41,690 bases of DNA from Pseudomonadota bacterium (GTDB lineage Bacteria; Pseudomonadota; Gammaproteobacteria; Burkholderiales; REEB80). The DNA is taken from contig JAGWIG010000020.1 of the NCBI GenBank assembly GCA_028873515.1, forward strand, positions 1-41,690, given 5' to 3'. Every line of letters begins with the position of its first letter. Position 1 is the first letter of the stretch. The position numbers were made by a program, and so were the translations under genes. Under the pieces are notes generated by a model. The model saw nothing but the letters and a program-made list of their open reading frames with translations, had not been told where the DNA came from and made no database searches. Of this stretch, positions 1 to 41,690 are shown one piece after another.

Positions 1-1305
1 CAGCCCAAGCAGCGGTACTGAACCGTACTTTCTGCCTTTGCTAAGCAGGTCATGGACAGACTGGATTTTTGGAAGTGTCGCAAACTCATCCAGACCAAAA
101 ACCACTCGCCGGTTTTGATCAGGTGGTAAGGATAAAAGGGAACTGATCAGTACATCCAGCCAGCACGAAATAAGAGGGTTCAGCAGGGCTGATTGATCAT
201 CTTTCACGGTCAGAAATAACCACGATCCTGCTTCACCTTGGGTCATCCATTTTCTTAATGAAAAGGATGCTTCACCTGCTGCCGGATCCAGAATTCCGAA
301 CGGCGCTGCGTAGGCTCCGAGTACCCCCAGGATGCTTGCCGTCATGCCCTTGGCGTCTTCAGAAATTAGCCGGGCTGCTGGCGTTCCTTTCACCATTTCC
401 GCCAGATCTTTCAGATCGGAATGAGCCAGGGCTGATAAAAAACTGTGATTGGTTGTTGCTCCGGCCAGCACCAGTTTTTTGAGGATGGCTGATATTGTTT
501 GCTGCGCGAAAAAATTCCATTCTGCACCATTTCCTTCCCCGTCCGGGATCAACGACTTTGCAAAGCGATCACAGTCCAGCCTTGGATCTTGTATTTCAGC
601 AAACGGCGACCAGGCGGGGGAGCGTGAATCCAGCGGATTAAAAACAATGTCCCCCTTGCGATAAAACCGTTCCAGAAATTGGGAACTTACATCAAAAATG
701 ACCGCCCGATCGCCCCTTTCCCGAAATTTTTGTAGCATCTGGATCATCGCCACCGATTTGCCCGTGCCCGGCGCTCCGGCCAACAACACGCCTCTTGTTT
801 CCACATCGCGGGGAAGAGGGATGTTACCGATCTGGGATGAGAACAGCACTTTGTCCAGCATTTTTAATACTATCTTTTCTACGACAAGCTGCGCTCCTCT
901 TAACCGCTGGTCTGCCCGGGATTTTGCAACAAAAAATGTATGATACAGGGTATGTAGTACCGGCCAGACAAAGGGGGTGATGAAAGCAAAAAAGATTGCG
1001 GCCCCGATCGTTTCTTCTATGGTCGGGTTTTGGGTTAATGAAGCCATGGCTGCCCCAAAAATCGCGCCTGCCGACATGACGATCATCAGGTGCTTTTTGC
1101 GTTTCTCTTTGACCTGATCATCGGCATGCTTGAAAAAATGACGGTACGCCCAGTATCCGATTCCTCCGGTCACAAGAAAGGGAATGAGGTCTTTAAAAAC
1201 GGGGATTGAGCCAAGCAGTAAAAAAATAAAACTGAAAATTAAAATAATGGCAATGATTTTTGTTATAGGATGCTCCAGCCCGATCATTCTGAAAAAATTA
1301 TTCAT
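1..1305 (-). CDS. traD: TraD/TrwB-type conjugative coupling protein (partial)
   Basis: Type IV coupling proteins are inner-membrane hexameric ATPases that bring the relaxase-DNA complex to a type IV secretion channel. The reading frame is open from 1305 through the left edge, so the C-terminus is missing; 435 codons are present. The start is ATG at 1303-1305, preceded by AAGGAG. Hydrophobic segments lie at about residues 17-50 and 75-120. The sequence IGNIPLPRDVETRG leads into Walker A GAPGTGKS near residue 175. DEFATLPKI near residue 403 is Walker B-like and is followed by SKGRKYG, a TrwB/TraD-type C-terminal stretch. It lies downstream of a rep module and three small genes on the same strand, consistent with a mobilisable or conjugative element. 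The family is clear; which lineage (F-like or IncW-like) is not. Confidence 0.88.
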   Translation of the reverse strand, partial: MNNFFRMIGLEHPITKIIAIILIFSFIFLLLGSIPVFKDLIPFLVTGGIGYWAYRHFFKHADDQVKEKRKKHLMIVMSAGAIFGAAMASLTQNPTIEETIGAAIFFAFITPFVWPVLHTLYHTFFVAKSRADQRLRGAQLVVEKIVLKMLDKVLFSSQIGNIPLPRDVETRGVLLAGAPGTGKSVAMIQMLQKFRERGDRAVIFDVSSQFLERFYRKGDIVFNPLDSRSPAWSPFAEIQDPRLDCDRFAKSLIPDGEGNGAEWNFFAQQTISAILKKLVLAGATTNHSFLSALAHSDLKDLAEMVKGTPAARLISEDAKGMTASILGVLGAYAAPFGILDPAAGEASFSLRKWMTQGEAGSWLFLTVKDDQSALLNPLISCWLDVLISSLLSLPPDQNRRVVFGLDEFATLPKIQSVHDLLSKGRKYGSVPLLGL

Positions 1306-1359
1306 GCCGATACTCCTTTGTGGTGGGGGAAAGGAAACCAAAAAAATTAAGACATTCTT

Positions 1360-1384
1360 TTCTTATTGCACTTGTTTGAAATTT
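1360..1384 (-). repeat. Copy 1 of a ~25-bp recurrent motif upstream of traD
   Basis: On the minus strand this reads AAATTTCAAACAAGTGCAAT followed by AAGAA. Near-copies occur at 2152-2176 and 2611-2635. In this copy the motif also encodes the last codons (NFKQVQ, stop) of the gene at 1363-1722, and it ends 55 bp before the traD start. Function unknown. Confidence 0.6.
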
Positions 1385-1722
1385 CTGGCCCGGATCCACA
1401 GCCCGATCAGGGTTACGGCAAGGGAAAAAACGGGGATAAGGATAAAAGCTTGGAAAACGCCACGTTTGATTGTTGGGATTTTTAAAGCCGCCCTGGCAAA
1501 ACTTGAGGCTGGGTATACGCCCCCGTGTAAATGGATTAAAGCGCCCGAGAAGCCGATCTTGATGATGAAGAGGGAATAGCAGGTTAAAGCAATCAAAAGC
1601 CTGTCCTGCCCCCATTGCCAGGCGGCAAACATCAACATCAAGATGAATGAAGTAGTGAATACAGCCATAAAAAATTGTGCCGTGGTACGCGGCTGGCGGG
1701 TCTGGCGGGGGATTCTGCGCAT
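1363..1722 (-). CDS. Small membrane protein of transfer region, unknown function
   Basis: The 119-residue protein starts at ATG 1722, preceded by GGAGACC. It begins with a basic, proline-containing head (RRIPRQTRQPR). Three hydrophobic stretches follow at about residues 17-36, 42-64 and 89-110, ending in the basic tail RARNFKQVQ, so an inner-membrane location is likely. The stop codon lies 57 bp before traD on the same strand, and a terminator just upstream (1754-1780) suggests it begins its own unit or depends on read-through. I do not recognise the family. Position suggests a conjugation accessory or entry-exclusion role, but nothing in the sequence proves it. Confidence 0.6.
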   Translation of the reverse strand: MRRIPRQTRQPRTTAQFFMAVFTTSFILMLMFAAWQWGQDRLLIALTCYSLFIIKIGFSGALIHLHGGVYPASSFARAALKIPTIKRGVFQAFILIPVFSLAVTLIGLWIRARNFKQVQ

Positions 1723-1753
1723 GGGCGGTCTCCGAAAAAAATTGGGGGGTGAT

Positions 1754-1780
1754 AAAAAAGCCCGGTTTGAGGCCGGGCTT
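1754..1780 (-). terminator. Rho-independent terminator after the 102-aa gene
   Basis: On the minus strand AAGCCCGG and CCGGGCTT pair around a 7-nt loop and are followed directly by TTTTTTATC. The U-run is on the minus-strand side only. It lies 6 bp after the stop of the gene at 1786-2094. Confidence 0.75.
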
Positions 1781-1785
1781 GGGGA

Positions 1786-2094
1786 TTAGCAAAAATAAGG
1801 ATCAGTAAAAATCTCGCACGCTTCTTCAAACGAAATTTCGTTTGAATTCACCCGTGCTGCAAGCCGGATTGCCCTTTTTACAATCTTTGGAAAACGGGTA
1901 TTACAGCGATTAAAGCCGAACCTGACCCATTCCGTGGACTCGCCTGACTTCTGGTTCTCCCGAAATTGCAGAGGGGGTTGGCCGGATTTATTACGGAAAA
2001 AATAAATCCTGTGAATTTGATAAAAATCGCCCCGACTTTCAAAATTCCGGGTGGCGACTGCACAAATTGTCTTGGCCTTTTTAGATTTAGCCAT
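1786..2094 (-). CDS. Small basic protein, unknown function
   Basis: The 102-residue protein starts at ATG 2094, preceded by AGGAGA; an upstream in-frame extension lacks a ribosome site and is not used. It opens with the basic MAKSKKAKT. A middle section with several aromatic residues (FYQIHRIYFF, WVRFGFNRCN) follows, then FPKIVKRAIRLAARV and an acidic tail EEACEIFTDPYFC. No signal peptide or membrane segment is seen. It lies in the leftward rep-tra gene string and is followed at once by a strong terminator. I do not recognise the family. Confidence 0.55.
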   Translation of the reverse strand: MAKSKKAKTICAVATRNFESRGDFYQIHRIYFFRNKSGQPPLQFRENQKSGESTEWVRFGFNRCNTRFPKIVKRAIRLAARVNSNEISFEEACEIFTDPYFC

Positions 2095-2151
2095 AATTGA
2101 ATCTCCTGTGTAGAAATGGGGGGATGAAGCCAAAAAAATTTCAGCTTCTGA

Positions 2152-2176
2152 TTCTTATTGCACCGGTTTGAAATTT
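2152..2176 (-). repeat. Copy 2 of the ~25-bp recurrent motif
   Basis: Minus strand AAATTTCAAACCGGTGCAAT then AAGAA, 58 bp before the start of the gene at 1786-2094. It closes a 16-codon ATG-initiated frame ending NFKPVQ-stop, which resembles the tail of the gene at 1363-1722. No ribosome site is seen for that small frame. Confidence 0.6.
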
Positions 2177-2220
2177 TGAGAAAAAAGATAAAAACTGGTC
2201 TGCATGAAAATAGGGTAGGG

Positions 2221-2580
2221 TCAGTAAAAATTCAGGTTTTCATTTCCAAAAAAAACGTTTCTGGAATTCGATTCGGCTTCCGCCTCATAATCCATCACCC
2301 ACTCTGCCAGCTCAAGCCAGCCGCTATTTTCAGGGGGAAAAGCCAGGCCGGCTATTTGTACTGCCTGCCTAAAATTTTTGGCTATTCCCACCCTGATCAA
2401 GGCGTCAAAAATTGATTCCTTGCCGCCAATTCCAACCTGAAAATGGCCAGCAGCCTGACTTTTGGTGATCGCATTCCTGATCAAATTTGCTGCAATTCGA
2501 TAACGTTCCTCCCCCCGGAAGGGGGGACTAAGCGGGGATTTTTGGGGATTGCCCCAATTTTTGTTGCCAGATTGATCCAT
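2221..2580 (-). CDS. Small soluble protein, unknown function, carrying an inserted repeat
   Basis: The 119-residue protein starts at ATG 2580, preceded by AGGAGGG. Residues about 11-24 (NPQKSPLSPPFRGE) are the translation of a G/C-rich palindromic repeat of the kind often dispersed in proteobacterial genomes, so the ancestral N-terminus may have been shorter. The rest (RIAANLIRNAITKSQAAGHF, IFDALIRVGIAKNFRQAVQI) looks like a compact helical domain with a C-terminal acidic stretch. It is the first gene after repC in the leftward string. Family not recognised. Confidence 0.5.
   Translation of the reverse strand: MDQSGNKNWGNPQKSPLSPPFRGEERYRIAANLIRNAITKSQAAGHFQVGIGGKESIFDALIRVGIAKNFRQAVQIAGLAFPPENSGWLELAEWVMDYEAEAESNSRNVFFGNENLNFY
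2510..2527. repeat. G/C palindrome of a dispersed repeat inside a coding region
   Basis: TCCCCCC and GGGGGGA form a 7-bp stem around GGAA, followed by AGCGGGGATTTTTGGGGATT. It encodes the low-complexity SPPFRGE segment near the N-terminus of the 119-residue protein. This looks like an inserted repeat unit tolerated in frame. Confidence 0.5.
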
Positions 2581-2610
2581 AATTTCCCTCCTGCTCTACT
2601 GGTTTTATAT

Positions 2611-2635
2611 TTCTTATTGCCACAGATTGAAATTC
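2611..2635 (-). repeat. Copy 3 of the ~25-bp recurrent motif
   Basis: Minus strand AATTTCAATCTGTGGCAATA then AGAA, 31 bp before the start of the gene at 2221-2580. It is the most diverged of the three copies. One frame reads NFNLWQ-stop, matching the NFxxxQ-stop ends of copies 1 and 2. Confidence 0.5.
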
Positions 2636-2640
2636 TTGAG

Positions 2641-2790
2641 GGGCAAGGGCGCGTTTTTAAAACGCGGCCTTTGACACTTCTAAAAGATCTAAAGCTTCTA
2701 AAGAAACCCCAATTTCCCGGGCATATGGTCGCGCTTTGGGTCATTTCCCGGGCATATGGTCGCGCGGATCGGGCATATGGTCGCGCCTGA
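2641..2790. other. Candidate replication origin or RepC-binding region
   Basis: This 150-bp stretch runs into the 3' end of repC. It holds a perfect inverted repeat CGCGTTTT-T-AAAACGCG (2650-2666), an A/T-richer stretch with a repeated CTTCTAAA, and three direct repeats (2718-2786). Iterons, an inverted repeat and an A/T-rich segment next to an initiator gene fit an iteron-type oriV. Origin activity is inference. Confidence 0.5.
2718..2786 (+). repeat. Three iteron-like direct repeats
   Basis: CGGGCATATGGTCGCGC occurs exactly at 2718-2734, 2749-2765 and 2770-2786. Repeat starts are 31 and 21 bp apart. Copies 1 and 2 share five further bases on the left. Copies 2 and 3 overlap the repC 3' end and encode a repeated DHMP in its tail. 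The length and spacing resemble initiator-binding iterons. Confidence 0.7.
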
Positions 2791-3553
2791 CCTTCCCGTC
2801 AACAATAAAAATCCCGATTTTTTTAAGCCCCTCATGATCTGCGGCGAGCTCTGATCGCCTATCTCTTATTCTTCCACCTGCCCCGACCGTTTGTATTAAA
2901 GTCTCCAGATCCCACCCCCCGTTTGGTTGATCCTGGTGGCTGAAAACGTGTCTGGCAAGCGCCTGGCTGATGCCATGCCTCAAATTAATAATAAATGCGG
3001 GATTATAGAAGCGCCCTATATCATTCTGTATAAACTCACTCCATTGGCCTGAAAAAGTAAATCTCCATTTCCTTCTGCCACCCCCGTCATCATCTTTATC
3101 AATTAATTTCATTAAAGAAGATCTGGGATCTTTTTCAATTCGGGAATCCGTTTCTTTAATTTCGTCCAGGATCGAACACAAATATTTATCCCCACGTTTA
3201 AAAATAAAGAGTTCAAGGATCGCAGCTTTAAGATCTTTTATCCTTTCCCATAGTTTGTCATGCCCGTATTTTCCAACTGCTTTTCTTAAGCGGTACGGAT
3301 CGACGAGAATTTGAATTCTCCCGTCATCCATTTTTCTTACCCCCAGATTTTCACGCATGATCACCTCAAGTATGTCCGCATGGGCTTGCCCCAACTTCCC
3401 TTCTATTTTTAACCAGCCCCACCGGGTTTCCAATTTTTGTGAAATTCGAACCGGACGGCGAGTTGGTTGAAATACGAGGCATCGTGCTTGATGCGCGGTG
3501 GTGGTGGGTAAATGAGTTAGATCAAATTCATGTTTTTTATTCCCACTCATCAT
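2741..3553 (-). CDS. repC: RepC-like plasmid replication initiator
   Basis: The predicted role is to bind iterons and open the origin for the helicase encoded just upstream. The product is about 270 residues, close to the IncQ RepC length. The start is the ATGATG pair at 3553/3550, preceded by GGGGG, and overlaps the repA end by 17 bp, an arrangement like IncQ repA-repC; a longer frame to 3658 is only the shadow of repA. The middle (DPYRLRKAVGKYGHDKLWER, LKAAILELF) and the C-terminal part (GISQALARHVFSHQDQPNGG, LETLIQTVGAGG, HEGLKKIGIFIVDGKVRR) match the winged-helix initiator layout of the RepC/TrfA type. The tail DHMPDPRDHMPGK is encoded by the direct repeats. The assignment rests on context plus fold-like motifs rather than strong identity. 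Confidence 0.65.
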   Translation of the reverse strand: MMSGNKKHEFDLTHLPTTTAHQARCLVFQPTRRPVRISQKLETRWGWLKIEGKLGQAHADILEVIMRENLGVRKMDDGRIQILVDPYRLRKAVGKYGHDKLWERIKDLKAAILELFIFKRGDKYLCSILDEIKETDSRIEKDPRSSLMKLIDKDDDGGGRRKWRFTFSGQWSEFIQNDIGRFYNPAFIINLRHGISQALARHVFSHQDQPNGGWDLETLIQTVGAGGRIRDRRSELAADHEGLKKIGIFIVDGKVRRDHMPDPRDHMPGK

Positions 3554-4409
3554 TATTTCCCCCGTTAAAAGATGATTCCATGCCTGGCCCGCGGGTAGGT
3601 TTGTACAACAACCCGTTTTCATCCCTTTTAACCCATACCCCTGCAGATTCAGGCCCATGACTTTGTTTACCGTTCCAAATCAATTTCCATTCCCTTCTTT
3701 CATCTTCATTCAACTTAAACTTTTTCCCTTCCTCTTTGCTCATCCCTCTGATTGTCCACACCGCCCGACACGCCGCCGGCAGGGCGGTCCCGCCACGCCC
3801 TGAGTGATGATCGGATCGAGAATTTAAAATTGAATCTTGACTTGAGTGATGCACAGCAATAATTGCCTGGTGGTTTTTAAATGCAGCCCGGATTAATGAT
3901 CGTCCCAGAAAATCCATTCCGATGTTATCTTCGTCCAAAGTGTGGAACATGATCAAAGGGTCAATGATCACAAGTTGATAGCCTGCTGTTATTTCGACAA
4001 ATTTATTGTATTGATCTGTCAGAACCGGCTCACACTTTAAACCTTTGACAGCCAACGGCATGCGCTGTCCTTCTAGACAGATCAGATCAAATTTAATATT
4101 ATTAAAATCGATGTGATTAAAATCATGATCGATCTGTTTTACTAAACCCTGAATTCTCCTTCCATGATCTGCTTTTCTATCTTCACCTTTTATTATTAAA
4201 ACTCCCCCTCGATCCTGGGGGGGTGTAAAAATATTGCCGATTGCCAACCCAGTCGCCGCGGTCGCCGCGAGCAGATCCGACAGAAACGATTTTCCAACCC
4301 CATCCCCTCCCGAAATTAACCCCAGATCACCCGCTTGCAGACCAGAAAAAATAAAATCTGGTTTTCCCCAATTTGTACAAATTGCATTTTGCAGCGAGAG
4401 AGCATTCAT
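3537..4409 (-). CDS. repA: RepA-type replicative helicase (hexameric RecA-fold ATPase)
   Basis: Helicases of the RSF1010 RepA family unwind DNA at the plasmid origin. The 290-residue product has Walker A GGDGVGKS at about residues 34-41, a motif GGVLIIKGEDR, Walker B-like LVIIDPLIMF and the following AIIAVHHSSQ sensor strand typical of the family. SGRGGTALPAACRAVW resembles the conserved SRGSSAL-type loop. ATG at 4409 is preceded by GGAGGGGGT and overlaps the previous stop by 4 bp (ATGA), so translation is probably coupled. It lies between a regulator-like gene and repC. Confidence 0.82.
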   Translation of the reverse strand: MNALSLQNAICTNWGKPDFIFSGLQAGDLGLISGGDGVGKSFLSDLLAATAATGLAIGNIFTPPQDRGGVLIIKGEDRKADHGRRIQGLVKQIDHDFNHIDFNNIKFDLICLEGQRMPLAVKGLKCEPVLTDQYNKFVEITAGYQLVIIDPLIMFHTLDEDNIGMDFLGRSLIRAAFKNHQAIIAVHHSSQDSILNSRSDHHSGRGGTALPAACRAVWTIRGMSKEEGKKFKLNEDERREWKLIWNGKQSHGPESAGVWVKRDENGLLYKPTRGPGMESSFNGGNNDEWE

Positions 4410-4996
4410 ACCCCCTCCACTTCAACAATCTCAGGCTGAAACAGGTCCACGATCCCAGCCGCCTGATTTTGCTGTATTTTGTTGACCAGATTTTGCCAAC
4501 GATTTCGGGCCTGCCTTTCACATACATGCCAAACCGCTGCAAGTCCTTTCCATCCTGATTTATTATAAATATCAATCAGTTGCTCATAACTTGATGCTGA
4601 ATTTATGTGGGCAGCATTTAGAACCTGATCTTCTGCTTGATCAGGAATCAAATCTTCCCCATTTTTCCCTTGTAAAAATGGCTGAGTCTGAATTTTCTGG
4701 CGACTATTCCTACTTTTTCCCTTTTTATTCAATTCGTTGCTTACTATCAGCCCACCATTTCTGGCTGATTTAAGCAGGTATGAAGCGCAACCATTTGAAT
4801 TTAAAGAGCCTTCTAACACTTTTAAAAAGGCTGTTGCGAGCGCGTCCTCCGCAGAAACAGCCGGATCTGCGGCCTCGGCGGCCACTTTGATCCAGGTAAG
4901 CGGGTGGCCTGCCAGACCCGCAAACCGGGGATCTGAAGCGATCATTGCTGCAATTTTAGTGCTGGAAAAGCTAGGTGAATCAACAGGTTGATGCAT
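4406..4996 (-). CDS. First gene of rep operon; weakly sigma-factor-like protein
   Basis: The 196-residue protein starts at ATG 4996, preceded by AGGAG. Residues about 47-80 (DALATAFLKVLEG, CASYLLKSARNGG) recall region 2 of ECF sigma factors. Residues about 150-170 (GLAAVWHVCERQARNRWQN) resemble a helix-turn-helix of region 4 type. The linker is polar. If real, it would be a sigma-like or DNA-binding regulator of the rep operon. The similarity is weak and read by eye, and the protein may simply be a Rep accessory factor. It overlaps repA by 4 bp and leads the leftward operon. Confidence 0.5.
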   Translation of the reverse strand: MHQPVDSPSFSSTKIAAMIASDPRFAGLAGHPLTWIKVAAEAADPAVSAEDALATAFLKVLEGSLNSNGCASYLLKSARNGGLIVSNELNKKGKSRNSRQKIQTQPFLQGKNGEDLIPDQAEDQVLNAAHINSASSYEQLIDIYNKSGWKGLAAVWHVCERQARNRWQNLVNKIQQNQAAGIVDLFQPEIVEVEGV

Positions 4997-5753
4997 GCTA
5001 AGCTCCTGAATGCAGAGCCATTTTTTCTATTTTTTGGTAAACAGACAACCCCTGTTGGTGTGTACAATAAACGTACATCTTGTAAACCAAAGGCCTTAAA
5101 TTTAATAAGATTCAATCACTTAGTTGTATAAATTCAGCGCTGGGCAACGTGGAAGAAGTGATGCTGGAAAGGTGAAGGCAAAGCCCCCCCAGGTTGCAGT
5201 TTGATAAAACTGCGAATTTTATACCAGATCCGAAAATCTGATGTTATCCCCAAAAACGGGATTTTTTGACTCCCCCGGCAAGCCGGGAGATGAATTCCTT
5301 GAGCCTCAAGGACAGGATCGGATTTCTCCAATAATTCTCATTATCCTCTCTTCATTTTAAATGTCAAACACTTTTATTATTATTTCCTTATAAATTTCAA
5401 TTTTATACTAAAAATTCTTGTACAAAACTATTCCTGAATTATACTCAATATTAATCAATAGGTTATAAATTTATTATTCATGCGCACTGTATCATACTTT
5501 TTTTGCATAATTTTTATATTCCAAATAAACATGTACAAACATAGTATCCAAACTCCCCAGTTCAATATAATAATGTTTTGTACACAGCTTATTAATATAA
5601 CTGTTACTTTTAAACTAAATTTAACATTTATAATAGCAAAGTCTAGACTTTATAGCCCTCATCCAGCATTGCTTAACTAAAATCGGTTCGTGCAAAGGCC
5701 TTTATTTATTATTTACTGTAGATAAATAAACAATATTGTTTATAATATTAAAC
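4997..5753. other. Gene-free, AT-rich spacer between rep operon and toxin-antitoxin block
   Basis: I see no convincing gene here. It should hold the promoter of the leftward rep operon and, at its right end, the rightward hicAB promoter. From about 5340 to 5750 it is very A/T-rich. TGTACA occurs at 5061, 5419, 5532 and 5579. A weak hairpin ATCCC/GGGAT followed by T residues lies at 5246-5268, and a CCCGGC/GCCGGG stem lies at 5274-5287. A 65-codon leftward frame at 5134-5331 runs through these repeats and is probably spurious. Confidence 0.6.
5728..5746 (+). promoter_or_regulatory. hicAB operator and -10 element
   Basis: AAACAATATTGTTT (5728-5741) is a perfect 14-bp palindrome that runs into TATAAT at 5741-5746, 8 bp before the hicA ATG. 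HicB-type antitoxins usually repress their own promoter, so this is the natural operator. No good -35 box is seen. Confidence 0.5.
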
Positions 5754-5859
5754 ATGAACAGCAAAGAACTCAAACAATGGCTGACTAAACAGGGGGCAAC
5801 TTTCAGGCAAGGGAAAGGTTCACATCTAAGGTATCAAGAAACAGTTGGGACTAAAGTAG
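5754..5859 (+). pseudogene. hicA: HicA toxin, broken by internal deletion
   Basis: HicA is a small mRNA interferase of the double-stranded-RNA-binding fold. ATG 5754 encodes a good HicA N-terminus (MNSKELKQWLTKQGATF, then GKGSHLR with the catalytic His at residue 24). The expected middle strands are absent. The C-terminal signature appears in another frame at 5833-5859 as IKKQLGLK-stop. About 20-25 codons are missing (estimated from normal HicA length), and the loss shifts the frame, so the start frame runs on to 5933 across the hicB start and encodes an unrelated tail. The toxin is very probably inactive, although hicB follows 19 bp after the old stop. Confidence 0.82.
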
Positions 5860-5878
5860 GCAGAAAGGAGAAAGACAC

Positions 5879-6298
5879 ATGTTTATTTACCCAGTTACCC
5901 TCACTCCGGCTAAAGAAGGTGGTTTTGTGGTGACGTTCGCTGATATTCCTGAAGCTATCACCCAGGGCGATACCAAAGAAGAAGCGATGACCGCAGCAAA
6001 GGATGCGCTTGAAACGGCCATGGATTTCTATTTTGAAGACCGACGCCAGGTTCCTTTACCATCCAGGGCAAAAAAGGATCAGCCGGTTGTGGAACTCGCA
6101 GCCAGCCTATCGGCAAAAATTCTTTTGCTAAATGAAATGTTGAAGCAAAACGTTCGTGCGGTAGAGCTGGCACGACGCCTCAATACCACGCCTCAGGAAG
6201 TGAACCGTTTAACTAATTTGCGACATACCACGCGGATTGACGGGATTGCAGCGGCTTTAAAGGTATTGGGAAAGCATTTGGATATGCGTGCCGTTTAG
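5879..6298 (+). CDS. hicB: HicB antitoxin with C-terminal HTH
   Basis: HicB neutralises HicA and represses the locus. The 139-residue protein has the HicB fold first (MFIYPVTLTPAKEGGFVVTF, ADIPEAITQGDTKEEAM, DALETAMDFYFEDRRQVP). An HTH domain follows at about residues 85-130 (NEMLKQNVRAVELARRL, TTPQEVNRLTNL). ATG 5879 is preceded by AAAGGAGAAAG. The antitoxin looks intact while its toxin partner is deleted, so it now stands alone and may act only as a DNA-binding repressor. Confidence 0.9.
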   Translation: MFIYPVTLTPAKEGGFVVTFADIPEAITQGDTKEEAMTAAKDALETAMDFYFEDRRQVPLPSRAKKDQPVVELAASLSAKILLLNEMLKQNVRAVELARRLNTTPQEVNRLTNLRHTTRIDGIAAALKVLGKHLDMRAV

Positions 6299-6311
6299 TT
6301 GTCCTGTATAG

Positions 6312-6587
6312 TCAGACTGCTTTTACGACTTCTGGATTTTGCGTAGCGATTTTGAGCAAGGTACGGGCAGCACCGGATGGTTCGCGTCGGCCTTGTTCCC
6401 AATCCTGCAATGTCCGCACGGAAACACCAAGAAGGAGCGCAAATTCAGATTGTGACATGCCGATCCTGGTCCGCGCTTCTGCTGCGGTAGATAGTTTAAC
6501 CTCTGTCTTGCGGATCGCTTTGCCAGATTTCATTTGGCGAGCGGAGTCCAATAGGTCTTTTTGAAACTGGTTTATTTCTTTATCCAT
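6312..6587 (-). CDS. higA: XRE-family antitoxin (HigA/NadS-like)
   Basis: The 91-residue protein neutralises the RelE-fold toxin encoded upstream and binds its promoter. The HTH lies at about residues 40-75 (RIGMSQSEFALLLGVSVRTL, QDWEQGRREPSGAARTLL). The N-terminal helix (IRKTEVKLSTAAEAR) probably contacts the toxin. ATG 6587 overlaps the toxin stop by 8 bp, giving toxin-first order as in higBA loci. It converges on hicB with a 13-bp gap. Confidence 0.85.
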   Translation of the reverse strand: MDKEINQFQKDLLDSARQMKSGKAIRKTEVKLSTAAEARTRIGMSQSEFALLLGVSVRTLQDWEQGRREPSGAARTLLKIATQNPEVVKAV

Positions 6588-6897
6588 GGTTCATCACCTC
6601 TGCTTTCAGTTTGGCTAGAAAATCAGCCGACAGGTTGTCGAATTTTGCCTTGGTATATGCTATCAGCAACCAGATACGGCCATCCACGCTATTGAAGTAG
6701 ATTACTCGCACACCGCCACGTTTACCCATGCCTGAACGACTCCAGCGCACCTTGCGGCAGCCGCCAGCACCAGGAATTACATCACCGGCAAGCGGATTGG
6801 CGGCAATCCAGTCGATAAACCCGGCCAGTTCGGAGTTCGACCATATCTGGGCAGCGTAGCGCTGGAAAACTTCAGTTTCTGCGACGGTTTTGAGCAC
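6580..6897 (-). CDS. higB: RelE/HigB-like toxin
   Basis: This is a probable ribosome-dependent mRNA endonuclease of the RelE fold. The family core is clear: FIDWIAANPLAGDVIPGAGG, CRKVRWSRSGMGKRGGVRVI and YTKAKFDNLSADFLAKLK. I place the start at GTG 6897 (105 residues), because the 18 codons upstream run through the promoter and operator palindrome and homologues begin near this point. No Shine-Dalgarno is visible at the GTG, so the message may be nearly leaderless. It overlaps the antitoxin gene by 8 bp. Confidence 0.82.
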   Translation of the reverse strand: MLKTVAETEVFQRYAAQIWSNSELAGFIDWIAANPLAGDVIPGAGGCRKVRWSRSGMGKRGGVRVIYFNSVDGRIWLLIAYTKAKFDNLSADFLAKLKAEVMNHG

Positions 6898-6906
6898 AAA
6901 ACAAGT

Positions 6907-6928
6907 ATACGGCAATGCCGTATTATAG
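6907..6928 (-). promoter_or_regulatory. higBA operator and promoter
   Basis: ATACGGCA-A-TGCCGTAT is a perfect 8-1-8 palindrome at 6907-6923. On the minus strand TATAAT lies at its upstream edge (about 6922-6927), with TTGACT abutting it and a poor distal -35. The placement fits autorepression by the antitoxin. Confidence 0.65.
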
Positions 6929-6992
6929 TCAAACTGCCACTTTTTAACCAAAATTTACATTTATAGTAGCAAATTCTAGGTTTTATAAGCCT

Positions 6993-7310
6993 CTAGCAAG
7001 CCTTTTTTACCAAATTCCGAATGACATTAATTGTCATTTCTGGACGGTTTGGAAAACGAGCCACCAGATCAAGCTCTCCGCCCATCGCTTCAACATGTTT
7101 GCGTAAGGTAGAAAGCAGCATGTCGCTTTTATTTTCCAAACGTGAAATTGTGTCCTGCCTCACCTTAAGATTTTTGGCAAGCTCTTCCTGAGTTAACTCA
7201 ACAGCCAGTCGCAAATCTTTGAGGGTAGCAAGGTTTGCTGCCCGATTCTCAATTTTAGCCTTTCTATTCTCTGGTAATCCAGCCATTATCTGTTCAAGAT
7301 TTTTAGCCAT
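6993..7310 (-). CDS. XRE-family antitoxin, partner of Gp49-like toxin
   Basis: The 105-residue protein has a typical N-terminus (MAKNLEQIMAGLPENRKAKI). The HTH lies at about residues 38-70 (RLAVELTQEELAKNLKVRQD, TISRLENKSDMLLSTLRKHV) and is followed by the AMGGELDLVARFP tail found in antitoxins of Gp49 (DUF891) toxins. ATG 7310 is preceded by GGAG; the eight upstream codons are not needed. It follows its toxin by 26 bp. An AATGACA/TGTCATT inverted repeat lies in its own 3' end (7020-7038). Confidence 0.85.
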   Translation of the reverse strand: MAKNLEQIMAGLPENRKAKIENRAANLATLKDLRLAVELTQEELAKNLKVRQDTISRLENKSDMLLSTLRKHVEAMGGELDLVARFPNRPEMTINVIRNLVKKAC

Positions 7311-7336
7311 GGTGTGTATACTCCATATATCCAATT

Positions 7337-7681
7337 TTAATCTGTCAAATGCGCTTCATAACGCTGGTCAGCAAGTTCAATCAGTTTGCTGTAAAACCGT
7401 TTTTGGTTAACGCCTGCCTTATTACCTGCTGCGAGCAGAATACCCTGCCGATCAGGATCGAAAGCAAAAGCAATGCGCCAAATTCCGCCATTCCAGTTAA
7501 ACCTTAGTTCTTTCATATTGGCATGCCTTGATCCATTGAGGGTATCAACAGTCGGGCGACCAAGATGAGGGCCGTATTGTCGTAATAACAGAGCATGGGC
7601 CAATAACTCATCCTGCAATGCAGGAACCCACTGTTCAAACTCCAGCGCAAATTCATCATGAAATAGAACGGCCCAAATCAT
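7337..7681 (-). CDS. Gp49/DUF891-family toxin (RelE superfamily)
   Basis: The 114-residue toxin is of the phage Gp49-like branch of the RelE/ParE superfamily. Family blocks in order are MIWAVLFHDEFALEF, LQDELLAHALLLRQYGPHLG, RPTVDTLNGSRHANMKELRF, GGIWRIAFAFDPDRQGILL and KRFYSKLIELADQRYEAHL. I start at ATG 7681, where homologues begin; a TTG-initiated extension of 19 codons lacks support. No strong ribosome site is seen. It is the first gene of a toxin-antitoxin pair transcribed leftward from a region with repeated TGTGCCA motifs. Confidence 0.85.
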   Translation of the reverse strand: MIWAVLFHDEFALEFEQWVPALQDELLAHALLLRQYGPHLGRPTVDTLNGSRHANMKELRFNWNGGIWRIAFAFDPDRQGILLAAGNKAGVNQKRFYSKLIELADQRYEAHLTD

Positions 7682-7816
7682 GCTGTAATTATGGATTAAA
7701 ACACATATGGATGCAAATACATATTTTTCACTCCGCAAATTATTGTTCGTGAAGCGGCTTGTCTTGGAATAATCAGCCTGGTTATTTCATTTATCAAACC
7801 AGACCTGATTGTATTG

Positions 7817-7850
7817 TGTGCCAAATTGTGCCAGTCTTAAATTTGGCTTG
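7817..7850 (-). promoter_or_regulatory. Repeated TGTGCCA motif upstream of Gp49/XRE pair 1
   Basis: TGTGCCA occurs at 7817-7823 and 7827-7833, 10 bp apart, followed by a partial inverted match (TTGGCTTGCCAC). It lies about 135 bp before the toxin start. The same heptamer recurs at the other Gp49/XRE locus (8968-8998), suggesting related operators. Function is inferred. Confidence 0.45.
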
Positions 7851-8021
7851 CCACATTACCCGGGCCAGAAATGTCATTACAAAAAAGCTTACCTGTGGCT
7901 CTGTTTCATTAATGCGCTTTAAAAAAACAAAGGCCATACCCGAAGATATAGCCTTTGGACATGATCAATTATCGAGGCATATGACGTCTTGTCATCTACT
8001 TTTCATACACCTACTTCACAT

Positions 8022-8110
8022 CTTTCATCCCCACGTGCGTGGGGGATACCCAAAATCATATGGTAATGGGAATCGGGTATCGCTTTCATCCCCACGTGCG
8101 CGGGGGATAC
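8022..8110 (-). CRISPR. Minimal two-repeat CRISPR remnant of type I-E form
   Basis: Two 28-bp repeats lie at 8022-8049 and 8083-8110, differing at one base (GCGTGGGG versus GCGCGGGG). They are separated by a 33-bp spacer, so the period is 61 bp, exactly the type I-E periodicity. On the minus strand each repeat begins GTATCCCCC and ends GTGGGGATGAAAG, matching the hairpin form of I-E repeats. No third copy is found one period away on either side, and no cas genes are in the window. It lies between two toxin-antitoxin pairs. Confidence 0.82.
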
Positions 8111-8203
8111 GTGAAGGTTCACAAGCCCGACTAGCGGGAACGATTAGATTATATAACAGATGTTTTACCTTTGGTAAATATTATTTTTATTTTTATAACC
8201 CTC

Positions 8204-8512
8204 TTAAATCCCTGAAAAATCAGCCATCACTACCTCACCGTCCGGAAACTTCGCCTTGATTTCCAGTTCTCCACCCATCGCCTTAATGTGTGAACGTAAT
8301 GTACTAATGTACATATCGGTACGCTGTTCAATTTTCGAAACATTTGCTTGACTCACATTGAGGGTTCGAGCAATAACTTCCTGAGATAGCCCGCGGGCAC
8401 GTCGCAATTCATGTAAAGGATATTCTGCACGCAACCTTGAAGCGATCCGGTTAGCTTCATTTCTTGCTTCCACCGTCATCTTCGCCCGTAATTCAGAAAA
8501 TTTCTTAGCCAT
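8204..8512 (-). CDS. XRE-family antitoxin of second Gp49-type pair
   Basis: The 102-residue protein opens with MAKKFSELRAKM. The HTH lies at about residues 38-70 (HELRRARGLSQEVIARTLNV, SQANVSKIEQRTDMYISTL), with the SHIKAMGGELEIKAKFPDG tail characteristic of this antitoxin branch. ATG 8512 is preceded by GGAGAAGG and overlaps the toxin stop by 8 bp. The paralogue at 6993-7310 shares the STLRxHxxAMGGEL block but is clearly diverged elsewhere, so this is not a recent duplication. Confidence 0.87.
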   Translation of the reverse strand: MAKKFSELRAKMTVEARNEANRIASRLRAEYPLHELRRARGLSQEVIARTLNVSQANVSKIEQRTDMYISTLRSHIKAMGGELEIKAKFPDGEVVMADFSGI

Positions 8513-8882
8513 CTTTACCTTCTCCTTTATCTTTCTCCTGATCCAACTTTTCTAGATGTGCTTCATATAACCTGTCCGCAATCGGTATATGAACTTCATA
8601 CCACCGATCCTGACCTGTCTTGTCTCCACCAAGCAGCAATATTGCATCCCTTTTTGGATTGAAGATATAAAGCACACGATAAGGCTTACCCTGATGTTGA
8701 ATCCGTAATTCCCGCATATGGTTAAATCTGGATTGATTCACTCCAGAACAATGAGGGAATGTCAAATATGCGCCATGCTCTTCAAGAAGCTGAATTACAG
8801 CTTCTATGGAAGCCTGCTCTAATGCTGATAGGGAATCCCACCAAATCCCAAATTCATCTGTATATTCAATTTCACAGGACAT
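8505..8882 (-). CDS. Gp49/DUF891-family toxin, second pair
   Basis: The 125-residue RelE-superfamily toxin has blocks IEYTDEFGIWWDSLSALEQA, IEAVIQLLEEHGAYLTFPHC, FNHMRELRIQHQGKPYRVLY, FNPKRDAILLLGGDKTGQDR and DRLYEAHLEKL. A charged tail DQEKDKGEGKDG follows. ATG 8882 has no clear ribosome site. It is the first gene of its pair and the last protein gene before tRNA-Val. Confidence 0.87.
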   Translation of the reverse strand: MSCEIEYTDEFGIWWDSLSALEQASIEAVIQLLEEHGAYLTFPHCSGVNQSRFNHMRELRIQHQGKPYRVLYIFNPKRDAILLLGGDKTGQDRWYEVHIPIADRLYEAHLEKLDQEKDKGEGKDG

Positions 8883-8942
8883 GGATAAATATAACCTTCT
8901 AGTTATATTTAGTCAACATTGTATTTGCCCCGTACTGCCCCG

Positions 8943-8959
8943 TAATGACATTGTCATTA
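8943..8959. promoter_or_regulatory. Perfect palindrome upstream of second Gp49/XRE pair
   Basis: TAATGACA-T-TGTCATTA is an 8-1-8 palindrome 61 bp before the toxin start. The TGACA/TGTCA arms resemble the inverted repeat inside the paralogous antitoxin gene (7020-7038). A probable repressor site. Confidence 0.5.
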
Positions 8960-8967
8960 AGATTTTC

Positions 8968-8998
8968 TGGCACAATTCTGGCACAATGAACTGTGCCA
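8968..8998 (-). promoter_or_regulatory. TGTGCCA repeat cluster upstream of second pair
   Basis: TGGCACA occurs at 8968-8974 and 8979-8985, 11 bp apart, and its complement TGTGCCA lies at 8992-8998. One direct and one inverted pair of the same heptamer are therefore packed in 31 bp. This is the same heptamer as at 7817-7833. Confidence 0.5.
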
Positions 8999-9077
8999 AG
9001 AAGGGTAAATACGGGTAAATGATGAAAAACAGAAGTGAAGAGGTGTTACGTAACTTGCTATTTTATTGGTGTTTTTT

Positions 9078-9152
9078 TGGTGGGTGGTACAGGGATCGAA
9101 CCTGTGGCCCCTGCCGTGTGAAGGCAATGCTCTACCGCTGAGCTAACCACCC
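9078..9152 (-). tRNA. tRNA-Val(CAC)
   Basis: The cloverleaf is complete. Acceptor GGGTGGT pairs with ACCACCC, the D arm is GCTC/GAGC, anticodon stem TTGCC/GGCAG holds loop TTCACAC with anticodon CAC, and the T arm ACAGG/CCTGT holds TTCGATC. CCA is encoded. The 3' end faces the island on the left, the usual orientation for tyrosine-recombinase integration into tRNA genes. Confidence 0.92.
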
Positions 9153-9434
9153 TACCCTAACGAAAGCCCATTTAATCAAAATCCAAAATAGTGGTCAACT
9201 CGGCAAATCAAGTTCTATAAACCTAACTACTTTAATAGCACTAAACGGGAACAGCGACTGCATGCTAACACTCCATGCCTGATTCAGCGATATTTAACTT
9301 TGAACATTTTATTTTTACATGACAACAGGATTCGTTTCAGAACGTATCATAAAAATAAAACTGCAAACGACTACATCCTCTCCCAACAATTAAAATCTGC
9401 TAAAATACGCGATTTAAAGTATCGAAACCAATTC

Positions 9435-10835
9435 ATGACCATCCGCACTCGTTTTGCTCCCAGCCCAACTGGTTTCTTGCATATTGGAGGGGCCCGCACA
9501 GCGCTTTTTTCTTGGGCCTATGCCCGAAAAAATAATGGAAAATTCATTCTACGTATCGAAGATACCGATCAAGTACGTTCGACCCAAGCTTCCGTAGATG
9601 CCATCCTCAACAGTCTTAAATGGCTCGGTATCGATTGGGATGAAGGACCATTCTTCCAGATGCAGCGTATGGCCCGGTATCAGGAAGTAATTCGGCTATT
9701 GCTTAAAATAAACCAGGCCTATTATTGCTACTGCACCCCAGCAGAGTTGGAAATCATGCGCAATGAGCAAATTAAAGCCGGACTCAAACCACGTTACAAC
9801 GGGTTATGGCGGGATTCAAAAGTTTCTCCTCCCGCCGATATCAAGCCGGTTATACGTTTCAAAAACCCACGGGAAGGCGCAGTAACATTCAAGGATCTCA
9901 TTAAAGGAAGTATTACTGTCCAAAACAGTGAACTGGATGATTTCATCATTGCGCGCTCAGATGGCACGCCAACGTACAATTTTTGTGTCGTTGTTGATGA
10001 CTGGGACATGGAAATTACGCATGTCATCCGTGGTGACGACCATATCAACAACACACCCAGACAAATAAACCTCTTGAAGGCTTTAACCGCCCCTACACCT
10101 GAATACGCACATGTCCCCATGATACTCGCCAACTCTGGCGAACGGCTGTCCAAACGCCATGGTGCGGTCAGTGTCATGCAGTATGAAGCTGATGGGTATC
10201 TGCCTGAAGCATTGATAAACTTTCTCGCACGCCTTTCCTGGGGACATGGCGATGATGAGATATTTTCTGTCAGCCAGTTTATTGAATGGTTTGATTTGTC
10301 ACATGTCAACAGTTCACCCGCCCGATTCAATTTTGATAAGTTAAAATGGTTGAACCAGCAGTACATTAAAACTGCAGATGCCCATCGTCTTGCCAGTCTT
10401 ATTCAACCCCGTCTTGCTTCATGTGGGATTGATTCCACTTCTGGACCCCTTCTTTCAGATGTCACCAATCTTCTTCGCGACCGTGCAAGCTTACTGACTG
10501 AAATGACTGAAGCAGCCATACCCTTTTATTCACCTGTTGAACCTGATCTGAAAGATGTCATAAAATACCTGACTCCAGATGCTAAGGTGCTAATGAATGA
10601 TCTACTTGAACGATTCAAAACAATAGACTGGAACCGCGAGGCCATTCATTCAACCATCACTGAAACTGTAGCCTGCCACAATGTCAATTTTGGGCGTGTG
10701 GCCATGCCACTTAGAATGCTTGTAACTGGAGCCACGCAAACTCCTGCCATTGATGCAACTCTCGAATTAATTGGTAAAAATGAGGTCATGAAAAGAATGG
10801 GGGAAAGACTCTTATCCTGGCCAGGGTGCAGTTGA
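9435..10835 (+). CDS. gltX: Glutamyl-tRNA synthetase
   Basis: GluRS charges tRNA-Glu with glutamate in the cytoplasm. The 466-residue protein has class I motifs: PSPTGFLHIGGARTALFSW (HIGH-type) at about residues 9-27, and ERLSKRHGAVSV (KMSKS-type) in the second third. IEDTDQVRS and VIRGDDHINNTPRQI are also typical. ATG 9435 starts the conserved MTIRTRFAPSP; an upstream TTG frame adds 45 unsupported codons. Length is normal. Its cognate tRNA-Glu gene lies just downstream with tRNA-Ala, a common betaproteobacterial arrangement. Confidence 0.96.
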   Translation: MTIRTRFAPSPTGFLHIGGARTALFSWAYARKNNGKFILRIEDTDQVRSTQASVDAILNSLKWLGIDWDEGPFFQMQRMARYQEVIRLLLKINQAYYCYCTPAELEIMRNEQIKAGLKPRYNGLWRDSKVSPPADIKPVIRFKNPREGAVTFKDLIKGSITVQNSELDDFIIARSDGTPTYNFCVVVDDWDMEITHVIRGDDHINNTPRQINLLKALTAPTPEYAHVPMILANSGERLSKRHGAVSVMQYEADGYLPEALINFLARLSWGHGDDEIFSVSQFIEWFDLSHVNSSPARFNFDKLKWLNQQYIKTADAHRLASLIQPRLASCGIDSTSGPLLSDVTNLLRDRASLLTEMTEAAIPFYSPVEPDLKDVIKYLTPDAKVLMNDLLERFKTIDWNREAIHSTITETVACHNVNFGRVAMPLRMLVTGATQTPAIDATLELIGKNEVMKRMGERLLSWPGCS

Positions 10836-10871
10836 CAGAAAACCTCAATCGCCGTATAGTTGCGGCTTTTC

Positions 10872-10947
<76 letters not shown>

Positions 10948-10985
10948 TGACAGTATGAATACCTTGGATTTTCGTAGAAGTTCCT

Positions 10986-11061
10986 GACCCATTCGTCTAG
11001 AGGCCTAGGACATCGCCCTTTCACGGCGGTAACACGAGTTCGAATCTCGTATGGGTCGCCA
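10986..11061 (+). tRNA. tRNA-Glu(TTC)
   Basis: Acceptor GACCCAT pairs with ATGGGTC. Anticodon stem TCGCC/GGCGG holds loop CTTTCAC with anticodon TTC. T arm ACGAG/CTCGT holds TTCGAAT, with GCCA at the 3' end. It is the substrate of the GltX encoded just upstream. Confidence 0.95.
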
Positions 11062-11107
11062 AGCTATCAAGATTCAAACAGCTTGGCGTCAATTTCAGAT
11101 ATAAAGA

Positions 11108-13045
11108 ATGGTCGTTCTGGTCATGTCTTTTTCATCTCTTTCACCAGCAAATCTAATATTTGATCAAAATGGGCAACCATGCTCCCTTCAGTATGACGAT
11201 GTTTATCACACCTTAGACGGTGGACCGGAACAGTCTCTTCACGTTTTTTTAGGCGGGAATGACCTTCCTGATCGATGGCAAGGTGAGAAACAATTCACTG
11301 TACTTGAAACAGGCTTTGGCTTGGGTCTTAACTTTCTCATGACATGGAAAACCTGGAATGAAGATATCCATCATTCAGAGAAGCTACATTTCATTTCACT
11401 TGAGAAACACCCTTTTAATGCAGCAGACTTATCCAAATTATATAAATCCTGGCCCGAACTCGATTTTTATTCCCACAAGTTGATTTCGGCCTGGCCGATA
11501 TTAACACCAGGCTTACACCGTTTGAGCTTCAACAACGAGCAAGTCATACTTACGCTTGGCCTTGGTGAAGGTAATGAACTAATCAGGGAAATTGAAGCAA
11601 ATGTTGATGCGTTTTTTCTCGATGGATTCAAGCCCAGCCGGAATCCGGATCTTTGGTCCCTGAATCTGTTCCGCCAGATGAGAAGGCTAGCTCACCCTGA
11701 TGCCACAATTGCAACTTATACCGTAGCTTCAAGTGTTCGAAACAACCTGAAAGAAGCCGGATTTGAAACACATAAAACGGAAGGTTTTGGGCACAAACGG
11801 GAAATGCTGAAAGGCAAACTTTGCCACCATTCCAAAAAACCAGCAATAATTCAGACTCCTTCTTTTATCCGCCATGCAATTGTTATTGGAGCCGGCCTTG
11901 CAGGCGCATCCATCTCAGAGAAACTGGCTGCTCGTGGATGGAGTGTCGAACTTGTAGAACGGCACAGCCAAGTAGCTCATGAAGCCTCAGGAAACTCAGC
12001 AGGCATCCTAATGCCTCTGTTATCGAAAGACGACAATATTGTCTCAAGGCTTACCCGTGCCGGATTTCTGCTAACACGTGCCAAAGCCATGGAAATTGAA
12101 TCCTCAGGTCTTAACTCAGGCTTTAATGCAGGTGGCGTACTCCTTTGTGCTAAAAATCTTGAGGACGAATTATCACTCAACTCTCTTATCACACCATTTA
12201 ACTGGCCAGAAGTCTATGTACGATCAGCAAGCAAAAAAGAAGCCGCCGAACTTTCCGGCTATCCAGTTCCCGCTGGTGGACTCTATTTTCCACTTGCCGG
12301 AGTTATGTCCCCAAAACAATTCTGTAATGCCTTACTGGATTACCATTCCGACCGGATCCATCGTCACTTTAATTGTGAGGCAACAAAGTTGCTTAATATT
12401 AATGGGATATGGAATATTTTTGATAAAGAAAATAAAGTTATCACTACCGCACCTGTAGTTGTCATGGCCAATGCTGCAGAAGCCTTGGCCATGGGCATTG
12501 AAGTTCCAATAAAAAAAATCCGGGGGCAAATTTCCTGCCTGCCAGCAAGTCTAATACCTGGCCCCCGGGTTGCATTATGCAATTCTGGCTATGTCACACC
12601 AAAAATCAATGGATACACATATTTTGGAGCGACCTATGATAACGATATGAATCAGGATATCTGTTTTTCAAGCCATCAGAAAAACTTTAGCCGACTTGAG
12701 CAATTGATACCTGACTTAATCAAGCCTATTCCATCAGCAGATTGTTTTAAAGGCAGGGTCGGTTTCCGGGCAGTAAGTCCAGATCGGCTCCCTCTAGTTG
12801 GGCCAGTTGCATTAACAGAAACAATAACACCAGGAATGAAAACTGAAAAAATTAAGCGGGTACCAGGTCTTTATGTAATGATTGGCTTAGGATCAAGAGG
12901 GCTAGCATGGGCACCAATTTGTGCAGATATTCTGGTTAGCATGCTTGAACATGAACCAATGCCAGTCGAAAAAAAACTCATTCACTCACTGGATCCAGCC
13001 AGATTTCTCCTGCGGGATGCAAAACAGAACCAAAACCAAGGCTAA
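11108..13045 (+). CDS. mnmC: Bifunctional tRNA modification enzyme MnmC
   Basis: MnmC performs the last two steps of mnm5s2U34 synthesis in tRNA: FAD-dependent removal of the carboxymethyl group, then SAM-dependent methylation. The 645-residue length fits the fused form. The N-terminal MnmD methyltransferase shows VLETGFGLGLNFL and DAFFLDGFKPSRNPDLW. The C-terminal oxidase begins near residue 258 with the Rossmann motif AIVIGAGLAGASISEKLAAR and includes EASGNSAGILMPLLS and GRVGFRAVSPDRLPLVGP. ATG 11108 gives the longest frame; ATG 11123 (MSFSSL) is equally plausible, and neither has a strong ribosome site. It ends tail-to-tail with a usp gene, overlapping 4 bp. Confidence 0.95.
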   Translation: MVVLVMSFSSLSPANLIFDQNGQPCSLQYDDVYHTLDGGPEQSLHVFLGGNDLPDRWQGEKQFTVLETGFGLGLNFLMTWKTWNEDIHHSEKLHFISLEKHPFNAADLSKLYKSWPELDFYSHKLISAWPILTPGLHRLSFNNEQVILTLGLGEGNELIREIEANVDAFFLDGFKPSRNPDLWSLNLFRQMRRLAHPDATIATYTVASSVRNNLKEAGFETHKTEGFGHKREMLKGKLCHHSKKPAIIQTPSFIRHAIVIGAGLAGASISEKLAARGWSVELVERHSQVAHEASGNSAGILMPLLSKDDNIVSRLTRAGFLLTRAKAMEIESSGLNSGFNAGGVLLCAKNLEDELSLNSLITPFNWPEVYVRSASKKEAAELSGYPVPAGGLYFPLAGVMSPKQFCNALLDYHSDRIHRHFNCEATKLLNINGIWNIFDKENKVITTAPVVVMANAAEALAMGIEVPIKKIRGQISCLPASLIPGPRVALCNSGYVTPKINGYTYFGATYDNDMNQDICFSSHQKNFSRLEQLIPDLIKPIPSADCFKGRVGFRAVSPDRLPLVGPVALTETITPGMKTEKIKRVPGLYVMIGLGSRGLAWAPICADILVSMLEHEPMPVEKKLIHSLDPARFLLRDAKQNQNQG

Positions 13046-13488
13046 TTCTGGTCGTTTTCATCAAGAACGGCAATCAGCAAGCTGCATGGGGAATCATCAA
13101 GCAATGACACATCCAGGGAACCACTCCACCATCTTGCAAGACGGCTTCGATGTCTATGTCCTGCCACAATCAAATCGATATTATATTCACGCGCAAAAAG
13201 CTTAATCTGCTGAACAGGCTCCCCATATAGCAGATGGCCTGTGACCTGCAGACCTCTTGATAAGAGTTTTGCCACTCCTTCATCTAAAATACCCTGATAT
13301 TGTTTTCTCTCATTTTCATAATATGAATCCGACACCATCCCATCGCTAAATCCTAAATTCGGCATGGGCCTTATAACTGCCAAAAGATGGGTTTCTGCCT
13401 GTAATGCAGTTGCAATTTCAGCACCCTGCCGTAGAGCAGCACGCCCTTCACGACTCCCATCATAGGCCAACAGAATTTTCTGATACAT
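13042..13488 (-). CDS. Universal stress protein (UspA family), lacks full ATP motif
   Basis: The 148-residue single Usp domain begins YQKILLAYDGSREGRAALRQ. ATG 13488 is preceded by GAGGAG; an in-frame TTG upstream is less likely. The nucleotide-binding motif G-2x-G-9x-G(S/T) appears as GHRH then nine residues then GS, so the second glycine is His and ATP binding is uncertain. It follows a c-di-GMP enzyme gene by 4 bp on the same strand, so the two are almost certainly co-transcribed. The role is probably stress-linked signalling. Confidence 0.9.
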   Translation of the reverse strand: MYQKILLAYDGSREGRAALRQGAEIATALQAETHLLAVIRPMPNLGFSDGMVSDSYYENERKQYQGILDEGVAKLLSRGLQVTGHLLYGEPVQQIKLFAREYNIDLIVAGHRHRSRLARWWSGSLDVSLLDDSPCSLLIAVLDENDQN

Positions 13489-13492
13489 TTTT

Positions 13493-16400
13493 TCACTCCT
13501 CAACTTTGGAAGTTCGAGCGACTGTTACCGATCCGGAATGCAGCATTTTTTCAAAATCCTGGGCGGTCATTGGCGCACCAATATAATATCCCTGAAGTTC
13601 GTCACATCCACAGGACTCCAGGAAATGCATCTGCTCAAAGGATTCAACTCCTTCTGCCACCACTGTCAGTCCAAGGTAATGACCAAGACTAATAATCGAA
13701 CGAATAATGGCCCTGTTTTTTTTATCAATACTAATATCATTTACAAACGTACGATCAATCTTTAAAGTATCAACCGGTAATTTCTTAAGATAATTCAAAG
13801 ACGAATAACCCGTACCAAAATCATCGATCGAAATTCTTACACCTATTTCCCGTAACCTCATTAAGGCAAGATGTGTTTCATCGGTATGCTCCATCAGAAG
13901 ACTCTCGGTAATTTCAAGCTCCAGTTCATCACCAGATAACCCATATTCCTGCAGAATATCTCTGACCCTGACAAACAGATCATCCCGTCTGAATTGAACA
14001 GCCGAAAGATTTATAGACATTCTGATTTTTTGAAATCCTAGCCTTTGCCAGGCGAGATTCTGGCTAACCGCCATCTCAAGAACCTTCGCCCCTATTTGTA
14101 CAATGAGGCCAGATTCTTCGGCAACTGAAATAAATTCAACGGGTAAAATCAGGGTCCCATCGGGTGAACGCCAGCGTATCAGTGCTTCAACTCCAACTAT
14201 TGCTCCATCAGACAAATTGATACGAGGCTGATAATAAAGTTCAAACTGGTTAAGCTCGAGTGCCTGACGCAAACCTGCCTGTACAGCAAGATTATGATGA
14301 GCCGCATGATCCATTTCAGCTGAGAAAAACTGGAAATTTCCGCGGCCATTGTTCTTCGCTGCATACATGGCCAAATCAGCAGAACGCAACAACCCGTTTG
14401 GGTCATCGCCTTCCCCGGAATAGAGTGTTATGCCAACAGAGGCCGAGGTCGTCACAACATGGCCTGATAAAGCAAAAGGTTCAGATAGTGCATCGAATAT
14501 CTTGACTGCAATATCTGCAGCATCTGCACTACCCCCAACGTCAGTACCAATAATCGCAAATTCATCGCCCCCGAGTCGAGCGACCGTGTCAACTTCTCTT
14601 AAACAGGAACGTATCCGCAGTGCGGCAGATTGAAGAAGTAAATCACCTACCTGGTGTCCAAGACTATCATTTACCTCTTTGAACCGATCCAGATCTATAA
14701 ACAGAAGCGCCATCATGTTTCCATGTCTCCTGACTCCTGCCATGGCATGACCTAGATGTTCCATAAACAAAGCCCGGTTAGGCAATCCTGTCAAAACATC
14801 GTAGTAGGCAAGATAATTCAGCTGAACTTGGACCTTATGCTGTTCGGATACATCAAGAATAATCCCCAGGAACTCCCTCTTTCCATTAACTTCAACAGCC
14901 CGCCCTTGCAACTCAATATCAACTTCCGTGCCATCTTTTTTCAACCCCTTGAAAGCAAGGCGAATTTCATCAAACTGCCCAACAAAGTGTCGTACAAGAC
15001 GATCCTGAACCTTATTGCGATCTTCCATCTGGATACGATCCACCGCCAAGCTACCCTTAAGTTCATCCTGCTGAAAACCAAAAATTTCAGCGAAGCGTGG
15101 GTTAACATAAGTAAAACGTTCATTTTCAATCATATAAAATCCAGCTAAAGACAGTTCAACCAGATTCCGAAACATTGATTCCGTTGTAGCAAGTTTTTCC
15201 TGTGCCCTCTTGATATCATCAATGTCATCAAGGAAAGTAGTCACTCCAATCACAATCCCATCTTTGTCCAGATAAGGAATTTTGTCTTTCAGGTACCAGC
15301 GAGCCTTGCCCTCGGAATCCTGCAGGAGATCAATACTATCCAGGATGGGAAGTCCGGTTGCCAGTATACGATTGTTTTCAAGGGTATCCTGTGCTGCGAA
15401 TTCATGCAGCATCAATGCGTGCAGATCCTGGCCAAGCAAATCCTGGACAGGCTGGCCAAGGAACCGGCTGCCGGACTCATTTACACGGAGAATACGACCT
15501 TCACGATCCACGTACCAGATCATGGCATGAGTAGCATCAAAAATTACTTGATAATCCTGCTGCTGTTGTTGCAGATCACGTTCTAGACGTTTACGCCTCA
15601 CGTTATCTACAAGGAGATTTCGGTTTGCAATTTCCAAATCATTGGTACGCTGCTGTACCCTTTGCTCCAGACTGGCGTGTGCATCCCTTAACATCAGGGC
15701 AGTTTTCAATCTCTCACGTACCATGGCTGAAACCGTCAGACCTACCAGCGCCAACGTTAAATTAAACAGATGCAAAAGAAATATGGATTCATAAAAATCA
15801 TGTTTGATAAAAGGGCCCAAACCCACAATGGTATTTCCGATTGCAAATAACGAAATAACCAGACTGCCTAGTGTCACTACACGCTGGCGAAACCTGAAGC
15901 CAGCCCAAATGAACAGAGAAAAAATCAAATAGATAAGCAAATTGCTTCCAATTGCGTAGTACCATCCACCCAGGCTGATCGTGCTTAAAACGACAAGAGA
16001 AAGCCAGAACAAGGACAGCTCTCCAACTCTTGCATCTGGCAGGCCACTTCCAGAATCCTTCCAGGACAAGATAAGTGGCGTAATCAACAAAATTCCCGTC
16101 AGGTCGCCAATCCACCAAATCCAAACATTATTCAAAAAATTTGAAGAAGCCAAAGATGCCGTTTCTTGAATAGCCCAAGATCCTATTACTGCGGATATCA
16201 TAGCGCTTATGGCACTGACAATTACAAACTTGAAAACTTCTTCTGCCGAATCAAAACCACCGGTATGTCCAATGGCCCGTCTCATTAACCAACTGCCCGA
16301 TATGGCTTCCAATACATCTCCAGAGGCAATACCCAACGCACCAGGCATGGAATGGGAAAATAAAGGGTTAGCCAGAAACGCGCCAAGAAAAATACCAGGC

Positions 16401-16582
16401 GCATAACGGTTTCCACCCAGGAAGAGGACTGCCAAAGCAATCCCAGCTGGAGGCCAGATGGTCGATGACACACTCAAAGGAGCCTCAAGCTTTAGGCACA
16501 GTTGGCTAATGCTTACATAGGCTATGGCTAGTATGACATTTCTAAAAAACAGGCCCAGCAACCATCGTTGCCGATTCATCAT
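13493..16582 (-). CDS. Membrane MASE1-PAS-PAS-GGDEF-EAL c-di-GMP enzyme
   Basis: The 1029-residue protein can make c-di-GMP (GGDEF) and degrade it (EAL). Order: an N-terminal MASE1-type integral membrane sensor (about 10-290, including SSTIWPPAGIALAVLFLGG), a coiled segment, two PAS domains (about 345-455 and 465-580), GGDEF (about 590-750, motif RLGGDEFAI near 668) and EAL (about 770-1010, GVEALIRW near 798, DDFGTGYSSLNYLKKLP, VVAEGVES). Both catalytic signatures are intact, so it may be bifunctional. ATG 16582 has GGAGAA upstream. It is followed closely by usp, and the divergent neighbour is a hemerythrin-like gene. Confidence 0.93.
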   Translation of the reverse strand: MMNRQRWLLGLFFRNVILAIAYVSISQLCLKLEAPLSVSSTIWPPAGIALAVLFLGGNRYAPGIFLGAFLANPLFSHSMPGALGIASGDVLEAISGSWLMRRAIGHTGGFDSAEEVFKFVIVSAISAMISAVIGSWAIQETASLASSNFLNNVWIWWIGDLTGILLITPLILSWKDSGSGLPDARVGELSLFWLSLVVLSTISLGGWYYAIGSNLLIYLIFSLFIWAGFRFRQRVVTLGSLVISLFAIGNTIVGLGPFIKHDFYESIFLLHLFNLTLALVGLTVSAMVRERLKTALMLRDAHASLEQRVQQRTNDLEIANRNLLVDNVRRKRLERDLQQQQQDYQVIFDATHAMIWYVDREGRILRVNESGSRFLGQPVQDLLGQDLHALMLHEFAAQDTLENNRILATGLPILDSIDLLQDSEGKARWYLKDKIPYLDKDGIVIGVTTFLDDIDDIKRAQEKLATTESMFRNLVELSLAGFYMIENERFTYVNPRFAEIFGFQQDELKGSLAVDRIQMEDRNKVQDRLVRHFVGQFDEIRLAFKGLKKDGTEVDIELQGRAVEVNGKREFLGIILDVSEQHKVQVQLNYLAYYDVLTGLPNRALFMEHLGHAMAGVRRHGNMMALLFIDLDRFKEVNDSLGHQVGDLLLQSAALRIRSCLREVDTVARLGGDEFAIIGTDVGGSADAADIAVKIFDALSEPFALSGHVVTTSASVGITLYSGEGDDPNGLLRSADLAMYAAKNNGRGNFQFFSAEMDHAAHHNLAVQAGLRQALELNQFELYYQPRINLSDGAIVGVEALIRWRSPDGTLILPVEFISVAEESGLIVQIGAKVLEMAVSQNLAWQRLGFQKIRMSINLSAVQFRRDDLFVRVRDILQEYGLSGDELELEITESLLMEHTDETHLALMRLREIGVRISIDDFGTGYSSLNYLKKLPVDTLKIDRTFVNDISIDKKNRAIIRSIISLGHYLGLTVVAEGVESFEQMHFLESCGCDELQGYYIGAPMTAQDFEKMLHSGSVTVARTSKVEE

Positions 16583-17037
16583 GAACTATTCTCCGCTACA
16601 TCAATGTAGCTATTTTTTATTGGATACCAATATCACGATCAGGCCAGTCCGATCAACCGGACTGATATTAACCATGTAACATACTGTTCATAAAAAATAA
16701 TAAAATTAAAAATTAAGCCTTTCCTTGATTAGTATACATTCGTCATACTTCATGATGTCATGAATGGGAAATTTCGCAAACCTTGATAAGACTGCATATC
16801 ATTGCTGATTGACAAATACAGATATAATTGCTCTCCTAAAACTGACGCTACAAATATCTTGTTCCTTAAAATTCTGAAATACTGTCTTAGTTCATTAGCT
16901 TTATGCTAGGATGAAAAATCAGGAGAATAAAAAAGAAGACTCCATTTTTTTTGATTTTTCGACCGCTTGCGAACTGCCTGACCTACGGCTCTACAGTACG
17001 CTCTGCGAAGATAACAATTTAGGAAGGAAACTGCCGA
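16583..17037. promoter_or_regulatory. Divergent intergenic region with a 16-bp palindrome
   Basis: This 455-bp gap separates the leftward c-di-GMP enzyme gene from the rightward hemerythrin gene. A perfect palindrome TTCATGA-TG-TCATGAA lies at 16749-16764, near the middle, and could be a shared operator. The rest is A/T-rich with no gene visible. AGGAAGGA at 17021-17028 is the ribosome site of the hemerythrin gene. Confidence 0.5.
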
Positions 17038-17571
17038 TTGAATGAAACCACCCTATCTCCAATACCTGAAGAACCGATAGGGATTTTGCTAGCCTGTCAC
17101 AGCAATATTCGCCATCAATGCGAATCACTAAAACAACTTGCAGATCATCTCATGGATCATGATACAGATGAATTTGCTACGGAACTGGCAGCACAGATCA
17201 CTCGCTACTTCGATTCTACTTCATCCTATCATCATGAAGATGAAGAAACAGACCTGTTTCCCCTCATCATGAACCATGCCAAAGGACATGACATTCTTGA
17301 ACTTGAACTTCTGTTCAACCAGCTTGCTCTGGAGCATCGCCTAATGCAGGAAGCATGGTCTGAACTTCGCCCGGACCTGATTGCCCTTTCTGCTGGCCAT
17401 AACGTTAGCTTTGAACCCAGCTTGGCACACAGTTTTATTGATTCAGTCCTACAGCACCTTGAACTGGAAGAAGCGGATATTCTTCCATATGCAGAAAAAT
17501 TCCTTTCTTTACAGGAGCTTGTATTGCTTTCAAAGCGCATGCATGCACGCAGAAACAAAATCAGCGAATAA
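17038..17571 (+). CDS. Hemerythrin-like HHE domain protein
   Basis: The predicted four-helix bundle holds a non-heme di-iron site, probably sensing or carrying oxygen or handling iron or redox stress. Candidate ligands in the 177-residue protein are His21 (ACHSNIRH), His65/His66 and Glu69 (HHEDEE, then LFP), His100 (LEHRLMQ), and His140 with Glu144/Glu145 (QHLELEEADILP). The start is TTG 17038, preceded by AGGAAGGA; no ATG in frame would keep the first helix. It lies between two signalling units, and its 3' end overlaps the convergent usp gene by 11 bp. Confidence 0.88.
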   Translation: MNETTLSPIPEEPIGILLACHSNIRHQCESLKQLADHLMDHDTDEFATELAAQITRYFDSTSSYHHEDEETDLFPLIMNHAKGHDILELELLFNQLALEHRLMQEAWSELRPDLIALSAGHNVSFEPSLAHSFIDSVLQHLELEEADILPYAEKFLSLQELVLLSKRMHARRNKISE

Positions 17572-18010
17572 CACATACTCCACAATGTGCACGGTTTACT
17601 AAATCACTTGCAACTGAACCCAGAAGCAAACGGCTTGCCCCGCTTCGTCCAACCGTTCCTACAACAATCAAATCATACTGGTTTACTCTGGCGTAATCGG
17701 ATATTGCCTGAGCAATATGCTTTCCAAATGCCTTGACACAGCGGACATGATAATATCCTGTATCCGAAGCCCTTTTAACCGCCCTACCCAGTACACTCTC
17801 GGGTTTGATGTCATGAAGATCAACAACAATAGCCCCCCAGTATGCCAAATCCGTATGATTTCCACCCTCTGGTGGAAATACTGAAAAAAACGTCAATGGC
17901 AACTGCATGGCCTTGGATATTTCAACAGCGAAAGCTATGGCCTTGACAGATGCTAATGACCCGTCAGTTGCACATAAAAGCTTGGTTACAACTCCCTCCA
18001 ACCGGTTCAT
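17561..18010 (-). CDS. Universal stress protein with complete ATP-binding motif
   Basis: The 149-residue Usp domain begins VTKLLCATDGSLASVKAIAF. Near the C-terminus GTVG, nine residues, then GS satisfies the G-2x-G-9x-G(S/T) motif, so it probably binds ATP. ATG 18010 overlaps the cheB stop by 4 bp (ATGA), indicating translational coupling to chemotaxis genes. It is a paralogue of the Usp at 13042-13488 but clearly divergent. Confidence 0.9.
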   Translation of the reverse strand: MNRLEGVVTKLLCATDGSLASVKAIAFAVEISKAMQLPLTFFSVFPPEGGNHTDLAYWGAIVVDLHDIKPESVLGRAVKRASDTGYYHVRCVKAFGKHIAQAISDYARVNQYDLIVVGTVGRSGASRLLLGSVASDLVNRAHCGVCVIR

Positions 18011-19038
18011 ATTCCTTTCTCCCGAGTGGCCAGCATTGCCATAGCCATTTTATCAAGTCCTACGACCTTATCTACCCCTCCCAGCCTTATAGCTTCACGA
18101 GGCATTCCAAAAACAACTGAGGAAGATTCGTCCTGTGCCAAAGTATAAGCGCCAGCATCACGCATCCGCTTCATACCTCGAGCACCATCATCACCCATAC
18201 CTGTCATGATGACACCAACAGCCTGAGATCCCGCAACATATGCGACAGATTCCATCAATACATCAACAGAAGGTCGATGGCGATTTACAGGCTCCCCTTC
18301 AAAGACTCGAACACTATATCCCTCTCCGGTTTTGAAAAGCCTCATATGCAGCCCTCCGGGTGCGATTAACGCAAGACCTTGCGCTACTTTATCCTTATCC
18401 CTGGCTTCACGAACTTCAATGGCGCATACCCTGTTCAGTCTTGCAGCAAAGGCAGCCGTGAATTTTGGCGGCATATGCTGAACCACTACGAGTCCAGGGC
18501 AATCATACGGCAAGGAGGTGAGAACAGATTCAATCGCCTGCGTCCCGCCGGTCGAGGCTCCAATTGCTATAACATGTTTCATAACATCATGACTCATCGA
18601 CACGACACCAGAAACGCGTCGAGATTTTGTACGTAACCTCAATACGTTCGCATGGTATGCAGCTTTAACTTCATGAACCAAATCTACAGCAGACTCCTCC
18701 AGTCCAATTCCCTGGCCAGGTTTGGCAATAACTGTTGCTGCGCCTGCAGCAAGAGCCTGCATGGTAATTTGTGCCCCACGATTGGTATATGCAGAACAGA
18801 TTACTACTGGAGTAGGCCGATCACGCATGATTTTTTTAAGGAAGGTAATGCCATTCATGCGAGGCATTTCAATATCTAGAACAATCACGTCTGGCCATTG
18901 CCTTACCATTTTCTCCATGGCAAATATCGGATCGGCTGCAGTTTCTATCTCTCCAAATACTGGATCAGCAGAAAGAATCCGGGATAGTGCCGCACGAGCA
19001 ATAAACGAGTCATCCACCACCATCACCCGTATGCTCAA
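18007..19038 (-). CDS. cheB: Chemotaxis protein-glutamate methylesterase CheB
   Basis: CheB removes methyl groups from receptor glutamates (and deamidates glutamines) to reset chemoreceptors. In 343 residues the receiver (about 1-125) has acidic pocket VVDD and phospho-acceptor Asp55 (VIVLDIEMP). The C-terminal esterase has Ser162 (GASTGGT), His188 (VVQHMP) and Asp283/284 (TGMGDDGARG), matching the known triad spacing. The start is TTG 19038, which overlaps the cheD stop (TTGA); in-frame ATG 19023 would cut the first strand. It is the third of four overlapping genes, cheR-cheD-cheB-usp. Confidence 0.95.
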   Translation of the reverse strand: MSIRVMVVDDSFIARAALSRILSADPVFGEIETAADPIFAMEKMVRQWPDVIVLDIEMPRMNGITFLKKIMRDRPTPVVICSAYTNRGAQITMQALAAGAATVIAKPGQGIGLEESAVDLVHEVKAAYHANVLRLRTKSRRVSGVVSMSHDVMKHVIAIGASTGGTQAIESVLTSLPYDCPGLVVVQHMPPKFTAAFAARLNRVCAIEVREARDKDKVAQGLALIAPGGLHMRLFKTGEGYSVRVFEGEPVNRHRPSVDVLMESVAYVAGSQAVGVIMTGMGDDGARGMKRMRDAGAYTLAQDESSSVVFGMPREAIRLGGVDKVVGLDKMAMAMLATREKGI

Positions 19039-19541
19039 CCGCGTTTCCCCGCCAGCAATTCCTGCTCACGATCATGACGTACCTGTACATGACCTGACCA
19101 AATATCAAATATCAAACGCCGGTGCCCATATCCTCCCAAATGTTCGGCTTTAAGAAGCAATCCATATTCTTTCAATAACTGCCTGCCCCGTTCAATATTC
19201 CGACTACTGACATCTGTTTGTGCAGGCCAGTTCAGATGAGGAAACATGTTTCCCCCACCAAACATTTTAACTTCATACTCTACGGGTAAGGTTCCAGACT
19301 GCTTCATCTTATGAATCAAAAATTTCATTGCATCTTCAGCATAGCGGCCATCTAACTTACTATCTGAGTTTTTGCGGGAAGGAAGCATATAATGACACAT
19401 CCCCCCAATGTGCAAAAGGGGATGCCACACAGTAATTGAAACGCAAGATCCCAGCAGCGTACGGATCCGGGTCGTAGAATCCCCAAAGCAAAAATCACCT
19501 GGCCGTAAAAAGACATCAACAATCTTACCGGGTCTGTCCAT
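19035..19541 (-). CDS. cheD: Chemoreceptor glutamine deamidase CheD
   Basis: CheD deamidates specific glutamines of methyl-accepting chemotaxis proteins. The 168-residue protein has the family core TLLGSCVSITVW with catalytic Cys33, and His50 (GMCHYMLP), with Thr28 close by. VKMFGGGNMF and GGYGHRRLIFD are further family blocks. ATG 19541 overlaps the cheR stop (TGATG). The gene lies between cheR and cheB as in many betaproteobacterial clusters. Confidence 0.94.
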   Translation of the reverse strand: MDRPGKIVDVFLRPGDFCFGDSTTRIRTLLGSCVSITVWHPLLHIGGMCHYMLPSRKNSDSKLDGRYAEDAMKFLIHKMKQSGTLPVEYEVKMFGGGNMFPHLNWPAQTDVSSRNIERGRQLLKEYGLLLKAEHLGGYGHRRLIFDIWSGHVQVRHDREQELLAGKRG

Positions 19542-20341
19542 CAGATTTTCCTGAATATGGATGGTTTAATGTTTTCCAGTCCTTCCCCGATTCCATGAAG
19601 ATTTTCTGAATGCCCGATAACAAAATAACCCCCTTTTTTTAAATGCGAAAGCATCTTCATAACTACCTTTTTTTTAGTCTCAAGATCAAAATATATCATG
19701 ACATTGCGTAAAAATATCAAATCAAATTCTCCGATATCCGGATAAGTGGCTATCAAATTTACCTGACTGAAATGTACCCTTCTTTGCAACCTCTTCTCCA
19801 TAGTAAATTCCCCAGAACCATTAGCTACTGGCTCGCAATAGCGGTCAAAGTAGCCCTGGGGTATATGCCGTTTACGTTCAAGGGAGTATAGGCCGGTGCG
19901 CGCGCGGGCAAGCATTCGTGAACTCAAATCTGATGCTATAATTTCCCAGGAACGACTGCCCAGTGATTCTGAAAGCACCATGGCCAGAGTATAAGGTTCT
20001 TCACCACTTGAGCAAGCGGCGCTCCAGACACGGTATGTTCCAGGACTAAGGTGAAGTAACACTTCTTTTTTTATATAATCAAAATGAGCTGGCTCACGGA
20101 AAAAATAGGTTTCATTAGTGGTCAGTAAATCCAAGGCAATTTGCAGTTCCTCCCTGCCGGAAGGGTCGGTCAGGAGTTTAAAATAAGCACCATAACTATC
20201 CAGATTGTACTCTCTGAGACGTTTAGCTAGCCTGCCACAGACCAAAGCCTTTTTAGAACCGGTAAGACTAATCCCCGAAAGTTCCATGACAAGATTGCTG
20301 AACTGATGAAATTCAGTATCCGTAAGATTGACAGGGTCCAT
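19541..20341 (-). CDS. cheR: Chemotaxis methyltransferase CheR
   Basis: CheR transfers methyl groups from SAM to receptor glutamates, opposing CheB. The 266-residue product has the N-terminal helical domain (ALVCGRLAKRLREYN), then TTNETYFFREPAHF, the SAM motif VWSAACSSGEEPYTLAM and DLIFLRNVMIYFD. I use ATG 20341, which sits 5 bp after GAGGAG, rather than GTG two codons upstream. It follows an MCP gene by about 60 bp and overlaps cheD by 1 bp. Confidence 0.95.
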   Translation of the reverse strand: MDPVNLTDTEFHQFSNLVMELSGISLTGSKKALVCGRLAKRLREYNLDSYGAYFKLLTDPSGREELQIALDLLTTNETYFFREPAHFDYIKKEVLLHLSPGTYRVWSAACSSGEEPYTLAMVLSESLGSRSWEIIASDLSSRMLARARTGLYSLERKRHIPQGYFDRYCEPVANGSGEFTMEKRLQRRVHFSQVNLIATYPDIGEFDLIFLRNVMIYFDLETKKKVVMKMLSHLKKGGYFVIGHSENLHGIGEGLENIKPSIFRKI

Positions 20342-20404
20342 TAACACTCCTCATCCTGCAGATACCATGGCACTCGAGGTAAATCTGCAGAAACTAAAAC
20401 CCTT

Positions 20405-21595
20405 CTAGACTATCGAGGATACTTCAGGTAACGACATAACCTGGTTGATTTTCTGCTCAGCGGGTTGGACCTCAAGCTGGGTAATCCAGTCCGGAACATT
20501 AACAGAAGCTTGTATATGCCCAGCCCCATCGACACTATTTAGCTCAAGTCCTTTCAACTTTTCCGAAAGCTTTATCATGGCAGAATGAACCTGGGACAAT
20601 ACCTGCCAGGCACGTCCCTGATTCTGAAGGGTATCCTGTATCTCACTGATTTCATCACGAACGCCTTGCCCTTCCTGATGCCAGGCATCAGTCGAATGCG
20701 ACAAACCGTTCAGCACTTGACTAAATTGTTCCAGGACCTTACGCACAGTCGTTTCAAAATTCTCCATCAACTGTTCGTCATGCCGTCCAAATTCACGGGA
20801 TAACTTGACTGACGAACCAATTGCATCCGTAATAAGTTCAACCTTCTGGCGAATTCGCTTACCTGTTTCGCCTGAAAGATTGGATAGTTTGCGCACTTCA
20901 TCCGCCACAACCGCAAATCCGGCACCAGCTTCTCCTGCACGCGCTGCTTCAATTGCTGCATTCAAGGCAAGTAAATTGGTTTGCTCGGCTATTTTCGCTA
21001 CCTCATCAGCCATTTTTGTCAATTCATCCGTAAACTGCACAAGACTGGATATCTGAGTCAACATCTTATTTTTTTCCTGAACTGATGCATGCAAGGAAGA
21101 TGTAATTGTTGCAAGTTCACCTTCACTTTCATGTAAAAGCATTTTCAGGTTCCCTTGTTCAACCCTTTCATCAACTACCTCGCGAGATGAACTCAAGGAT
21201 AAAGCCATCCGCTCCCCGATGGTGATCAAACGTTTATGTAGCTGGGTGAATACCTCACTGGCTTGTATTCGGACTCCATCAACCTGACGGGCCCATGAAG
21301 GCAGGATTACCATACACAAACGATCGAGTCCTTCTACAGCAGTATTTGAAACAGGAGGCTGTGCTGTTGCCTGATTGCCATACCGGGAACCTGATGCAGC
21401 ACAAGAACGTATCCGTCGCGTCAGAATGGCAGCAACAATCATGACAAATATAAAATAAAGTCCAGCCGCTATTTCCGGTCGAACCGAAAGTCCGCCTAGC
21501 CACAACAAAAGCCCAGAACCTAAAAGACCGAGCAAAATCAGCACCCCCCATACGCCTGGAGGAATAATGTCTCTGTCATGTGTTTGTGCTGTCAT
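20405..21595 (-). CDS. Methyl-accepting chemotaxis protein without periplasmic domain
   Basis: The 396-residue chemoreceptor has two adjacent membrane segments (about residues 15-37 and 42-60) with almost no periplasmic loop, so it probably senses cytoplasmic or membrane signals. The long coiled signalling domain has the conserved hairpin tip [20 protein letters not shown] followed by [18 protein letters not shown] 21595 is used. It heads the cheR-cheD-cheB-usp string. No cheA, cheW or cheY is in the window, so the kinase core must lie elsewhere. Confidence 0.92.
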
Positions 21596-22530
21596 GTTAC
21601 ATCCCTGTCAGATAGACAAATTAAAAAAACAGTGCAACCCTATTCATCTAATCGGCCTGTCATACACTAACTTTAATGTTATTTCTCTTTGGGTTCACAA
21701 AAAAAGCAAAAAGACTGGAAATGATTCTGACAGCCAGATCCAATCAAAGCAAGACTTAAAAAATATATACGTAAAAACCCGTAAAAATAAACGTCAGCTT
21801 CTGGCCAAGCTCCTCCGTGTGAATGCAAGAACTAAATATTCTTCAACACCCTTTTAATTAAAGAGCTATTTCCTGAAATACCAAAGCCATGCAATTATGG
21901 TTTTTTTAAGTTTATATCTTCTAAACAATCAACCATCGAGCCAATGATTTCCATCCAATCAAACTTATCCATGTTACCCGGCTAGACCTGGAAGCATACA
22001 GCTTCTTGTCTTCCCGTGCTTGCAAACCCACTTTAAGGCAACAAATTTCTACCAAGGGCTTACCATGTCCTTCTGGAATGTCTTTGCACAATCACTCAAA
22101 ATCAAGCCATTTTCCATAACACATCCCTTCCTCCTGATCTGGTAAAAGCTTGCAGGCTTACTCAAAAAAAGATTATCCACACTATTTTCCAGCACATTCC
22201 ATCCAGGAGCTTGAATACCCGCCAGGCCCAGTTACTCCGGGGAAACAAATATTAATAGCCTTGTAAAGATATAGACGGGTCAGGAAATGAAGTGCACAAA
22301 TTTCGTGTCTTCTATCAATCCTGCCCCAATATCCCCCTGCTTGGTGCCCTGAACCTGCAGCGTGCCATAATCTTTTATTCTAATGATCGACCTTTTCCCC
22401 TAATCGCAATAAGCTGAATAAGCAAGGTTTTGGAAGCCTTATTTTATCGCTGCAGCCTGATATCAATGACGAAGCCTCGACAGGCCCGATCAAGATAGGC
22501 ATGCAAATACATCTATGATAAATTGCTGAC
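21596..22530. other. 935-bp gene-free region
   Basis: I see no convincing gene or RNA here. A 96-codon rightward frame (21567-21857) overlaps the MCP start antisense and has no family features. The region must hold the leftward MCP promoter and the rightward promoter of the ModE/PBP-like regulator. It could contain degraded genes, but I recognise no remnant. Confidence 0.5.
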
Positions 22531-23619
22531 ATGATCAAAATTCAGATTCAACCTGCCTGGATATTTGGCAATGAGGCTTCAATGCAGCTCGAGCCAAATC
22601 TCCTACGCCTCCTGGAGGCCATCCATCGCCATAAAAAACTGAGTACGGCTGCAAAAGAAACTGAGCTTTCCTACCGGCATGCATGGGGTATTCTGGACAA
22701 ATGGACAGAAATTTTTGGCATGCCACTTGTCATTCTTGAACGAGGCCGGGGTGCAATACTTACAGCAGTAGGCGAACGTCTCCTTTTAACGTCGAACCGC
22801 ATTCAGAATAGGTTAGCGCCTCAATTACAGACTCTCTCAGCAGAAATGGAATCCGAGATCAACCAGATACTTGCCAACGACAAACCCATAATCCGACTGC
22901 ATGCAAGCCATGATCTCGTCCTTGCGCAATTACGCAGAATGTTAATCGCCCAGAAGGGTCCATGTCTCAACCTGCAATTCAGAGGCAGTGTGGACAGCCT
23001 GATATCGCTTTCACGATCACGCTGTGATCTGGCAGGATTCCATGTTCCAGAAGGAAACCTTGCAGAAAAGATACTTCTGCAATACAAACCCTGGCTCAAA
23101 ACCAGATTGTACAAACTAATTCATCTTGTCCGACGGGAACAAGGAATTATTGTGGCTTCAAGCAACCCTTTTGGCCTGGCATCACTGGCTGATATAGCCA
23201 AAAGTAATGCACGATTCATAAACCGTCAACCCGGATCAGGAAGCAGGTTGCTAATTGACTGCCTGCTTGACGAAGCTGGAATTGAAACAGAGACACTCAA
23301 TGGCTATGACACGGAAGAATTCACACATTTTGCTGTCGCTGCAACCATTGCCAGTGGCAACGCAGATACAGGTTTTGGAATCAAAGCTGCGGCCCATCAA
23401 TTCGGTCTCGATTTCATTCCTCAACTTACAGAAACCTATTTTCTTGCCCTACGGCAGGATACACTGGAACAGCCTCCTGTCAGGGAGCTTATTGACTTCA
23501 TCAGAAGTACAGATTTTCGGTCAATGGCCGAAACATTTCCAGGATATAATGCGGCCAATTCTGGAGATCTAATCAATATCCGGGAAATGTTCCCCGATCT
23601 AATCGATACCTCACCCTAA
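22531..23619 (+). CDS. ModE-like HTH regulator with PBP-like ligand domain
   Basis: The predicted 362-residue transcription factor is one-component. Residues about 15-110 form a LysR/ModE-type winged helix (LLRLLEAIHRHKKLSTAAKE, LSYRHAWGILDKW, then ILERGRGAILTAVGERLL). Residues about 115-340 resemble the PBP-like domain (LHASHDLVLAQLRRML, FINRQPGSGSRLLIDCLL, TEEFTHFAVAATIASGNADT) of regulators related to oxyanion binding proteins. The ligand is unknown; molybdate or tungstate is a family-based guess. ATG 22531 has no strong ribosome site. It ends tail-to-tail with an SDR gene, overlapping 4 bp. Confidence 0.82.
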   Translation: MIKIQIQPAWIFGNEASMQLEPNLLRLLEAIHRHKKLSTAAKETELSYRHAWGILDKWTEIFGMPLVILERGRGAILTAVGERLLLTSNRIQNRLAPQLQTLSAEMESEINQILANDKPIIRLHASHDLVLAQLRRMLIAQKGPCLNLQFRGSVDSLISLSRSRCDLAGFHVPEGNLAEKILLQYKPWLKTRLYKLIHLVRREQGIIVASSNPFGLASLADIAKSNARFINRQPGSGSRLLIDCLLDEAGIETETLNGYDTEEFTHFAVAATIASGNADTGFGIKAAAHQFGLDFIPQLTETYFLALRQDTLEQPPVRELIDFIRSTDFRSMAETFPGYNAANSGDLINIREMFPDLIDTSP

Positions 23620-24398
23620 ATTCCCGCTACCAGTCCACCATCAACACAAATAAGCTGACCAGTCAGATAACTAGCATTCTGACTAACCAGAAATGCAGCA
23701 ACTGCAGCGAACTCTTCCACTTCTCCATAACGACCGATGGGAAGATTATTTTCATTGTTCTTTCGCACTTCATCAAAATCTAGCTTTTGCCTGATTGCTG
23801 CTGCCTGATCCAGCTCATTTATTCTTTCCGTTGATATTCGTCCTGGTGCAAGAGTATTCACGGTCACCCCGTCTCTTGCAACCTCTGTTGCAAGCGTCTT
23901 GGACCAGGCAACAAGAGCTGACCGAAGGCTATTTGAAACAATGAGGGAAGAAATAGGCTGAACAACACCCGTAGAAACAATCGACAATACCCTGCCCCAT
24001 CCCCGAAACCGCATCTGTGGCACAAGAGCATCTGTCAACCGTATGATACTTAAAACCATGGATTCGAAGTACTGCTGCCATATGTGCAAGTCAACTCCCA
24101 ATATGGGTGTAGGCGGTGGTCCTCCACAATTATTAACCAAAATATCGACCGATATTGATTTCATCTGGAAAATAAACCGTTCAACTGATGTTTCATCACA
24201 AAGATCCAGGTGATAAACTTCGACCTTATTACCATATTTCTTCGAAAACCCGGCCCCTTCCAATTGAAGCTTCTCATAATTACGTGCAGCAATGCAAAGA
24301 TCACATCCTTCCTGTGCTAACCTGCTTGCAATGCCTCTCCCAAGTCCTCTTGAAGCCCCCAATACCAATGCCCTCCTTCCCTGCAGACCTAAATCCAT
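23616..24398 (-). CDS. SDR-family oxidoreductase with atypical active site
   Basis: The 260-residue Rossmann protein has LVLGASRGLGRGIASRLAQE (NAD(P)-binding), VDILVNNCGGPPP, SIVSTGVVQPISSL, NTLAPGRI and YLTGQLICVDGG near the end. Where classical SDRs have YxxxK this one reads SNSLR before SALVAWSKTLA, so Tyr is Ser and Lys is Arg. That variant is known in a recognisable SDR subfamily, so it is not damage, but its chemistry is uncertain. ATG 24398 begins the conserved MDLGLQGRRALV; the frame upstream is spurious. Confidence 0.88.
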   Translation of the reverse strand: MDLGLQGRRALVLGASRGLGRGIASRLAQEGCDLCIAARNYEKLQLEGAGFSKKYGNKVEVYHLDLCDETSVERFIFQMKSISVDILVNNCGGPPPTPILGVDLHIWQQYFESMVLSIIRLTDALVPQMRFRGWGRVLSIVSTGVVQPISSLIVSNSLRSALVAWSKTLATEVARDGVTVNTLAPGRISTERINELDQAAAIRQKLDFDEVRKNNENNLPIGRYGEVEEFAAVAAFLVSQNASYLTGQLICVDGGLVAGI

Positions 24399-24524
24399 AC
24401 AGTTACCCCCGTATAAAAATAAAAAGCCTGAACTTTTGCAGTTTTGATATTGACACAGAATACAGTAGTGATTAAATGAAATTTCGAAGAGATAGTTTTC
24501 GCGTCTTGTCCTAAGGAGATTGCC

Positions 24525-24716
24525 ATGATGCATGGACACATGACCGAGATGGAATATCAATCATCCATCAAGCAGTTGGCACGGGAAATTGCTCACCGTC
24601 GGGGTCATCAAAGATTCACTGCGGAAGACCTGCGTATGGCCCAGCATGAGCTCGATGAACAAATTAGTACAAGCGAAGGAGCCGCATTCAAAACAGAAAA
24701 CCTCTACCAAGGCTAA
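24525..24716 (+). CDS. Small conserved-looking protein, 63 residues
   Basis: The start ATG 24525 sits 8 bp after AAGGAG, a strong ribosome site. The sequence is helical and charged: EYQSSIKQLAREIAHRRGHQ, then TAEDLRMAQHELDEQIS. It faintly recalls DUF2934-type small proteins (IxxLAxxIaxxRG...eDLxxAxxEL), but I am not sure. It is soluble, without cysteine pairs. It is transcribed divergently from the SDR and followed by a strong hairpin, so it appears monocistronic. Confidence 0.65.
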   Translation: MMHGHMTEMEYQSSIKQLAREIAHRRGHQRFTAEDLRMAQHELDEQISTSEGAAFKTENLYQG

Positions 24717-24725
24717 TGCCTATCC

Positions 24726-24747
24726 AGGCGGCGCAGATGCGCCGCCT
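24726..24747. terminator. Strong G/C hairpin after the 63-residue gene
   Basis: AGGCGGCGCA-GA-TGCGCCGCCT is a perfect 10-bp stem with a 2-nt centre, 9 bp after the stop codon. No U-run follows, so it may protect or pause the transcript rather than act as a classical intrinsic terminator. Confidence 0.5.
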
Positions 24748-24960
24748 GCCTCACATTAGGACAAATCTTTATTTAAATAATTCTAGTTAGGACAGTTCTT
24801 CAATTTACCGAATATTATGGAGTTATATACATAATGACTTTTCAGATCACTGGCCAGCAGACAAATTCCTTTCGAATTCCGCAATCCATTGTTATCCCTA
24901 CCGAACAGATGGGGTAAATTCCTTTACAACACGCGCATGAAAATAAATTAAACCCTCATC

Positions 24961-25773
24961 ATGACACCAGATCTGAACCAGATGAAAACAATGTCAAAAA
25001 GACAGATCTATGCCAAGGCACTTAATTTTCGCAATAAAGGTTATCTTTATGACAAAGAAGATATGGCGCTGAATGATGTCTTCAATGGAAGTATTGACCG
25101 GTTTTCAGAAATTGCATACCAGTTACGCAATTCACCCAAGGTACTAGATATCGGGTCGGGTCACGGGATTTTTCTGTCCCTTCTTTCCAGTCTGGGCCAT
25201 GATTGTTACGGCATCGATTTTTTCAGCGATAATGTGCAGCCTCCAGCTATTTACAAGGAGCATAATATCGCTTTCAGAAACTGTAATATAGAAATTGAAC
25301 CCCTCCCCTTTCCCGACGCTACCTTCGATGCAGTCACCTGCTGCCAGGTTCTGGAACACTTTTCCCATTCCCATCTTCCGGCTGTAAAGGAAATGATGCG
25401 GGTATTAAAACCCGGTGGAATCCTGGAAATTGATGTGCCTAATGCAGTCTGTTTCCGGAACCGCAGCCGTATTCTTCGTGGAAAACACATTACCTTTGAA
25501 TATGCCGAGCATTATCTGCATGCCAGGCCAATTCTTTACAAGGGCTATTCCTTTTACCCGTTGCGCCATAATAGGGAATTCACCAGAAAGGAACTGCTTT
25601 TCTTACTCAGAACTGCCGGATTCGATCCAGTTGATGTCCGCTTTCTAAAATCCAGAAGATATCGAACTGGCTTTACTGCTCTTCTTGACCTTGCATCCCG
25701 TATCAAAAATCTGATACCTTCGTGGCGAAAATCACTTATAGCCTTTTCCATTAAGCCAAACCAATCTCAATAA
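24961..25773 (+). CDS. Class I SAM-dependent methyltransferase
   Basis: The 270-residue protein has SAM motif I VLDIGSGHGIFLSLLSSLGH at about residues 61-80, CYGIDFF (motif post-I), LPFPDATFDAVTCCQVLEHF and MMRVLKPGGILEIDVPN. This is the Methyltransf_11-type layout common in enzymes acting on lipids, quinones or sugars. The substrate is unknown. The C-terminal part is basic (RNRSRILRGK, SRRYRTGF). ATG 24961 is the first in frame. It converges on the ATPase operon with a 35-bp gap. Confidence 0.85.
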   Translation: MTPDLNQMKTMSKRQIYAKALNFRNKGYLYDKEDMALNDVFNGSIDRFSEIAYQLRNSPKVLDIGSGHGIFLSLLSSLGHDCYGIDFFSDNVQPPAIYKEHNIAFRNCNIEIEPLPFPDATFDAVTCCQVLEHFSHSHLPAVKEMMRVLKPGGILEIDVPNAVCFRNRSRILRGKHITFEYAEHYLHARPILYKGYSFYPLRHNREFTRKELLFLLRTAGFDPVDVRFLKSRRYRTGFTALLDLASRIKNLIPSWRKSLIAFSIKPNQSQ

Positions 25774-25808
25774 GTAAGAAAATAATGGGCTACCGCCTAA
25801 TTTATTCT

Positions 25809-26696
25809 TCACCCCAGATCAGTCATCGATTCAAAACCGGAGATGACATCAAACAATTCCTCATCAATTCCACTTTGGCGGATCCGATAAAAAGCCCGGT
25901 GAAGATCTTCAAGAAGCTCATCAATATTTTTCTCAGCACGCTGCATCGCAGCCAGACGGCTTGAATTTTCGCTTGCAAGCGATTCAACACAAGCTCTAAA
26001 AAGGGAAACAAATAAATATTCGCGAACGAATGCAAGTAATGTCTGCTCCCTGGCATTTACAACCTCAGGCAGATTACCAGTCGGCCAGCGAATTGAGACT
26101 AAATTTCGACGCCACTCTTCATCCAGAGGCAACAGCCGCTGACTCGTTGGCCTATATTTCTCCCCTGATACAGGCTGGTTATGAACAATATAAACCTGCG
26201 TAATTTCACCTTTTTCACGATCTTTTTCCAAATCAGCCAGAAGCTGCCCAACAAACCGAGTAACTGCACTTATGGAATTCGGGAGGTTATATCGTCTTTC
26301 AGGCTTTAAACCTATATCTGCCAGCCGGGAATCCATTCGCTCGCCCACTGCCCAGAGTATTTTATTACCTTGAAAATTGGGTAAAGAATTTACAACATAA
26401 TCAACCATTACATCATTGAACTGACCAACCAGGCCCTGATCGGATCCAAATACAATAACACCAGTTGCACCGATTTCTTTTTGTATGGTCTTGACCGAAT
26501 CTGTTAAAAGCACAGTCTCCCGTAAACATGCTGCCAGCCCCAGCCGGACCGTCCAGAAATAATCTTCCAGTGAATCCACTGCACCTTCATATTGCCGGAT
26601 ATTTGATGCAGCCATGCCTTTCATCGTTCTCACAACTGATTTCAGCTCTCCAGCACTAAGGATTTTATGCTGCATACTCATGACCGTTTCAGTCAT
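25809..26696 (-). CDS. atpG: N-ATPase gamma subunit
   Basis: The gamma subunit is the central rotor shaft linking the alpha/beta hexamer to the c ring. The 295-residue product shows N-terminal helix KILSAGELKSVVRTMKGMAA (the N-type counterpart of the usual IxS...kITkAM), GVIVFGSDQGLVGQFND and C-terminal helix SSRLAAMQRAEKNIDELLED. I start at ATG 26696 (MTETVMSMQ), 4 bp after the atpA stop; the 28 codons upstream run inside atpA. It is the last gene of the operon. Confidence 0.92.
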   Translation of the reverse strand: MTETVMSMQHKILSAGELKSVVRTMKGMAASNIRQYEGAVDSLEDYFWTVRLGLAACLRETVLLTDSVKTIQKEIGATGVIVFGSDQGLVGQFNDVMVDYVVNSLPNFQGNKILWAVGERMDSRLADIGLKPERRYNLPNSISAVTRFVGQLLADLEKDREKGEITQVYIVHNQPVSGEKYRPTSQRLLPLDEEWRRNLVSIRWPTGNLPEVVNAREQTLLAFVREYLFVSLFRACVESLASENSSRLAAMQRAEKNIDELLEDLHRAFYRIRQSGIDEELFDVISGFESMTDLG

Positions 26697-26700
26697 TTTC

Positions 26701-28257
26701 TTACCCTGATTTCTCATTCTTGGAAAAACGTGAAAGTGCCTTGCGAAGACTTCCAATAATGGCCTCACGTTCTTCATCATTTAATTTCCCAGCCCCGTCA
26801 AGGTGATGACGTAATTCAACCGGAACTTCTGCTACCACATCACGTGCAGCCTTCTCAGCATCGATCATTGCTTCCAGCGGGATGGAATCAAAAAGTTTTT
26901 CCGTCACAGCGATAAGCACAATAATCTGCTCAGCTACTGAAACCGGGCAATATTCTGGCTGTTTAAGACAGGCGCGAATTCGCCGTCCATGCTCAATGGT
27001 TCGGCGTGTGTCCTCATCCATACGAGCACCAAACCGTGCAAAAGTTTCCAACTCCTCAAACTGGGAATAAGCTAATTTAAGATCGCCCGCCACATTACGA
27101 TAAGCGTCATGCTGTGCCTTCCCCCCCACGCGCGAAACCGACTTGCCTACATCAACAGCAGGCAACATGCCAAGTTCAAACAGGGAGGGTGAGAGATAAA
27201 TTTGCCCATCCGTAATGGAAATCAGGTTAGTAGGTATATAGGCGGAAATATCTTGCGCTTCGGTTTCAATAATTGGCAATGCGGTCAGGGATCCTCCACC
27301 AAGCTCCGGACACAAATGGGTAGCCCGCTCCAGCAATCTCGAGTGGATATAAAAAATATCTCCTGGATAAGCTTCCCGCCCAGGTGGACGCCGCAAAAGC
27401 AAGGACAATTCACGATATGCTCTGGCATGATGTGTCAAATCATCGTAGACAATTAACACATCACGGCCCTGTTCCATGAAATATTCAGCGATGCTGGTCG
27501 CTGAGTATGGTGCAATATAAGTAAGGCCGGGAGGATCACTGCCTTCAGTTACAACCACGATTGTATATTCTAACGCCCCTTTCTCGCGCAGTACTGAGAC
27601 CACCCTGGCCACACCAGAAGCCCGTTGTCCTATTGCACAATAGATACATAACACATCCTGATTATGCTGATTGAGTATCGTATCAAGGGCAACAGCAGTC
27701 TTTCCTGTCTGGCGATCACCCACGATAAGTTCACGTTGACCCCGGCCAATTGGAATAAGTGCATCTATAACTTTAATACCTGTCTGCAAGGGAACGGTGA
27801 CTGGATACCGATCCATGATATGAGGCGCTACACGTTCGATAGGCATACGCTCACTGGAAATGACTGGAGTAAGACCATCCATGGGCTGCCCAAGAGGGTT
27901 TATAATGCGGCCTATCAAACCCTTTCCCACCGGAACATCCATCACATGCTCGCAGCGCTCAACCTCATCCCCAGCATGAAACTGGCTGTAATCACCCAGC
28001 AAAACTGCACCAATTTCCTTCTCATCAATATTAAATGCAATCCCATAGAGATCATCGGGAAATTTCAACACCTCCTCAAAACCAACCCCAGGCAAACCTG
28101 AGATTTTAGCAATGCCCGGGGCGATGCTGGTGATCCTCCCTACTTCTCTTGGCATTAATTCAGCTGTAAAAGCTGCCCGAGCTTCACTCATACTCTCAAA
28201 CAAGGGATCAAATACAGATTTCAGGCTCTCAGGTTCCATTTCCATGTTCATCACCAT
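26701..28257 (-). CDS. atpA: N-ATPase alpha subunit
   Basis: This non-catalytic nucleotide-binding subunit of the F1 head has 518 residues, with P-loop [46 protein letters not shown] and [13 protein letters not shown]. The start is ambiguous among four in-frame ATGs between 28257 and 28239 (M1, M3, M5, M7), all near or inside the atpF end; the longest frame is listed and overlaps atpF by 29 bp. It lies between atpF and atpG, as in all N-ATPase operons. Confidence 0.95.
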
Positions 28258-29053
28258 TTTGCGCGTGATTGGATTTATCTTCTGCTTCAGATCTGAACCG
28301 GATATTCATCAATTCATCAACATCTTTTCCAAGTGCATCAAGATAGCCTGCAATATTCCATGACAGCTTCTGCCCATTCGCGTTAAGTTCAATACCACAG
28401 ATTAAATCCGGTGCAATTGTGAACTCAGTCCGTGCGCTTTCCCCAAATATTTCCTTGATTACAGACTCAACACGTTTGCGTAGTTCAAGTGGCAGATCAA
28501 AAACCGTACTGATAACCATAGGGTTATCAGAAGCCATGAAAGCCAAATTCAGCCGGTTTATCCCTGAGTCATCCAGTAGGCGCAATCGGGATATAAAGAC
28601 TTCTATTACGTGCTCTTCCAAGGATAAACCGGAAAGATCAATCAACACCTTACGTAAAATGGAATTGACTTCATCGCGCATCCGGCGGTTGAGCATCGCA
28701 ATCGAACTCTGCTGCTCACTATTTAATGCTTCCAGTTGCTTAAGACGTAATCGCTCTATATCCTGTCGTGCATTCTCAAGCAAGTGCCGCTTCTCTGATG
28801 TTGCATCCTCAATCGCCTTGGCCATCAGTTCGGCATGCTGTCTTTTAAATACTTCGTTCTGTTGCAGGAATTGATTACGCTCCTTTAAAGCCTCGGATTT
28901 TTTTACAGCAGCGTCCGAAAGCTCTGAAGCGATCTTCTTCTCCCTTGCATCAATAGCATCAAGGATGGGCCGGTACAGGAAATGTTTCAACAGCCATACC
29001 AATATGAGAAAGTTGATAACCTGTGCTATGACAGTAAACCAGTCAATCAGCAT
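28229..29053 (-). CDS. atpF: N-ATPase b subunit, long form with delta-like C-terminus
   Basis: This peripheral-stalk subunit has 274 residues, well above the roughly 160 of ordinary b. It has an N-terminal membrane segment (about 4-24, [20 protein letters not shown]), a long charged coiled coil (about 35-140), then a globular part with [14 protein letters not shown] and [20 protein letters not shown], resembling the delta (OSCP) end. The operon has no separate delta gene, so this b-delta form supplies its function, a known N-ATPase trait. ATG 29053 is 11 bp after atpE. Confidence 0.92.
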
Positions 29054-29064
29054 GTTTTCTTACC

Positions 29065-29337
29065 TCATCCATGGACAATCGCATGGCTCCAGAATGGATT
29101 GGCGAAAACAAGAATCATGGAAATTACAAAACAATAGATCGCGATAGACTCAATCATTGCCAAACCCACAAACAATGTGCGTGTAATCGTAGTCGTTGAG
29201 TCAGGCTGTTGTGCAAGTGAGCTCAGCGCTGTGGCAACTGCACGCCCTTCACCCAGTGCAGGCCCGATACTCCCGATAGCCATGGTCAATCCTGCAGTTA
29301 CAATAGAAGCAGTTGCGATAACAGTCATACTATCCAT
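29065..29337 (-). CDS. atpE: N-ATPase c subunit (rotor ring)
   Basis: The 90-residue hairpin has two membrane helices joined by the loop AQQPD. The second helix carries the ion-binding Glu63 in LAMIESIAIYCFV, with Ser64 and Tyr68. The first helix has a second carboxylate, Glu30 (GPALGEGRAV), where sodium-binding F-type c subunits usually have Gln. Two carboxylates per hairpin is a known N-ATPase feature and bears on whether the ring moves H+ or Na+. ATG 29337 has AAAGGAT upstream. Confidence 0.95.
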   Translation of the reverse strand: MDSMTVIATASIVTAGLTMAIGSIGPALGEGRAVATALSSLAQQPDSTTTITRTLFVGLAMIESIAIYCFVISMILVFANPFWSHAIVHG

Positions 29338-29378
29338 AAGATCTATCCTTTCATGATTGGCGAAGCAGCGCTATTCAG

Positions 29379-30056
29379 TCATGGTTCCGGTTTCTGAACC
29401 TGTGTGGCAGCTGCAATATATACTGTAGCCAGGATACTGAAGATATAAGCCTGAACCATACCGGTCAACAATCCGAGTGCGCTCATGACAATCGGAAAAA
29501 TAAACGGGGTAATGGTCAGTAAAATGGCAAGAATCATCGTCCCACTCATCATGTTTCCAAACAGGCGGACAGCCAGAGCCAGAGTCCTTGAAAACTCGCT
29601 GATGATATTGAACGGCAACATGATTAAGGCTGGTTTCAGGTAGGCTCCAAGATATTCAAGCAGGCCACGCTCCTCAATGCCATAAATCGGAACAGCCATA
29701 AAAACGCAGATAGCCAGGGCTGTAGTAGTCGAAAGCGAGCCAGTCGGGGGCTCATAACCTGGAACAACGGTGATAAGGTTAGATATGGCAATAAACAAAA
29801 ACAATGTGCCCAGAAAACCAATATATTTTTCCGGTTTTACCAGGCCGACATCCCGAATTTGCTGATTAATGGAGGTGACCACCATTTCCAGCAGGTTCTG
29901 CCACCTGGAGCGCTGCAGATCTGCCGAAAGATTTCGAGTAACCAGTTTCGAACCTATGGCCAGTACAAACATCACTCCCCAGGTAAACACAATCGTCGCA
30001 TTCAGCCTGATATATCCATATTGCCAATAAATGATGTCGTCAGGACTAAGATGCAT
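29379..30056 (-). CDS. atpB: N-ATPase a subunit
   Basis: The 225-residue membrane stator protein provides the ion half-channels. It has about five hydrophobic helices. The essential arginine is Arg164 in LAVRLFGNMMSG, equivalent to the conserved Arg of helix 5 in E. coli a. PGYEPPTGSLSTTTALAI is typical of the family. It overlaps the atpR end by 11 bp and lies 41 bp before atpE. Confidence 0.94.
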   Translation of the reverse strand: MHLSPDDIIYWQYGYIRLNATIVFTWGVMFVLAIGSKLVTRNLSADLQRSRWQNLLEMVVTSINQQIRDVGLVKPEKYIGFLGTLFLFIAISNLITVVPGYEPPTGSLSTTTALAICVFMAVPIYGIEERGLLEYLGAYLKPALIMLPFNIISEFSRTLALAVRLFGNMMSGTMILAILLTITPFIFPIVMSALGLLTGMVQAYIFSILATVYIAAATQVQKPEP

Positions 30057-30348
30057 CTCCTGCTTTCTGAACCAATAGATTGACGGTTCCGGTAGCCCTT
30101 ATCAAGATTAGGCGCGCAATAATAAAACCAATCAAACCCAGTATCAACTTTGCCTTGTTGTCCCCGAACATGAAGTAAAACCCGGATAATACGATACATG
30201 AGCGCAAAAACAGGCTGCCCAAAAACCAGAAGCTTACGCGTTTCAAGGATACAATCCGGCGCACTGTCCACCAAAGTCCCCCAAAAAATACGGTTCCAAG
30301 CAAAATACCTTGTAGCAGGACATAAACAGGATTCAGCAGTTCAATCAT
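30046..30348 (-). CDS. atpR: N-ATPase accessory membrane protein AtpR
   Basis: AtpR occurs only in N-ATPase operons, where it is proposed to aid assembly of the a subunit and c ring. The 100-residue protein has three hydrophobic helices (about 8-28, 38-60, 67-85) with a conserved-type arginine inside the second (SLFLRSCIVLSGF). It overlaps atpQ by 8 bp and atpB by 11 bp. Identification rests on position plus topology. Confidence 0.85.
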   Translation of the reverse strand: MIELLNPVYVLLQGILLGTVFFGGLWWTVRRIVSLKRVSFWFLGSLFLRSCIVLSGFYFMFGDNKAKLILGLIGFIIARLILIRATGTVNLLVQKAGDAS

Positions 30349-30671
30349 GATTGTTCTCCTCCTGTTTGCGTATTTCCTGCCCTTCCCTTACCACCCAATG
30401 CCAGGCATTGATGCAGCCAAGAATTAGACCAAAAGTTAACATCATCAATGCCCATGAGTGCTTTCCTGGATAATGCCTGTCCATCCAAAGCCCAATCGCT
30501 ATGCCAATCAAGGTTGGAACACTTACCGACCATCCAATCATTCCCATCATACCCAACCCAGACCACAGTGTCTGGCTAACATGCCGTTGAGCCTTGAGTT
30601 TACGCGCGACTTTCTTATCCACCTGTTGGGTGAATTTCACTTCCTGATGCATATGTTTGGAATCCGGCTTT

Positions 30672-30679
<8 letters not shown>
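30341..30679 (-). CDS. atpQ: N-ATPase AtpQ (AtpI-like) membrane protein
   Basis: The 112-residue protein has a basic cytoplasmic head and two membrane helices (about 40-68 and 76-97) with SVPTLIGIAIGLWMDRHYPG, the AtpI/AtpQ signature. The charged tail REGQEIRKQEENN follows. AtpI-type proteins help c-ring assembly. Start ATG 30679 overlaps atpC by 8 bp and the end overlaps atpR by 8 bp. Confidence 0.88.
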
Positions 30680-33253
<2,574 letters not shown>

Positions 33254-36200
33254 ATGGGCAGGCTCACCGAATCGCTATTAGTCGAAGAGACTGCCCGGCA
33301 ATCGAAACATGCAACAAGATCCAGATCACTTTTCTTCCTTGCTCTAAATCACGCAGGATACCCGGCATTAAAATTTTCTAACCCAGGATTAAAATCAAAA
33401 CCCCAATTAAATCCTAGATTGCAGACGGGCAATCAGGTATTCTTTCACAAAGCGTTGCATCTCAAATTTGAACCTCGATTTCAGCCCTGGGGTATCGATA
33501 CAATGAAAACAAAGCACGCTAAGAATTTGAAAAGTGATCTATCGCAACAAATACCCGAATCAAACTGGCAGATGTTCTTTGAGCATGCGCCAATAGCTAT
33601 TCTGCTTGCAGACAGGGAAAACCATTGCCTTGACGCTAATGCATACATCTGCAACCTGCTCGGTTATACCCGTGATGAGCTTATCGGATCGCACACTTCT
33701 GACATCCTGGTCCCACTCAAAACTCAGCTTGACAGATCCATCCGGAACGAAGTCAAGGCTCATTCCAATAATCCCGAAATAGTGCAGTTACAATGCAAGA
33801 ATGGTTCGATCCTCAATACCGAATTACGCATGGCAGTATTGCCCAATGGCAATAGACTCCAAATGTTTCTGGACATTTGCAAATATAATCCGATAGAAAT
33901 GAGTTCTCCCTTACTGACTGCAATAATTAAATCTTCAAATGATGCCATTATCAGCAAGGACCTCAACAGTAACGTTACCAGTTGGAATGCCGGAGCAGAA
34001 AGAATATTTGGCTACAGCAATGACGAAATGATGGGCAACTCCATCATGCGACTGATCCCCGTCGACAGACAAGACGAAGAGAACAAGATTCTTAAAAAAA
34101 TAAAACGTGGAGAAAAGGTGGAGCATTTTGAAACTGTGAGACAGACCAAGGATCAACGGCTGATTCATGTCTCGATTACAGTCTCTCCAATCAAGGATAG
34201 AATGGGTAGGATCATTGGTGCTTCAAAGATTGTGCGTGATATCACCGCCTCAAAACTCCACGAGATTGAAATAGCCCGTGTATCGAGATTATATGCTGCT
34301 TTAAGCCAGGTTAACCAGGCCATAGTTTGGACCAAAAGCCGTGATACACTATTTCAGAAAACCTGCAGGGTACTGGTTGAACATGGTGGTTTTCAGATGG
34401 CCTGGATAAGCTGCCATAATCTGGATACGCATCAATTCATCCCTGTTGCCAAATACGGAGAGTCCGGATTCACCCAAAACTTCCGATTACACAATGAAGG
34501 CAGCGGGATAGAACAGGGCCCGTCAGGCAGGTCATTCCATACCCGATGTCCCTATATCTGCAACAATTTGTGTGATGATCCCCACGCATTGACATGGATG
34601 GCTGAGTTCGTGAAATTGGGTTTTCGCGCTACTGCGGCTTTCCCTATCTGGATGAATGATGAGATATGTGCAACCCTGAACATTTGCTCAAACGAAGCTG
34701 ATTTTTTTCAAGATAAGGAAATTTCCCTGCTGGAGGAGGCAGCCGGCGACATCTCTTTCGCACTTGATAATCTTGCACAAGATGAGAAGCGTCTTCATGC
34801 AGAAACTATTGCGAAAAATGAAAAACATTTTTCTGACACGATGATCGAAAGCATGCCTGGCATCCTGTATTTCTACGATGAACAGGGCCAATTTCTACGT
34901 TGGAACCAAAACTTTGAGATTGTTTCAGGGTACTCACATGCAGAAATTGCACAGATGCACCCGCTGGATTTTTTCTCCGAAAATGAGAAGGAACATCTAA
35001 AACAAAAAATTGCAGAAGTGTTTGAAAAAGGCCAGTCTTACGTTGAAGCCTCGTTCATGACCAGAAATGGGCATTTTATACCTTATTTTTTTACAGGTAG
35101 ACGTATTATTTTCGATGACATGCCCTGTCTAGTCGGAATGGGCATTGATATTTCGGAACAGACCAAGGTGGAACAGGAACTGCACAAAATACAGGGTCGA
35201 CTTGAAGCAGTGATCGAAAACCTTCGCGAAGGCCTTGTCATTGCCGATGAAGATGGGGATCTGCTAAGCTGGAATCCGAAATCCCTTCGCATACTGGGTT
35301 TTACTGATTTGGAGGAAGGGCGGGCCCGGCAGCGTGAATTCACTGATATTTTTGAAATCTATACACTCAATGGAACAAAAATCCCTCCCGAACAATGGCC
35401 TTTGAACCGGGTAAGACAGGGCGAAACACTTGATGATTTTCAGGCAAAAGTACACCGCGTCGGTTCAGACTGGGAACGTACAATCAGTTATACAGGATCC
35501 CGAATAAATTACGGCAACGACAAGACACTCGCATTTTTGACGCTGCAGGATATTACTCAACGTACAAAAGAAGAAACTGCCCTGCGCGGAACCAAGAACG
35601 AACTCGAACGACAGGTGACCGCAAGAACAAGAGATCTGCAGAAAGCGCTTGTTCGTGCTGAAGCGGCCGACAAGATCAAGTCATCTTTTCTGGCCACAAT
35701 GTCGCATGAATTACGCACCCCCTTAAATTCAATCATAGGATTTACCGGTATTCTGCTCCAAAACCTGGCTGGACCACTGAATACTGAACAAACCAGGCAG
35801 CTTGGTATGGTTCAAAGCAGCGCCCATCACCTCCTTGAGTTAATAAATGATGTACTTGATATTTCCAAAATTGAAGCCAATCAAATCGAGATTCGTCCAG
35901 TAATATTTAATCTAACTAGTTCAGTAGAGAAAATAATTGCTTCCATACAACCAATGGCTGAGAGAAAAAACCTTACCCTGGAAACGTTCTTCTCTCCATC
36001 CCTTGGCGAAATGCTAAGTGATCAACGCAGGGTCGAACAGATCCTTCTTAATCTCCTCAACAATGCAATCAAATTCACCGAAAAAGGAAGCGTACGGCTT
36101 AAAATAGAAATCATTCCTGATTTCCGGTTATCGCCAAACGCATTACCTTACCCAGTAGCACAGTTCCAGGTCATCGACAGTGGTATAGGCATTAAACCTG

Positions 36201-36394
36201 AAGATCTAAACACGCTATTTCAACCTTTCCGTCAGCTCGATTCTGGCCTCACACGCCAGCATGAAGGAACCGGGCTCGGATTGGCAATCTGTCACCGGCT
36301 TACCAAGTTGTTAAAAGGTAACATATCAGCCAGAAGTGAATGGACAAAAGGCAGCGAATTTACAGTAACGCTTCCCCTGCAATTAAGGCTCTAG
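33254..36394 (+). CDS. PAS/GAF sensor histidine kinase
   Basis: This cytoplasmic-looking kinase has 1046 residues from ATG 33254. The first 83 residues show no domain and read like untranslated DNA, so ATG 33503 (MKTKHAKNL, with GGGG upstream) may be the true start. Order: PAS (about 104-215), PAS (222-335, SSNDAIISKDLNSNVTSWNA), GAF (345-510), PAS (525-640), PAS (655-775), HisKA with His818 in MSHELRTPLNSIIGF, and HATPase with LLNNAIKFTEKGS, DSGIGI and HEGTGLGLAI. No membrane segment is obvious. It is followed by two receiver genes, so phosphotransfer to them is likely. Confidence 0.92.
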   Translation: MGRLTESLLVEETARQSKHATRSRSLFFLALNHAGYPALKFSNPGLKSKPQLNPRLQTGNQVFFHKALHLKFEPRFQPWGIDTMKTKHAKNLKSDLSQQIPESNWQMFFEHAPIAILLADRENHCLDANAYICNLLGYTRDELIGSHTSDILVPLKTQLDRSIRNEVKAHSNNPEIVQLQCKNGSILNTELRMAVLPNGNRLQMFLDICKYNPIEMSSPLLTAIIKSSNDAIISKDLNSNVTSWNAGAERIFGYSNDEMMGNSIMRLIPVDRQDEENKILKKIKRGEKVEHFETVRQTKDQRLIHVSITVSPIKDRMGRIIGASKIVRDITASKLHEIEIARVSRLYAALSQVNQAIVWTKSRDTLFQKTCRVLVEHGGFQMAWISCHNLDTHQFIPVAKYGESGFTQNFRLHNEGSGIEQGPSGRSFHTRCPYICNNLCDDPHALTWMAEFVKLGFRATAAFPIWMNDEICATLNICSNEADFFQDKEISLLEEAAGDISFALDNLAQDEKRLHAETIAKNEKHFSDTMIESMPGILYFYDEQGQFLRWNQNFEIVSGYSHAEIAQMHPLDFFSENEKEHLKQKIAEVFEKGQSYVEASFMTRNGHFIPYFFTGRRIIFDDMPCLVGMGIDISEQTKVEQELHKIQGRLEAVIENLREGLVIADEDGDLLSWNPKSLRILGFTDLEEGRARQREFTDIFEIYTLNGTKIPPEQWPLNRVRQGETLDDFQAKVHRVGSDWERTISYTGSRINYGNDKTLAFLTLQDITQRTKEETALRGTKNELERQVTARTRDLQKALVRAEAADKIKSSFLATMSHELRTPLNSIIGFTGILLQNLAGPLNTEQTRQLGMVQSSAHHLLELINDVLDISKIEANQIEIRPVIFNLTSSVEKIIASIQPMAERKNLTLETFFSPSLGEMLSDQRRVEQILLNLLNNAIKFTEKGSVRLKIEIIPDFRLSPNALPYPVAQFQVIDSGIGIKPEDLNTLFQPFRQLDSGLTRQHEGTGLGLAICHRLTKLLKGNISARSEWTKGSEFTVTLPLQLRL

Positions 36395-36396
36395 CC

Positions 36397-36786
36397 ATGA
36401 ATCATACTATCCTATTGATTGAAGATAACGAACAGAATCGCTATCTGGCCACTTTCCTGCTTGAACAACATGGCCACAAGGTCGTATCAGCAAAGGATGG
36501 GCCAAATGGCATTATGCTGGCACAGACATTAAACCCTGATCTCATCCTGCTTGATATCCAGTTACCATTGATGGATGGTTACGCTGTAGCCCGGATGTTG
36601 CGAAATATTGATTCACTTCGCAATACCCCGATTATTGCAGTGACCTCCTATGCAATGGTCGGGGACCGCGAAAAAAGTCTCGCCTCCGGTTGTAATGAAT
36701 ACATTGAAAAACCAATCAACCCCAATACCTTTGTTACTGAAATCGAACGTTTTTTAATTTCAAAGCCAAAAACAGGTTACCCATGA
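36397..36786 (+). CDS. Single-domain response regulator (receiver only)
   Basis: The 129-residue CheY/DivK-like receiver has acidic pocket LLIEDNEQNRY, phospho-acceptor Asp53 (LILLDIQLPLMDG), Thr in VTSYAM and Lys in YIEKPINP. ATG 36397 lies 2 bp after the kinase stop; the 19-codon extension lies inside the kinase gene. It has no output domain, so it is probably a phosphorelay intermediate or a protein-protein switch between kinase and the downstream c-di-GMP protein. Confidence 0.92.
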   Translation: MNHTILLIEDNEQNRYLATFLLEQHGHKVVSAKDGPNGIMLAQTLNPDLILLDIQLPLMDGYAVARMLRNIDSLRNTPIIAVTSYAMVGDREKSLASGCNEYIEKPINPNTFVTEIERFLISKPKTGYP

Positions 36787-39700
36787 CTAACATCCTGATT
36801 GTCGATGACAAGGAAGACAATCTGTATTACCTTGAAACCCTGCTGAATGGGCATGGTTATAAGGTCAACTGTGCACATCACGGCGCTGAAGCACTGATCA
36901 AGGCACGCAAGTCACAGCCAGACGCCGTCATCTCGGATCTTCTCATGCCGGTGATGGATGGCTACACTCTGCTGCGTCACTGGAAAGCAGACACCCGCCT
37001 CATGCAAATTCCGTTCATCGTCTACACTGCAACCTACACCGAAATGGAAGACGAACGCCTTGCTCTTGATCTTGGTGCAGATGCGTTTATCCTTAAGCCC
37101 TGTGAACCTGATACTTTCATCGCAAGACTACGCGAAATACAGACTCACTACAGATCAGCAGAACCCATTTCACCCAAAATACCCATTAACAATGAAAAGT
37201 CCATTCTCAAAAATTACAGTAAAACCCTTATCCGCAAACTTGAAGAAAAAACATTACAGCTGGAAGAAGCTAACCACGCACTGAAGCAAAAACTTGCCGA
37301 ACAAAATTCCATTGAACAAGAAATGAATTTCAAAAACAAGTTACTCCAAACACAACAAGAAACCTCACTGGACGCTATTCTGGTTGTCGATGAAAACAAG
37401 CATATCCTTTCACTCAACCAGCGGTTTCTTGATCTATGGAGAGTTCCTGAAAAAATAGTAAGCGCAAACTGGGACAGACCAATGCTCAAGTTTGTGGCCA
37501 GTCAAATTAAGGACAGCAAAACATTCGTATCTCGCGTCAACTATTTATATAAACACCGTAATGATAAAAGCAGGGATGAATTACACTTAAAAGATGGAAG
37601 GATAATCGACCGCTACTCTTCTCCTGTAACCGGAACAAACGGGAAATATTACGGGCGTATCTGGTATTTTCGCGACATCACAGACCGCAAGCTTTCAGAA
37701 GCAGCACTCAGGGCAAGTGAATTACGTTATCACTCACTGTTTGAAAAAATGCTCGAAGGTTATATATATTGTCAGGCTATTTTTGAGGAAGGGCAACTAC
37801 AGGATTTTGTTTTTCTGGAAGTCAACAGTTCTTTTAGCCAGCTCACAGGATTAAAAGATGTTATTGGAAAAAAAATCAGTGAAGTTATACCGGGGATACA
37901 AAAAACAAACCCCGAAATTTTCGAAATTTATGCAAGAGTGATCTTAAGCGGACAAACCGAAAAATTTGAGACTTATCTGGGAGAATTGAATAGCTGGTTT
38001 TCCATTGCCGTCTATAGCACTGATAAAATGCACTTTGCTGTCGTATTCGATAATATTACCAAACGAAAGGATGCTGAAGCCAGAATCATCTACCTTAACC
38101 GTGTTTATGCCATGCTCAGTAATATCAACACCCTGATTGTGCGTGCGCATGACCGGGAAGAGCTTTTCAATGAAGCTTGCCGTATTGCAGTTGATACAGG
38201 TGGATTCAAGATGTCGATGATATGCATTATCGATGAGAAGACCAAATTCATCGTCCCAGTCGCTTCAGCAGGTAAAAGTGATGAGCTCATGAATGCGATT
38301 AAAACCATTCTATCTTCAAAAAAGGGGGCACAAACCACCATGGTTGCCCGAGCAATCAGGGAAAAACAGGTTATCGTATCGAATGTTTCACAACAAGATC
38401 CAAGTCTGGTATTTGGAAAAATATATGCTGAATCAGGCGTCAACTCGCTCGTAATTTTTCCTTTAATCGTATCAAATGAAGCACTTGGCGTAATAGCTTT
38501 ATATGCCAGCGAAAACGAGTTTTTCCATGAGGAAGAGCTGCGGTTATTAACCGAACTGACCTCGGATATCTCATTTGCAATTGATTACCTTAATAACCAG
38601 GAACGTCTCAATTATCTTTCTTATTACGACGATCTCACCGGACTTGCAAACCATAACCTTTTTCTTGAGCGGGTAGGTCAATATATTCGAAGTGCCGATG
38701 ACGAACAAAAAATTGCCTTGCTCCTCATTGATCTGGAACGATTCAAGAGCATTAACGATGGCTTAGGCAGGGCAGCCGGTGATACCCTGCTGAATCAGGT
38801 GGCAGAATTGTTAATATCATTGAATGCAGGAAGGGCAGATTTATTGGGCAGAGTAGGTGTAGACCAGTTTGCCATGGTATTACCGGAAATCAGGCAAAAT
38901 AGTGAGGTAGCACGTCAAGTTGAAAAAATGCTGGCGACTTTTCTGGGATATTCATTTCTTTTGAATGAAGCTCAATTCCGCATTGGTGCAAAAATTGGTA
39001 TCGCCCTTTTCCCAGATGATGGTAACGATGCTGAAACTTTGTTTAAACATTCTGAATCTGCACTTAAAACAGCTAAAAAACACGGGGACCGTTATCTTTT
39101 TCACACCAAAAAAATGACCGAATCAGTAGCTAGCCTGCTTTCGCTGGAAAACCAGTTACGCCAGGCGATCGATAATGGGGAATTCGTACTCCACTATCAA
39201 CCCAAGGTGAATCTCATAAATGGAAAAATTACTGGTGCTGAAGCACTAATCCGCTGGAATAACCCATTCACTGGTTTGGTACCTCCCGGAAAGTTCATTC
39301 CAATACTGGAGGAAACTGGCTTGATATATGAAGTGGGACGCTGGGCTCTTCATAAAGCAATTGATGATTATCTGCGTTGGTGCTCCAAAGGTTTAGAAGC
39401 AGTGCGAGTTGCTGTAAATGTATCGCCATTGCAACTTCGCAATCCAGAGTTCATTAACGAAATCAAGCGAAAAGTAGACATTGACGTACGTGCATTCGAA
39501 GGATTAGAGCTGGAAATTACCGAAAGCACGATTATGGAAGATATAACATGGGGTATCTCAAGTTTGCAAGCTATCCGAAACTTGGGTGTTCATATTGCCA
39601 TTGATGATTTTGGTACAGGCTTTTCCTCCTTAAGTTACCTGTCTAAGCTACCTATAGATACATTAAAAATTGACCGAATTTTCATAATCGATATGACTGC

Positions 39701-39911
39701 CAAGCCTGAAGGATTGGCATTGGTATCCACTATTATAAATCTGGCGCATTCATTAAAACTCAAGGTAGTAGCAGAAGGCGTGGAAACCGAAGAACAAGCT
39801 CGCTTACTCCGGTTGATAAACTGTGATGAAATACAGGGTTTTCTAGTTAGCAAACCCGTTTCGGTAGATACATTCGAAACAGAATTCTTGGAAAAAAAGC
39901 TTAAAACCTAA
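36783..39911 (+). CDS. Receiver-PAS-PAS-GAF-GGDEF-EAL protein with degenerate GGDEF
   Basis: This 1042-residue protein is a likely c-di-GMP phosphodiesterase. The receiver (1-125) has Asp52 (AVISDLLMPVMDG). A coiled segment (about 150-195), PAS (about 195-300), PAS (310-425), GAF (440-605), GGDEF (615-775) and EAL (785-1035) follow. The GGDEF motif is replaced by GVDQF (RVGVDQFAMVL, near residue 693), so cyclase activity is probably lost and the domain may be regulatory. EAL residues are intact (GAEALIRW, ELEITESTIME, IDDFGTGFSSLSYLSKLP, VVAEGVET). ATG 36783 overlaps the preceding stop by 4 bp. Confidence 0.94.
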   Translation: MTNILIVDDKEDNLYYLETLLNGHGYKVNCAHHGAEALIKARKSQPDAVISDLLMPVMDGYTLLRHWKADTRLMQIPFIVYTATYTEMEDERLALDLGADAFILKPCEPDTFIARLREIQTHYRSAEPISPKIPINNEKSILKNYSKTLIRKLEEKTLQLEEANHALKQKLAEQNSIEQEMNFKNKLLQTQQETSLDAILVVDENKHILSLNQRFLDLWRVPEKIVSANWDRPMLKFVASQIKDSKTFVSRVNYLYKHRNDKSRDELHLKDGRIIDRYSSPVTGTNGKYYGRIWYFRDITDRKLSEAALRASELRYHSLFEKMLEGYIYCQAIFEEGQLQDFVFLEVNSSFSQLTGLKDVIGKKISEVIPGIQKTNPEIFEIYARVILSGQTEKFETYLGELNSWFSIAVYSTDKMHFAVVFDNITKRKDAEARIIYLNRVYAMLSNINTLIVRAHDREELFNEACRIAVDTGGFKMSMICIIDEKTKFIVPVASAGKSDELMNAIKTILSSKKGAQTTMVARAIREKQVIVSNVSQQDPSLVFGKIYAESGVNSLVIFPLIVSNEALGVIALYASENEFFHEEELRLLTELTSDISFAIDYLNNQERLNYLSYYDDLTGLANHNLFLERVGQYIRSADDEQKIALLLIDLERFKSINDGLGRAAGDTLLNQVAELLISLNAGRADLLGRVGVDQFAMVLPEIRQNSEVARQVEKMLATFLGYSFLLNEAQFRIGAKIGIALFPDDGNDAETLFKHSESALKTAKKHGDRYLFHTKKMTESVASLLSLENQLRQAIDNGEFVLHYQPKVNLINGKITGAEALIRWNNPFTGLVPPGKFIPILEETGLIYEVGRWALHKAIDDYLRWCSKGLEAVRVAVNVSPLQLRNPEFINEIKRKVDIDVRAFEGLELEITESTIMEDITWGISSLQAIRNLGVHIAIDDFGTGFSSLSYLSKLPIDTLKIDRIFIIDMTAKPEGLALVSTIINLAHSLKLKVVAEGVETEEQARLLRLINCDEIQGFLVSKPVSVDTFETEFLEKKLKT

Positions 39912-40060
39912 ATATAACCTGTTGCAAACTGTAACCATATCAAAACAAAAAAAACAAGTATTCTGGCAAGTTAAGTGTTAAGTGCCAGTCTTGACTAAAA
40001 ATAATCCGTCCGCAGAAAATGCCGTAAAAACAGTAATGGTATTATCAATATATGCCATTG

Positions 40061-41690
40061 GGGGGTGCGGCGGAAATCCTGGACTTGTTTATGCCGCTAA
40101 CGCCTATCCGTCCAACTCTTGGAGGTCAGTTCATACTCGAGGGGGCTCAGTGAGCCAAGTGAGATTTTAATGCGCTTTTCGTTATACCAGCGGATGGATG
40201 AGTTAACAATCTCAATGAATTGCTCAATGGTTACAGATTGCCAGTTACGCACGTAGAACAATTCCGTTTTCAATCGCCCAAAGAAACCTTCACAGGCCGC
40301 ATTACCGGGCAAGCATCCTTTACGTGACATCGAGCGGATCAGCTTTGCATCGCACACCCGTGAGCGCCACCCAGGCCAGCGATAGCGGGCGCCACGATCC
40401 GGATGAACAATGGGTCGTGCGTTGCCATGGGCTATCGTTTCAATAGCTGCATCCAGCACGGAGTTCACAAGCCCGGCATCAGGACGCGTGCCCATTGGCC
40501 AACTGACCACCAGGCCATCGAAACAGCCAGTTATTGGTGAGAGATACACCTTGCCAGCCGGAATCTGGAATTCCGTGATATCGGTGAGCCCCTTTTCATT
40601 CGGAGCTGTTGCCTGGAAATCACGGTTAATGACATTTTCCGGCGCAGGGCTGATTTCTCCAGGGTAAGAACCGTAGCGTCGCCGCCTTGTTGAGGCAACG
40701 ATTAAATGCTCTTCTTTCATCAGACGCCGCACGACCTTCCCGGAAAGGACGATATGCAACCTGCCCAGTGCAGACCGGATGCGACGATAGCCGTAGCAGC
40801 GGTGATTCTGCTCGAAGAGGTCTGAAATGAAATAACGCACGTCAACCTATTTGTCAGGAGATCGTAGCCGCCCCCGGTGATAAAAACAAGAACTGCGTGC
40901 AGGATCCAGTCCGGCAAGGAGTTCAGGCAGCATACGGATTTGCCTCAGGGCATCAACCAGCAGGGTCTTCTCCCGGTTTGTCAGCAGTCGCAGATCGATG
41001 CCCAGATCTTTTTTTAGCCGTTCATTGGCCTTTTTCAATAGGTCATGTTCAAGACGCAACTGCCGGATATCACGACGTAGCGCTTCGACTTGTTGCTCCA
41101 GTTCCGTTGCCCCCCGGGGAGGAGTGATGAATCATCATGGTGTGTCATGGATGCCATGAACCTCATAACCGGGCAGCTGATTTTTCCATTGATACAATGT
41201 CTGCCGGCTCACGCCAACCCTGTGTGCAATCGCTCGCGTACTTTCCCGCCGGATGCACAAATCAATTACTGCCGCCTGCCTCACTTCCCGATGATGCGTT
41301 ATGGCCCTGCCTTTGCTGACGACGCACTGGCTGACTTCAGGGTGTAATGCATTGACCCAGGCCTTGAGGGTTCCACGCCCAGGATATCCCAATGCCTTCG
41401 CAGTCCAGGCAAAACAGTTACCGTGGTTCATATAATGCTCGACAGCCATCCTTTTCTGCTGGTCCGAATACTTCGGCCTCGAACGAACATGGGCCACCGG
41501 CAAATCCTGATACCGTACGTATTCGCGATACCCCCTTTTTAATGCATTCCTTGTCGGACAGCCTGACTGGCAAAGCGTTGCAGCGGTGTGTTTCCCAAGT
41601 TTTATGTAGGGCCTGACCGCTCGAATGCGGTCATCGTATGAATACATTATAGACTACCTCCAGGTAGTCCAAGATTTTTACCGCACCCCC
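40061..41690 (-). mobile_element. IS3-family insertion sequence, decayed
   Basis: The left end begins GGGGGTGCGG at 40061, and the right end, read inward on the minus strand, begins with the same ten bases at 41690. Both continue with AAATC and TGGACT, giving imperfect inverted repeats of about 27 bp. The element is about 1.63 kb and its outer right base lies at the window edge, so any target duplication cannot be read. A DDE transposase occupies the minus strand. IS3 family by protein content; group not determined. Confidence 0.82.
40097..41647 (-). pseudogene. IS3-family transposase interrupted by in-frame stops
   Basis: The frame from ATG 41647 encodes 170 residues of OrfA-type HTH protein (RPYIKLGKHTAAT, IAHRVGVSRQTLYQWKNQL) and stops at tandem TGA TGA (41132-41137). 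The same frame continues as QQVEALRRDIRQLRLEHDLL, then LLTNREKTLLVDALRQ, to a TAG at 40847-40849 after RLRSPDK. It resumes with the integrase core: DDE residues appear in LTDITEF, IVHPDRGARY and CEGFFGRLKTELFY, ending at 40097. The parts all share one frame, so these are nonsense changes rather than the usual orfA/orfB frameshift. The TAG falls where relatives have DKY, suggesting a Tyr codon mutation. Transposition in cis is unlikely. Confidence 0.8.

Follow-up and report, generated by a model that had tools for sequence, protein, structure and literature searches.

Why does a plasmid-type replication operon share a gene string with a conjugative coupling protein in a block that ends at a tRNA gene? 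An earlier note, made from the sequence alone, had read this locus as an IncQ-style repA-repC module in an integrative element that can also replicate as a plasmid, and had called this a less common combination. The window analysed here (41,690 bp) corresponds to contig C262 in its entirety, one of 275 contigs in the draft, 3.4-Mb host assembly. The new analysis indicates, with a probability of about 0.84, that the tRNA-Val(CAC) gene between gltX and aas has received, in its 3' half and through a tyrosine integrase, an integrative mobilisable element (IME) measuring at least 31 kb, and that window positions 1 to about 9,125 form its tRNA-proximal end. The excised circle would probably replicate like a plasmid, and a MOBF relaxase and coupling protein would present it to a channel that a helper most likely supplies.

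Results

The block does end at a tRNA gene, as the earlier note had said: tRNA-Val(CAC) (9078-9152, minus strand), which is the integration target. A 56-bp att core (9070-9125, minus strand), running from the anticodon arm to past the CCA, is repeated exactly on a second contig, C228 (13289-13344), and the tRNA region recurs at high identity just once beside an integrase (C228:13289-13398). Specifically, a tyrosine integrase gene (Phage_integrase, PF00589, E 5e-32) adjoins this att copy, and 0.4 kb past att the contig becomes chromosome with an aas-like acyltransferase/acyl-CoA-ligase gene. In the congener G001, gltX, tRNA-Val and the same aas-like gene follow one another in this order without the present element, and the about 8.6 kb of other genes found there between tRNA-Val and aas suggest a shared insertion hotspot; apparent HerA-, NurA- and methyltransferase-type genes and katG are seen in this stretch (L062:9689-18325). 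An 18-bp motif, TGTGCCAGAATTGTGCCA, lies at 8968-8985 (minus strand) and again, exactly, at C228:13221-13238. These are the only two copies in the five contigs checked, one inside each element end and both in the same orientation, as would be expected of integrase arm sites, for which the motif is a candidate. Because of the att repeat, the TGTGCCAGAATTGTGCCA pair, the integrase and the gltX/aas flank synteny, C262 and C228 carry the two ends of one insertion, and the locus thereby has the integrase and the att direct repeats at a specific site by which an IME is recognized. The integrase beyond the window, the second att site and three complete relatives (below) bear out the claim of an integrated element.

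Inwards from the tRNA, the element carries a toxin-antitoxin pair with a Gp49/HigB-like toxin and an HTH antitoxin (8204-8882), a CRISPR mini-array of two 28-bp repeats and one 33-nt spacer (8022-8110), a second pair with a Gp49-like toxin and an HTH antitoxin (6993-7738) and a third with a RelE-like toxin and an HTH antitoxin (6312-6951), all on the minus strand, followed by a HicA/HicB-like pair on the plus strand (5757-6298). The repeats of the mini-array are near-identical to those of arrays on host contigs C167 and C181, and its spacer has no convincing target in plasmids, phages or viral contigs. The element part of C228 adds ArdC, an antirestriction protein, and a type II/IIG-like restriction-modification set. 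An A+T-rich non-coding stretch (4997-5756) precedes the rep operon and contains four TGTACA sites, against 0.16 expected and matched in none of 2000 shuffles; they are a candidate operator. The first gene of the operon (4406-4996, minus strand; 196 aa, family without assignment) overlaps repA by 4 nt. Its product has a DLF motif near the C-terminus (VDLFQP), as does the protein upstream of RepA at locus L096 (5903-6637; GDLFSGP), and the motif of both resembles a sliding-clamp binding motif. Three small ORFs between repC and the coupling protein (1363-2580, minus strand; 119, 115 and 119 aa) have no assigned function.

Three complete relatives, each bounded by exact att repeats, have the same architecture: a 15.6-kb element at tRNA-Val(CAC) next to gltX (G372:C77, JAJZPR010000001; att 51 bp), a 23.1-kb element at tRNA-Lys (G264:C2; att 47 bp) and a 29.1-kb element at tRNA-Phe (G203:C1; att 51 bp). 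In all three, the genes for the helicase, RepC, the coupling protein and TrwC come in this order, and the 15.6-kb element consists of RepA, RepC, an IncQ-type RepB primase (PF16793), coupling protein, TrwC, one TrbL/VirB6, an apparent toxin-antitoxin pair and an integrase. The G264 element (L053 15954-17399) has a full DnaB-like replicative helicase in place of the RepA-type helicase beside the same initiator, and the cargo of the G203 element includes a BREX defence system (BrxC, PglX; L050 10206-19004). The same RepA-RepC pair occurs in other mobile settings at loci L067 and L064, and on a 487-kb contig of Achromobacter (L063). On an 8.65-kb contig (L065/L056 2-1729), the helicase beside the initiator looks, by eye, fused to a Toprim-type primase domain.

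The rep genes do share their leftward string with a TrwB/TraD-type coupling protein (1-1341, minus strand; TrwB_AAD_bind, PF10412, E 6e-81), as claimed. Its C-terminal part is cut by the contig end, and a PF10412 search for the missing end found no small contig. The genome's only TrwC (MOBF) relaxase, comprising the TrwC domain (PF08751, E 1e-80) and a C-terminal helicase (AAA_30, E 1e-53), is encoded on the 8.6-kb contig C17, where it starts 217 bp from the contig end, oriented as it should be were C17 to come next after the truncated coupling protein gene of the window. Among the relatives, TrwC is encoded immediately or shortly after the coupling protein, and in two of them it is 36-37% identical to the C17 protein. 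A relaxase, which the earlier note had suggested looking for further left, is thus present in the genome; that C17 joins the window's element, which is split over at least three contigs, we infer from gene order, the ends of C262, C17 and C228 sharing no exact overlap.

If the unassembled middle of the element held a full mating-pair-formation system, the whole would be a complete, self-transferring integrative and conjugative element (ICE), and this middle is indeed missing from the assembly. A related locus in a Sulfuricella MAG (L067) points in that direction: a long membrane protein, DotA/TraY-like by eye and without a Pfam match, is encoded there downstream of RepA, RepC, a primase-like gene, a coupling protein and a MOBP relaxase. 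So does a 527-aa protein of unassigned family on C17 (2698-4281, minus strand), which is related (26%, E 3e-35) to the product of C212:45652-47136 (minus strand) near VirB genes. However, no full mating system is present on C262 1-9125, C17 or C228 1-13398, nor within the att repeats of any of the three complete relatives, where the 15.6-kb element has its single TrbL/VirB6. F-type TraC was seen below the family cut-off only, and the VirB sets lie elsewhere, on C132 with its own integrase and coupling protein and on C212 beside apparent chemotaxis genes. We therefore consider a complete ICE unlikely. The VirB genes on C132 and C212 mean that possible helpers are present for a mobilisable element, and the 527-aa protein may, speculatively, adapt a helper channel to it.

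Of the two main replication genes of this element, one is from the family of the IncQ helicases and one, by sequence, is not of the IncQ RepC family. RepA (3537-4409, minus strand; 290 aa) is an RSF1010-type hexameric replicative helicase, as the earlier note had it: it matches AAA_25 (Pfam, E 4e-14), its best PDB sequence match is RSF1010 RepA (1g8y, E 7e-10, residues 17-271), and it aligns with the RepA proteins of IncQ plasmids. The adjoining gene (2741-3550, minus strand; ATG at 3550, stop at 2741; 269 aa), identified as a replication initiator by homology and predicted fold, had been called RepC-like. It does lie in the repC position and overlaps repA by 14 nt, as in pLAtc1 and pAHH04 (both IncQ2-typed plasmids), and its product is 31-35% identical, over 86-92%, to the protein encoded next to RepA, on its downstream side, by small IncQ-like plasmids. 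Its family, however, has no detectable sequence relation to three IncQ-type RepCs, the annotated RepCs of pLAtc1, pAHH04 and pPNAP08 (hhalign probability 3.8%), and the 269-aa protein had no match in Pfam, NCBIfam or PDB sequences. The structure predicted from six sequences (pLDDT 75) has the two winged-helix domains of the RctB/Rep_3 fold class and is closest to RctB domains 2-3 (Z 13.8 over 215 residues), followed by RepE54 (Z 8.6), with unrelated chains well below. The position and overlap of the proposed RepC thereby stand, and its family assignment gives way to a predicted RctB/RepE-like fold.

The predicted origin (oriV, 2718-2786, minus strand) straddles the repC stop and consists of three iterons, GCGCGACCATATGCCCG, at 2786-2770, 2765-2749 and 2734-2718. 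The case for it in the window rests on these three identical 17-bp cores within 69 bp, which are spaced by 21 and 31 bp and place iterons of the about 20-22 bp class beside repC; since one spacing is 31 bp, the period-21 score at the window initiator's end (23) is not significant. Adjoining them, three TTTAGA repeats with a 9-bp spacing (2679-2711, minus strand), at a position homologous to that in relatives, form a candidate unwinding element. At the initiator gene end of eight relatives, period-21 repeats score 37-40 of 40, and in two more they score 32, one of these (p49879.2) having a period of 22; the repeats are weaker in L064 and p49879.1 and also in L063, where alone they lie about 0.9 kb downstream. 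Among 200 ORF ends in twelve loci, a score of 32 was reached by initiator genes only, all others scoring 25 or less. No site within 3 mismatches of the conserved 15-bp IncQ oriV motif, CTGCGCCTAGTGGAG, occurs in the element. The stretch at 4997-5756 was set aside as an origin, having no long iterons and just the four TGTACA sites.

A RepB primase (PF16793), free or MobA-fused, is not in the assembled genome, which has gaps, and IncQ-style strand displacement is not supported for this reason; a RepB primase is present in the relative L066. Priming could come from the host primase or from a gene in an assembly gap. The missing primase, together with an origin of three iterons only, one of them spaced by 31 bp, would also suit a decayed plasmid remnant that is trapped in a genomic island and no longer replicates. 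Yet RepA, the initiator and their 14-nt overlap are intact, as are the three iteron cores with their flanking repeats, and the att core has no mismatch at either end, which makes such a remnant quite improbable.

The initiator was found in 5 of 369 sampled genomes of the class, the host included, and free circular plasmids (5-9 kb) from C. braakii, Serratia and Enterobacter also encode it after RepA. On a tree of 14 initiator sequences, the labels 'plasmid' and 'integrated' switch at least three times. A phage origin was dropped because the initiator had no relatives in viral contigs (single-protein search) or phage records (tblastn). The free-plasmid relatives and the 275-contig draft might suggest a free plasmid contig artificially fused to the chromosome at the tRNA, but this is highly improbable, since the other junction, which has an identical 56-bp core, the integrase and the expected aas flank, lies on another contig and the relative G372:C77 uses the same tRNA-Val site.

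Discussion

The gene families, the att repeat, the flank synteny, the iterons and the recurrence of the same architecture in complete relatives are compatible with a model in which the integrase would excise the element as a circle that probably replicates like a plasmid. Specifically, the initiator (2741-3550) would bind the 21-bp-spaced iterons at the 3' end of its own gene (2718-2786) and open the adjacent TTTAGA stretch, and RepA (3537-4409) would load at the opened origin. For transfer, the element's own MOBF relaxase, if C17 belongs to it, and its TrwB/TraD-type coupling protein would present the DNA to a mating channel that some other element in the cell most likely provides. As such, the proposal of an integrative element carrying a plasmid-type replicon and mobilisation genes has gained att sites, an integrase, a putative origin, a MOBF relaxase and relatives.

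The combination, which the earlier note had called less common, has precedents: integrative elements with RepA/RepC, namely GIsul2 and the IncP islands, were already listed in 2017 (PMC5704250), and what appears new is the MOBF/coupling-protein module together with this initiator. GIsul2 and the IncP islands likewise have a tyrosine integrase and RepA or RepA/RepC genes (PMC5704250, PMC9376610), and the lone TrbL/VirB6 of one relative adds to the likeness. They target guaA, whereas the present element targets a tRNA gene; GIsul2 has neither relaxase nor coupling protein and the IncP islands are MOBP, in contrast to the MOBF relaxase and own coupling protein found here, a distinction drawn from published descriptions. 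IMEAcaSM.1 of Acidithiobacillus caldus is likewise integrative and, as far as its description goes, has just a relaxase and a coupling protein (PMC3826726).

The IncQ plasmids RSF1010, pLAtc1, pAHH04 and pPNAP08 share the RepA family, the repA-repC order and a short overlap with the element, and the IncQ1-typed pPNAP08 also has iterons at its repC end, with a period of 22. They differ in that the initiator is unrelated in sequence and in that no RepB primase, IncQ MobA or 15-bp oriV motif was found here. RctB of Vibrio chromosome 2 and RepE of the F plasmid resemble the initiator in predicted fold and iteron-type origin, a shared fold being no proof of shared function; they differ in their about 6-12% identity and in the pairing, here, with a RepA-type helicase. 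Two IncQ-3 plasmids, pUL3AT and pJF-707 (KX946994), have been described as deprived of repC (PMC7557826). In both, a homologue of the initiator occupies the repC position (NC_017097.1 8249-8995 in pUL3AT; KX946994.1), labelled 'ABC transporter ATPase', and in pUL3AT this gene overlaps repA by 14 nt and has 21-bp iterons at its stop. Unlike the present element, they are free plasmids of 8.3-9.0 kb, and pUL3AT is typed MOBP.

The initiator family appears to have gone unnoticed so far, database labels such as 'ABC transporter ATPase' or hypothetical protein hiding a replication protein. It seems reasonably probable that an unrecognised family, with an RctB/RepE fold and 21-bp-spaced iterons at its own gene's 3' end, replaces the IncQ RepC beside RSF1010-type helicases and moves between free plasmids, including IncQ-3 plasmids reported without repC, and tRNA-integrating MOBF elements that replicate after excision. 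According to a 2017 review, nobody had yet studied how IMEs replicate once excised, MOBF relaxases were not known from any canonical IME, and an own VirD4 coupling protein was present in only two putative streptococcal IMEs (PMC5704250), although later papers may differ on the last two points. The elements described here are candidates against the absence of MOBF relaxases in canonical IMEs, and they offer a defined initiator, helicase and origin for studying how excised IMEs replicate. In turn, judged by homology, the initiator would directly explain the replication of IncQ-3 plasmids in which repC has been reported missing.
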